This document shows positions 1-48,876 of a DNA stretch of 48,876 nucleotides, piece after piece. The notes below the pieces were generated by a model. That model saw only the letters and a list, made by a program, of their open reading frames with translations, made no database searches and was not told where the DNA came from. A program made the translations under genes and the position numbers. Source of the DNA: Proteiniborus sp. DW1 (GTDB lineage: Bacteria > Bacillota > Clostridia > Tissierellales > Proteiniboraceae); NCBI RefSeq assembly GCF_900095305.1, contig NZ_FMDO01000049.1:1-48876 (forward strand), in the 5' to 3' direction. Each line of letters starts with the position of its first letter. Position 1 is the stretch's first letter.

Positions 1-20
1 CTGTCCCCCTGTCTCTGCTG
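1..20. repeat. Partial copy of the 25-bp AGACA...TGTCT repeat family
   Basis: The first bases read CTGTCCCCCTGTCTC, matching the GTCCCCCTGTCT end of the repeats at 7019-7087. The element lies directly against the stop codon of the methyltransferase gene and is cut by the window edge, so its full form cannot be judged. Confidence 0.5.
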
Positions 21-25
21 TCTCA

Positions 26-835
26 TTAAGATTTCTTTACAATTACATGAAGATGCTCTGTAGCATCTCTATACTGAGGCAGTTCACAAAATTCTGCAGC
101 TTTTTTTAAATAGTTTTCATACACTTCAGGCATATACAAATATAGATTTTTCACCTGAGTACTGAGTCCTGCCAAAAAACTTTCTGCACCGGCATAAGAT
201 ACTATTTCAAATCCAGATTTCTTGATTTCTTCTAAAGCTAAAGGAGGTGTAGTAAAATATGTAGAAGTAAAGCTTTCCTCTGGAGAAAACTTTAGATCTC
301 CATTTTTATACCTGTCAAAATGCCCTACATCTTTAAAGACGTCTGGAAATTCCCCTACACTTGCCTTGAGTGCTCCCCATGTGTTGATATATGATATGAG
401 CGCAATACCATTGTTTTTTAATATCCTATAAGTATCACTTAATACCTTAATCCTATCTTCATGACTATGCAAATGATATAGTGGGCCCATTACTAAAACT
501 CCATCAAAAGACTCAGCCTCTAAAAACTCAAGCTCTAATGCACTTTTACAATAGTAGTTTTCTGCAGTTAAATTAGCTTCTTCAATCTTCCGTTTTGCAA
601 TGTCTAGCTCATTTTTTGATAAATCCAAAAGGCTAACCCTATATCCCCTTTTGAGTAACTCTAAAGAGTATCTTCCCGGACCTGAACCAATATCAATGAT
701 TTTACCACTTTTAGGAAAGTGCTTTTTAATTAGATACATTGTAGAACAAAATTCTACCCTTGAATATGGATTATTTAATCGCTGCCACTCAAGTTCTGCA
801 TTCTCGTCATAATATTTTCTTACTTCACTTGTCAT
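26..835 (-). CDS. Class I SAM-dependent methyltransferase
   Basis: A 269-residue soluble protein with a class I methyltransferase fold. Motif I (IIDIGSGPGRYSLELL, residues about 46-61) binds S-adenosylmethionine, an acidic residue follows the next strand (LLDLS), and MGPLYHLHSHEDR with the later LKNNGIALISYI match motifs IV-VI of the UbiE/Methyltransf_11 group. The substrate cannot be told from sequence. The ATG is preceded by AGGGGGAA at a 5-base spacing. It is a single-gene unit downstream of the siderophore importer but has its own promoter, tandem operator-like repeats and a terminator in the leader, so it is probably induced by a specific signal. Small inducible methyltransferases of this kind can act on drugs or metabolites; that is inference. 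Confidence 0.85.
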   Translation of the reverse strand: MTSEVRKYYDENAELEWQRLNNPYSRVEFCSTMYLIKKHFPKSGKIIDIGSGPGRYSLELLKRGYRVSLLDLSKNELDIAKRKIEEANLTAENYYCKSALELEFLEAESFDGVLVMGPLYHLHSHEDRIKVLSDTYRILKNNGIALISYINTWGALKASVGEFPDVFKDVGHFDRYKNGDLKFSPEESFTSTYFTTPPLALEEIKKSGFEIVSYAGAESFLAGLSTQVKNLYLYMPEVYENYLKKAAEFCELPQYRDATEHLHVIVKKS

Positions 836-858
836 AAAAATTCCCCCTGTTATTATTA

Positions 859-914
859 TAAAAAAACCTACAGAATCAGCATTATGGTGACTCCGCAGGC
901 TTTATTATCCGCGT
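859..914 (-). terminator. Attenuator-like terminator in the methyltransferase leader
   Basis: On the minus strand CCTGCGGAGTC pairs with GATTCTGTAGG (11 bp with three G-U pairs, loop of about 11) and is followed by TTTTTTT, all before the start codon. An upstream CCTACA (just 5' of the terminator) can pair instead with TGTAGG of the terminator's 3' arm, giving a mutually exclusive antiterminator. Farther upstream TGTATC...GATACA closes another stem. I could not match it to a known riboswitch or T-box consensus. Confidence 0.65.
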
Positions 915-967
915 GTAGGATTTCTCCCTGTATCGCTCACAATTACTAAGTATTTGCTTAGATACAC

Positions 968-1002
968 TCACTATATACGAATATAATTCACTATATATGA
1001 AT
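968..1002. promoter_or_regulatory. Tandem 15-bp operator-like repeats
   Basis: TCACTATATACGAAT (968-982) and TCACTATATATGAAT (988-1002) differ at one base and start exactly 20 bp apart, about two helical turns. Each is a loose dyad around TATATA. They lie at and just downstream of the predicted transcription start of the methyltransferase, where a bound repressor would block initiation. The binding protein is unknown. Confidence 0.5.
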
Positions 1003-1010
1003 TTTTATAT

Positions 1011-1039
1011 ATTATATTTACTTTCATATCTTTTGTCAA
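1011..1039 (-). promoter_or_regulatory. Consensus sigma-A promoter of the methyltransferase gene
   Basis: The minus strand shows TTGACA (1034-1039), a 17-bp spacer and TATAAT (1011-1016), a perfect match in both hexamers. Transcription would start near 1004, giving a leader of about 170 nt. The stretch 1040-1207 upstream holds nothing else that I recognise. Confidence 0.8.
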
Positions 1040-1207
1040 TATTGAAGATACTCTACTTTCCCTACTAGCAATAAATCCTTACACTCTAATTTTATAGGCA
1101 TTATAATTTTTCCTTTAACTAAATCCTTTCTATAGTATAGCTATCTTGCATTAGCTAGGTAATAGGTTTTCTTTCAAATCATAGAATTAGCAACATATCT
1201 AGCTAAC

Positions 1208-1240
1208 AAGTAAAGGAGTAGCCATGCTACTCCTTTACTT
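1208..1240 (-). terminator. Terminator of the siderophore ABC operon
   Basis: A perfect 15-bp stem, AAGTAAAGGAGTAGC paired with GCTACTCCTTTACTT around a 3-base loop. It overlaps the stop codon of the ATPase gene. The T-tract beyond the stem is short, but the stem itself ends in T-rich sequence. Confidence 0.65.
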
Positions 1241-1991
1241 AGTAAGTTGCTATTGGTCCATTAGGACTATTAATAATTTCTATTTTTGTTTCAAAAATAT
1301 CTGTCAGTATTTTTGAGTCCATAATCTCTTCAACTGTTCCAAAAGCAGCTATTTTCCCATTCTTCATGGCACATATTCTATCGGAATATTTCGCTGCAAA
1401 ATTTATATCATGCAAAACAGTCAAAATTGTTCTCCCAAACTTATCAGCGGCGTACCTTAAATGTTCCATCATCTGAACAGAACGTGCCACATCAAGATTG
1501 TTCAAAGGTTCATCCAATAATACATATTCTGTTTCTTGACACAATACCATGGCAACATAGGCCCTTTGCCTTTGACCTCCAGAAAGCTCATCTAGATATC
1601 TATTTTCTAAGTCAGTCAGGCCTAAAAAGTCAATATATTTAGAAATTATATCCTCATCCTTATCTGTTAGCCTTCCCTTAGAATATGGAAAACGCCCAAA
1701 ACCAACTAATTGTCTAACCGTAAGCCTTGTAACAAAATGATTTTCTTGTCGTAAGATAGTCAATATTTTCGCCAAATCTTCTGACTTAGAGGCAGTAACA
1801 TCCATATTTGCCACCTTAATCTGACCTTCATCCATATTCAACAATCTTCCAATCATCAAAAGAGTCGTTGATTTCCCAGCACCATTTGGACCAATTAAAG
1901 AAGTAATCCCAGCTTTTGGTATCGTAATACTCAAAGGCCCTATCGCTACCTCATCAGTATAAACCTTTTTTACATTATCTATATTTATCAT
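1239..1991 (-). CDS. Iron-siderophore ABC transporter ATPase (YclP/FepC type)
   Basis: A 250-residue ABC ATPase with Walker A GPNGAGKST (about residues 35-43), signature LSGGQRQR, Walker B YVLLDEPLNN and the switch histidine in TVLHDINFAAKYSD. The last motif and the length are typical of the FepC/FhuC/BtuD group that powers import of iron chelates and cobalamin. It should act at the inner face of the membrane with the two permeases encoded just upstream. Its ATG overlaps the stop of the preceding permease by 4 bp, which implies translational coupling. It is the last gene of a Fur-box operon and is followed by a strong hairpin. Siderophore rather than cobalamin is inferred from the partner binding protein and the Fur site. 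Confidence 0.92.
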   Translation of the reverse strand: MINIDNVKKVYTDEVAIGPLSITIPKAGITSLIGPNGAGKSTTLLMIGRLLNMDEGQIKVANMDVTASKSEDLAKILTILRQENHFVTRLTVRQLVGFGRFPYSKGRLTDKDEDIISKYIDFLGLTDLENRYLDELSGGQRQRAYVAMVLCQETEYVLLDEPLNNLDVARSVQMMEHLRYAADKFGRTILTVLHDINFAAKYSDRICAMKNGKIAAFGTVEEIMDSKILTDIFETKIEIINSPNGPIATY

Positions 1992-3052
1992 AAAGTCCCC
2001 TTCCTCAACAATACTATTAAGAATGTAATACCACCAAACATTTCGATAATTATTGAAACTACACCCTGTGCATTGAAAACATGATACATAAAGAAATATG
2101 AAGTAGTTATTATCAAGAATCCTATGGCAAGGGACATTGGAAAAATATATCTATGGTCATATGTTGACGCTACTTGATAAGTCAAAGTCGCAACTAAGAA
2201 CCCATAAAAAGTAAGGGGTCCAACTAAGGCTGTTGAAATTGACATTAGTATAGATACTAGTACTAGTCCTAATATTACACCTATTTGATGCTTAACACCC
2301 AAGGCTGTAGAAACATGTTTTCCAAGGGACAATACATTTAGCTTTTTAGAATATCTAATAAGAATTATGGCAGTAATTATTACAATTGGAATTGCAATAG
2401 GAAAATATGAAGGATCTGCATTATTAACAGAGCCAAATAATCTTGCTTGTAAAATATCAAACTCAGATGGAGCAAGTAGCCTTCTCATAAAAGTTGACAA
2501 AGATCTCAAGCCAGTTCCAATAATAACTCCTACTAATAACATTAGCTGTAAATCTCCATACTTCCCTGAAAGTAGCCACCCGTAAAGTATTAAACACATT
2601 AAAACCATAGCAATAACTTGAAATAAAAACGATCCAACACCACTAAAACTTATAAAAGCACTAACTCCAAAGAAAAACATTGTACTTGTCTGAATTGTAG
2701 AATAAAGTGCTTCAAAACCCAATAGGGAAGGTGTTATAACCCTATTACCCGTAATTGATTGAAAAGCAACAGTGGATAAACTCTGACAAATTGCAGCTAT
2801 GACCATAGAAATAATAGCTACCATCCTTCTTTTAACTACTGGGATAAAAGAAGGTGAGCTGACTGGAACTGGATTGTTATAAACCAGAAGTCCATAAGAT
2901 GCCAAAAGTCCCAAGGCAATAAATGTTATAAGTAAGAACCAATAACGTTTTTCTTCTTTCTTAGAACGAAAAGCTCTAGCAGATCTATTTTTAGTATTTA
3001 GTCCTGAGTCTATTTTTGTACTTTCTTTATTTCTATATACGAGTTCGCTCAT
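1988..3052 (-). CDS. Siderophore ABC permease, FecCD family (second subunit)
   Basis: A 354-residue FecCD-type permease: a charged N-terminal tail (about 35 residues), then alternating hydrophobic segments. The family's conserved features are visible, for instance the TGNRVITPSLLGFEALYSTIQT segment after helix 2, LMLLVGVIIGTGLRSLSTFMRR, and the C-terminal STALVGPLTFYGFLVATLTYQ. It should form the membrane channel together with the neighbouring permease. It overlaps both neighbours by 4 bp. Closest in character to YclO of the Bacillus petrobactin system; this is recognition, not a search result. Confidence 0.9.
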   Translation of the reverse strand: MSELVYRNKESTKIDSGLNTKNRSARAFRSKKEEKRYWFLLITFIALGLLASYGLLVYNNPVPVSSPSFIPVVKRRMVAIISMVIAAICQSLSTVAFQSITGNRVITPSLLGFEALYSTIQTSTMFFFGVSAFISFSGVGSFLFQVIAMVLMCLILYGWLLSGKYGDLQLMLLVGVIIGTGLRSLSTFMRRLLAPSEFDILQARLFGSVNNADPSYFPIAIPIVIITAIILIRYSKKLNVLSLGKHVSTALGVKHQIGVILGLVLVSILMSISTALVGPLTFYGFLVATLTYQVASTYDHRYIFPMSLAIGFLIITTSYFFMYHVFNAQGVVSIIIEMFGGITFLIVLLRKGTL

Positions 3053-4062
3053 CTTGACCTCCTTTGTCTCAATAAAACTACTATAAATACCACCGAGCCC
3101 AGTGTTCCAAGTATCATTGAGACAGGTACTTCAAAGGGCATTATAATAGTTCGAGAAATTATATCACAAACAGTTATAGTTCCCATTCCTATAACACATA
3201 CCCAAGGCAAATTACTCCTAAGATCATCGCCTCTATACATGGAAACAATATTTGGAACAATTAACCCTAAAAAAGGTAAATTCCCAATAACAGCTGCAAC
3301 AATTCCTACAGCAAGAGCAATAAGACCAGTACCCAAAAGAACTATATTATTATAGTTCAATCCGAGACTTGTTGTCATATCTTGTCCTAGTCCAGCTAAA
3401 GTAAATCTGTCAGCATAGATAAAAATAAAGAAAGTAACTATAACAATTAACCATAAGTATTCATATCTACCAACTTGAACTGGTGCAAAGGATCCCACAA
3501 ACCATGTTTCAATATTTTGTGTCATCTGAAATACAAGTCCAATAAAAGTAGAGAATGCAGAAATCACCGCACCAAGCATCATCCCAATAATAGGTACTAT
3601 TAAAGACGAACGGAGTTTTACTCTTCTTAAAAAGAAAAAGAAAATCATAGTTCCAGCAAAAGAAAAGATAATAGCACCAGTCATTCTTTGAACTAAGGTT
3701 GGTGCAGGAAATAATAGATAGACAATTGTAAGTCCCAAGCCTGCCCACTCAATAGTTCCAGTTGTAGTAGATTCAACTAAACGATTCTGTGTAATAAGTT
3801 GCATTACTAGTCCTGACATAGACATTGCAGCACCAGTAAGCATTAGTGCAATAGTTCTTGGAACACGAGTTATGAAAAACATTCTCATTCCATCTTCTTG
3901 TCCTCGTATATCGTAAACTCCTGTAAACAGTGATATAATGCCCAAAATCACAACAAGCAAAATCGCTAAAATAAAAGGTTTCGTCCATATTCTATTGTTA
4001 TTACAGCGTTTGGGCTGAGAACTCTCAGCCCTTGCCATTGTTTGAATTGTATTTTTTTGCAC
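3049..4062 (-). CDS. Siderophore ABC permease, FecCD family (first subunit)
   Basis: A 337-residue FecCD-family permease. After a short tail it has a first helix (FILAILLVVILGIISLF), the conserved VPRTIALMLTGAAMSMSGLVMQLITQNRL stretch, and the C-terminal GNLPFLGLIVPNIVSMYRGDD motif that contacts the ATPase. The start is GTG at 4060-4062, behind AAAGGGG at an 8-base spacing. It lies 16 bp after the binding-protein gene and overlaps the second permease by 4 bp. It resembles YclN/CeuB-type subunits of catecholate siderophore importers. Confidence 0.9.
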   Translation of the reverse strand: MQKNTIQTMARAESSQPKRCNNNRIWTKPFILAILLVVILGIISLFTGVYDIRGQEDGMRMFFITRVPRTIALMLTGAAMSMSGLVMQLITQNRLVESTTTGTIEWAGLGLTIVYLLFPAPTLVQRMTGAIIFSFAGTMIFFFFLRRVKLRSSLIVPIIGMMLGAVISAFSTFIGLVFQMTQNIETWFVGSFAPVQVGRYEYLWLIVIVTFFIFIYADRFTLAGLGQDMTTSLGLNYNNIVLLGTGLIALAVGIVAAVIGNLPFLGLIVPNIVSMYRGDDLRSNLPWVCVIGMGTITVCDIISRTIIMPFEVPVSMILGTLGSVVFIVVLLRQRRSR

Positions 4063-4078
4063 TTAATATACCCCTTTA

Positions 4079-5113
4079 CTACTTAGCTAGAGCATTTGCA
4101 ATATCTTGAAATAATTCTAGATAAGTTTGAATTGATTCATTAGTGTAAGTATCTGCTGGTGCATAAACTATATTTCCTTCTCTTACTGCTTTTGTGTTTT
4201 GAAGAGCAGGTGAATTATCTATCACATCTTGTGCAGGAACTGCATCAGTTGTAGAAGATACTGCAGCATCACGATCTAGCACGAATATCCAATCAGGATT
4301 ACTTTGAGCAATAGCTTCAACAGAAATTTCATCCCCTTGATGATCTGAAGTAGCACTATTGATATCTAAGGCTGGAACCCATCCAAAGATTTCATACATT
4401 GGCCCCCAAACACGTCCAGAATGAGGTGCTGAGAAGCCAATATTTCCAGCAGAAACTATGACACTCATGATTTTATCTGTTCCGTTATATGAAGTCTTCA
4501 CATCTTCTATAGCTTTGTCAAATTCAGCTACTAATTTTTCAGCCTCTTCATTTTTATCAAAGATTTTTCCTAATGCGATTGTAGAATCCTTTAGTCCACT
4601 TACTAAGTTTTCACCAGGCGTAGCAGCAGTCTCAGAAACATCAAAATTTAAATCAATAACTACTGCATTGGGAACTAGTGCCTTTATGTCTTCATAGAAG
4701 CTTGCAAATCTTTGACCGATAATTACAAGTTCAGGTTCTACAGCAGCTATAATTTCAAGATTTGGTTCGCGGTGATTTCCAACATCTAGTACTGACTCAT
4801 CAGCCACATATGGTGAATCTGCTGGCATTACTCCCTTAGGAACTGCTGCTAATTTAATTCCCCAATCAGATAATGTTTCAAATGTCCTATTGTCTAATGC
4901 AACTACGTTCTTAGGATTTACAGGAACAGTAACAGTTCCATGAACATCTGTAATTTCTACTGTTGTAGGTTCAGATACTGTTGGTTGCTCATTGCTTGTT
5001 TGCTCGTTAGCTACAGGTTGAGTAGTTTCATTACTTGAGCTTGAACAAGCTGTAATCATTAAAGCAAAAACTGTAATGACAGAAATAAGTATAAATAACT
5101 TTGATTTTTTCAT
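4079..5113 (-). CDS. Siderophore-binding lipoprotein (YclQ/CeuE/FatB type)
   Basis: A substrate-binding lipoprotein of about 344 residues. I place the start at 5113 (MKKSKLFILIS) because the ATG has GGAG eight bases upstream and opens a signal peptide ending in the lipobox ITAC; a longer reading frame upstream lacks these. After a low-complexity Ser/Thr/Glu linker comes the periplasmic-binding TroA-like fold: PKNVVALDNRTFETLSDWGI, EPNLEIIAAVEPELVIIGQR, LVSGLKDSTIALGKIFDK, and IAQSNPDWIFVLDRD. This pattern fits the CeuE/YclQ family, which binds catecholate or mixed siderophores such as petrobactin. It is the first gene of the operon, as is usual for the protein needed in excess, and lies below a Fur box. 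Confidence 0.9.
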   Translation of the reverse strand: MKKSKLFILISVITVFALMITACSSSSNETTQPVANEQTSNEQPTVSEPTTVEITDVHGTVTVPVNPKNVVALDNRTFETLSDWGIKLAAVPKGVMPADSPYVADESVLDVGNHREPNLEIIAAVEPELVIIGQRFASFYEDIKALVPNAVVIDLNFDVSETAATPGENLVSGLKDSTIALGKIFDKNEEAEKLVAEFDKAIEDVKTSYNGTDKIMSVIVSAGNIGFSAPHSGRVWGPMYEIFGWVPALDINSATSDHQGDEISVEAIAQSNPDWIFVLDRDAAVSSTTDAVPAQDVIDNSPALQNTKAVREGNIVYAPADTYTNESIQTYLELFQDIANALAK

Positions 5114-5248
5114 AATTTCTCTCCTTTTGTATATTCTGATTATGTAGCAATTATTGAAATGATGAACTAATATCAAGGCAATATTTATATGCTATAGTAA
5201 GCTAATCATTTTCCATTAAAATCTCGTATATATAACACGGGGTTATTT

Positions 5249-5267
5249 GATAATAATTCTCATTGTC
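5249..5267. promoter_or_regulatory. Fur box upstream of the siderophore operon
   Basis: GATAATAATTCTCATTGTC matches the 19-bp Fur consensus GATAATGATAATCATTATC at 15 positions. It overlaps a minus-strand TTGACA (5264-5269) that could be the -35 element; the matching -10 is not clear. A half site, AATCATTTTC, lies nearer the gene at 5204-5213. Iron-replete Fur would repress transcription here. The rest of 5114-5344 is AT-rich leader. Confidence 0.75.
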
Positions 5268-5339
5268 AATAACTTATTTTAATATAACAAATCCAATATA
5301 AACTGTCAACTCTTTTTCTATATCATTTTCTTTCCATAT

Positions 5340-5375
5340 AAAAAGTGGACCTAGAAAAAAATATTCTAAGTCCAC
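5340..5375 (-). terminator. Terminator downstream of yaaA
   Basis: On the minus strand GTGGAC-TTAGAA...TTCTAG-GTCCAC forms a two-part stem followed by TTTTTAT. It lies about 150 bp past the yaaA stop. The stretch between them (5376-5524) holds no recognisable gene. Confidence 0.7.
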
Positions 5376-5524
5376 CTACCTTGCAATTTAAACAACTACC
5401 TTGAAAAGTTACAATGCATCTAAAAATATTGTCATTATTCGCCATTATCTTTTAATAGTAATATGAGCCTAGCATCTTGAAGTTGGTCATAATTATAGTT
5501 CAAATATCTGGTACTATTGCCCAA

Positions 5525-6274
5525 TTACGTTTCCTTCTTTAAAAAAACATATGTGTTTTTATTCGATAAATGCTCTTTAAAAACATAATTTAGTCTATCA
5601 AAGCTTTTAATATCCTCTATATATTCAATCTTATTTTCTGCCATAAACCTTACCATTTCTCCTCTTGCCATCTTTACTAGTGTGCCTTTTTCTATTATCT
5701 TTTCATCAATCATTTCACCAAAGACACAAGTAACAAATCTTATATTTTCATTTAAATATTTAGATATACATTTGCTGTATTCTTTAGATGCCAAGTTTAC
5801 AATACAATTACTCTCTGAAAAAAGCTTATTTGCTATCTTACTATTCCAAAATTCGTAAAGCGTGCTTAAGTTATATCCTTTTAACTTTGCCTGCATTTCC
5901 AACCTGTATGTCACCACCCCATCAAATGGACGCAGCATACCATAAAAACCTGAAAGAATACGAAGATGTTCCTCAATATATTCATATTCTTCGGTTTGAA
6001 ACACCACTGGAGCCATATATTGATACTGAATACCTTCAAATGAAAGAATTGCTGGAGTCAAATTACGGTACAAATTCATACTCTGTATTCTTTCATAATT
6101 AAGAGTAGCTATTTTATCATTGCAATCCCAAATTGATTTCAAATCTTCATAACTTAATCCTTTTAAATATTCCATCAGTATCTTAGTGTCATCTATAAAA
6201 TAAGGAAGTTGATTATAATTTAAAGTATCTGTATCTACTTTCATCTTCTTTGCAGGTGAAATAATAATTCTCAT
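5525..6274 (-). CDS. yaaA: Peroxide stress protein YaaA (DUF328/UPF0246)
   Basis: The protein begins MRIIISPAKKMK, the family's signature start, and continues through FEGIQYQYMAP, ILSGFYGMLRPFDGV, YRLEMQAKL, NLASKEYSK and KMARGEMVRFM, all conserved in the YaaA family. In E. coli YaaA lowers intracellular iron during peroxide stress and binds DNA; the Clostridial role is inferred. Length is about 250 residues, normal for the family. I chose the ATG at 6274, with GGAGG six bases upstream. The frame stays open upstream, but only by translating the 25-bp repeats at 6288-6373, so an earlier start would be an artefact. Neighbouring the iron importer is suggestive but they are separate units. Confidence 0.9.
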   Translation of the reverse strand: MRIIISPAKKMKVDTDTLNYNQLPYFIDDTKILMEYLKGLSYEDLKSIWDCNDKIATLNYERIQSMNLYRNLTPAILSFEGIQYQYMAPVVFQTEEYEYIEEHLRILSGFYGMLRPFDGVVTYRLEMQAKLKGYNLSTLYEFWNSKIANKLFSESNCIVNLASKEYSKCISKYLNENIRFVTCVFGEMIDEKIIEKGTLVKMARGEMVRFMAENKIEYIEDIKSFDRLNYVFKEHLSNKNTYVFLKKET

Positions 6275-6287
6275 AATTACCTCCACG

Positions 6288-6373
6288 AGACAAGGGGACG
6301 CTTCATCTGTCTCGAGACAAGGGGACGCTTCATCTGTCTTATCTCGCGAGACAAGGGGACGCTTCATCTGTCT
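6288..6373 (+). repeat. Cluster of three 25-bp AGACA...TGTCT repeats
   Basis: Three copies at 6288-6312, 6315-6339 and 6349-6373. Each starts AGACAAGGGGACGC and ends TTCATCTGTCT, so each carries a 5-bp terminal inverted repeat AGACA/TGTCT. The copies are identical over 25 bp and are separated by 2 and 9 bp. They abut the ribosome binding site of yaaA. Such GGGGACG-containing repeats recur in Clostridial genomes and recall REP-type elements mobilised by Y1 transposases; that link is inference. Confidence 0.8.
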
Positions 6374-7018
6374 TATCTTGCATTCATCTCGATTACTCTC
6401 CTCGTTTTTAATACCTTACTTAGTTTTCATATACTAATACCCGTCTCATAATTAAATTTACTTGATTATCACATTTTTTACATTGAAAAACTTTGTTATA
6501 TCAGCTAAATTATACTGTTTGCTAATTTTTTCAATTGGTAACATCATAATGTTTTTTCATCTATCTCTACTTTCTAGACATTGATAATATTCATGCGACT
6601 ACAAAACCTATTATTAATGTCCTGATTAATTATGTATCAACAAAAAAGCCATACCTACGATATTAAAGCAAATATTACTGAGTATTCCTACTCCATATTT
6701 AATTTTCTAGTTGGAGCATTTTCTCAACTTAAACTGGATTTTGATAAAAGCATCTTAATATTTTTATTAAATAATCTTCTATCTCAACTGCTTCGCTCTT
6801 ATACCTGTTCTAATACAAATGGCCTAGCCTTTCATTCTTATTGTTATTCCAACTAGCATATTTTACTGTCCTACGTTTATAATTACTACTAATTTTTCAT
6901 TTTTCTTAACTAATATATAGAGAATTTATCCATAAGACAAAAACATATATTTCAAATTCCCCAGTTTTTTTCACTTTTATAGTTGCTTTTCTAAACTAAT
7001 CTTCATATTATATCCACA
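6374..7018. other. Gene-free AT-rich stretch between inverted repeat clusters
   Basis: About 645 bp with stops in all frames. The longest open stretch, 6632-6856 on the plus strand (74 codons), lacks a good ribosome binding site and has the composition of random AT-rich sequence. I see no recognisable remnant of a protein, no RNA gene and no clear terminator. Confidence 0.6.
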
Positions 7019-7087
7019 AGACATTTGAAACGTCCCCCTGTCTTCGAGACATTTGAAACGTCCCCCTGTCTTCCCGTCCCCCTGTCT
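7019..7087 (-). repeat. Inverted cluster of the 25-bp repeat (two full copies and a fragment)
   Basis: Copies at 7019-7043 and 7047-7071 read, on the minus strand, AGACAGGGGGACGTTTCAAA followed by TGTCT; a fragment lies at 7075-7087. Against the copies at 6288-6373 they differ at four of 25 positions and run in the opposite direction. The stretch 7088-7401 beyond them shows no gene. Confidence 0.8.
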
Positions 7088-7396
7088 TCCTTAGACTTAA
7101 TGAAGCTTAGGCAGGAACTATAGGTTCAATCTGATTTAAATTTCTCTTTAGACATTTATGTGGGTATAAAGTTAGACTTGAAATTATATATAAACTAAGG
7201 CTCTGCTTAACAAATCATAGCTAGAAACTAAATTTTATTAAAACTTCTAACCATATATAGTACACAATGACTTAGTTTTAGGCCATAACTCTCATTGGAG
7301 ATTTTGTTAAATATTTTTAGCGTAAATATACTGGCTAAAATTCATCTATAGGAAAAGTGTTTTTGTACTATCTAACGAACAAAAAGGGGAAAATTG

Positions 7397-7425
7397 TTAA
7401 AAACACTTGGTTTCACCCAAGTGTT
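7397..7425 (-). terminator. Terminator of the lipA-lplA operon
   Basis: A perfect 9-bp stem on the minus strand (AACACTTGG with CCAAGTGTT, loop 6) followed by TTTTT, 20 bp past the lplA stop codon. Confidence 0.85.
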
Positions 7426-7444
7426 ATATTTCCTTTTATCCTTA

Positions 7445-8425
7445 TCAAATTATGCAGCTCACTAATTCATCTATAGTCACCATATGGAAAAAGTCAGCAG
7501 CTCTAATTTCGTCAAGTTTAGCTCTTATGCCCTCTTCTTTATAAGGGCAACCTATTAATGAATCAGCAACTATTCTAACATCACCCTTACTAAAGAAGTC
7601 CCCAAATATTGTACATTGCTCTATATATCCATTTTTCACATTAAGCTTAAATTCTACTTTACCACCACTAAACCTCTTGCTTTTTGTGATATTGAACTCA
7701 GGTGATTTACCATAATTCCACTCCCAAGTTCTAAATTTGCTATCCGCTATTTCTTTAACTCTTAAAATATCTTTTTCATTTAATTTATAGGTTCCTTTAG
7801 CATCCTTAAGTAAATAGCTCACCATCAAGTCTCTAAATTCTATTGTACTGATCTTTTTATCCAAGTTATCTGCTACATTAGTAACTCTTTCACGTACTGA
7901 TTTTATCCCCTTTGAAACAATTTTTTCATCAGATACAGTTATTGATCTGACTAGCTCATCTAAGTCAGTATTAAATAAAATGGAACCATGATGTAAAAGG
8001 CAATTATTATTGCTATATTGGGCATTGCCAGAGATTTTCTTTCCATTTATTAATATATCGTTTCTACCGCTTAGCTCTGCCTTTACACCTAATTCATTCA
8101 AGGCTTTAATAACTGGAGTTGTATAAGTGCTAAAATCAATATCACGAGATTGTTTATTTTTTACAATAAAGCTAAATTGCCACCCATTAGGGTCCGTATA
8201 TATAGTTCCTCCCCCACTGATACGTCTAACAACATGAATGTTTTTCTCTTTTACATAATCTTTATTGATTTCTTCTAAGGTATTTTGGTGTTTTCCAATC
8301 ATCAGTGTAGGTTCTGTTCGCCAGAACATGAAATATTCATCACTTATATCCAGCTCATTTATCAAATAACATTCAAGGGCAAAATTAAAAAATGGATCTA
8401 AAGAGTTATTTTCAACATATATCAT
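7445..8425 (-). CDS. lplA: Lipoate-protein ligase A
   Basis: A 326-residue lipoate-protein ligase. The N-terminal catalytic domain has the lipoate-binding RRISGGGTIYTDPNGWQFSF motif (about residues 66-85) and the lysine loop GKKISGNAQY; a C-terminal accessory domain (RTWEWNYGKSPEFNI onward) is complete, as in E. coli LplA. It activates free lipoate or octanoate with ATP and attaches it to E2 or GcvH proteins in the cytoplasm. The gene follows lipA by 4 bp, and its ribosome binding site AGGGGG lies inside the lipA end, so the two are co-translated. No lipoylated enzyme subunit is encoded in the window. Confidence 0.93.
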   Translation of the reverse strand: MIYVENNSLDPFFNFALECYLINELDISDEYFMFWRTEPTLMIGKHQNTLEEINKDYVKEKNIHVVRRISGGGTIYTDPNGWQFSFIVKNKQSRDIDFSTYTTPVIKALNELGVKAELSGRNDILINGKKISGNAQYSNNNCLLHHGSILFNTDLDELVRSITVSDEKIVSKGIKSVRERVTNVADNLDKKISTIEFRDLMVSYLLKDAKGTYKLNEKDILRVKEIADSKFRTWEWNYGKSPEFNITKSKRFSGGKVEFKLNVKNGYIEQCTIFGDFFSKGDVRIVADSLIGCPYKEEGIRAKLDEIRAADFFHMVTIDELVSCII

Positions 8426-8429
8426 ATGA

Positions 8430-9299
8430 TTATAGCCCCCTAATCCTCTTAATCGCTTCTAGGGCATTATATGAGCTTCTTACTAGTGGCGAGCTTGCTA
8501 CATATTTTATTCCTTTTTCTTCACCAATTCTCTTGTATTCTTCAAAGGTCTCTGGGGTTACATATTCTTTTACTTCTATATGTTTTGATGAAGGTCTTAG
8601 ATATTGTCCTAATGTAAAAATATCACAATCTATTTTAACTAAATCATCCATTAGTTTAAGTACTTCTTCTTTTTCTTCACCTAATCCTAACATTATTCCT
8701 GTTTTAGTCAATATGTCGGGGGACTTTTCCTTTACATATTTTAAGACATTAAGTGATCTACTATAAATAGCACCTGGTCTAACAGTTGAATAAAGAGATG
8801 GAACTGTTTCAACATTATGATTTATAACATCTGGTTTTGCATCTATAACTATATCTAGACTCTCTTTTACTCCCTTCAAATCAGGTATCAACACTTCTAC
8901 AGTAGAATCTGGTATAGCTCTTTTAATAGCACGAATTGTTTTTGCAAAATGTACCGCCCCACCATCTTCTAAGTCGTCTCTAGTTACAGAAGTTACAACT
9001 ATATGCTTTAAGCCTAACTTTTTTGATGCTAGAGCCACATTTTCTGGCTCATTTGGATCTAAAGGAAATATCTCTCCTTTTGTAACATCACAAAATTTAC
9101 AATGTCTTGTACAGTTTGGACCCATAATCATAAAAGTTGCTGTGTTTTTCTTGAAGCACTCACCCATATTAGGACAACTAGCTTCTTTACATACAGTATT
9201 TAATGATAGATCTTTAAGCATTATATTCATTTCTCTAATAGCTTCTTTAGCTTCTCTATCCTGTACTGTTTTTAGCCATTCCGGTTTTCTCATATTCAT
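8430..9299 (-). CDS. lipA: Lipoyl synthase (radical SAM)
   Basis: Lipoyl synthase of about 290 residues. It shows both iron-sulfur cluster motifs: the auxiliary CKEASCPNMGEC (C-x4-C-x5-C) and the radical SAM CTRHCKFC (C-x3-C-x2-C), plus the C-terminal RSSY motif that ligates the auxiliary cluster. It inserts two sulfurs into octanoyl groups bound to lipoyl domains. I prefer the ATG at 9299 (MNMRKPEWL), which has AAGGTGAT five bases upstream; the TTG 33 bp farther upstream has no binding site. It is the first gene of the lipA-lplA unit. A dedicated octanoyltransferase (LipB/LipM) is not visible here, so LplA may supply octanoyl substrate. Confidence 0.95.
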   Translation of the reverse strand: MNMRKPEWLKTVQDREAKEAIREMNIMLKDLSLNTVCKEASCPNMGECFKKNTATFMIMGPNCTRHCKFCDVTKGEIFPLDPNEPENVALASKKLGLKHIVVTSVTRDDLEDGGAVHFAKTIRAIKRAIPDSTVEVLIPDLKGVKESLDIVIDAKPDVINHNVETVPSLYSTVRPGAIYSRSLNVLKYVKEKSPDILTKTGIMLGLGEEKEEVLKLMDDLVKIDCDIFTLGQYLRPSSKHIEVKEYVTPETFEEYKRIGEEKGIKYVASSPLVRSSYNALEAIKRIRGL

Positions 9300-9416
9300 A
9301 ATTATCACCTTATCCTTCCTGTTAGCTTTCAAAGTTGAATAAAAACATTAAGTTTTTCTCACCACATTTTTATAGTTATTCAATTACACTCTTAAAATAT
9401 AACATTCACTAATAAA

Positions 9417-9444
9417 ATTATCAAATTAGTTATTTTATTGTCAA
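9417..9444 (-). promoter_or_regulatory. Predicted promoter of lipA-lplA
   Basis: TTGACA (9439-9444), a 16-bp spacer and GATAAT (9417-9422) on the minus strand; the leader would be about 110 nt. Confidence 0.6.
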
Positions 9445-9479
9445 AAAAGTTGCCAAGTATATCTGGCAGCTATGCAACT
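9442..9479 (-). terminator. Terminator-like hairpin upstream of lipA
   Basis: On the minus strand AGTTGC...GCAACT encloses an alternative TGCCA/TGGCA stem and is followed by TTTTTT. It lies just before the lipA promoter and overlaps its -35 region, so it would stop read-through from upstream. No minus-strand gene lies close upstream. The rest of 9480-9580 shows nothing. Confidence 0.5.
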
Positions 9480-9581
9480 TCTATGTAATTAGCGCTTAGC
9501 ATCGTCTTGTACTAGGAAATTAGAAAATCAGCTCCCTTGGTGTATAGATTTTTTACTTAAGAATAATCTATTATGATACAC

Positions 9582-9610
9582 TTGGACGTAAAGCTATTAT
9601 GTGATAAGAT
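9582..9610 (+). promoter_or_regulatory. Possible promoter of the 55-codon small gene
   Basis: TTGGAC (9582-9587), 17 bp, TAAGAT (9605-9610). Both hexamers are imperfect. Confidence 0.35.
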
Positions 9611-9661
9611 ATCTAGTGTATATTTAACTTAATATATACATATGAAAGGTAGTGCATCAGA

Positions 9662-9829
9662 ATGGATAGTTTCTTTAAATCAAGATTCAAATACGAAGAA
9701 GATGATTATGATAAACTAAAACGTATAAGTAAAAGTAAAAATAAATACAAAGCTTTTACTAATAAATCTACTATGAAAAAAACAGAGTTCGATTATGAAG
9801 AAGACCCCTATGAACCTGAAAAATGCTAA
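9662..9829 (+). CDS. Small charged hypothetical protein with a repeated motif
   Basis: A 55-codon frame starting MDSFFKSRFKYEEDDYD and ending in ...DPYEPEKC. I do not recognise a family. Its design is unusual: an acidic aromatic motif, F-K-Y-E-E-D-D-Y-D, near the N-terminus returns as F-D-Y-E-E-D-P-Y-E near the C-terminus, with a lysine/serine-rich middle between them (RISKSKNKYKAFTNKS). There is no signal peptide or membrane segment. The ATG has AAAGG about 12 bases upstream, a rather long spacing. It stands alone on the plus strand between minus-strand genes, with a possible promoter. It could be non-coding by chance, but the repeated motif argues for a real protein. Confidence 0.5.
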   Translation: MDSFFKSRFKYEEDDYDKLKRISKSKNKYKAFTNKSTMKKTEFDYEEDPYEPEKC

Positions 9830-10110
9830 AGGAGATTATTACCCAAGTCCTCTATTGTTATGTTTGATATGTATTTTTAGGGTATATCAAATATAGTTTT
9901 GGCACCGGTATGTCCTTCTTTACTAAATCTGTAAATCCCCCTTGCATAAACCATTAGTATACTAGCAATAAATTCAGAATTGCTATCGCTATCCAGCTTT
10001 AGAGAAAATTCTGATTTTATTATTCAATAGATTCACTCCCAAATCTAATATTTAATATTATAGTAAATATATTCAAACTCGAAGTTAAAAATAAAAATCT
10101 CAATAAAAAT
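9830..10110. other. Gene-free AT-rich stretch
   Basis: No convincing frame on either strand. It holds one weak hairpin, TTTGATAT...ATATCAAA near 9863-9892, with no good T-tract; it might end transcription of the small gene upstream. Confidence 0.5.
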
Positions 10111-10165
10111 ACTCTCCTTTTAGTATCAGATTCTTATTCCATAATTTACCTACCTTAAGGAGAGT
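10106..10165 (-). terminator. Candidate long-loop terminator after the 82-codon gene
   Basis: ACTCTCCTT (10111-10119) and AAGGAGAGT (10157-10165) are perfect 9-bp complements with a 37-base loop; on the minus strand ATTTTTATT follows. It lies about 30 bp past the stop codon. The long loop lowers confidence. Confidence 0.45.
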
Positions 10166-10193
10166 AAACTTATTTCTTAACATTTAATTATTT

Positions 10194-10442
10194 CTAGTAC
10201 ATTAACTTATTAATATTAATTTGCTTAATAGCAGGACATTTTTTCTTCTCTTTAGGTCTATAAAATTCAATTAAAACTTTTCTTTCATCTTTTTTATCTT
10301 CTGTTTTTTTGTCCTCTATTATGTCACTTATAGCTTCATTGCATGTTCCACAAAGCTTGTCCGTAGGTACACGATATAAAATGTACTCCTCATTTGCTAA
10401 TCTTATAAGCTTAGCATCATCTTTATTTGCTATAAACATCAT
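10194..10442 (-). CDS. Small conserved-looking hypothetical protein with a CxxC motif
   Basis: I start this at 10442 (MMFIANKDDAKLIRLANEEY), where TAGGGGG lies seven bases upstream; the frame is open farther up but without a binding site. The product is about 82 residues, with LCGTC in the middle, a very lysine/glutamate-rich stretch (EDKKTEDKKDERK) and a late cysteine (KKKCPAIK). Three cysteines could bind a metal, but a complete four-ligand site is not visible. No signal peptide or membrane segment. Function unknown. It is divergent from the regulator gene at 10638, sharing the intergenic region, so it may be controlled by that regulator; this is inference. Confidence 0.6.
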   Translation of the reverse strand: MMFIANKDDAKLIRLANEEYILYRVPTDKLCGTCNEAISDIIEDKKTEDKKDERKVLIEFYRPKEKKKCPAIKQININKLMY

Positions 10443-10571
10443 TTTTAATCCCCCTAATATCAATAATATCTTTACTGAATTTCTATGTATGCCAAATATG
10501 CTATCCTGTTTATAAGTAAGCCAATTTACCTCAATAATATTATAACTCAATAAAAAAATATTGTAAACCTC

Positions 10572-10600
10572 TTTACATTTATTTTTATATGTGATATTCT
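10572..10600 (+). promoter_or_regulatory. Promoter of the HTH-TPR regulator
   Basis: TTTACA (10572-10577), 17 bp, TATTCT (10595-10600); start expected near 10607, leaving a leader of about 30 nt. Confidence 0.55.
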
Positions 10601-10637
10601 AATCTAAAGTAAAATTAATTATATTTAGGTTGAAAGG

Positions 10638-11963
10638 TTGATTGTTTTGGAAGAGCATTTTGAAGTTACTGTAGGTCAAAATCTAAAAAGAATAAGAAAA
10701 GATCTAGGTCTAAGGCAGCATCAGATTGCTGGTGAGGATATTACTAGAAACCTGATTAGTCTTATTGAAAATGATAAGGCTACATTATATGACACTGCAG
10801 CTAATATAATGGCTAGAAATATTAATAAAATTATGAGTGAAAAAAACTTAAACATTTTCATTAAACCAGAAGATTTGCTTAACCCTAAAAGATACAATGC
10901 AAGAAAAAAAGCTGATACATATATTGAAAGATTAGAAGATGACTTAATCAATAAAAAATTTGACATTAAATCGAACGAGCTTAATGAAATTGAAGCTTTT
11001 TTAAATGAATGGGATTTAACTGATAAGAAGGTAAAGATATATGAGCTATTAGGAGACATTTTTTATGCTTCTAATAATTCAAACAAGGAATACTACTATT
11101 ATTTTAAAGCTTTAGAATCCTCTTATGATTTTCCGAATATGAAGGGCCGCTATAAGATTGCACTTAAATTAGTTTTTAATTGCATAGTCACAGGCAAATG
11201 CGATGAAGCCATTAATTTATGTAAATATATGTTACTCAGTCAAAATGACATACCAGATATGTATAAAGGTGTGTTTTATTATAACAGTGCTTTAGCTTAC
11301 AAAAAATTAAAAGAATATGATAATTGCTTAAATAATTTAGATATTGCCAAAAAATACATTGATGATACTAGTGATAATTTTAAAAAAATATTAATGCTAG
11401 AAGGCATTTCTTATTATGAAACTAAAAACTACAATAAAGCCTTAGTAAGCTATGAGAAATTTTTAGAAATACTCGGTGAAACAAATCGTTTTGACGAAAT
11501 TTGTGCAACATACATAAATATAGTTCAAATTCATATAAAGAGAAACGATAAAGAAAGTATTCTGAAATACTTTGATAAAATTATGACTACTCTTCCATAC
11601 ATAGATGATGATTCATTTTATCTTACCGAAATATACTATGAAATATCAAATGTTTTTTTATACTTAAATAATTATGAAGAGTCTGAGAAGTATTTAAATA
11701 CGGCTTTAGCCTCATCAAAAAAATTTGGAATGCATAATCTCTATAAAAAGTTTCTAGGTAAACTAATGGAGCTATATATTAATACAAACAGCTTAGATAA
11801 ATTATCTGATCTGTTAAAAACAATAGATGATGAGATTATTAATATTAGATTCAAAGAAGATTTTATATTAGTACTCAAACTTTTACTATATTTCATAAAG
11901 CAAAATAACTATAAAGAAGCAGAAAACTTAATAATAGATTTATTACAAAAAAAGGAGGTATAA
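10638..11963 (+). CDS. RRNPP-type regulator: N-terminal Xre-like HTH plus TPR repeats
   Basis: About 441 residues. The N-terminus (about 10-70) is an Xre/HTH_3 DNA-binding domain: GQNLKRIRKDLGLRQHQIAG, then ITRNLISLIENDKATL as the recognition region. From about residue 130 on there are helical TPR-like repeats, such as YYYFKALESS, GVFYYNSALAYKKLKEYDNC, EGISYYETKNYNKALVSYEK, and ISNVFLYLNNYEESEKYLNTAL. This architecture is that of PlcR/Rgg/Qsr-type receptors, in which TPRs bind an imported peptide and alter DNA binding. The start is TTG: 10638 (AGGT eight bases upstream) or 10647 (AAAGG nine bases upstream). A secreted-peptide gene follows after 3 bp, which supports the assignment. Target genes are unknown. 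Confidence 0.88.
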   Translation: MIVLEEHFEVTVGQNLKRIRKDLGLRQHQIAGEDITRNLISLIENDKATLYDTAANIMARNINKIMSEKNLNIFIKPEDLLNPKRYNARKKADTYIERLEDDLINKKFDIKSNELNEIEAFLNEWDLTDKKVKIYELLGDIFYASNNSNKEYYYYFKALESSYDFPNMKGRYKIALKLVFNCIVTGKCDEAINLCKYMLLSQNDIPDMYKGVFYYNSALAYKKLKEYDNCLNNLDIAKKYIDDTSDNFKKILMLEGISYYETKNYNKALVSYEKFLEILGETNRFDEICATYINIVQIHIKRNDKESILKYFDKIMTTLPYIDDDSFYLTEIYYEISNVFLYLNNYEESEKYLNTALASSKKFGMHNLYKKFLGKLMELYINTNSLDKLSDLLKTIDDEIINIRFKEDFILVLKLLLYFIKQNNYKEAENLIIDLLQKKEV

Positions 11964-11966
11964 TTA

Positions 11967-12113
11967 ATGAAAAAGAAAATTCTTGTTCTATTATCAGTTT
12001 TAACTCTTATTACAACTCTAAGCAATATAGCCTTTGCAGGTACAGTAGATCCACCACCTATTAGAGAACTATCTATTAGAATTTCTGACAACATCATAAA
12101 ATTATCAGAGTAA
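11967..12113 (+). CDS. Secreted pro-peptide, candidate signal for the upstream RRNPP regulator
   Basis: A 48-codon gene. The first 24 residues are a signal peptide: MKKK, a hydrophobic core ILVLLSVLTLITTL, and a cleavage-like SNIAFA|G site. The mature part would be GTVDPPPIRELSIRISDNII plus KLSE, with a triple proline near its start. The ribosome binding site GGAGGT lies in the last codons of the regulator and is optimally spaced; the gap between genes is 3 bp. The same pairing (TPR regulator, then a small exported peptide) defines PlcR-PapR, NprR-NprX and the Clostridial Qsr-Qsp systems. Which residues form the active signal cannot be read from the sequence. Confidence 0.8.
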   Translation: MKKKILVLLSVLTLITTLSNIAFAGTVDPPPIRELSIRISDNIIKLSE

Positions 12114-12211
12114 TGAATACCAAAAGCATTACACCTATTGATAAAACCTGAAAAATTAGATGAACTTCACAGCCCACTTTTATGTAGGTAAAAAACAAGC
12201 TTTTCACAAAA

Positions 12212-12246
12212 AATAAGCCTTAGGACTCTAAGGCTTATTTTTTTCA
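12212..12246 (+). terminator. Terminator of the regulator-peptide operon
   Basis: AATAAGCCTTAG-GACT-CTAAGGCTTATT, a perfect 12-bp stem with a tetraloop, then TTTTTT. It lies about 100 bp past the peptide gene. The interval 12114-12211 shows no further frame. Confidence 0.93.
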
Positions 12247-12340
12247 TAGTTATTTTTTTATCTATTTTTAACCTTCTATAATATCAATTTTTATGGTACA
12301 ATATCACGAGGATTGAATTTAAATAAAGGATGGTAGTTAG

Positions 12341-13930
<1,590 letters not shown>

Positions 13931-13939
13931 ATATAGTCA

Positions 13940-13976
13940 GGGATATGCATATAAGCTGCATATCCCTTTTCTTTTC
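13940..13976 (+). terminator. Terminator of the ABC-F gene
   Basis: GGGATATGCA...TGCATATCCC, a perfect 10-bp stem with a 7-base loop, followed by TTTTCTTTT, ten bases past the stop codon. Confidence 0.92.
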
Positions 13977-13983
13977 ACATATA

Positions 13984-14259
13984 TTAACTTGATTGCTTAA
14001 ACAGCTTTGACAATATTCCACTACTATGCTTTACCTCTATTTTATGGACTTCATCTATTTCGATATGCTGTTCTAAGCATGTTTTTAAGATTTCATCTTT
14101 AAGCTCACATGGAAATTGTGCTGCTGTTCCACAACTTGAGCTAACCTGTCTAGGCACAGGCATTAGTTTCACATCTACTTTATTTTCTTTCATAACTTTT
14201 TCAAAGGTAAGAGCATGATTAGTAGTATGAAATGTAACTATACAATAATAATTTTCCAC
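13984..14259 (-). CDS. DUF3343 putative selenium/sulfur carrier protein
   Basis: A 91-residue protein with the DUF3343 pattern: an N-terminal strand YYCIVTFHTTNHALTFEKVM, then LMPVPRQVSSSCGTAAQFPC, where the Ser-Ser-Cys-Gly loop places a reactive cysteine. DUF3343 proteins are annotated as putative Se/S carriers and are usually found beside yedE and yedF. That is exactly the setting here: it is the last gene of the yedE-tusA-DUF3343 cluster, 8 bp after the TusA-like gene. It is likely cytoplasmic and may accept sulfur or selenium from the TusA-like partner; that step is inference. Confidence 0.85.
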   Translation of the reverse strand: MENYYCIVTFHTTNHALTFEKVMKENKVDVKLMPVPRQVSSSCGTAAQFPCELKDEILKTCLEQHIEIDEVHKIEVKHSSGILSKLFKQSS

Positions 14260-14267
14260 GATTTCAC

Positions 14268-14477
14268 CTATTTTCTTATACTAAGAGTAAATTCATCATC
14301 ATTTTCCTCAACATTAACTGTGTAGCCTTGGCTTGTTGCAAATCTTTTTATATTCTCAACTGCTACCTTTGCGTCTACAAGCACTTCAAAGTTCGTATTG
14401 CCACTATCTATAGCATTTTTAGTCATTATAACTGGCTCTGGGCAAGATCTACCTCTTGCATCAACTATATTAGCCAT
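14268..14477 (-). CDS. TusA/YedF-like sulfur carrier protein
   Basis: A 69-residue TusA-family protein. The hallmark CPEPV motif (residues 12-16 in DARGRSCPEPVIMTKNAI) holds the persulfide- or selenide-carrying cysteine. It has a single domain only; the C-terminal DsrE-like domain of longer YedF proteins is missing, and the DUF3343 protein downstream may take its place. It begins 1 bp after the yedE stop, so the three genes are surely an operon. Its role is to carry sulfur or selenium from the YedE transporter or a cysteine desulfurase to an acceptor. Confidence 0.88.
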   Translation of the reverse strand: MANIVDARGRSCPEPVIMTKNAIDSGNTNFEVLVDAKVAVENIKRFATSQGYTVNVEENDDEFTLSIRK

Positions 14478-14478
14478 C

Positions 14479-15576
14479 TTATTGACCTCCTTCTTTCAAA
14501 GCAACTTTCTTCTTATTTTTATTTGCACTGACTACTATTGAAACTGCTATAACTATAGTTACTACAAGTCCAATTATCACAGCTATTCTTCCATTTGGAG
14601 TAGTTCCAGCTGCGCTAGATGCTAGCCCAAAGTTGTGAGCAAATGCTGCACCAACTATTAGTCCCAATATAGTAACAGCTGCATCTGTGTCTCCTTCTCC
14701 TGCTAAAATAGTTTGTCTAAGTGGACAGCCTCCAAGTAATACTGCTGTCAAACCTACTAATGCCATACCTAAGAAATTCCACACATGATCATTATGTGCT
14801 ATTGGTTGTTCTATAAAACCAACTTTAAATGCAGCAGGATTAAATATTAAATTTCCAATAAGAGCAAATACAAATACTCCTATTATCCCCCATAGGAAAT
14901 GAAAATCTTTGATTAAAAATGCATCTCTAAACCCACCTGCTGTACAAAGTCTAGTTCTTTGAAGCATTAAACCTACTATAAGTCCTGCTCCTAATGACAT
15001 TAAAATAGGTGCTGTTTTAGAGCCAGGTCCCTCAGCACTGAAGAATATAAACGCAGGTGCAACTACTAGTAGTATCAATAATACTACAGCTATAACAGGC
15101 ATTATATATCCTGATGCTGTAGGTTGTCTTGTACTCTTTCCTAAAGTAAAGCCTTTCTTTAAGAATTGAATTCCTATTAAAATACCAACTATGTAACCAA
15201 CTAAGCCTACTAGTGAATTTAAATCACCATTTGCCAATCTCAAAATCATTCTAAGTGGGCATCCTAAGAATACTAGAGCTCCTACCATCATAAAAAATCC
15301 AAATACAAAGCGTAAAATCGGTGAGGAGCCACCCCTTGCCTTAAATTCACCTTTGGCCTTTGCAAATATAAATGATCCAAGTATAAATCCGACTATTTCA
15401 GGCCTTATATATTGCACTACTGCTGCTCTGTGAAGACCTAGAGCTCCTGCAATGTCTCTATAGAAGCAAGCTACACATATACCCATATTAACTGGATTTC
15501 CAAACTTTACAAGAAGTGCCGCCAGTACTCCTAACACTGCTCCCGAGCCTATTATCTTCCATTTTGCATTTTTCAC
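14479..15576 (-). CDS. yedE: YedE/YeeE-family sulfur or selenium transport membrane protein
   Basis: A 365-residue multi-pass membrane protein of the YeeE/YedE family. It is built as a pseudo-repeat: both halves contain LGCPLRMILRLANGD-like and GGCPLRQTILAGEGD segments with the conserved GCPLR cysteine motif, and RTRLCTAGGFRDAFL gives a further cysteine near the pore. YeeE homologues import thiosulfate through such cysteines; the selenium-linked YedE subgroup is found with TusA/YedF and DUF3343. The start is GTG at 15574-15576 behind GGAGGAG. It heads the three-gene cluster. No selD or selA is in the window, so selenium versus sulfur remains open. Confidence 0.88.
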   Translation of the reverse strand: MKNAKWKIIGSGAVLGVLAALLVKFGNPVNMGICVACFYRDIAGALGLHRAAVVQYIRPEIVGFILGSFIFAKAKGEFKARGGSSPILRFVFGFFMMVGALVFLGCPLRMILRLANGDLNSLVGLVGYIVGILIGIQFLKKGFTLGKSTRQPTASGYIMPVIAVVLLILLVVAPAFIFFSAEGPGSKTAPILMSLGAGLIVGLMLQRTRLCTAGGFRDAFLIKDFHFLWGIIGVFVFALIGNLIFNPAAFKVGFIEQPIAHNDHVWNFLGMALVGLTAVLLGGCPLRQTILAGEGDTDAAVTILGLIVGAAFAHNFGLASSAAGTTPNGRIAVIIGLVVTIVIAVSIVVSANKNKKKVALKEGGQ

Positions 15577-15752
15577 GTTATCACTCCTCCATATTTATTT
15601 GCTTCCATATATAATTATATAAAGCTTGTCAGTTTATTAACAATAATTTTTTTCTATAACTCAAGCCTGTACTATCGATTTCCCAAATATGTACATACTG
15701 GGCGATATTTGTTTTTACTGTGTATTCACCTTTTGCGAATTCATTCATATTA

Positions 15753-15758
15753 TATAAT
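15753..15758 (+). promoter_or_regulatory. Likely -10 element of the NlpC/P60-like gene
   Basis: TATAAT with a weak TTTTGC 16 bp upstream. Between this and yedE, 15685-15720 can fold (CCCA/TGGG and TATCG/CGATA with a bulge); its role is unknown. Confidence 0.4.
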
Positions 15759-15804
15759 GATAGGTTTTTTTACTTCACTTACATAATTTGGAGGGATAAA
15801 TTAT

Positions 15805-16236
15805 ATGAATGAAAATATCCAAGAAAAAATTAGAGAAGGAATTAGGAAATATAGGTATGCTAAATTCCTACGTAATGGAAGAAGTCTTGAAGAAGGCATT
15901 GATTGTCTTGGATTTATAAAGCTTTTTTATAAGGATTTTGGAATAGACATCCCTGGTGATGATGGAAAACCAATAGAAGAAGAATGGTATAGAGCTGATC
16001 CTGAAAGGTATATTAGGGGAATAAAAAGCTTAGGCTGCAGAAATGTCGGAATTGACGAACTACAACCCCTTGACTTAGCCTATTTTGTTGTTAATCATGA
16101 TGTAATCACACATGCAGGAATTATGATAAGTAATAGAGAGTTTGTCCATATGTCTCCAAAAAGTGGTCTCCTTATCAGCAAGCTTGAGCGACATTGGAGA
16201 AGACGGTTTAGGGGTGCTATACGACTTATAGAATAG
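15805..16236 (+). CDS. NlpC/P60-family cysteine peptidase-like protein, no signal peptide
   Basis: A 143-residue single-domain NlpC/P60 protein. The catalytic cysteine motif is DCLGFIKLFYKDFGI (about 33-47; the usual form is DCSG), the histidine motif is ITHAGIMISNREFVHM (about 100-115), and a late HW (KLERHW) could give the third residue. Families with this fold cut or trans-acylate peptidoglycan peptides. Unlike secreted members it has neither a signal peptide nor a cell-wall binding domain, which points to cytoplasmic action (for example on recycled muropeptides) or a phage-derived origin. It is monocistronic, with GGAGGGATA upstream, and is convergent with the RNA methyltransferase. Confidence 0.75.
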   Translation: MNENIQEKIREGIRKYRYAKFLRNGRSLEEGIDCLGFIKLFYKDFGIDIPGDDGKPIEEEWYRADPERYIRGIKSLGCRNVGIDELQPLDLAYFVVNHDVITHAGIMISNREFVHMSPKSGLLISKLERHWRRRFRGAIRLIE

Positions 16237-16241
16237 TATCA

Positions 16242-16308
16242 CTGTCTGCCATACTGAGCGAAGCGAATGCATCTCTCCACGAGATACTTCACTACGTTCA
16301 GGATGACG
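16242..16308. repeat. Imperfect palindromic intergenic repeat between convergent genes
   Basis: CATACTGAGCGAAGCGAATG with CATCTC forms a hairpin with GAGATACTTCACTACGTTCA and GGATGAC. This wording is the widespread bacterial intergenic palindrome of the type TGTCATTCTGAGCGAAGCGA. It could act as a two-way transcription stop for the genes on either side. Confidence 0.65.
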
Positions 16309-16336
16309 AAAAATACCTAGTCAAATTCTTAAGTAG

Positions 16337-17056
16337 CTATTTCGTAAACTCATATGCAGCTATCCCCACTGCGATGGAAAGATTTAAAGAGTCTATTTCA
16401 TTGCTATGGGGAATTATTATGCTAGTACCTATATCAGTAAACTCATCTCCTAGCCCACTTCCTTCATTACCAAATACTAATGAAAATGGTCTACTTGTGT
16501 TTACTTCAACTTCAGGTAGGCTCTTCTTTGCATTTAGCATAAATGTATATATATCATTACTGTATGTAGTCTGGTAGTTGTTGAAATCCTCAAAGTATTG
16601 GAATGATATCCTAAACACAGCCCCCATTGATGCCCTTATAGCTTTAGGGTCAAATATATCAACTCCTGGCCTTATAATTGCTAAATTTTTTATTCCAAAA
16701 CCTAGAATAGTTCTTATGATAGTTCCCAAGTTTCCCATATCACTTGGATTTACTAATACAACATGATTGTTCTGTTCTTCTAGCCTTTGCTCATACTTTT
16801 TAAATACTCCTATGGCATAGCTGTTTTCTTTTTTTGATATTCTATTAATGGCCTTATCATTTATCTGAACTTGAATCTTATGCTCATTACATATATCTAT
16901 TATCTTTTTTACCCCTTCATTTTCCTGTCCATCGGAACTTAGTAAAACCATTAGCACCTCTTCTTTTTTGTATTTAAGCAGTTCTAGTGTTGGAAATACT
17001 CCTATTGCATATGAATATTGAAAGTCCTTCTTATAGGATTTTAACTGGATATCCAT
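16337..17056 (-). CDS. TrmH/SpoU-family RNA 2'-O-methyltransferase
   Basis: A 239-residue SPOUT methyltransferase. The three family motifs are present: motif 1 NPSDMGNLGTIIRT (with the catalytic Arg), motif 2 LVFGNEGSGL, motif 3 IPHSNEIDSLNLSIAVGIAA, which form the knotted SAM site at the C-terminus. The N-terminal ~90 residues resemble the substrate-binding L30e-like domain of such enzymes. It should methylate a ribose in rRNA or tRNA in the cytoplasm; the exact nucleotide is unknown. It is monocistronic with AGGAGGTAAGTC before the ATG. Confidence 0.9.
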   Translation of the reverse strand: MDIQLKSYKKDFQYSYAIGVFPTLELLKYKKEEVLMVLLSSDGQENEGVKKIIDICNEHKIQVQINDKAINRISKKENSYAIGVFKKYEQRLEEQNNHVVLVNPSDMGNLGTIIRTILGFGIKNLAIIRPGVDIFDPKAIRASMGAVFRISFQYFEDFNNYQTTYSNDIYTFMLNAKKSLPEVEVNTSRPFSLVFGNEGSGLGDEFTDIGTSIIIPHSNEIDSLNLSIAVGIAAYEFTK

Positions 17057-17172
17057 GACTTACCTCCTGTTTATTAATGCTGTATAAAGACGACTCTAAC
17101 ACTATTATACTATTATTCGTGTAGCAAAGCATAGATATGTATTTTTTCATTCCCTATATTTTTTCTATATGT

Positions 17173-17178
17173 TATAAT
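17173..17178 (+). promoter_or_regulatory. -10 element of the AI-2E-family transporter gene
   Basis: A TATAAT hexamer whose predicted start site (near 17185) leaves only a very short leader containing GGGGGTGA. No good -35 is seen. Confidence 0.4.
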
Positions 17179-17191
17179 TGAGTAAAATAAT

Positions 17192-18307
17192 GTGGGGGTG
17201 AGCGTCATTATAAAGAAAAAAAACTATTTTCATTTGTTGCCTATAATCATTATATCTATACTAATATTTAGGTTTTTTACAGTACCACGCTCATTTGCAT
17301 CAATTACTAAATTGTTGCAACCTTTTATATGGGCTTTTTCAATTGCATATTTATTAAATCCACTACTTATTAAAGTCGAAGAAAAATTTAAGCTCAAGAG
17401 AATATGGAGTATATTAATTGTTTATGCTATTCTAATTATCTGTATAATAATTATAATAACTATTTTTACTCCTAAAATCGGTCTAGGCTTAAGCAATCTA
17501 GTTAAAGAATTTCCTAAATTTGTTGAGATTACAGAAAATTATATTAACACTCATACTCTTAATTTAGGTATTCTAGACAGACTTGGAGTCACAAATTATT
17601 TATATGAAAACCTTACAAATATCATTAGTCAAATAACAGCTTCATTAAACCCAATATTTAATAAAACAATAACTCAGCTTATAGGTTTTACATCTGCTGT
17701 TACCTCTACTCTAACAAATTTTGCTCTAGGCTTGATCATATCTGTATACATGCTAAAGGATAAGGAGTCCTTTAAAAAGCAAGCTAAGGCTCTAATGTAT
17801 GCGATTTTTACGCCTGAAAGGGCAGAAAAAATAATTGATATAGGTAGAGAGTGTAATATACAGTTTTCCAGCTTCTTAATTGGTAAAATGATTGATTCTG
17901 CTATAATTGGAGTATTGTGTTTTATTGGATTATCTTTGTTAAAAACGCCTTATGCGTTAATTTTAAGTACTATAGTAGGTATAACTAATATGATACCTTA
18001 CTTCGGACCTTTTATAGGTATGATACCAGCTACTATTATTACTTTGTTCTATAGCCCAATTAAAGCTTTATGGGTACTTATATTTATATTTCTATTGCAA
18101 CAATTTGATGGATTGTATTTAGGCCCCAAAATACTCGGTATGCATGTAGGCCTGACTCCATTTTGGATAATAACATCTGTAACCATTGGAGGAGGAGTTG
18201 CTGGAGTTATGGGAATGCTTTTAGCTGTCCCTATTGCAGCAGTTATCAAAACAATGATTCAAAAATATGTAAATACAAAATTAGATGAAAAAAATATAAC
18301 TCTATGA
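17192..18307 (+). CDS. AI-2E/PerM family transporter (YtvI-like)
   Basis: A 371-residue membrane protein of the AI-2E transporter superfamily: two N-terminal helices, an amphipathic middle (residues about 110-165), a helix at TLTNFALGLIISVYMLKD, and the C-terminal family block IIGVLCFIGLSLLKTPYALILSTIVGITNMIPYFGPFIGMIPATI followed by LLQQFDGLYLGPKILG. Members move small molecules or ions; YtvI in Bacillus is sporulation-linked, others are Na+/H+ or signal transporters, so the substrate is open. The start is uncertain: GTG at 17192 or 17198 lies within or before the binding site GGGGGTGA, whereas an in-frame ATT at 17207 would be ideally spaced from it. Confidence 0.88.
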   Translation: MGVSVIIKKKNYFHLLPIIIISILIFRFFTVPRSFASITKLLQPFIWAFSIAYLLNPLLIKVEEKFKLKRIWSILIVYAILIICIIIIITIFTPKIGLGLSNLVKEFPKFVEITENYINTHTLNLGILDRLGVTNYLYENLTNIISQITASLNPIFNKTITQLIGFTSAVTSTLTNFALGLIISVYMLKDKESFKKQAKALMYAIFTPERAEKIIDIGRECNIQFSSFLIGKMIDSAIIGVLCFIGLSLLKTPYALILSTIVGITNMIPYFGPFIGMIPATIITLFYSPIKALWVLIFIFLLQQFDGLYLGPKILGMHVGLTPFWIITSVTIGGGVAGVMGMLLAVPIAAVIKTMIQKYVNTKLDEKNITL

Positions 18308-18479
18308 TAGAATTATCCTTCAGAAAAGCTTTTATCTAAACATTACAAAAAATAAGCACTCTTCTTGAGCCACTGTAGAAAAGACTTTTAGAAAATTAGA
18401 GATTTCAATAATCTGCTTTAAACATGGTTAATCCTTTATATTAAAAATATATAATATAACTTTCATATACATCATAAAA

Positions 18480-18508
18480 GCTGCTAATTGACTAATTTAG
18501 CAGCTTTT
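18480..18508. terminator. Bidirectional terminator between convergent genes
   Basis: GCTGCTAA...TTAGCAGC (8 bp) is followed by TTTTAT on the plus strand and by TTTTATG on the minus strand. On the minus strand it includes the stop codon of the PAP2 gene. The interval 18308-18479 shows no gene. Confidence 0.75.
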
Positions 18509-19141
18509 ATATGCCCTTTTATGCACACACTCAACACCTAATATGCAAATATATAACCAGATAAAGCCTGCACAAAAGCCCCCTATTATATCCGTAGGCC
18601 AATGTACCCCTAGATATATTCTACTAAAGCCCATAAGGCCTATAAAAATAATAGTAATTAGCCAAATAAGTATCTTTCTAGCATCTAACTTCTTGTTCCT
18701 TAAATAAAGATATGCAGCCATTCCATAAAAGCTAAGAGTATTCATTGAGTGTCCACTAGGAAAACTAAACCCACCTTGTTCTACTAAAAAATATTCATAT
18801 GGTCTAATTCTTGCAAAAGATATTTTTAGCAAATGATTTATCATAACACTACCTAATATAGCTATTGCTAATACACAAAGCTCTTTACAATGTTTCTTTC
18901 TTATTAAATACCATATTAAAAATGGAGCAATTATGAAATAAAACTTAGCTGAGCCTATAAAACTTATTACTATCATAAATTTCATTATGCCGTGGTTTAT
19001 ATTTTCATGAATAGAAGAAATAATCTTTTGATCAAAATATACTCCGCCATCTGCTGTGGATATCTCAATAGCTAAAAATATAAATATTAACAATGATATT
19101 AGAGCTATTATAGCACCTATTACAATAGGTTTATTTCTCAT
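18497..19141 (-). CDS. PAP2-family phosphatase (membrane)
   Basis: A 214-residue integral membrane phosphatase with the three PAP2 motifs: KISFARIRP (K-x6-RP, motif 1), PSGHSMNTLSF (motif 2, catalytic His), and SRIYLGVHWPTDIIGG (motif 3, nucleophilic His). The N-terminal helix and five further hydrophobic segments surround them, with the active site facing outward. Such enzymes dephosphorylate undecaprenyl pyrophosphate or phosphatidate/phosphatidylglycerophosphate; which one cannot be told. AAGGTGG lies upstream of the ATG. It stands alone, next to the DnaA-box region. Confidence 0.9.
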   Translation of the reverse strand: MRNKPIVIGAIIALISLLIFIFLAIEISTADGGVYFDQKIISSIHENINHGIMKFMIVISFIGSAKFYFIIAPFLIWYLIRKKHCKELCVLAIAILGSVMINHLLKISFARIRPYEYFLVEQGGFSFPSGHSMNTLSFYGMAAYLYLRNKKLDARKILIWLITIIFIGLMGFSRIYLGVHWPTDIIGGFCAGFIWLYICILGVECVHKRAYKSC

Positions 19142-19334
19142 CTTTTAAGCTACCACCTTTTAGTTTAATTTACTATTGAACTTCATGTTTTTACTGCTTA
19201 TTCCATATTCATATTCTAATATATAGTTTTATATTTTCATAGTCTTATTTCCAAAATACTATCTTAAATCTAAACATTTAAAATAACTAGTATCTTTGTC
19301 CTAAATGTTTCAGTTGATATAGATTATCAATTTT

Positions 19335-19484
19335 CTATCCACCTTATCCACATTATCCACAATTAATAGTGGATAACTTATGTAAACAAATACATTTGCT
19401 AAATTATAAGATATGTAGAGTTATACTTTACATAATTGAAGTTTTTCCACAATTATTAAAGTTATCCACAGACTATTATTCACA
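19335..19484. promoter_or_regulatory. Cluster of DnaA boxes in a 411-bp intergenic region
   Basis: Four exact matches to TTATNCACA: TTATCCACA at 19344-19352, 19353-19361 and 19462-19470, and TTATTCACA at 19476-19484. Near matches are CTATCCACC (19335-19343), TTTTCCACA (19443-19451) and an inverted TTATCCACT (19368-19376). The first three lie head to tail with a 9-bp period. The flanks (19142-19334, 19485-19552) are very AT-rich and hold no gene. No dnaA or dnaN is nearby, so this is either a DnaA-titrating or regulatory site, or part of an origin. Confidence 0.8.
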
Positions 19485-19552
19485 TATTTCTAATGTAGTA
19501 AACTATGATACTCATTATCGATTGATACAATTATTAAAAATTTTATTTATAT

Positions 19553-20266
19553 TCATTTATCAATTTCGTTGAAATACCTCATCACTCCAATGTAGATTCC
19601 CCAAGCTATTTTTTGCTGATACTTAGGATCATTTAGCCTTCTTTCCTCTTCTAAATTTGACAAAAATCCACATTCAATTAAGACTGCTGGAGCTTCTGAC
19701 TCCTTTATTACATAAATATCATCTCTTGGCTGGGGCAATCTTTTATTATTTTTGTCTAACACATTTTTAAACTCCTCTTGAATTATTAATGCTAAGTTCT
19801 TGCTTTTTTCACATCCTGCTTTATAGAAGGTTTGTGCACCATAGTATTGAGACTGAGTGAAGCTATTTAGATGAATTGATAATAGTACATCTGGTTGACC
19901 CTTATTTACTTCTATTCTTCTATTTCTAAGGTCTTCATTCTTTTTCTCTCTAATAGTTTTTGACTTTTCAGTATATAAACCTTCCCCGTCATTTCTAGTA
20001 AGTATGACTACTCCACCGTTTTCTTCTATTAATTTTCTAAGCTTTAAGGCTATTTGAAGGTTTACTTCATCTTCTCTTACTCCTTGTTTACCAACAGCTC
20101 CTGGATCAATTCCTCCATGTCCTGCATCAATGGCTATTACTTTGTCAGTAATAGGCAAATACATGGTAGGAACTGTTTCATTTCTTTCTACAAATACAAA
20201 AACTAATCCTAATACAAGTAAAGGTAATACTAGCAATACTTCTTTTCTAATAACTATAAGCTTCAT
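19553..20266 (-). CDS. cwlD: N-acetylmuramoyl-L-alanine amidase CwlD
   Basis: A 237-residue Amidase_3 protein with one N-terminal membrane anchor (VLLVLPLLVLGLVFVFV). Zinc ligands and catalytic residues are visible: AIDAGHGGIDPGAVG (His), REDEVNL (Glu), SIHLNSF (His) and VLIECGFLSN (catalytic Glu). The size, single anchor and lack of cell-wall binding repeats fit CwlD, which removes the peptide from muramic acid so that PdaA can form muramic lactam in the spore cortex. This is a main reason to regard the organism as a spore former. The Shine-Dalgarno AGGGAG lies in the 3' arm of a long hairpin directly upstream. Confidence 0.9.
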   Translation of the reverse strand: MKLIVIRKEVLLVLPLLVLGLVFVFVERNETVPTMYLPITDKVIAIDAGHGGIDPGAVGKQGVREDEVNLQIALKLRKLIEENGGVVILTRNDGEGLYTEKSKTIREKKNEDLRNRRIEVNKGQPDVLLSIHLNSFTQSQYYGAQTFYKAGCEKSKNLALIIQEEFKNVLDKNNKRLPQPRDDIYVIKESEAPAVLIECGFLSNLEEERRLNDPKYQQKIAWGIYIGVMRYFNEIDK

Positions 20267-20278
20267 TTAACTAACACT

Positions 20279-20325
20279 CCCTAATATGAAAAATAGTCAT
20301 ACTTAATACTATTTTTATATTAGGG
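20279..20325 (-). promoter_or_regulatory. Long hairpin covering the cwlD ribosome binding site
   Basis: On the minus strand CCCTAATAT-AAAAATAGT pairs with ACTATTTTT-C-ATATTAGGG: 18 bp with one bulged C and a 10-base loop. The final GGG belongs to the Shine-Dalgarno sequence AGGGAG of cwlD, 10 bases before its ATG. It could hide the site from ribosomes, or block read-through from the upstream gene; it lacks an external T-tract. Confidence 0.7.
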
Positions 20326-20353
20326 GTGATATTACTAATATGTTAAGAGAATA

Positions 20354-20572
20354 TTACCAATCATTCCATTCATCAAAGCCTTTTCTTACCCCTGTATAGA
20401 AAAATTCTGTATGCCTGCACCTAGGACATACATATACATCAAAAATCAGATGCTCTTCAATATCAAATAATGCTCCAAATATTCCTCTATTATTATCCTG
20501 TGAATCAAAACGATATTCTTTAAGATACTTCATCTGCCCTTTGCATCTTAAGCACTCAAACTGTTTTGCCAT
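20354..20572 (-). CDS. Small zinc-ribbon protein
   Basis: A 72-residue protein with two CxxC knuckles, ECLRCKGQ near the N-terminus and VCPRCRHTEFF near residue 50, making a four-cysteine zinc ribbon. The region between (KEYRFDSQDNNRGIFGALFDIEEHLIFDVY) is a conserved type seen in small Firmicute zinc-ribbon proteins of unknown function. It ends with WNDW. No membrane segment. AGGAGG lies upstream of the ATG. It precedes cwlD by 88 bp on the same strand and may share its transcript. Confidence 0.75.
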   Translation of the reverse strand: MAKQFECLRCKGQMKYLKEYRFDSQDNNRGIFGALFDIEEHLIFDVYVCPRCRHTEFFYTGVRKGFDEWNDW

Positions 20573-20730
20573 TTAAAAACCTCCTTCAATACATTAACCT
20601 ATATAAAATGAATTTGTAGCCTATATAATGTATCATATAATATTAACGTCATTACTTCCATAGTCTTACAGTGTTATCTCTGCAATACTAAATCTCTGCA
20701 GAGCGTTTCCTAGATATGTCATAATACAAC

Positions 20731-20780
20731 AAAAAACCTCGTGTAGGCTATAAGGATTTCTCCTTTATTAGCCCACGAGG
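20731..20780 (-). terminator. Terminator of glmS
   Basis: On the minus strand CCTCGTG-GGCTA...AGGA-gaaa-TCCT...TAGCC-CACGAGG forms an extended stem, followed by TTTTTTG. It lies about 55 bp past the glmS stop codon. Confidence 0.85.
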
Positions 20781-20833
20781 CTTAACCAAACTTTATTATA
20801 TTTAGACAAATTATTTCCCAGGCAATGTCGTAC

Positions 20834-22660
20834 TTACTCAACTGTTACACTTTTTGCAAGATTTTTTGGCTTATCTATATCGCATCCTCTTTTATATGCT
20901 ACATAATATGACAATAGCTGCAATGGGACTATACTTGGGACTGGTGTGATTTCATCTATTACATCTGGAATATAGATAACTTTATCAGCAGATTTTTGTA
21001 TTTCACTATTCCCTTCTTTCGCTATTGCTATGACATATGCTCCTCTTGCTTTTACTTCTTTTATATTACTTAAGGTCTTATCATATAACCTATCTTGTGT
21101 AACTAGTGCTATGACTGGAGTCCCTTCTTCTATTAATGCTAGTGTACCATGCTTTAATTCTCCTGCTGCGATTGCTTCTGAATGTATATAGGATATTTCC
21201 TTTAGCTTAAGTGAACCTTCCCTAGCTACATCATAATCAATACCTCTACCAATATAAAACATGCTTTGTGATCTATATATTTCTTCAGCTATGCTATTTA
21301 TATTCTCTACATTAGACAATATCTCTTCAACTTTACTAGGGAGGTGTGTTAAATTCTCTATAATACACTCTTTATCTTCATGGGCTATACTTTCATTTTT
21401 TGTAGCCATATCTAAGGCTAATAAGGTCAATGCTAATATCTGTGTAGTGTAAGCTTTTGTAGATGCTACAGCTATCTCAGGTCCTGCCCATGTATATAGT
21501 ACATCGTCTGATTCTCTAGCAATAGAGCTACCTACTACATTAGTTATAGCTAAAGCCCTAGCTCCTTTTTCTTTAGATAGTCTTAATGCAGCTAATGTAT
21601 CTGCTGTCTCTCCAGATTGGCTTACTACTATGACTAGTGTGTTTTGGTCTATAAATGGGTATCCATATCTAAATTCTGATGCTATATCTACTATTGTTGG
21701 AATCCTTACATATCTTTCTAAAATGTCTTTTCCAATAAGTCCAGCATGATATGCAGTTCCACAAGCTACTATATAAATTCTTCTGAGGTTTTTCATATAC
21801 TCCTTTGATATGTTTATAGAATCCATCTTAATATCTACACCGTTACTTAGTCTAGGTAATAATGTGTCCCTAATAGCCTTTGGCTGTTCATAAATTTCTT
21901 TTAGCATAAAATGTTCATATCCGCCTTTTTCTGCTGCTTCTACATCCCATGTTACATTGAATACTTCTTTAGTTATTGGAGTACCATCTGTTTTCATTAA
22001 GCTTATACTATCTTTCTTTACTATGGCCATTTCATGGTTTTCAAGTATATATACTTTTCTTGTATATTTCAAAACAGCTGGTATATCTGAAGCTATAAAA
22101 TTCTCTCCCTCTCCTATACCTACTATTAGTGGACTATCTTTTTTTACAGCTATAAGCATATCTGGATTATCTGCATGGATTATTCCTAGTCCATATGCTC
22201 CCTCAATCTTATTTATTGCTTTTTTTACTGCTTCTAAAATATCTCCATTATAATAATATTCTAATAAGTGTGCAATTACCTCTGTATCGGTATCAGATAA
22301 AAATTTGTATCCAAAACTCTTAAGCTCTTCTTTTATCTCCATATAGTTTTCGATTATTCCATTATGAACTACTACTATTTTACCATCACTGCTTTTATGT
22401 GGATGAGAGTTTACATCAGAGGGCTCTCCATGGGTTGCCCATCTAGTATGCCCTATTCCCATGTTACCTTCTATTGGATTTTCTTCTACATCTAATTTTA
22501 ATATAGACAGCTTCCCTTTGAACTTTCTAACTTGAATCTTCCCTTCGTCTAATATTGCAACTCCTGCAGAATCATATCCTCTATATTCTAGTTTTTCTAA
22601 TCCCTCAATTAATATTGGTGAAGCTTTTTTAGCTCCTATATATCCCATTATTCCACACAT
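20834..22660 (-). CDS. glmS: Glutamine-fructose-6-phosphate aminotransferase (isomerizing)
   Basis: GlmS makes glucosamine-6-phosphate from fructose-6-phosphate and glutamine, the first step to UDP-GlcNAc for peptidoglycan. I start it at the ATG of MCGIMGYIGAKKA (22660): the Cys after Met is the glutaminase nucleophile, and AAGGAAG lies upstream; the GTG nine bases earlier is part of the binding region. The glutaminase domain shows GHTRWATHG, HNGIIENY and DTDTEVIAHLL; two SIS domains follow (ACGTAYHAG, VSQSGETADT; then YIGRGIDYDVAREGSLKLKEISY); the end KPKNLAKSVTVE is the family's mobile C-tail. About 608 residues, normal. It is regulated by the ribozyme in its leader. Confidence 0.97.
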   Translation of the reverse strand: MCGIMGYIGAKKASPILIEGLEKLEYRGYDSAGVAILDEGKIQVRKFKGKLSILKLDVEENPIEGNMGIGHTRWATHGEPSDVNSHPHKSSDGKIVVVHNGIIENYMEIKEELKSFGYKFLSDTDTEVIAHLLEYYYNGDILEAVKKAINKIEGAYGLGIIHADNPDMLIAVKKDSPLIVGIGEGENFIASDIPAVLKYTRKVYILENHEMAIVKKDSISLMKTDGTPITKEVFNVTWDVEAAEKGGYEHFMLKEIYEQPKAIRDTLLPRLSNGVDIKMDSINISKEYMKNLRRIYIVACGTAYHAGLIGKDILERYVRIPTIVDIASEFRYGYPFIDQNTLVIVVSQSGETADTLAALRLSKEKGARALAITNVVGSSIARESDDVLYTWAGPEIAVASTKAYTTQILALTLLALDMATKNESIAHEDKECIIENLTHLPSKVEEILSNVENINSIAEEIYRSQSMFYIGRGIDYDVAREGSLKLKEISYIHSEAIAAGELKHGTLALIEEGTPVIALVTQDRLYDKTLSNIKEVKARGAYVIAIAKEGNSEIQKSADKVIYIPDVIDEITPVPSIVPLQLLSYYVAYKRGCDIDKPKNLAKSVTVE

Positions 22661-22758
22661 CTTTATCACTTCCTTATATTTATATGGATGTCTTTCTATT
22701 AAAATGCTAATTCTGACATTATATTATTCATATAAATATGTTTTAAAGCACGACAAAC

Positions 22759-22780
22759 AAGCTCATTTTTTAATGAGCTT
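22759..22780 (-). other. Hairpin between ribozyme and glmS
   Basis: AAGCTCATT paired with AATGAGCTT (9 bp, loop 4) just 3' of the ribozyme core on the minus strand. It is followed by GTTTGT, a poor T-tract, so it may be a structural end of the ribozyme region or a weak attenuator. Confidence 0.5.
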
Positions 22781-22784
22781 AAAC

Positions 22785-22921
22785 CTACCTAGTTGTCTTT
22801 GTCTCCATAATCACTTATGGGTTTTGTACAACTGTTTACGGTGGTAGTAACACCGCATGGCACCCGCCGAATTTTCGATAAACCATGTCCTCGTCAACTC
22901 AAGTTATTGAGTTCTGGCGCT
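22785..22921 (-). ncRNA. glmS ribozyme (glucosamine-6-phosphate responsive)
   Basis: The minus strand carries the ribozyme core: AGCGCCAGAACT at the cleavage site, GTTGACGAGGACATGGTTTA, TCGAAAATTCGGCGGGTGCC, the CCGTAAACAG equivalent of the P3 region and ACAAAACCCATAAG with its P4 partner TTATGGAGACA. Self-cleavage is expected between A 22921 and G 22920. Glucosamine-6-phosphate acts as a cofactor, and cleavage exposes the downstream mRNA to decay, lowering GlmS. The segment lies about 125 bp upstream of the start codon. Confidence 0.95.
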
Positions 22922-23004
22922 TAGTATTTAATTGTAACATAGTATTTCTATATGCCTCACCTCCCAAATAAATTAATAACTAACAATTAATAGAAAGCAA
23001 TAGT

Positions 23005-23033
23005 ATTATATGTTATTCTCGCCATTTTGGCAA
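23005..23033 (-). promoter_or_regulatory. Promoter of the glmS transcript
   Basis: TTGCCA (23028-23033), 17 bp, TATAAT (23005-23010) on the minus strand. About 75 nt would precede the ribozyme cleavage site. Confidence 0.65.
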
Positions 23034-23071
23034 CAGTTTTTAGAAATAAAATTAAGTTAGATTCTTCCTGT

Positions 23072-23105
23072 AAATACAAAATGCCAGAGGTATTTTTCTC
23101 TGACA
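23072..23105 (-). terminator. Terminator-like hairpin upstream of the glmS promoter
   Basis: On the minus strand TGTCAGAG...CTCTGGCA (8 bp, one G-U) is followed by TTTTGTATTT. It would stop transcripts coming from the LemA operon. Confidence 0.7.
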
Positions 23106-23621
23106 TATTGTAGTTTTTCTATTCCTTTGATAACTAATGTATTGAATCTCATATTCCGTAACACACTATATACCGTAGTATTTTCAATATCCTTAACTCT
23201 ATAATATTGATATTTCAAAGACTTATTTAATCAACCATGTGAAAATCCTGTGCAAAGGACTTATGACTCCACGACTTTTGATATAGTTATTATGTAACTT
23301 TTATTCAACCTTTTGCTCTATGTAAGTAATGTACTTCTATTTCTTCTAGTATATCGATTAGTCAAAGTCGTTAATATGATTTAAATTGGAGCATTACCTT
23401 CTTCCACTATTACTGCAACCGATATCATGGTAAATATCATTCACAAAACTTTATTAGTTTTTTGCTTATGGTCTTGTTCCTCTTCGACAAAATTTACTTG
23501 GCGTTCCAAAAGTATCTAAATTTCTAAATTTCTTTTCTAACGGAACTAATCTGATTTTATTCAATCTCCAAGAAGTTATTTTTTCTTTGCGTCTAACTCA
23601 TGGCTCTGCTCATAAAGCACA
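23106..23621. other. Gene-free stretch between the LemA operon and glmS
   Basis: About 515 bp with many stops in all six frames. I looked for a remnant of the TPM-domain gene that often follows lemA and saw none. No RNA gene or repeat recognised. Confidence 0.55.
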
Positions 23622-24161
23622 TTATTTCATGTCTATTATATCTTCCTCCAAATAGTCTCTCTGTCTGAAACCTAACATTCCAGCAATCATGGATACCGGA
23701 AACTTTCGGATTTCACGGTTTAGCTTAGTCACACTGTCATTGTAAATAAGGCGGCTAGTGCGCACCATGTTTTCAAAGGTTTGCACTGCATCCATGGCTT
23801 CGATGTAGGTTTGGTTTGTCTTTAATTCGGGGTACTGCTCCGTTATCATGGAAATCCTATCCAAGGCTTCGGAAATAATCCCCTCCTGGCGCAGCACATC
23901 ATCAGGTGTTGATTTTGCTGTAATCACGTTCCTTCTAGATTTGATGATTTCAATCAATGTTTCGCTTTCACGCTTGGCATAACCCTTTGTCAAATCCAAA
24001 AGAGCCATCAAGACATCAAAACGACTTGACAGCTGCACACCAATTTGAGTCATAGCATTGCTGATATTCTCATCAATCACCACCAGCTTTCGCTGTATAG
24101 AGATCAACCATAGAACAATGATAGCTACAGTTGCAATGATCGCGATGAAATTTGATATCAT
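23622..24161 (-). CDS. LemA family protein
   Basis: About 179 residues. One N-terminal membrane helix (FIAIIATVAIIVLWLISI), then a helical LemA domain with its usual blocks: MTQIGVQLSSRFDVLMALLD (the QIDVQLKRRYDLIPNL equivalent), YPELKTNQTYIEAMDAVQTFENMVRTSRLIYNDSVTKLNREIRKFP and the end IAGMLGFRQRDYLEED. The ATG at 24161 has AGGAGG seven bases upstream. LemA proteins are membrane-anchored with unknown biochemical role, sometimes tied to envelope stress sensing. It is downstream of a lipoprotein gene on the same strand, and the pair is divergent from a histidine kinase, so a joint envelope-sensing role is possible. Base composition here is less AT-rich than the surroundings. Confidence 0.88.
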   Translation of the reverse strand: MISNFIAIIATVAIIVLWLISIQRKLVVIDENISNAMTQIGVQLSSRFDVLMALLDLTKGYAKRESETLIEIIKSRRNVITAKSTPDDVLRQEGIISEALDRISMITEQYPELKTNQTYIEAMDAVQTFENMVRTSRLIYNDSVTKLNREIRKFPVSMIAGMLGFRQRDYLEEDIIDMK

Positions 24162-24267
24162 TATCACTTCCTCCTATTTTTTAGAAAGGCAGATGTTAAA
24201 TACCTGCATCCGCCTTTGTTATGGTATTACTTTTTATGTTTAATCCACTTGAATAAAACAGTAATTG

Positions 24268-24708
24268 CTATTCTTCGTAAAGCTCACTGACCTTAGCAAT
24301 TAAATCAGGCATTGCTCCTAAAATAGCCTGATACTGCTCCACAAGGACATCCATATCCTCCTTGGAGGTGTCGCCATACTCACTTGGATCTGCCACACCG
24401 TGTTTTCCAGCATCGATCAATGTATAAACAACATTCAACTCCTGTACCGTAATCTCATCTGCTTCCCAGCCATTTTCTACGGCTAATGCAGCTGCTTCAT
24501 TGTACAAAGGCTCTAGTTCAGCTAGTACATCAGAAAGTGTCTGTATTTGTTCCGGTGTTACATTCTGATAAGGCAAATCAACTGCATCCGTGCTATTTGC
24601 AGAAGGATCTGCAATCGTTTCTTCCGCTTCTTGGATATCTTCTCCTCTACATGCTACAAGACTTAGTGTCACTATAAGTGCCATTATAAGTACCAATAAT
24701 TTTTTCAT
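24268..24708 (-). CDS. Small lipoprotein of unknown function
   Basis: A 146-residue lipoprotein: signal peptide MKKLLVLIMALIVTLS ending in the lipobox LVAC, an acidic linker (EDIQEAEETIADPSANSTD), then a helical acidic domain (TPEQIQTLSDVLAELEPLYNEAAALAVENGWEADE, and SKEDMDVLVEQYQAIL). The C-terminal 100 residues look like a small all-alpha sensor or binding domain; I do not recognise the family. Upstream AGGATAT is a modest binding site. It precedes lemA by about 106 bp on the same strand and is divergent from the histidine kinase gene, with which it shares operator-like repeats. Confidence 0.75.
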   Translation of the reverse strand: MKKLLVLIMALIVTLSLVACRGEDIQEAEETIADPSANSTDAVDLPYQNVTPEQIQTLSDVLAELEPLYNEAAALAVENGWEADEITVQELNVVYTLIDAGKHGVADPSEYGDTSKEDMDVLVEQYQAILGAMPDLIAKVSELYEE

Positions 24709-24798
24709 TTTATATCCTCCCTTCTCTGTTAGTTATTGTATAGAGAACCTTTCCCTGTATTAAGCCTATCATAAACTTTCCTAAAAAAACTTCTGCTG

Positions 24799-24857
24799 CA
24801 TGAAACATGGTTTTTTTGACATGAAACACAATTTTTCGACTTCAACATAGTGTTGAA
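24799..24857. promoter_or_regulatory. Operator-like repeats between the divergent lipoprotein and kinase genes
   Basis: CATGAAACA occurs at 24799-24807 and 24820-24828, a 21-bp period (9-bp repeats with 12-bp spacer), the geometry of LytTR response-regulator sites. Next to them is an inverted repeat, TTCAACA-TAG-TGTTGAA (24841-24857), and a -10-like TAAAAT at 24873-24878 for the kinase gene. The binding proteins are unknown. Confidence 0.5.
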
Positions 24858-24908
24858 TATCTAATTTTATGTTAAAATAAAAATTGAGAAATGGAGGTAG
24901 ATAAGCGA

Positions 24909-24932
24909 ATGAAAGGGGATACTAAAGAATGA
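24909..24932 (+). CDS. Seven-residue leader ORF coupled to the histidine kinase
   Basis: ATG AAA GGG GAT ACT AAA GAA TGA (MKGDTKE) starts behind GGAGG at 24893-24897 and overlaps the kinase ATG by four bases (ATGA). The best ribosome binding site of the region belongs to this ORF, so kinase translation may depend on coupling. It could also be the scar of a lost upstream gene, as the partner regulator gene normally sits there. Confidence 0.45.
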   Translation: MKGDTKE

Positions 24933-26200
24933 TAGTAACTGTTATTGGACTAATACGTTTTGGATTTTCTCTGCTCTTTGGAGTGGTGATATCGGTTCTT
25001 TTATCAGGAATAAAATCTACACGAAAGAACAAGTTTATCATTAGCTTCATCTGTATATATTTTCTTTTTGTTCAGTTCGTCAGCTGGTGGATTTTAGGCT
25101 TGGATTTGACATCAAAATTATATCCATTAATCATCCATCTTCCGATGATAGTTATTTTATCCCTATATTTTAAATGCCCATGGCACATATCTGCTATTAG
25201 CGTACTTACCGGTTATCTATGCTGTCAAGTGCCACGCTGGATAGGCTTCCTTGCTGGAGCAGCTTTTGACAGCAAAATCGCAGACCACGTTTTTTATATT
25301 ATCACTGTATTTCTGGCTTATTATCTCCTGAAAAGATATGTAGTCAAATCTGTTCGACAGCTTATGATTAAATCTCCAAAATCCTGCCTACTGTTAGGTG
25401 GTGTACCACTTTTTTACTATATTTTCGATTACGTTACTGCCATCTATACTAATGTGTTATACAGCGGCGCAGAATGGGCGGTGCAGTTCATGCCCTCTAC
25501 AATATCTGTTTTCTATTTTGTGTTTGTCATCCTTTATTACATTGAAACTCAAAAACAGGCTGATTTTCAAAGAGAGAGGGACATGTTGGATACGCAGCTT
25601 AGGCAAGCAAAAACAGAACTTGAATCATTACGACAGATTCAACAGTATGGTGTAGCCTATAGACACGATATGCGCCATCATCTTGCTCTTTTACAAGGAC
25701 TTGCCTCTAAAGGGCTTATAGATGAAATCAAGGAATATCTGAAAACCGCTCAGTCTGACATGGATGCCATCACACCCATGCGCTTTTGCGAAAATGAAAC
25801 TGTAAATCTGATTATATCCTCTTTCGCTGCCAAAGCAAAGCAGTGGGAAATCACTTTAACTGTAGACGTGAAGCTACCTAACTTGCTGACCTTCACAGAC
25901 ACCGAACTTTGTTCATTATTGTCGAACGCTTTGGAAAACGCCATACATGCCTGCCAAAATATAGCCGACATCAGTAAGCGCTATATCAAGCTTCGTATGT
26001 ATTCAAAAAATAGCAAGCTTTGCATTGACATTCGCAACAGCTACCAGACAGAGCCCGTATTCCATCAGGGGCTTCCTGTATCAAATGAACAGGGGCATGG
26101 CTACGGCACCAAAAGTATGGCTCATATCGTGGAAAAACACGGTGGCATATACCAATTTTCAATCAAGGACGGATTGTTTATATTTCAGGCCACTGCATAA
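24929..26200 (+). CDS. Orphan AgrC/CitA-like sensor histidine kinase (GHKL ATPase)
   Basis: A 423-residue sensor kinase. The N-terminal half (about residues 1-210) is six or so hydrophobic helices, like the peptide-sensing domain of AgrC kinases. A coiled coil (QADFQRERDMLDTQLRQAKTELE) leads to the phosphoacceptor YRHDMRHHLALLQGL (HPK10-type, His in RHD), the N-box LLSNALENAIHAC and the G-box GHGYGTKSM. It should phosphorylate a LytTR-type response regulator, but none is encoded in the window. The neighbouring 21-bp-spaced repeats are of the type that such regulators bind. The gene's composition (more GC) suggests acquisition. Translation may be coupled to a 7-codon leader ORF. Confidence 0.88.
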   Translation: MIVTVIGLIRFGFSLLFGVVISVLLSGIKSTRKNKFIISFICIYFLFVQFVSWWILGLDLTSKLYPLIIHLPMIVILSLYFKCPWHISAISVLTGYLCCQVPRWIGFLAGAAFDSKIADHVFYIITVFLAYYLLKRYVVKSVRQLMIKSPKSCLLLGGVPLFYYIFDYVTAIYTNVLYSGAEWAVQFMPSTISVFYFVFVILYYIETQKQADFQRERDMLDTQLRQAKTELESLRQIQQYGVAYRHDMRHHLALLQGLASKGLIDEIKEYLKTAQSDMDAITPMRFCENETVNLIISSFAAKAKQWEITLTVDVKLPNLLTFTDTELCSLLSNALENAIHACQNIADISKRYIKLRMYSKNSKLCIDIRNSYQTEPVFHQGLPVSNEQGHGYGTKSMAHIVEKHGGIYQFSIKDGLFIFQATA

Positions 26201-26374
26201 TAGGTTTTTCTATATTATAGCTAAGGTTATATTAGCACTAACAGCAAAGATCTCTTTGAATATATTGTTATAACCAATGACATCTATACTTGAGTACCAG
26301 AAGGAATGTCACCCTGGTACGTAGCTCCCAAAATACCACTATTCCGTTATAAAAAAGTAACACTTTCCTAACGA
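26201..26374. other. Gene-free stretch after the kinase gene
   Basis: No frame, repeat or clear terminator for the plus-strand kinase gene is seen here before the repeat module R1 begins. Confidence 0.5.
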
Positions 26375-26408
26375 ATAAAAAACGCCAGATTGGTTTCCCA
26401 GTCTGACG
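26375..26408 (-). terminator. Terminator hairpin at the left end of R1
   Basis: On the minus strand CGTCAGACTGG-gaaa-CCAATCTGGCG (one mismatch, one G-U) is followed by TTTTTTAT. It ends R1 and so the minus-strand transcript through the repeat. Confidence 0.8.
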
Positions 26409-26705
26409 CTCTGTATCTTTCGTGAACAAACTTTGTAATTTTGAACCGACTTTCTTGTAAGTCGACACCAATTGTCCAGTTACACACGAGTTTGCTCATC
26501 CACTGACAATGTTTGCTCGGCTGGTAAGCGAGTAGTTGCAAGGCCTATCGCCCATAAGTTACTTTGAGTGACAAAGATTGTTCGTGGGTTGCATTTACTT
26601 AAAAAATAGAAAAAAAGAGATAAAAAATGAGAAAATGACAAGCGAGTTTGCTCGTGAGCAGTGAAGAATGACAAAGTTTGCTCGTGGAAAAATTAGGACA
26701 GTGAT

Positions 26706-26789
26706 ACGCAGGGTATAACCTACGGGAGGAAATATCGAAACCACCTACACATACGAATTATACAGGCTTACGAGGGATTAAAACTGCGT
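26706..26789 (-). ncRNA. Structured core of R1, possible RNA element
   Basis: The segment is closed by ACGCAG (26784-26789, minus strand) and CTGCGT (26706-26711). In R2 the same positions read ACGTAG and CTGCGT; the stem is kept on the minus strand through a G-U pair but would be broken on the plus strand. Between the arms GGTTTCGATATTTCCTCCCG and TAGGTTATACCC are invariant while the other side varies. RNA function is inferred. Confidence 0.4.
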
Positions 26790-26833
26790 CCGGATTTCAT
26801 ATTTTTATTTATTTCTATATCTATTTTTGAACA

Positions 26834-26873
26834 CAAAAAAACCGCCAAAGGGAATGAACCCCCCTGACGGTTG
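26834..26873 (-). terminator. Terminator of the repeat-flanked lipoprotein gene (right end of R1)
   Basis: On the minus strand AACCGTCAGGG...CCCTTTGGCGGTT is followed by TTTTTTTG. It lies about 155 bp past the lipoprotein stop codon. The interval 26936-27027 shows no gene. Confidence 0.88.
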
Positions 26874-27027
26874 GCGATTGCGATAAGCAAACTTTGTAAT
26901 TCTAAACAAACTCGTGTGTAAAGAAACAATGAACAATTTATTATGTAATAAATAACTACACAATATAGTCCCTATTAATTTGAAATATGGTCGCATATTA
27001 TGAAGAATGCGAAATACTTTTTTCAAT

Positions 27028-27702
27028 TTAATTTTTAATAAATTTATTTCCATCCCACTTAAAAAAATCTTCAAGATTTTTGTCTTTTGTATTATCATAA
27101 TACTCTATTTTAAATGTAATATTATCTATCTTTGTAAGTTTTGTAGAGTAAAAACCTGTGGTATCACTTATAAACAACGAAGAATAACCTTCAATAGGCA
27201 GTTCTTCTATTTTCCCATCCTTCCTTATTGTAAGCAACTTATAATCTCTGCCATTACTGGATGCATACTGACCTATTGTAAAATCTATATCTTCATCGCT
27301 ATTATAATCGTCAAATTGAATTTCAAATAAAGTATTAAAAATCAAAGGCTCTTTAAATATTTTACTTAAATCAAATTGGCTTATAACATTACCTGCTTCA
27401 TCTGACAATTCTATAATAAAATAGCCCTCCCATATAGTGCCCATATATGCTCCTGGAGTCCAATCTTCATAATATTTGCCTTTGACCATTTTTACTCTCA
27501 AATATTGATGTTCTCCATTAATAGGGAATAAATCATTATTCGACAATGTCATTGGCGATTGAATTGTAATATCTGGGCTTTCCTCCTTATTTCCACCAAA
27601 ACCATTCAAGGAAGCAATATCAACTACATTTTTAGAGGAGCAGGATGAAAGTAGCAAAATTAATATCAGAACTGAAATTATTGTACTGGTTGTTCTTTTC
27701 AA
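27028..27702 (-). CDS. Lipoprotein with an FG-GAP-like acidic loop, flanked by R1 and R2
   Basis: About 224 residues. I choose the TTG at 27702 (KRTTSTIISVLILILLLS follows), seven bases after AAGGGGG; the frame is open farther upstream but without a binding site or signal peptide. The lipobox is LSSC. The mature protein is rich in beta-strand sequence; DDYNSDEDIDFTIGQYASS has the D-x-N-x-D-x-x-x-D spacing of calcium loops in FG-GAP/VCBS propeller blades, and DYKLLTIRKDGKIEELPIEG continues in that style. Family not recognised; outer-surface protein. It sits between direct repeats R1 and R2, so it looks like a cassette inserted between repeat modules and could be deleted or amplified by recombination. 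Confidence 0.75.
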   Translation of the reverse strand: MKRTTSTIISVLILILLLSSCSSKNVVDIASLNGFGGNKEESPDITIQSPMTLSNNDLFPINGEHQYLRVKMVKGKYYEDWTPGAYMGTIWEGYFIIELSDEAGNVISQFDLSKIFKEPLIFNTLFEIQFDDYNSDEDIDFTIGQYASSNGRDYKLLTIRKDGKIEELPIEGYSSLFISDTTGFYSTKLTKIDNITFKIEYYDNTKDKNLEDFFKWDGNKFIKN

Positions 27703-27790
27703 AAGATTACCCCCTTTTGTTGATTCGATTCGATATTTATTCCATTTACTGCATAATATCATAATATCATTATTATCAATAATTTTCAAA

Positions 27791-27828
27791 AATAAAAACC
27801 GCCAAAGGGAATGAACCCCCCTGACGGT
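27791..27828 (-). terminator. Terminator-like hairpin at the left end of R2, upstream of the lipoprotein gene
   Basis: The same hairpin as at 26840-26873 (AACCGTCAGGG...CCCTTTGGCGGTT) followed by TTTTTATTTTTG. Here it precedes the lipoprotein gene by about 90 bp, so it would separate it from transcripts arriving from rpsI. Confidence 0.8.
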
Positions 27829-28123
27829 TGGCGATTGCGATAAGCAAACTTTGTAATTGTAAACAAACTCGTGTGTAAATAAACACCAAATGTTCAGTTA
27901 CAAATAAGTTTGCTCACGTAGTGACAAAGTTTGCTCGTCTGGTAAGCGAGTGGTTGCAATGCTTCTCGCCCATAAGTTACTTTGAGAGACAAAGTTTGCT
28001 CGCGGGTTTTATTACCTTAAAAAATATAAAAAAATATATAAAAAATGAGAAAATGACAAGCGAGTTTGCTCGTGAGCAGTGAAGAATGACAAAGTTTGCT
28101 CGTGGAAGGTAATGAGTATTCAT

Positions 28124-28207
28124 ACGCAGGGTATAACCTACGGGAGGAAATATCGAAACCACCTAAACATCGGAATTCTACTTGCTTTCGAGGGATTACA
28201 ACTACGT
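28124..28207 (-). ncRNA. Structured core of R2, possible RNA element
   Basis: Counterpart of the R1 core: ACGTAG (28202-28207, minus strand) pairs with CTGCGT (28124-28129) through one G-U pair. The invariant blocks are the same as in R1. Confidence 0.4.
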
Positions 28208-28250
28208 CCGTTTAGCATATTTTTATTTATTTCTATATCTATTTTGAACA

Positions 28251-28287
28251 CAAAAAAACCGCCAAAGGTATTTAAACCAATGACGGT
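28251..28287 (-). terminator. Terminator of rplM-rpsI
   Basis: On the minus strand AACCGTCATTGG...CCTTTGGCGGTT is followed by TTTTTTTG. It lies about 62 bp past rpsI and is the R2 form of the repeat-module hairpin. Confidence 0.85.
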
Positions 28288-28348
28288 TTTGTAAACTCGC
28301 AAACAAACTTTGTAAGTTTGAACAAACTCGAGTGTAATGAAACACCAA

Positions 28349-28741
28349 TTATCTCTTTGAAAATTGTGATGCTCTTCTAGCTTTCTTAAGACCATATTTC
28401 TTTCTTTCTTTCATTCTTGGGTCTCTTGTTAAGAAGCCAGCTTTTTTAAGTATTGGTCTTAGCTCGTCATCAGCCTTAGTTAGAGCTCTAGATATTCCGT
28501 GTCTTATTGCTCCTGCTTGACCAGTAAATCCACCACCATTTACTGTAACTAATACATCATATTTATCTAATGTATCTGTTATAGTAAGGGGCTCTTTAAC
28601 TAATACTTTTAATGTATCATAATCAAAGTATTCTTCTAGATCTCTTTTATTTATAGTTATGTTCCCACTTCCTGGAACTAATCTTACTCTTGCTATTGAT
28701 TTTTTCCTTCTACCTGTACCGTAGTATTGAACCTTAGCCAT
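28349..28741 (-). CDS. rpsI: 30S ribosomal protein S9
   Basis: A 130-residue S9. It starts [20 protein letters not shown], holds the [22 protein letters not shown] core that contacts the head of the small subunit, and ends in the basic tail RRASQFSKR that reaches the P-site tRNA. Second gene of rplM-rpsI (24-bp gap), the usual pair. Normal length and no oddity. AGGGAGG lies upstream of the ATG. Confidence 0.98.
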
Positions 28742-28764
28742 TTATAGTATCCTCCCTTCCTGAA

Positions 28765-29193
28765 CTATATTTCATAAACTTCAGGTTTTTGAGCTTCATG
28801 TTTATGTTCTGAACCTTTGTATACTTTTAATTTCTTGAACATAGCTCTTCCTAAAGAATTCTTAGGTAGCATGCCTTTAACTGCTAAACTAATTATCTTT
28901 TCTGGGTTCTTTTCAATTAAAGTGCTGTATGGAATTTCTTTAAGTCCACCTGGATACCCTGTATGGTATCTATATGCTTTTTGTTCTAATTTCTTTCCAG
29001 TCATAACAACTTTTTCAGCATTAATTACTATTACATAGTCTCCTGTATCAACATGAGGTGTGTATATAGGTTTATGTTTTCCTCTTAATATGCTTGCAAT
29101 TTCAGAACTAAGTCTTCCTAGTGTTTTTCCTTCAGCGTCAATAACATACCATTTTCTTTCAATTTCATTAGGCTTTGCAATAAAACTTTTCAT
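28765..29193 (-). CDS. rplM: 50S ribosomal protein L13
   Basis: A 142-residue L13, an early assembly protein of the large subunit. Recognised by [20 protein letters not shown], the [16 protein letters not shown] core and [22 protein letters not shown]. The ATG follows AAGGAGGGAAATAG. It has its own consensus promoter and a leader hairpin, consistent with autoregulation by L13 seen in other Firmicutes. It heads the two-gene unit with rpsI. Confidence 0.98.
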
Positions 29194-29236
29194 CTATTTC
29201 CCTCCTTAAAAACCGATGAGTTGAATGTATTTATAT

Positions 29237-29261
29237 AAAAATCCGGGGCTAGTGGATTTTT
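29237..29261 (-). promoter_or_regulatory. Hairpin in the rplM leader
   Basis: AAAAATCC-actagcccc-GGATTTTT, 8 bp, within the ~75-nt leader between promoter and rplM. The T-rich 3' arm makes it terminator-like. An L13 leader RNA is known in Firmicutes, but I cannot confirm its consensus here. Confidence 0.5.
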
Positions 29262-29280
29262 TATGCTAACATACCTTTAT

Positions 29281-29309
29281 ATTTTAATACAACCTACCAC
29301 GTGTGTCAA
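29281..29309 (-). promoter_or_regulatory. Promoter of rplM-rpsI
   Basis: TTGACA (29304-29309), 17 bp, TAAAAT (29281-29286) on the minus strand; strong sigma-A type. Confidence 0.8.
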
Positions 29310-29390
29310 GTCATTTTCAATAAATCGGAAAATTATTTCTTAAGCAGATTGCCAAAATCTCTAATTTCCTACAAGTAGTTTATGCAGTGT

Positions 29391-30125
29391 CTAATAAAGC
29401 ACCCTTTCTAAGTACAGACCATGTGGAGGTGCAGTGTGACCTGCATTTTTTCTTTCTCTAGATAATATGATTTCTGGAATAGAACTACTACATATCTTTC
29501 CCATACCTATATCTACTAGTGTACCTACTACGATCCTAACCATATTATATAAAAAACCATTTCCATTTATTCTAAACTCTATCAGTTCGTAGTTTTTATC
29601 TAACTGCACACTATATACTGTTCTAGTGGTATCCTCTACTGAGCTTCCAGAAGCCATAAATGACCTAAAGTCATGTGTCCCAACTATATCTGTGGCTGAC
29701 TTACGCATTATGTTAAAATCTAGCTTTTGGGGCACATGATATGCAAGGTTTCTAAGTAGTGGACTTGGAACTCTTCTATTATATATAAGATATCTATATT
29801 CTTTTCCCTTGGCACTATACCTTGAATGAAAAGCGCTGTCCACCTCTTCCGAATGACTTATTGCTATGTCTTTAGGTAGATTAGCGTTTATGGCATCTTT
29901 GAACTTTTCACTAGGTATTCTAGAATCAGTAAAAAAGTTAGCCACTTGTCCCCTAGCATGAACTCCCCTATCAGTTCTGCCGGACCCAATGATATTAACA
30001 TCTTCTTTAGTTACTTTTTTGATAGAGTCTTCTAGTGTTTCTTGTATAGTAGCTTGATTAGGCTGTTTTTGCCAACCAAAATAATTTGTCCCGTCATATT
30101 CTATTATGAGCTTTATATTTCTCAT
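29391..30125 (-). CDS. truA: tRNA pseudouridine(38-40) synthase
   Basis: A 244-residue TruA. The catalytic aspartate lies in SGRTDRGVHARGQ (about residues 47-59), preceded by the family opening IKLIIEYDGTNYFGWQKQ, and followed by YHVPQKLDF, HDFRSFMASGSS and FLYNMVRIVVGTLVDIG. It isomerises uridines 38-40 in the anticodon arm. It is the last gene of ecfA1-ecfA2-ecfT-truA, 12 bp after ecfT. No clear terminator lies before the rplM promoter. Confidence 0.97.
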   Translation of the reverse strand: MRNIKLIIEYDGTNYFGWQKQPNQATIQETLEDSIKKVTKEDVNIIGSGRTDRGVHARGQVANFFTDSRIPSEKFKDAINANLPKDIAISHSEEVDSAFHSRYSAKGKEYRYLIYNRRVPSPLLRNLAYHVPQKLDFNIMRKSATDIVGTHDFRSFMASGSSVEDTTRTVYSVQLDKNYELIEFRINGNGFLYNMVRIVVGTLVDIGMGKICSSSIPEIILSRERKNAGHTAPPHGLYLERVLY

Positions 30126-30137
30126 AACTTATCCCTT

Positions 30138-30935
30138 CTATATATACCTATATGTGATTATTATTGCTACAAAAACTGCGGTTATACTGAGTGCTATGAA
30201 ATCTAACTTCTCAAACTTTAATTCCTTCATTCTAGTTCTGTTTTCTCCGCCTCTATAGCATCTTGCCTCCATCGCCATAGCTAGCTCATCAGCACGTCTA
30301 AAAGCACTTACAAAAAGTGGCACTAATAGTGGAACCAGGCTCTTTGCTCTATTCATTATGTTTCCACTTTCGAAATCCGCTCCTCTCGCCATTTGAGCCT
30401 TCATAATCTTATCCGTCTCTTCTAATAACGTAGGTATAAATCTAAGTGCTATAGTCATCATCATAGCCAGCTCATGGGCTGGTACACCTACTTTACTTAG
30501 TGGCTTTAGTAAACTTTCTATTCCGTCAGTTAATGAAATTGGTGATGTTGTAAGAGTCAGTAGTGAGGTTCCCATGACTAAGAATATTAGCCTTAAGGCC
30601 ATAAATGTAGCCTGTATTAGTCCCTCTTTTGTTACATCTAATGGCCCAATTTCAAATAGTATTTCACCCTTTGTCATAAATAGGTTAATTAAAAAAGTAA
30701 TAGAAATTATCAAAATTAAAGGCTTTAATCCCTTTAATACATAGTTAAGTGGAACCTTTGATAATTTTATCGCTACTAGAATAAAAGCTACCACAAGGAT
30801 ATATGGATAAAAGCTATTTATAAAGAATAAGGCTATAATAAATGCAAAGGTGGCTAGTAGCTTTACTCTAGGGTCTAGTCTATGAATAATTGTATCACCT
30901 GGAAAATATTGACCTATGGTTATATTCTTAAGCAT
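30138..30935 (-). CDS. ecfT: ECF transporter transmembrane protein EcfT
   Basis: A 265-residue EcfT (CbiQ family). I start it at the ATG of [14 protein letters not shown] (30935), which has GGAG eight bases upstream, rather than at the GTG two codons earlier. It has about six membrane helices and the two cytoplasmic coupling motifs AQMARGADF and EARCYRGG, whose Ala-Arg-Gly-type triplets dock in the grooves of the ATPases. With EcfA1A2 it forms the energizing module of group II ECF vitamin importers; substrate subunits are encoded elsewhere. It overlaps ecfA2 by 8 bp. Confidence 0.95.
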
Positions 30936-31791
30936 TTCCACTTCTCCTTAAATACTTTAATATTTCTTCCCTTGCCTCTTCCACTGTAAGTACATCTTCT
31001 TTAACATCAATCCCTTTATTCTTAAATGCCTTCATAAAATATGTTATCTGAGGCGCTCCTAAGCCAAGTCCTTCTAATTCATCAGCTCTTCTAAACACTT
31101 CCCTTGGTGAGCCTACCATGGCTACTTTGCTTTTATGCATCACAATAATTTTATTCACTAAACGAGCTATATCCTCCATACTATGGGATACTAATATTAT
31201 AGTCATCTTGTTTTTCTCATATAGATTTTGGATTTGTCCTAGTATATCATCTCTTCCTTTAGGGTCAAGTCCTGCTGTTGGCTCGTCTAGCACTAAAACT
31301 TCAGGCTTCATTGCTAGTACCCCTGCTATGGCTACTCTTCTCTTCTGTCCACCACTAAGCTCAAATGGAGATCTTTCACTAACTGCTTCAAAGTCTAAGC
31401 CTACAAGCTCCATTGCTTCTTTCACTCTTCTATCTACTTCTTCTTGTGGCAATCCTAAATTAATTGGTCCAAATGCAATATCCTTATATACTGTTTCTTC
31501 AAATAGTTGGTGCTCTGGATATTGAAATACAAGGCCTACCTTTTGACGTATGGCTTTTAAACTAACACCTTTTGAGGTTATGTCTACATCTCCTATTGTG
31601 ATCTTGCCTGATGTAGGCTTAATAAGTCCGTTTAAATGCTGAATTAATGTAGATTTTCCCGAGCCTGTATGCCCAATTAACCCCACAAACTCACCCTCAT
31701 TAATCTCAAGATTTATATTATCTAAAGCCTTAGATTCAAAAGGCGTATTTTCGTTATATATAAAAGTTAAGTTTTCTATTTTTATTGACAT
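30928..31791 (-). CDS. ecfA2: ECF transporter ATPase EcfA2
   Basis: A 287-residue CbiO-type ATPase: Walker [11 protein letters not shown]-loop [22 protein letters not shown] (the ECF-specific Q-helix region), signature LSGGQKRR, Walker [13 protein letters not shown] and switch His in VSHSMEDIA. The C-terminal domain ([20 protein letters not shown]) is the EcfA dimerisation part. It pairs with EcfA1 into a heterodimer driving vitamin uptake. It overlaps ecfA1 by 10 bp and ecfT by 8 bp, so all three are coupled. Confidence 0.95.
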
Positions 31792-32618
31792 AGTAATCCC
31801 ACCAATTCATCTACTGTTAATATGTCTGCTGGAAGGTTAACTCCTTCTTTTCTAAGCTCATATACTAACTCTGTAACCTGTGGTACATCAAGGCCTAGCT
31901 TCTTTAGCTTTTCAACTTGACTGAAAACCTGTTTTGGTGTTCCTTCTAATACCACTTGTCCCTCTTCCATAACTATTATTCTATCTGCGTTCACTGCCTC
32001 ATCCATATAGTGTGTAATATGAACAATTGTCTTTTTTTCTTCTCTATTTAGCTTTTGTATAGTATTCATTACTTCTTTTCTTCCTGAGGGATCTAACATG
32101 GCAGTAGGCTCATCTAATACTATACAGTCTGGATTCATTGCTAGTATTCCTGCTATAGCTATTCTCTGTTTCTGTCCACCTGACAGCAAGTGAGGAGCGT
32201 GTTTTTTGTAGTGTCCCATTTCTACAATATCAAGTGCCTCATCTACTCTTCTTCTTATTTCTTTAGGGTCTATTCCTTGATTTTCTGGTCCAAATGCTAC
32301 ATCCTCTTCTACTATGGTGGCTACTAATTGATTATCTGGATTTTGAAAGACCATTCCTGCTGTTTGTCTAATGTCCCATATTTTATTATAGTCATTAGTA
32401 TTCATACCATTTACGTATACATTACCCTTTGTAGGCAATAGTAGTGCATTCATCAATTTTGCAAGTGTAGATTTTCCTGAACCATTGTGTCCAAGAATAA
32501 CTAAAAATTCTCCTTTTTTAATTTCAAGGCTTACATCCTTTAGAGCCGCAAATTCCTTGTCTTCTGCTGTTGTGTATTCATATGTTACATTATCTATCTT
32601 TATCATTGTATCACTCAT
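31782..32618 (-). CDS. ecfA1: ECF transporter ATPase EcfA1
   Basis: A 278-residue CbiO-type ATPase: Walker [11 protein letters not shown]-helix [22 protein letters not shown], signature LSGGQKQR, Walker [13 protein letters not shown] and switch His in ITHYMDEA. The NPDNQ form marks the EcfA1 subunit. It is the first gene of the four-gene unit, behind an extended -10 promoter, with GGAGAGGG before the ATG. The order rplQ-ecfA1-ecfA2-ecfT-truA-rplM-rpsI is conserved in Firmicutes. Confidence 0.95.
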
Positions 32619-32710
32619 CTAAATCCCTCTCCAAATACGCATTATGTACCTCTTTAGTCTAACACATGTTTACATATTGTTCAACAAATCTCTATTGTTT
32701 CCAACAATTC

Positions 32711-32722
32711 TATATTATATCA
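32711..32722 (-). promoter_or_regulatory. Extended -10 promoter of the ecf operon
   Basis: TGATATAAT on the minus strand (TATAAT at 32714-32719 with the TGN extension). The -35 region (TTTATT) is weak, as is common with extended -10 promoters. The leader is about 90 nt. Confidence 0.6.
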
Positions 32723-32843
32723 TACCGCAAGTAAGGAATAAATAATCAATTTTCATCAGAGTAAAGATATTAAGATAATTTGAAAATATAATAGAAATAT
32801 ACACTAGCCCAATATTTATATTACATTTTCTTAATCAATAAGT

Positions 32844-32881
32844 AAAAAGGGACTAAGTTTATAATACCCTAACTTAATCCC
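32844..32881 (-). terminator. Terminator after rplQ (end of the ribosomal supercluster)
   Basis: GGGATTAAG...CTTAGTCCC (9 bp with one G-U, loop 15) on the minus strand, followed by TTTTTACTT, 10 bp past rplQ. Confidence 0.85.
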
Positions 32882-32890
32882 TATAACACT

Positions 32891-33232
32891 TTATACTAAT
32901 TCTAATATTACTATTTCTGCAGCGTCGCCTCTACGTGGTCCAAGTTTTAGAATCCTTGTATAACCACCATTTCTATCTGCATATTTTGGTGCTATTTCAT
33001 CAAATAAGTTTTTGACTACTGTTTCATCATACACATATGCTAAAACTTGACGTCTAGCATGCAAGTCTCCTCTTTTTGCTAGAGTAATCATTTTTTCTGC
33101 CATTCTCTTAGTTTCTTTTGCTCTTGTTTCAGTTGTTTCTATCTTGCCATTTCTAAGTAGGCTTGTAACAAGATTTCTAAGCATTGCTTTTCTGTGATCA
33201 GTAGGGCGTCCTAATTTTCTTAGCTTAGCCAT
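32891..33232 (-). CDS. rplQ: 50S ribosomal protein L17
   Basis: A 113-residue L17, recognised by [24 protein letters not shown], the [22 protein letters not shown] block and [18 protein letters not shown] near the end. It binds near the polypeptide exit tunnel. Last gene of the alpha operon, 24 bp after rpoA, and followed by a strong terminator. Confidence 0.98.
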
Positions 33233-33256
33233 CCTTATCCCTCCTTTAAGCTGGTA

Positions 33257-34204
33257 TTACTCATCACTATTCTTTAAACTTAATCCTAATTCTGCAAGTT
33301 TTTGTTGAACTTCTTCAAGGGATTTTTTTCCGAGGTTTCTTACCTTCATCATATCTTCTTCACTCTTCTGTGTTAATTCCTCAACAGTATTGATTCCCGC
33401 TCTCTTTAAGCAGTTATAAGATCTCACAGAAAGGTCTAGCTCTTCTATAGTCATCTCTAGAACTTTTTCTTTCCTATCTTCTTCTTTTTCAACCATTATT
33501 TCTACATCATTAACATGATCTGTTAACGTAATAAATAGATTTAAGTGCTCGTTAAGGATTTTAGCACCTAGAGAAGTTGCTTCATCAGGCTTTATTGTGC
33601 CATCTGTCCACACCTCAAGAGTTAATTTATCATAATCAGTAATCTGCCCTACCCTTGTATTTTCAACTTTAAAGTTCACTTTCTTAACAGGAGTATAAAT
33701 AGAGTCTATAGGGAGAACTCCTATTGGCTGGTTTTCCTTCTTATTTCTTTCAGCAGGAACATAACCTCTCCCTCTTGTCATTTCAAGTTCCATATATAGC
33801 TTCGCATCATCTTCAAGAGTAGCTATATGAAGGTCTCTATTTAGTATCTCAACATCACTACCTGTAATAATATCGCCTGCCGTAATCTCTCTTGGTCCTT
33901 CTGCTTCAATTTTTAGCATTACAGGCTCATCTGCGTGCATTATGGCAGCAATATTTTTAATGTTTAGTATTATCTCTGAAACATCTTCTAATACCCCAGG
34001 TATAGTAGAGAATTCATGTAGTACTCCCTGAATCTTTATAGAAGAAACAGCAGCACCTGGTAATGATGATAGTAAAATTCTCCTTAATGAATTTCCTAGA
34101 GTAGTTCCATATCCTCTTTCTAGCGGTTCAACAACAAACTTACCATAAGTGTTGTCTTCATTTATGTCAACAATCTCTATTTTTGGTTTTTCTATTTCTA
34201 TCAT
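33257..34204 (-). CDS. rpoA: RNA polymerase alpha subunit
   Basis: A 315-residue alpha subunit. The N-terminal assembly domain shows [20 protein letters not shown], and the C-terminal domain (from about residue 245) has [41 protein letters not shown], which contacts UP elements and activators. Length and both domains are complete. It lies between rpsD and rplQ as usual in Firmicutes, with 64 bp to rpsD. Confidence 0.98.
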
Positions 34205-34268
34205 TTACACTTGACCCTCCTCATAATCTTTATTAGGATATCTTGAGGGTAACTGATTCTAATAGTTA

Positions 34269-34892
34269 TTATTTAGAATATAGCTCTACAATTAAGTGCT
34301 CTTGTATTGGTAGATCGATATCTTCTCTAGATGGCTCTGAAACAACCTTGCCTAACATATTTTCAATGTCCATTTGTAGCCAAGCCACTACATTCCCTTG
34401 GAATCCCTCTTGAAGTTCCTTAAATCTTGGTGATGACTTGCTTCCTTCTTTAACTTCTATAGTATCGCCAACTGAAATTAAATATGAAGGGATGTCAACC
34501 TTTTTACCGTTTACTCTAAAGTGACCATGAGTAACAAGTTGTCTTGCTTCAGGTCTTGATGCTGCTAATCCTAGTCTATATACTACGTTATCTAGTCTAG
34601 ATTCTAGTATCTTTAATAGGTTTTCACCTGTAATTCCTACTGTTTTTTCTGCCATACCAAAGTATTTTCTCATTTGTGTTTCTGATATACCATAGTATCT
34701 ACGAACTTTTTGTTTTTCTCTTAATTGCATACCATAGTTAGATAATTTTTTCCTGCCTTGACCATGCTGTCCAGGAGCATAATTTCTTCTTGTTACTGGA
34801 CATTTGTCAGTAAAACATTTATCTCCTTTTAAGTAGAGCTTTTGTCCTTCTCTACGGCAAAGTCTACAAACAGGACCAGTGTATCTTGCCAT
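34269..34892 (-). CDS. rpsD: 30S ribosomal protein S4 (zinc-binding form)
   Basis: A 207-residue S4. The N-terminus carries [18 protein letters not shown] and a further Cys in DKCPVTRR, the four-cysteine zinc site of the C+ type. The S4 RNA-binding domain follows ([40 protein letters not shown]). S4 starts assembly of the 30S body and in other bacteria represses its own operon. AGGAGGTGCAC lies before the ATG. Confidence 0.98.
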
Positions 34893-34918
34893 TCTTGTGC
34901 ACCTCCTATATCAATTCA

Positions 34919-35317
34919 CTAGACTCTTCTACGTTTTGGTGGTCTACAACCGTTATGTGGTACTGGAGTTGTATCCTTAATCATACTAACTTCAAGTCCA
35001 GTTGCTTGTAATGATCTGATCGCTGCTTCTCTACCAGCTCCCGGTCCTTTAACGAACACTTCTACAGTTTTAAGTCCATGTTCCATAGCTTTTTTTGCTG
35101 CTTCTTCAGCAGCCATTTGAGCTGCAAATGGAGTGGATTTTCTTGAACCTTTAAATCCTAATTGTCCAGCACTAGCCCATGATAATACATTTCCATTAGA
35201 ATCTGATAATGTAACTATTGTATTATTGAAAGTTGATCTAATATGTGCTTGACCTCTTTCAATATTTTTACGTTCTCTTCTTTTTACACGTGTTTTTGCA
35301 CCTTTTTTAGCTACCAA
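34919..35317 (-). CDS. rpsK: 30S ribosomal protein S11
   Basis: A 132-residue S11 of the platform. Visible: [18 protein letters not shown], the [35 protein letters not shown] core and the C-terminal [18 protein letters not shown]. The Asn-Gly in PHNGC is the site of isoaspartate formation in E. coli S11. It follows rpsM by 20 bp. Confidence 0.98.
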
Positions 35318-35337
35318 TCAAAGTCCCTCCTTTACTA

Positions 35338-35706
35338 TTACTTTTTACCTTTTTTCGCTGCAAGCTTCTTAGGACCTTTTCTAGTTCTAGCATTATTCTT
35401 AGTATTTTGTCCTCTTACTGGTAGACCTCTTCTATGTCTTATTCCTCTATAACATCCAATTTCTCTTAATCTCTTAATGTTAAGAGAGACTTCTCTTCTA
35501 AGGTCACCTTCAACCATATATGTGTCTATAACAGTTCTTAGTTCATTAACTTCTGATTCTGTTAAATCCTTTACTCTGGTATCAGGATTAACACCGGCTT
35601 TAGCTAGTATTTCATTTGATCTAGCTCTTCCGATTCCATATATATATGTTAGTCCTATTTCTACCCTTTTATCTCTTGGTAAGTCAACACCGGCGATTCT
35701 AGCCAT
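35338..35706 (-). CDS. rpsM: 30S ribosomal protein S13
   Basis: A 122-residue S13 in the 30S head, touching L5 and L31 across the subunit bridge. Recognised by [36 protein letters not shown] and the basic tail with [20 protein letters not shown] that reaches P-site tRNA. A 159-bp gap separates it from rpmJ; I see no convincing promoter in it. AGGAGGTG precedes the ATG. Confidence 0.98.
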
Positions 35707-35865
35707 TAAAGTTTACACCTCCTAAAACTATGCATTCTAGTAAAGTTACTTAACTGTACTATTTGCTTTTGAAATCTGAAAGTAAATATATTTTAAGCAG
35801 CCGCAATGATAACTTGTATCAACTAAAATATTATACTAAAAAATAGACAATTTAACTAGCTTTTT

Positions 35866-35979
35866 TTAGCCTTGTTTCTGCTTATGTCTTGGATTTTCGC
35901 AGATCACCATAACTTTGCCTTTTCTTCTGATGATTTGGCATTTTTCACAAATCTTTTTAACTGATGGTCTTACTTTCAC
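35866..35979 (-). CDS. rpmJ: 50S ribosomal protein L36 (zinc-binding form)
   Basis: A 37-codon gene with a GTG start at 35977-35979, behind AAGGAGGG. The product reads [20 protein letters not shown], then [17 protein letters not shown], with the C-x2-C...C...H zinc ligands of C+ type L36. It lies in its usual place between infA and rpsM. Small size makes it easy to miss. Confidence 0.97.
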
Positions 35980-35994
35980 CGTAAACCCTCCTTG

Positions 35995-36213
35995 CTACTT
36001 ATTACGCCATGTAATTCTACCTCTTGTCAAATCATAAGGTGATAATTCTATAGTTACTTTATCTCCTGGTAAAATCCTTATGAAATTCATTCTGAGTTTC
36101 CCAGAAATGTGAGCTAGTATTTCATGGCCATTTTCTAGTTTTACCTTAAACATGGCGTTTGGTAGAGCTTCTGCTACGGTCCCTTCTACCTCAATAACAT
36201 CTTCTCTAGACAT
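35995..36213 (-). CDS. infA: Translation initiation factor IF-1
   Basis: A 72-residue IF-1 starting [20 protein letters not shown]. The OB fold shows [20 protein letters not shown] and [29 protein letters not shown]. It binds the ribosomal A site during initiation. I use the ATG at 36213, which gives the standard length; the frame is open for eight further codons upstream, overlapping the AGGAGG site. It follows the KOW-domain gene by 30 bp. Confidence 0.97.
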
Positions 36214-36243
36214 TAGGTAATCGAACCTCCTGTTCAATAGGTA

Positions 36244-36525
36244 TTATATCTCTTTATTAAATGGATCTAAAGCCTTTCTGATATATGCGTTATTTATCTT
36301 TTGTTTAGTCCTTAATTTCTCGTTAAGGTCTTCTATAATAGCCTTATAGACTATTAAGTGCTTTATCTTTTTCTTCTTAGGAGCATCTAATCTCCTATAG
36401 TCTCCATCAACTATTAACACATACTCATTGTCAACAATATCTAATACGACAAAGACTTTTCCTTTATCTCTTCCTGCCTTAGATCTAACCACCTGACCTA
36501 AATGTATATCACTAGTGGTTTCCAT
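36244..36525 (-). CDS. KOW-domain RNA-binding protein (L14e-like)
   Basis: About 93 residues. I start it at the ATG of METTSDIHLGQVVRSKAG (36525) with GAGGTG upstream. The KOW motif is visible as GQVVRSKAGRDKGKVFVVLDI, followed by VLIVDGDYRRLDAPKKKKIKH, a layout like archaeal/eukaryotic L14e proteins. In Clostridia this gene commonly sits between map and infA, as here. It probably binds rRNA or the ribosome; its exact role is unknown. Confidence 0.88.
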   Translation of the reverse strand: METTSDIHLGQVVRSKAGRDKGKVFVVLDIVDNEYVLIVDGDYRRLDAPKKKKIKHLIVYKAIIEDLNEKLRTKQKINNAYIRKALDPFNKEI

Positions 36526-36547
36526 GTAATTCACCTCTTCGATGGAA

Positions 36548-37294
36548 TTAAACTCTAGTTAAGATCAATGGCTCATCATTTGTTATGGCTATTGTATGCT
36601 CATAATGCGCAGACTTCTTGCCATCTATCGTAACTACTGTCCAGTTGTCACTTAGTACTTTTACATGGTAAGTGCCTGCATTAACCATAGGTTCTATAGC
36701 TAGCACCATTCCCGCTTTTAGTCGAGGCCCTTTTCCTGGTAGTCCAAAGTTTGGTATCTGTGGGTCCTCATGCATTCTCTGACCTATCCCATGTCCTACA
36801 AAGTCTCTAACTACTGAAAAACCATTACTTTCGACGTACTTTTGTATTGCATGAGAGATATCGGATAATCTATTGCCTACTTTAGCATATTTTAGACCTT
36901 CATAAAAAGATTGTTTTGTCACTTCTATTAGCTTCATATCTTTTTCTGAAATTGTGCCTACAGGATAAGTCTTAGCTCCATCTCCATAATATCCATCAAC
37001 TATCGTCCCGATATCTATACTTATAATATCGCCATCTTTTAACTTGTTTAATCCAGGAATACCATGAACTACTACCTCATTAATAGAAGCACAAATGCTT
37101 CCTGGAAAACCGTTATAACCTTTAAAAGCAGGTAATGCACCGCGACTTCTAATAAAATCTTCTGCCGCTTCATCTAATTCCTTAGTAGTCACTCCAGGCT
37201 TAATCATGCCTTGGAGAAAGGCATGTGTCTCAGCAACAAGCCTTCCCGCTTTTGACATTAATTCTATTTCTCTATCACTTTTTAAAATAATCAT
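36548..37294 (-). CDS. map: Methionine aminopeptidase, type I
   Basis: A 248-residue type Ia enzyme that removes the initiator Met from nascent chains. Metal ligands appear in order: [17 protein letters not shown] (two Asp), [12 protein letters not shown] (His), and AIEPMVN (Glu), with a last Glu in [14 protein letters not shown] carries the substrate-side His. The start is 2 bp after the adk stop, with GGGAGAGAG upstream. Confidence 0.97.
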
Positions 37295-37296
37295 TA

Positions 37297-37944
37297 TTAC
37301 TCTCTCCCTAAAGATGCTACTATGTCTTCGAATACTTTATCAATATCTTGTTTTCCATCTATGTTAATTAGTATTCCTTTTTTCCCATAGTAATCTATTA
37401 GAGGCTCAGTTTGTTCTAAATATACTTCGATTCTTTTTGTCACTGTTTCTACAGTATCATCTTTTCTTTGAATAAGCTCTCCACCACAAACATCGCACAT
37501 ATTTTCTTTCTTTGGTGGATTAAACTTAATGTGGTATGTTGCTCCACAGTCTTTACATACTCTTCTTCCAACTGCCCTGTCAATTAGCTCCTCTTTTTCT
37601 ACGTCTATGTTTATAACGTGGTCTAATTCATAGCTTAAGTTTTTTAGTTCAGTATCTAAGGCATCAGCTTGATTGACAGTTCTTGGGAAACCATCTAGCA
37701 AGAAGCCTTCTTGGCAGTCTTTTTCTGACAATCTATCCTTAACGATAGCTACTGTTAATTCATCAGGTACTAGCAATCCTTTATCTATATATTCCTTTGC
37801 TTTAACACCTAAATCAGTACCTTCTTTTATATTTTTTCTGAACATATCACCTGTTGAAATATGTGGTATGTTGTATTTTTTTACTATATTAACCGCCTGT
37901 GTTCCCTTACCTGCACCAGGTGGTCCTAGTAGAATAAGTCTCAA
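37297..37944 (-). CDS. adk: Adenylate kinase with zinc-binding lid
   Basis: About 215 residues. The start is TTG at 37942-37944 ([20 protein letters not shown] follows), nine bases after GGAG; a TTG five codons upstream gives a non-standard N-terminus. P-loop [21 protein letters not shown] and the lid with [15 protein letters not shown]...CDVCGG, a four-cysteine zinc site as in Gram-positive enzymes. It interconverts ATP, ADP and AMP. It lies between secY and map, as is usual. Confidence 0.97.
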
Positions 37945-37978
37945 TAATATCATCTCCAAAGGTTGTATTTATAATATA

Positions 37979-39256
37979 CTATTTTAAGAATCCTTTGTAG
38001 TGTCTCATCATCATTTGAGCTTCTATTTGCTTCATAGTCTCTAGACAAACACCCACAACAATTAATATCCCTGTACCACCAAAGTGGATGTTTAGCTTTA
38101 TAATAGCTTCAAGTACTACTGGCAATGTTGCTATGATTGCTAAAGCTACTGCGCCAGCAAACGTCACTCTTGAAATAACTTTACTTAGGTAATCTGAAGT
38201 TGGTCTTCCTGGTCTAATTCCAGGTATAAATCCACCATGTTCTTTTAGGTTATTTGCATACTCAACTGGATTAAACTGTACTGCTGTATAGAAATATGTG
38301 AAGAAAATTATTAGTAATATATTTAGTATGGAATATATCCATGCTCCAACAGCACCATTTAATGTAAAGTAATTTGTAATGAAAGCTGCAAATTTACCGT
38401 TAGGATTTAAGAACATTGCTAAAATTTGGGGAAATTGTAGTAATGATGTAGAGAAGATTACAGGAATTACTCCTGCCATCAACACTTTTATAGGAATATG
38501 TGTGCTTTGGCCACCATACATCTTTCTTCCTACAACTCTTTTAGCATATTGAACAGGTATCTTTCTAGTACCCTCTTGTATAGCTATAACACCAACTATT
38601 ATAACTAAGGCTACTATTAAGAACCCAATTATTTCTAAAACTTTTTCTCCTGCCAATACTAATTTAAACATATTGATTAATGCGCCAGGCGCTCTTGAAA
38701 TGATACCGACAAATATAATAAGAGAAATACCATTTCCAATACCTTTTTCAGTAATAAGCTCTCCTAGCCACATTAAAAATGCTGTTCCAGCAGTTAATAC
38801 TAAAACAATTACTGCTACTGGTAGAAATTCTTTACTAATAAGAGCTCTGTTAAAAAATCCAACACTAATACCAATTGCTTGGACTAGAGCAAGGATAATT
38901 GTACCATATCTAGTGTACTCAGCGATTTTCTTTCTTCCTTCTTCGCCTTCTTTTGCTAGAGCTTCTAAGCTTGGAATAGCAATTGTCAATAACTGTATAA
39001 TAATTGAAGCAGTTACATATGGGTAAATATTAAGAGCAAAAATCGTAAAATCTTTAAAAGCTCCCCCAGCCATTAAGTTTAGAAAATCTAGCATTCCCCC
39101 AGAGCTAGCAGCAAACATAGAATCTATAACAGTCCTGTCTATTCCAGGTACTGGAATACTAGAGCCTAATCTAAACACTACAAGCATGGCAAATGTGAAT
39201 AATATTTTCTTCCTTAAATCAGGAATTTTCCATGCGTTCCTTAAAGTGGATAGCAT
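37979..39256 (-). CDS. secY: Protein translocase subunit SecY
   Basis: A 425-residue SecY with ten membrane helices. Recognised by LRNAWKIPDLRKKILFTFAM, the plug region GGMLDFLNLMAGGAFKDFTIF, GIGNGISLIIFVGI, the cytoplasmic loop RKIPVQYAKRVVGRKMYGGQ, and the C-terminal FVPGIRPG-like FIPGIRPGRPTSDYL. It forms the channel for secreted and membrane proteins. It starts 1 bp after the rplO stop, so the two are coupled. Confidence 0.98.
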   Translation of the reverse strand: MLSTLRNAWKIPDLRKKILFTFAMLVVFRLGSSIPVPGIDRTVIDSMFAASSGGMLDFLNLMAGGAFKDFTIFALNIYPYVTASIIIQLLTIAIPSLEALAKEGEEGRKKIAEYTRYGTIILALVQAIGISVGFFNRALISKEFLPVAVIVLVLTAGTAFLMWLGELITEKGIGNGISLIIFVGIISRAPGALINMFKLVLAGEKVLEIIGFLIVALVIIVGVIAIQEGTRKIPVQYAKRVVGRKMYGGQSTHIPIKVLMAGVIPVIFSTSLLQFPQILAMFLNPNGKFAAFITNYFTLNGAVGAWIYSILNILLIIFFTYFYTAVQFNPVEYANNLKEHGGFIPGIRPGRPTSDYLSKVISRVTFAGAVALAIIATLPVVLEAIIKLNIHFGGTGILIVVGVCLETMKQIEAQMMMRHYKGFLK

Positions 39257-39257
39257 T

Positions 39258-39701
39258 TTAGATCACCTCTACCTTTCCCCCATTAGCCACTATTTTTTCA
39301 GCAGCTGATTTGCTGAATTTGTGGGCTTTAACAGTTAATTTTTTGTTTAATTCACCATCACCAAGTATTTTAACTCCATCTTCAAGCTTTTTGATGATGC
39401 CTGCTTGAATAAGAAGTTCAGGTGTTACTTCTACATTATCTTCAAATATATTTAAATCATCAAGGTTAACTATTGCGTATGTTTTAGCAAATATATTTGT
39501 AAAACCTCTCTTAGGTAATCTTCTATATAATGGCATCTGTCCACCTTCAAAACCTGGTCTTACTCCACCGCCTGAACGAGATTTTTGTCCTTTTTGTCCT
39601 CTACCAGCAGTTTTTCCTTGACCTGAACCAGTACCTCTACCTAATCTTTTAGTCTTTCTGCTGCCGCCACCTTGATTTGGTCTTAATTCATGTAGTTTCA
39701 T
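39258..39701 (-). CDS. rplO: 50S ribosomal protein L15
   Basis: A 147-residue L15, beginning [20 protein letters not shown] with the glycine/arginine-rich N-terminal extension ([20 protein letters not shown]) that penetrates 23S rRNA, and the conserved [21 protein letters not shown] use the ATG at 39701, with AGGAGGTGCAACC upstream, in place of a start seven codons earlier inside that site. Confidence 0.97.
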
Positions 39702-39728
39702 GGTTGCACCTCCTCTTATCAAAAAGTT

Positions 39729-39905
39729 CTACTCAATAACTTCAACCATATAATTAACTTTTTCTATCATACCTCTAATTTGAGGAGTATCTTCTTTTTC
39801 TACTATTTGACCTATTTTCTTAAGTCCTAAGGCCTGTATAGTTCTTTTGTGAGCCTCTATCCTACCGATTGGGCTCTTTATTAGTTTAATTTGAATTTTA
39901 GCCAA
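39729..39905 (-). CDS. rpmD: 50S ribosomal protein L30
   Basis: A 58-codon gene with a TTG start at 39903-39905. It reads [58 protein letters not shown], a standard bacterial L30. GGGGGAAATACC precedes the start; rpsE ends 12 bp upstream. It keeps the order rpsE-rpmD-rplO. Confidence 0.96.
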
Positions 39906-39917
39906 GGTATTTCCCCC

Positions 39918-40424
39918 CTAACCTAATAACTCTTCAACAGTTTTTCCTCTAAGTCTAGCAACATCTTCTGCTCTCTTAAGTTGTTTTAGAGCTTCCATAG
40001 TTGCATTTACCATGTTTCTAGGATTATTGGAACCTAAGGATTTACCTCTTAGGTCTCTAATACCTGCAAGCTCAATAACTGCACGTACAGGACCTCCAGC
40101 TATAACTCCAGTACCTTCTGAAGCTGGCTTTAGTAACACCTTTCCTGCTCCAAACTCTCCTACTGTTTCATGAGGAATTGTTGTACCTACTGTTGGTACT
40201 GCTATTAAATGTTTTTTAGCATCTTGTACTGCTTTTCTAATAGCTTCTGGAACCTCTTGGGCCTTAGCCATACCTACTCCTACATGCCCATTTTCATCTC
40301 CTACTACTACTAGTGCACTAAATCTAAAGTTTCTACCACCTTTAACAACCTTAGTTACACGATTTATACTAACAACTCTTTCTTGTAAATCTAATTCGTT
40401 AGCATCTATACGACCATGTTGCAT
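39918..40424 (-). CDS. rpsE: 30S ribosomal protein S5
   Basis: A 168-residue S5, needed for decoding accuracy. Domain 1 shows [40 protein letters not shown]; domain 2 shows [31 protein letters not shown]. The loop [10 protein letters not shown] is where spectinomycin resistance changes occur in other species; no such change is evident. AGGGAGG precedes the ATG. Confidence 0.98.
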
Positions 40425-40441
40425 TATTTTCCCTCCTTCAT

Positions 40442-40810
40442 TTAGAACTTTAATCCGCCTTCTCTTGCTCCTTCTGCAAGTTCCTTAACTCTTCCGTGAT
40501 AAATATATCCGCCTCTATCAAATATAACTTCTTCGATGCCTTTTGCTAGAGCTTTTTCTGCTACTAGTTTTCCAACAGCCTTAGCAGCCTCTTTGTTGCC
40601 AGTCTCCCCTAGCTTTCCTTTTAGTTCTTTATCGAGTGTAGAAGCAGACACTAAAGTTCTTCCTGCTTTGTCATCGATTATTTGCGCATATATGTGATTT
40701 AAACTTCTATACACATTTAATCTTGGTCTCTCAGGAGTTCCAGTTACAGTCTTTCTGATTCTTAAATGCCTTTTTTGTCTTTTTACATTACTATTTACTT
40801 TTTTAAGCAC
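40442..40810 (-). CDS. rplR: 50S ribosomal protein L18
   Basis: A 122-residue L18, a 5S rRNA binding protein. Recognised by [74 protein letters not shown]. Normal length; 17 bp between it and both neighbours. Confidence 0.98.
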
Positions 40811-40827
40811 CTGTTTTCACTCCTTTC

Positions 40828-41367
40828 CTACTTACCTGTCTTTCCTTCCTTGCGTCTTACATTTTCGCCTTCATATCTTATACCTTTACCTTTATAAGGC
40901 TCTGGTCTTCTCCAGTCTCTAATAACTGCAGCATAGTTTCCAACCTGTTGCTTATCTATACCCTTAACAATTATCTTGTTAGGTGCTGGTACCTCTACTT
41001 CTATACCTTCTGGATCCTCCATTTCAACTGGATGAGAAAATCCTAGGTTAAGTACTAGCTTTTTACCTTGTTTTTGAGCACGATAACCTGTTCCTATGAT
41101 CTCAAGGCTTCTAGTATACCCATTAGTAACCCCTTCGATCATATTAAATAATAATGTTCTTGTTAAGCCGTGTAGTGATTTGTGTCTCTTTTGTTCTGTT
41201 GGACGAGACAAATGAATCACATTATCTTCTATATTAATTTTAATCTCTTTATCAAGCTGTTGTTCAAGTTTTCCTTTTGCGCCTTTAACTACTACATAGT
41301 TGTTTGCATCAATTTTTACTTCTACGCCACTTGGTATAGTTATCGGCTTTAAACCTATCCTTGACAT
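40828..41367 (-). CDS. rplF: 50S ribosomal protein L6
   Basis: A 179-residue L6 with two related domains. Visible: [52 protein letters not shown], and the end [25 protein letters not shown]. It binds near the sarcin-ricin loop and factor-binding site. AGGAGGTATAAGTC precedes the ATG. Confidence 0.98.
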
Positions 41368-41407
41368 GACTTATACCTCCTTTTCCATTAAATCAGTCTT
41401 TTATCTA

Positions 41408-41806
41408 TTACCAAATGTAGCAGATTACTTCTCCGCCTACGCCTTCTTTTCTTGCTATTTTATCTGTTACAATACCTTTTGATGTTGAAAGAACTGCTAT
41501 TCCTAGTCCGCCCAATACTCTAGGTATCTCATCACTTTTTACATAAACCCTTAAACCTGGTTTAGATATTCTTTTAATACCAGAAATTATTTTCTCATTA
41601 TCTTTTCCATATTTAAGTTGTATTCTTAGAATACCTTGTTTTCCATCTTCTATTACATCAAATCCTTTTATAAAACCTTCTTCTAAAAGGATGTTAGCTA
41701 TTGATTTCTTCATATTTGAAGCTGGGATATCCACAGTCTCATGTTTTGCATTATTTCCGTTTCTTATTCTTGTAAGCATATCTGCAATTGGATCAGTCAT
41801 CACCAT
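41408..41806 (-). CDS. rpsH: 30S ribosomal protein S8
   Basis: A 132-residue S8, a central-domain assembly protein and, in E. coli, repressor of the spc operon. Recognised by [54 protein letters not shown] and the end GGEVICYIW. The chosen ATG (MVMTDP) has AGGAGG nine bases upstream; an ATG two codons later is possible. Confidence 0.97.
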
Positions 41807-41838
41807 TCGAGTCTACCTCCTTCCATTTTAACAATCTA

Positions 41839-42024
41839 TTACCAGCTCGCTTTTTTTACTCCAGGAATCTGTCCCTTGTAAGCTAGTTCTCTGAAGCAAA
41901 TACGGCAAACTCCGAACTTTCTTAGGTAAGCATGTGGTCTTCCACAAATCTTGCATCTGTTATATTCCCTGGAGCTGAATTTCTGCTTTCTGCTTTGTTT
42001 AACTATCATTGATTTTTTAGCCAC
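41839..42024 (-). CDS. rpsZ: 30S ribosomal protein S14, type Z (zinc-binding)
   Basis: A 61-residue short S14 with the zinc site C-x2-C...C-x2-C seen in [22 protein letters not shown], and the end [14 protein letters not shown]. The type Z form is the zinc-replete paralogue. It lies between rplE and rpsH, its classic place. AGGAGGCG precedes the ATG. Confidence 0.97.
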
Positions 42025-42042
42025 TCTTTTTCGCCTCCTCTT

Positions 42043-42585
42043 TTACTTTCTAAAGGGCATTCCCATAAGTGCTAAGAACTCTTTCGCTTCCTCATCAGTT
42101 TTAGCTGTTGTAACTACGATTATATCCATTCCTTTTATTGAATCAACCTTATCATATTCTATTTCAGGGAATATTAGCTGTTCTTTAATTCCTAAAGCAT
42201 AATTTCCTCTACCATCAAAAGATGTACTTGATACTCCTCTAAAGTCCCTAACTCTTGGTAGTGCTATATTCATTAGCTTGTCAAGGAACTCATACATCTT
42301 ATCTCCTCTTAGAGTAACCTTTGAACCAACTGGCATACCTTCACGAACTTTAAAGTTTGCTACAGATTTCTTTGCTCTAGTTACTATTGGTTTTTGTCCT
42401 GATATAATACCTAGCTCTTCTACAGCTGATTCTAACAATTTTGGGTTATCTCTCGCTTCTCCAAGCCCCATATTTATAACTATTTTTTCAAGCTTAGGAA
42501 CTTCCATTATATTATCGTATTTAAATTTTTCCATTAATGCTGGAATAACTTCATTTTTATATTTATCTCTAAGGCGTGTTGCCAT
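42043..42585 (-). CDS. rplE: 50S ribosomal protein L5
   Basis: A 180-residue L5, a 5S rRNA binding protein contacting S13 and P-site tRNA. Recognised by [68 protein letters not shown], and the end [27 protein letters not shown]. It is 29 bp after rplX. Confidence 0.98.
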
Positions 42586-42614
42586 TTTGTAAACCTCCCT
42601 TCAACTGTAGCTTA

Positions 42615-42923
42615 TTATAAAACTTCACCACATTTTTTGCAGACTCTTACTTTATCACCGTTTTCTAAAACTTTATATCCAACTCTAACGCCTGTCTTAT
42701 CTTTATTACAGTATAACATCACGTTTGACACATGAATTGGTCCTTCTTGGTGTATTATTCCACCTGGTTGCATTTGTCCCTTTGGTTTTTGATGCTTTGT
42801 AAGCATATTTACACCTTCTACAATTACTCTATCTTCCTTTGGCATAGCAGTAAGAATTTTTCCTTTTTTTCCTTTATCTTTACCTGAAATAACTACTACT
42901 GTGTCACCTTTTTTAACATGCAT
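42615..42923 (-). CDS. rplX: 50S ribosomal protein L24
   Basis: A 102-residue L24 with a KOW domain ([22 protein letters not shown]), which starts 50S assembly. The C-terminal part ends [20 protein letters not shown] and [11 protein letters not shown], with three cysteines that could bind zinc, as in several Clostridial L24 proteins. AGGAGGTGTAGAC precedes the ATG. Confidence 0.97.
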
Positions 42924-42938
42924 TGTCTACACCTCCTC

Positions 42939-43307
42939 TTATAACACTTCAGGTGCTAGTGATATTATCTTCATGAAGTTACCTTCTCTTAATTCTCTTG
43001 TAACTGGTCCGAAAATACGAGTACCTATTGGTGATTTATCATCTTTTATTATAACAGCTGCATTCTCATCAAATTTAATGTAGCTTCCGTCTTGTCTTCT
43101 AACACCTTTTTTACTTCTAACGATTACAGCCTTAACTATATCTCCTTTTTTAACAACACCACCTGGTGTTGCACTTTTAACAGTAGCTACTACTACATCG
43201 CCTATGTTAGCATATTTTCTACGTGTTCCACCTAAAACTTTTATAATCAATAATTCTTTAGCTCCAGAATTATCTCCGACTTTCATACGTGATTCTTGTT
43301 GTAACAT
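42939..43307 (-). CDS. rplN: 50S ribosomal protein L14
   Basis: A 122-residue L14 located at the subunit interface. Recognised by [59 protein letters not shown] and [28 protein letters not shown]. Typical length; 15 bp to rplX. Confidence 0.98.
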
Positions 43308-43337
43308 TTATTACCCTCCTTTCGTCGATACCAAGGA

Positions 43338-43592
43338 TTATTTTGCTTTCTCTATTATCTCAACTAGTCTCCATCTTTTTTCTCTACTTAATGGTCTAGT
43401 TTCCATTATCTTAACTTTATCGCCTATTCGGCATTCATTGTTTTCATCATGTGCTTTAAATTTTGTAGTTCTTTTAACCATTTTTCCGTATAAAGGATGT
43501 GCTACAAATGTTTCAATGGCAACTACTATTGTCTTATCCATTTTGTCGCTAACAACTCGACCTATTCTAACCTTCCTATTACCTCTTTCCAT
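43338..43592 (-). CDS. rpsQ: 30S ribosomal protein S17
   Basis: An 84-residue S17 (OB fold). Recognised by [39 protein letters not shown], and [23 protein letters not shown]. It binds helices 7 and 11 of 16S rRNA. GGAGGGCC precedes the ATG. Confidence 0.98.
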
Positions 43593-43618
43593 TAGGTTGG
43601 CCCTCCTTTCCCGTTAAG

Positions 43619-43822
43619 CTATGCGTTAATCTGTTTTATTTCTCTTTCTCTTATTATTGTCTTAACACGCGCAATATCTTTTCTAACAGATTTAATTCTC
43701 ATTGGGTTATCAAGCTGTCCTGTAGCTAATTGAAATCTTAAATTAAACAGTTCAGCCTTTAAATCGTTAAGTTTGTTATCAAGTTCTTGAGCAGTCATTT
43801 GACGAATTTCATTAGCTTTCAT
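43619..43822 (-). CDS. rpmC: 50S ribosomal protein L29
   Basis: A 67-residue L29: [40 protein letters not shown], then the basic [18 protein letters not shown]. It sits at the exit tunnel near the SRP and trigger-factor site. The ATG at 43822 lies inside the last codons of rplP (11-bp overlap) with GAGGGTGGTG upstream. Confidence 0.96.
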
Positions 43823-44255
43823 TAGCTTCACCACCCTCTTCAATTACATCTTGTCGAGTGACAAATTTAGTTTTAATCGGTAATTTATGTGCCGCTAGTC
43901 TCATTGCCTCTCTAGCAGTTTCTTCTGGAACTCCTGCCATTTCGAATAATACTCTTCCTGGTTTAACTACTGCTACCCAGTATTCTGGTGAACCTTTACC
44001 AGAACCCATACGAGTTTCAGCAGGTTTTTGAGTTATTGGCTTATCCGGAAATATTTTTATCCAGATCTTACCGCCCCTCTTAACATATCTTGTCATCGCT
44101 CTTCTTGCTGCTTCTATTTGATTGGATGAAATCCAAGCTGGTTCTAATGCTTGCAATCCATATTCACCGTAAGAAATCTTATTGCCTCGAGTAGCTTTAC
44201 CTGTCATTCTTCCTCTTTGTACTCTACGGCGTTTTACTCTTTTAGGCATTAACAT
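43812..44255 (-). CDS. rplP: 50S ribosomal protein L16
   Basis: A 147-residue L16, needed for the A site and peptidyl transferase centre. Recognised by [74 protein letters not shown]. The reading frame starts MLMPKR with GGAGG eight bases before the first ATG; the family-typical Met is two codons later. The C-terminus (EEGGEANES) is slightly extended and overlaps rpmC. Confidence 0.97.
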
Positions 44256-44281
44256 ATTAACTTCCTCCTTCCTACACTACT

Positions 44282-44950
44282 TTATTTCTCAGCAACCTCT
44301 TCTTTTTGTTCTACCTTTGCAGTAGGAAGAACCTCACCCTTGTATATCCAAACTTTAACACCTAGCTTTCCATATGTTGTGTCAGCTTCTGCAAATCCAT
44401 AGCTTATATCTGCTCTTAAAGTTTGAAGAGGTATTGTTCCTTCACTATATCCTTCTGTTCTAGCCATATCTGCACCACCAAGTCTTCCAGATACAGCTGT
44501 TTTAATTCCCTTTGCTCCTGATCTCATAGTTCTTTGAATAGCTTGCTTCATAGCTCTTCTAAAAGATACTCTTCGCTCAAGTTGGCTTGCAATATTTTCA
44601 GCAACTAATTGTGCGTCTAACTCAGGAACTTTTATTTCTTCAACGTTCACAGTTACATTTTTCTTAGTTAACTTCTCTAGATTTTTTCTTAGCTCTTCTA
44701 CTCCTTGACCGCCTTTACCTATAACCATACCTGGTTTAGCAGTGTTTACAGTAACTTTAACTCTATTAGCTGCTCTTTCTATTTCAATTCTTGATATTCC
44801 AGAAGTAAACAATTGTTTTTTTACAAACTCACGTATTTTATTATCTTCTACTAGAAGATCTCCGAACTGTCTACTATCAGCATACCATTTTGAATCCCAA
44901 TCTTTTATTATACCTACTCTCAATCCATGTGGATTAACTTTTTGACCCAT
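44282..44950 (-). CDS. rpsC: 30S ribosomal protein S3
   Basis: A 222-residue S3. It starts [20 protein letters not shown], has the KH domain [21 protein letters not shown], and the C-terminal [31 protein letters not shown]. It lines the mRNA entry channel. Complete; AAGGAGGG precedes the ATG. Confidence 0.98.
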
Positions 44951-44968
44951 CTGTTTATCCCTCCTTTT

Positions 44969-45304
44969 CTATTCTCTCTCTCTTAGTACGATTCCAATGT
45001 GACTTGTTCTTTTTAGAATTGGATACGCTCTACCTTGTGATCTCGGTCTCCATCTCTTTAGCGTAGGTCCTTGATTACCGTAAGCTTCGTGCACATATAG
45101 TTTTTCTCTATCCATATCAAAATTATTTTCAGCATTTGCAATAGCTGAACTAAGAACTTTCTCTAACTCTTTAGCGCCTCTCTTAGGTGTGAATTTTAAG
45201 ATAGCAAGTGCTTCATCAACGTTCTTGCCTCTTATTTCAGCAGCCACTAAGTTCACCTTTCTTGGTGCAATACGAATATATTTGGCGATAGCTCTAGCTT
45301 CCAC
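44969..45304 (-). CDS. rplV: 50S ribosomal protein L22
   Basis: A 111-residue L22 whose beta-hairpin forms part of the exit tunnel. Recognised by [40 protein letters not shown] and [19 protein letters not shown], the last being the hairpin changed in some macrolide-resistant mutants; no unusual residue is obvious. 18 bp to rpsC. Confidence 0.98.
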
Positions 45305-45325
45305 TCGAAGTTCCCTCCTTCTTAC

Positions 45326-45610
45326 TTACTTTCTAACTGATGTTGTTTTTTCTGAACCTGCGTGTCCTTTAAATGTTCTAGTAGGAGCAAATTCACCTAG
45401 CTTGTGACCTACCATGTCTTCTGTTATATATACTGGTACATGTTTTCTTCCATCATGTACAGCTATAGTGTGTCCTATCATTTGCGGAAATATAGTTGAA
45501 CGACGTGACCATGTCTTAATAACTTTCTTTTCATTTTTAGCATTTAATTCTTCAACTTTTTTTAGTAAATGATCGTCGCAAAATGGTCCTTTTTTAAGGG
45601 ATCTACCCAT
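45326..45610 (-). CDS. rpsS: 30S ribosomal protein S19
   Basis: A 94-residue S19 in the 30S head. Recognised by [73 protein letters not shown]. It follows rplB by 78 bp, the widest gap in this part of the operon; nothing is seen in the gap except AGGAGGAAC before the ATG. Confidence 0.98.
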
Positions 45611-45688
45611 TTAAGTTCCTCCTCCCAATGCGATATTATTTGTTCTTTTATAAGCATAAGCCGAGGCCGATTAATCAATTTAAGAAGA

Positions 45689-46519
45689 TTATTTCTTTCT
45701 CGCTCTAACGATATATTGATTTGATTTTTTGTTTTTCTTACGAGTCTTGTATCCTAATGCTGGTTTACCCCATGGTGTTACAGGAGATGGTCTACCTATA
45801 CCTGTTCTTCCTTCACCACCACCGTGTGGGTGATCGTTAGGGTTCATAACGCTACCTCTAACTGTTGGTCTAAAGCCCATGTGTCTCTTTCTTCCAGCTT
45901 TACCTACTGTTATATTTTCATGGTCTATGTTTCCTACTTGACCTATTGTTGCTCTACATTCTACTCTAATTAGTCTAAATTCACCAGATGGTAGTTTAAC
46001 AGTAGCATAGTTTCCTTCTTTACCCATAAGCTGTGCTTCGTTTCCAGCTGATCTAACTAGCTGTCCGCCTTTTCCAGCTTTTAATTCTATATTATGGATT
46101 ATTGTACCTACTGGTATATTTCCTAATGGTAGTGCATTACCTACTTTAATATCTGCATCTGGACCTGATTCTATTACATCTCCAACTTTTAAACCAAGTG
46201 GAGCAATTATATATCTTTTCTCTCCATCAGCATAGTTTATTAATGCAATGTTTGCTGTTCTGTTTGGATCATACTCTATTGCAGCTACCTTTCCAGGTAT
46301 GCCATCTTTATTTCTTTTGAAATCAATTATTCTATATTTTCTTTTAGCTCCGCCGCCTCTGTGTCTAACTGTAATCTTTCCGTGGGCGTTTCTTCCCGCT
46401 TGTCTATTTAAGCTTACAACTAATGACTTTTCAGGCTCTTTTTTTGTTATTTCTTCAAATGTTGAAACAGTCATTTGTCTAATTGCAGGCGAAGTCGCTT
46501 TGTATTTCTTGATACCCAT
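45689..46519 (-). CDS. rplB: 50S ribosomal protein L2
   Basis: A 276-residue L2, essential for peptidyl transfer and subunit joining. Recognised by [55 protein letters not shown], and the C-terminal [43 protein letters not shown] containing the conserved His. Full length; 31 bp to rplW. Confidence 0.99.
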
Positions 46520-46550
46520 TTATTTCCCTCCTCTTACTTGCAATTAAGAA

Positions 46551-46841
46551 TTACATGCCTTCAAAGAACTCTATGCCTTTACTATCTTTAGTAAGGGTAA
46601 CAATTGCTTTTTTCCAATCCGGTCTTTTACCCTCATGAATTCCTTGTCTTTTCACTTTACCTTCCATAAGCATAGTGTTTACCTTTTCAACCTTTACTCC
46701 AAAAATCTTTTCAATAGCATTTTTGATTTCCGTTTTATTGGCTTTTTTATCTACAACAAAGGTATATTTACCTTCTGCCATATCATTCATACTTCTTTCT
46801 GTTACTACTGGTTTTCTTATGATGTCGTGTGGATTACGCAT
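46551..46841 (-). CDS. rplW: 50S ribosomal protein L23
   Basis: A 96-residue L23, docking site for trigger factor and SRP at the tunnel exit. Recognised by [52 protein letters not shown]. Its ATG shares one base with the rplD stop (TAATG), so translation is coupled. Confidence 0.97.
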
Positions 46842-47464
46842 TATGCATACACCTCCTCCACTTTTTTAACAGCATCCTTAGTTATGATGAATGAATCGTA
46901 TTTAAGAATGTCATATACATTAAGAGTATTTGTTAAGCTAGTTTGAACTCCTGGTATATTTCTTGCTGACTTAATTACATTTTCATTCTTTTCAGCCATA
47001 ACGATTAATGCCTTTTTGCTAGAATTTATGTTCTTTAAGATATTTACCATATCTTTTGTTTTAGGTTGAGTTAGATTTAATTCATCTAATACAATAATTT
47101 CTTTGTTTTCAACCTTTGAGCTTAATGCGCTCTTCATAGCTAATCTCTTAACCTTTTTAGGAATAGCATAGCTATAATCTCTTGGTTTTGGAGCAAATAC
47201 TACTCCACCACCTATCCATTGAGGTGCTCTTATGCTTCCTTGACGAGCTCTACCTGTTCCTTTTTGTCTCCAAGGTTTTCTTCCTCCACCTCTTACTTCT
47301 GCTCTTGTTTTAGCTGATTGAGTACCTTGTCTTTTATTTGCAAGCTGGTTCTTTACAGCTTCGTATAAAACGTGTTGGTTTACTTCAACTCCAAATACCG
47401 CATCGCTTAACTCTATATCACCAATTTGTTGGCCTGATACATTATATAAAGCTACCTTTGGCAT
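46841..47464 (-). CDS. rplD: 50S ribosomal protein L4
   Basis: A 207-residue L4 (L4/L1e family). Visible: [20 protein letters not shown], the tunnel loop [38 protein letters not shown], and [16 protein letters not shown]. In E. coli L4 represses the S10 operon via its leader; in Firmicutes this is not established. Overlaps rplW by 1 bp. Confidence 0.98.
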
Positions 47465-47488
47465 CTAACTTCCTCCTTTCCTAAGAAC

Positions 47489-48121
47489 TTACTTTGAAGC
47501 CTTTACAGATTCTTTTATTGTAATTAGTCCGCCTTTTGGTCCTGGAACAGCACCTTTAACTAATATGAAGTTCTTCTCTGCATCTACTCTTATAACTTCT
47601 AGGTTTTGTACTGTTACTCTCTCATGTCCCATGTGACCAGGCATTTTCTTGCCCTTAAATATTCTCGATGGAGTAGCTGAACCACCCATTGAACCTATTC
47701 CTCTATGATATTTAGAACCGTGTGACATAGGTCCTCTACCTTGGTTATGTCTCTTAATAGCACCTTGGAATCCCTTACCCTTAGATATTCCAGTTGCATC
47801 TACTCTATCTCCTGCTGAGAATACATCAGCTTTTATTTCTTGGCCTATTTCATAAGCATCTATATCATCAACTCTAATTTCTTTTAAATATCTTTTAGCT
47901 TCTGTACTTGCCTTTTCAAAGTGGCCTTTTAATGGTTTATTAACTCTTTTTTCTTTAACATCACCATAGCCTACTTGGATTGCATTGTAACCGTCTTTTT
48001 CTACGGTTTTTTTCTGAACAACTTTTATTGGACCAACTTCGATTACTGTAACCGGAATTACTATTCCTTCCTCAGTAAATACTTGTGTCATTCCAATCTT
48101 TTTACCTAATATACTTTTCAT
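47489..48121 (-). CDS. rplC: 50S ribosomal protein L3
   Basis: A 210-residue L3 starting [20 protein letters not shown]. The ATG at 48121 has AGGAGGTGTAAAG upstream, so the longer frame upstream is not used. The extended loop near the peptidyl transferase centre is seen in [47 protein letters not shown]. It initiates 50S assembly. About 90 bp separate it from rpsJ. Confidence 0.98.
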
Positions 48122-48211
48122 CTTTACACCTCCTGAAATCTTACAGCGGATTACACTTTCGTGCAATCATACTAAGCAGAGTGTATTTATTTTAATTCTC
48201 TACTTGTATTC

Positions 48212-48523
48212 TTATAATTTAATTTCAATGTCTACACCTGCTGGTAGATTAAGTTTCATTAATGAATCTACTGTTTTTGGTGTAGGATTTAAGATATCGA
48301 TTAATCTCTTATGAGTTCTTTGCTCAAACTGCTCTCTAGAATCCTTATACTTGTGAACAGCTCTTAGTATTGTTATGATTTGTTTTTCAGTTGGTAGTGG
48401 AATTGGGCCTGAAACATTTGCTCCTGTTCTTTTTGCAGTTTCCACAATTTTTTGTGCTGACACATCAAGAATTTCATGATCATAAGCTTTTAATCTGATT
48501 CTTATTTTTTGTTTGTTTGACAT
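48212..48523 (-). CDS. rpsJ: 30S ribosomal protein S10
   Basis: A 103-residue S10: [20 protein letters not shown], the loop [39 protein letters not shown] and the end [11 protein letters not shown]. It is a 30S head protein and, as NusE, part of transcription antitermination complexes. First gene of the S10-spc-alpha supercluster, behind a structured leader; AAGGAGGG precedes the ATG. Confidence 0.98.
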
Positions 48524-48542
48524 TAAAATTCCCTCCTTACTA

Positions 48543-48709
48543 TCGCATGTTTTGATTTACATGCGACAACGAGCGCCGATACACTTAACCGGGTGTTTTG
48601 TGGTTTTTTGTGCACAGCTATCCCTTGTCGCCCGAGTCTAAGCCGGACATTCTCCGCAAAAATTCCCTTATTAATTTTTTAATAAGCAACCTCTTGCTTC
48701 ATCGCATGT
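48543..48709 (-). promoter_or_regulatory. S10 leader with alternative pairings
   Basis: In the minus-strand leader ACATGCGA (48702-48709), TCGCATGT (48559-48566) and ACATGCGA (48543-48550) follow one another. The middle element can pair with either outer one: locally as an 8-bp hairpin that ends 8 bases before the rpsJ Shine-Dalgarno, or over 140 nt with the 5' copy. Between them lie CTTATTAA-aaaa-TTAATAAG and several small stems (GCAA-gagg-TTGC, CGGA-gaatg-TCCG). This suggests a two-state control element. Confidence 0.6.
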
Positions 48710-48726
48710 CAACTACATACCATAAT

Positions 48727-48755
48727 ATTTTATATTATATTAAGCCAAAACTCAA
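48727..48755 (-). promoter_or_regulatory. Promoter of the S10-spc-alpha supercluster
   Basis: TTGAGT (48750-48755), 17 bp, TAAAAT (48727-48732) on the minus strand, giving a leader of about 200 nt before rpsJ. Confidence 0.65.
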
Positions 48756-48833
48756 GTACTTTATCTAATTTTTTTCATTTTTTAAGTAATTTTTATGATG
48801 TTTATTTTTTTCCAATTTTTTATCATATTAGAC

Positions 48834-48864
48834 ATTAAAAGAAGGGGATCCCCCCTCTTTTAAT
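48834..48864 (-). terminator. Terminator of the gene upstream of rpsJ (outside the window)
   Basis: ATTAAAAGA-GGGG...CCCC-TCTTTTAAT forms a long, nearly perfect hairpin. Its T-rich 3' arm is typical of AT-rich Firmicutes; the preceding gene (often tuf or fusA) is not in the window. Confidence 0.75.
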
Positions 48865-48876
48865 ATCTGCATTTAT

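Follow-up and report, generated by a model that had tools for sequence, protein, structure and literature searches.

A two-gene cassette of the RRNPP type, in which a self-repressing nine-TPR regulator would be released by its own re-imported peptide, is predicted in a contig of Proteiniborus sp. DW1, and we put the probability of this reading at roughly 0.82. The whole stretch of DNA that was analysed, 48,876 nucleotides, is referred to as the window. Sequence comparison supports the gene pair, its conservation, a repeated signal core, a single hypervariable position and an operator that overlaps the promoter. The original prediction of an RRNPP-type regulator-peptide cassette thus finds support in the conservation among relatives, the repeated core, the operator over the promoter and matches to NprR and Rap.

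The gene pair and its conservation

The regulator gene lies on the + strand at 10647..11963 (stop codon 11961-11963) and encodes a receptor with an HTH and nine TPR-like helix pairs. The TTG start codon proposed originally was retained, with its position moved: TTG 10647 (438 aa) is probably the start rather than TTG 10638 (441 aa), because a Shine-Dalgarno-like GAAAGG abuts 10638 and the homologous genes of a congeneric genome (G002) begin at the aligned codon. The propeptide gene (11967..12113, + strand, 48 codons) starts with ATG 11967, 3 bp past the regulator stop, and its product, MKKKILVLLSVLTLITTLSNIAFAGTVDPPPIRELSIRISDNIIKLSE, carries a Sec-type signal sequence with a cleavage-like site, AFA/G. 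Its ribosome binding site, AAGGAGG (11952..11958, + strand), is located within the final codons of the regulator. A hairpin of 16 pairs with a 4-base loop follows at 12208..12243 (+ strand), with a folding energy of about -19 kcal/mol compared to -7.35 (sd 2.25) for shuffled sequences (z -5.2). A simple terminator scan of the window found 0 terminators, probably owing to base-pairing of the T run. The arrangement originally described (regulator, 3 bp gap, signal-bearing small ORF, internal ribosome binding site and strong terminator) was therefore confirmed from the window, and the pairing exceeds chance among relatives.

To describe the pairing in relatives, homologues were kept at a score of at least 60 bits, duplicates with identical last 150 residues were dropped, and six regulators with less than 250 bases of flank were skipped (L026, L127, L128, L005, one of L094, and L086). 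A small ORF was scored as signal-bearing if it had 25-140 codons, started between -60 and +150 of the regulator stop, and contained an uncharged hydrophobic segment preceded by two basic residues, a rule applied in place of SignalP. The controls were 225 ORF ends taken elsewhere in these loci. Among the distinct homologues scoring at least 340 bits, a threshold chosen after the list had been seen, 39 of 45 are followed by such an ORF compared to 19 of 225 controls (Fisher p 3e-26), and a P-x-P motif after residue 20 is found in 32 of 45 compared to 0 of 225, scored over all controls (p 2e-31); both p-values are overstated because related sequences are not independent. Over all 85 filtered homologues (at least 60 bits), a signal-like ORF accompanies 50 and P-x-P occurs in 37, and below 340 bits the small ORF is found in 11 of 40. 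The original prediction had named retention of the small ORF wherever the regulator is retained as a test; the count of 39/45 bears it out.

Six regulators at or above 340 bits are peptide-less, of which three are truncated (open frames of 266, 371 and 419 codons). With an open frame of at least 425 codons, 3 of 42 regulators at this level have no detectable peptide (L036, L061, L064); these are maybe orphan receptors, or their peptide gene lies elsewhere. In Clostridium sp. UBA1056 (G553), positions 900-5880 of locus L146 hold three tandem regulators of the same receptor family as that of the window, with two signal-bearing small ORFs between them on the opposite strand, ending GPGECEPK and YPGETEPK. 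Because of their orientation, the small-ORF rule misses these peptides.

As judged from sequence, the gene pair is not isolated and belongs to a family with members elsewhere in the order. Within the order, a four-sequence profile (E ≤1e-12) matched 36 genomes out of 199, own genome included, with G011 and G017 matched over the HTH region only. Within the class, a 41-sequence profile (1e-20) matched 18 out of 391, own included, in a search that scored up to 4 candidates per genome. Named genomes yielded 38 loci when scanned, including Schnuerera, Tissierella, [Clostridium] ultunense, Thermohalobacter, Caloranaerobacter, Maledivibacter and several Clostridium species. A single-protein scan of genome contigs found no relative, phages gave no match to peptide or regulator, and plasmids gave only distant matches in Acetoanaerobium and Ilyobacter; with a Clostridium homologue as query, RstA was also obtained. 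Alignments A3 and A4 were built without the truncated or partial regulators of L108, L107 (second copy), L123, L127, L130 and L133. Six regulator copies are present in Tissierella simiarum (G133, L053-L057), of which two are shortened and peptide-less by the rule, and the four others carry differing cores (PDPVMP, NPEPM, GDPTRP and GDPIMP).

At 438-441 aa, the regulator is inside the range of RRNPP(A) receptors (250-500 aa). TPR_2 and TPR_12 match above their cut-offs, and TPR_12 is matched in 40 of 41 family members. HTH_19 matches residues 13-65 with an E-value of 1.9e-4, below its curated cut-off (21.7 of 30.2 bits), and is matched in 28 of 41 members. The structure model (mean pLDDT 85) has an HTH followed by nine helix pairs, and the helices at 12-68 form a block of pLDDT 91-95. 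The best RRNPP neighbours by VIA-align are NprR (Z 19.8, 5.9 A over 320 residues) and RapI (Z 18.5, 4.5 A over 269), the neighbours being led by general TPR proteins with LGN at the top (Z 23.3). Profile matches to NprR (8.4e-17) and RapH (6.1e-14) likewise rank below consensus TPR and LGN proteins. The fold alone is no proof of a pheromone receptor, because general TPR proteins (LGN/Pins, consensus TPRs) outscore NprR and Rap by fold and by profile; in a further comparison they fill all 50 matches listed. PlcR and AimR are absent among the 50 structural matches listed, which is no evidence against kinship.

Two relatives, in L145 (G010:C12, 199-3365) and L033 (G026), have no HTH and consist of TPR only (361 and 367 aa). 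Their genes directly follow a gene for a PAS histidine kinase (by 42 bp in G010, the genome for which domains were scanned) and precede a precursor containing LQIDPPPLKN or LQLDPPPLKN. In L145, no operator within one mismatch was found in the ~136 bases available before the kinase gene. This pair is possibly a Rap-like, kinase-linked branch of the family.

The predicted signal core

Tandem copies of a core (2-8) are present in 10 of the 39 precursors, with repeat labels set by hand and some of the repeats loose (for example L027). One G002 precursor repeats GEINPEPIR[ED] three times, and its companion has G[PV]IFPEPT[RK] twice; between copies 1 and 3 of one G002 precursor (L007), there are 4 synonymous and 0 non-synonymous differences. 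GPDPIRAE occurs six times in the L024 precursor, VVPEP[RW]S[VI]DV eight times in that of L029, which is the same as L112 of Thermohalobacter berrensis, and ILPDPERI twice in another. Since relatives repeat the core 2-8 times, the signal of the window can be narrowed to about VDPPPIRE, residues 27-34 of the peptide (12045..12068, + strand), with a predicted trimmed length of 7-10 residues; conservation outside the signal sequence is restricted to a core of about six residues. The long mature peptide of the original prediction is ruled out as too long, the core alone being repeated and conserved. The peptide has no match in Pfam, and its two matches in NCBIfam are both below cut-off.

In the clade of the window, 12 single-copy precursors show seven different residues in the middle of P-x-P (P, A, E, R, L, Y and S). 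The four fixed codons of P.PIR show 87 synonymous differences in 264 comparisons, compared to 26 synonymous and 342 non-synonymous differences in 396 comparisons for the six codons just upstream. The 12 precursors were picked for carrying P.PIR, which partly predetermines the absence of non-synonymous change in these codons but has no bearing on the synonymous changes or the variable neighbours. Specificity may be set by this single hypervariable position, flanked by two invariant prolines. In Rap-Phr, a single variable position in the mature pheromone has been read as a sign of specificity (PMC9765709). By eye, the receptor tree mostly separates the P-x-P-I-R, P-x-P-E-R, M/TRP and P-x-P-W groups, with exceptions that include L024 and L065; the core type of L031 in this tree was labelled by rule from a wrong stretch.

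In a model of the regulator fused to the peptide, the peptide rises above pLDDT 50 only at VDPPPIR (470-476, peptide residues 27-33) and at residue 448, with three aligned rows fused as well. The raised pLDDT fits docking in the receptor, and the three fused rows may be its source. For L112, modelled with no other fused rows, the repeats come out as an array of strands at low confidence, from which no docking can be read.

Operator, promoters and neighbouring genes

Upstream of the regulator, a palindromic operator, TTGTAAACCTCTTTACAT (10561..10578, without strand), with the core GTAAA-N4-TTTAC, is predicted from sequence. Its halves would supply the -35 hexamers of two divergent promoters: that of the cassette (TTTACA, 17 bp, TATTCT; 10572..10600, + strand), and a promoter-like site (TTTACA, 17 bp, TATAAT, 11/12; 10539..10567, - strand) before a gene for a small CxxC protein, the latter called by promoter scan. 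The call for the cassette promoter, also seen in the scan, rests on relatives and not on the scan, because the 12 promoter-like sites in the window are not above the 14.3 in shuffles. The stretch originally annotated begins at the -35 of this promoter.

In a sample of 67 upstream regions (regulators scoring at least 150 bits, profile start at or before 20, at least 120 bases upstream), a perfect GTAAA-N4-TTTAC is found in 21, compared to a resampling mean of 0.05 and maximum of 1. All are among the 32 best-scoring regulators (21/32), with 0/35 among the others. Every one of the 21 overlies a -35, with a -10 at 16-18 bp (17 bp in 20 cases), and TATAAT is perfect in 9. When the -10 search is moved to shifted positions as a control, its mean success rate is 22%, but the worst shift reaches 81%.

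Across the 3.12 Mb of the window's genome, the perfect palindromic 18-mer is present only at the two intact cassettes, and the core occurs three times, two of them at these cassettes, compared to 11 in the reversed control. The third core site, on C21, lies ~220 bp before a gene that we take to be phosphoribosyltransferase-like. A wide regulon was tried and rejected: the relaxed 18-mer gave 143 and 163 sites compared to 146 and 143 in controls, alongside the core count of 3 compared to 11. The five other genomes scanned contain the core 8-12 times each, near the control or below. It is rarer than its reversed control in the window's genome (G000, 3 vs 11) and G002 (9 vs 18), and shows no depletion in G001, where the cassette is absent (12 vs 13), or in three genomes with a cassette, G037 (11 vs 10), G056 (8 vs 9) and G062 (10 vs 9). 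Avoidance of stray operators is therefore doubtful. Given that the core occurs three times in the genome and twice at intact cassettes, the regulator probably acts on its own promoter and, in the window's genome, perhaps on the CxxC gene.

The CxxC gene (10194..10442, - strand, 82 codons, from the ORF list) was proposed as the target. In favour, it shares the palindrome and has the 11/12 promoter-like site; against this, a search of 100 genomes of the order found it in its own genome alone, and it is thus at best a local target. As a conserved target it is ruled out by this count; in G002 and G001 a different gene, presumably diaminopimelate dehydrogenase-like, occupies its place. The CxxC protein has no match in Pfam or NCBIfam. 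Beside the CxxC gene, positions 9857-10049 of the window share ~69% DNA identity with a portion of the dehydrogenase-like gene that G001 has at the equivalent site, and are probably a remnant of such a gene.

A paralogue of the regulator on C3 is 70% identical and is paired with a 44-aa precursor that ends in AFAEIDPAPIREETYSIVNILEY. On C57 (L003, G000:C57, about 46900-47900), beside a gene that we assume to be amidase-like, there is a third copy, which is truncated at both ends and has no peptide; its sequence reads as the decay of a third cassette. Past the terminator, positions 12341-13930 of the window hold an ABC-type gene, presumably ABC-F-like, and two ABC-type genes, which we take to be exporter-like, follow the C3 copy (L147, 6374-9866). 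Of the same genus, G002 has two tandem regulator-peptide pairs before the same gene as that at 12341-13930, and G001 has neither cassette nor CxxC gene, its dehydrogenase-like and ABC-F-like genes (both names presumed) being direct neighbours. The cassette is therefore dispensable.

Proposed mechanism and comparison with known systems

We infer the export, processing, uptake, binding, sign of regulation and output of the cassette. The regulator would bind, probably as a dimer, to GTAAA-N4-TTTAC over its own -35, and would keep expression of the cassette low, along with that of the divergent CxxC gene. Sec would export the small protein, signal peptidase would cleave it near AFA/G, and trimming would leave 7-10 residues around VDPPPIRE. 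The signal would re-enter via an oligopeptide permease, sit in the concave TPR groove and release the repressor, so that the cassette would switch itself on at density. The oligopeptide-binding family PF00496 has 12 matches in the window's genome, all over cut-off; such permeases exist, and uptake of this peptide is a separate matter.

The same cassette could work with the opposite sign, as a peptide-dependent activator that recruits RNA polymerase at the -35, in the manner of PlcR-PapR. Class II activators bind near the position of this operator, and the -10 is poorer in some promoters (TATTCT, TATCCT). However, the operator covers a -35 that matches TTGACA at 5/6 positions in the window, and the -10 is perfect in 9 of the 21 promoters, so the promoters look strong unaided; in addition, QsrB of Clostridium acetobutylicum behaves as a repressor relieved by peptide (PMC7376267). 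For these reasons repression is preferred to activation and appears reasonably likely, and the activator is the main, though unlikely, alternative.

The conserved core of about six residues, its 2-8 tandem copies in some relatives, largely matched to receptor clade, and the full TPR superhelix of the regulator all speak against a small ORF that encodes merely an exported effector (a bacteriocin-like or toxin peptide), controlled by the regulator with no signalling back. A small exported peptide adjoining a regulator would fit such a role, there are no evident output genes, and genes presumed to be ABC-transporter-like lie past the terminator here and past the C3 copy; even so, we consider an effector improbable. 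Still less probable is that regulator and ORF have lost their function in this genome and survive as a decaying or orphan relic. This would agree with the truncated, peptide-less third copy and with the absence of a cassette at the syntenic site of G001, but the window and C3 copies are intact, and operator, promoter and peptide core have been kept at 70% protein identity.

The comparison turns a single guessed pair into a testable family with a signal of 7-10 residues, one likely specificity position and a reporter-ready operator. The scarcity of the operator outside cassettes in the window's genome raises the question of what a self-targeting switch controls. Tentatively, and with more doubt than belief, we picture a Tissierellales-wide pheromone family in which the middle residue of P-x-P would set a private channel for each species, the DNA targets would have shrunk to little more than the own promoter, and the HTH-less branch (G010, G026) would have been recruited to a place behind a PAS histidine kinase, with the same pheromone class gating the kinase. 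If true, DNA-binding receptors and Rap-like partners of kinases would be the two ends of one natural series. The HTH-less, kinase-linked branch bears on the origin of Rap-like receptors.

RRNPP systems and multi-copy precursors are already known, and what appears new here is the P-x-P core and the operator proper to the family. RRNPP systems, Clostridia members among them, have been published (PMC10075063, PMC12700828, PMC7376267, PMC7206700), and precursors with up to six copies (PMC9765709) and, by citation, up to eight (PMC11343458) are on record. RRNPP_detector, which relies on gene pairs of this kind, yielded 21 new candidate subfamilies of high confidence, and one candidate-regulated gene cluster that it reports lies in Tissierellaceae (PMC10075063). 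For Tissierellales RRNPP systems, only this bulk prediction was found in the literature searched. Literature searches gave no description of the family among the matches listed, with the supplementary tables of PMC10075063 outside the comparison.

In PlcR-PapR, as in the window, a regulator is followed by a short exported peptide in one unit. The two differ in fold: the model here has nine helix pairs, and PlcR is placed among five-TPR folds (PMC12700828). The Qsr-Qsp system of C. acetobutylicum and QssR-QssP of C. saccharoperbutylacetonicum also pair a regulator with an exported precursor. Qsp precursors of C. acetobutylicum have 39-50 aa, and the active QspB7, AEPTWGW, has a conserved proline and tryptophan (PMC7376267); it recalls the P-x-P-W branch of our family (L037, L060, L112), which is distant from the branch of the window. 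The window precursor (48 aa), unlike these, has PPPIRE and no tryptophan, and departs from the leucine/proline/tryptophan C-terminal feature of Qsr-Qsp. The best RRNPP matches by fold and profile are NprR-NprX and Rap-Phr, whose nine-TPR receptors form 'clan B' (PMC12700828). They share with the window an HTH and nine TPR-like helix pairs (Rap without the HTH), an adjacent exported propeptide and multi-copy precursors, whereas the window's family is distinguished by its P-x-P core, located 14 residues before the precursor end in the window, and by the operator GTAAA-N4-TTTAC.
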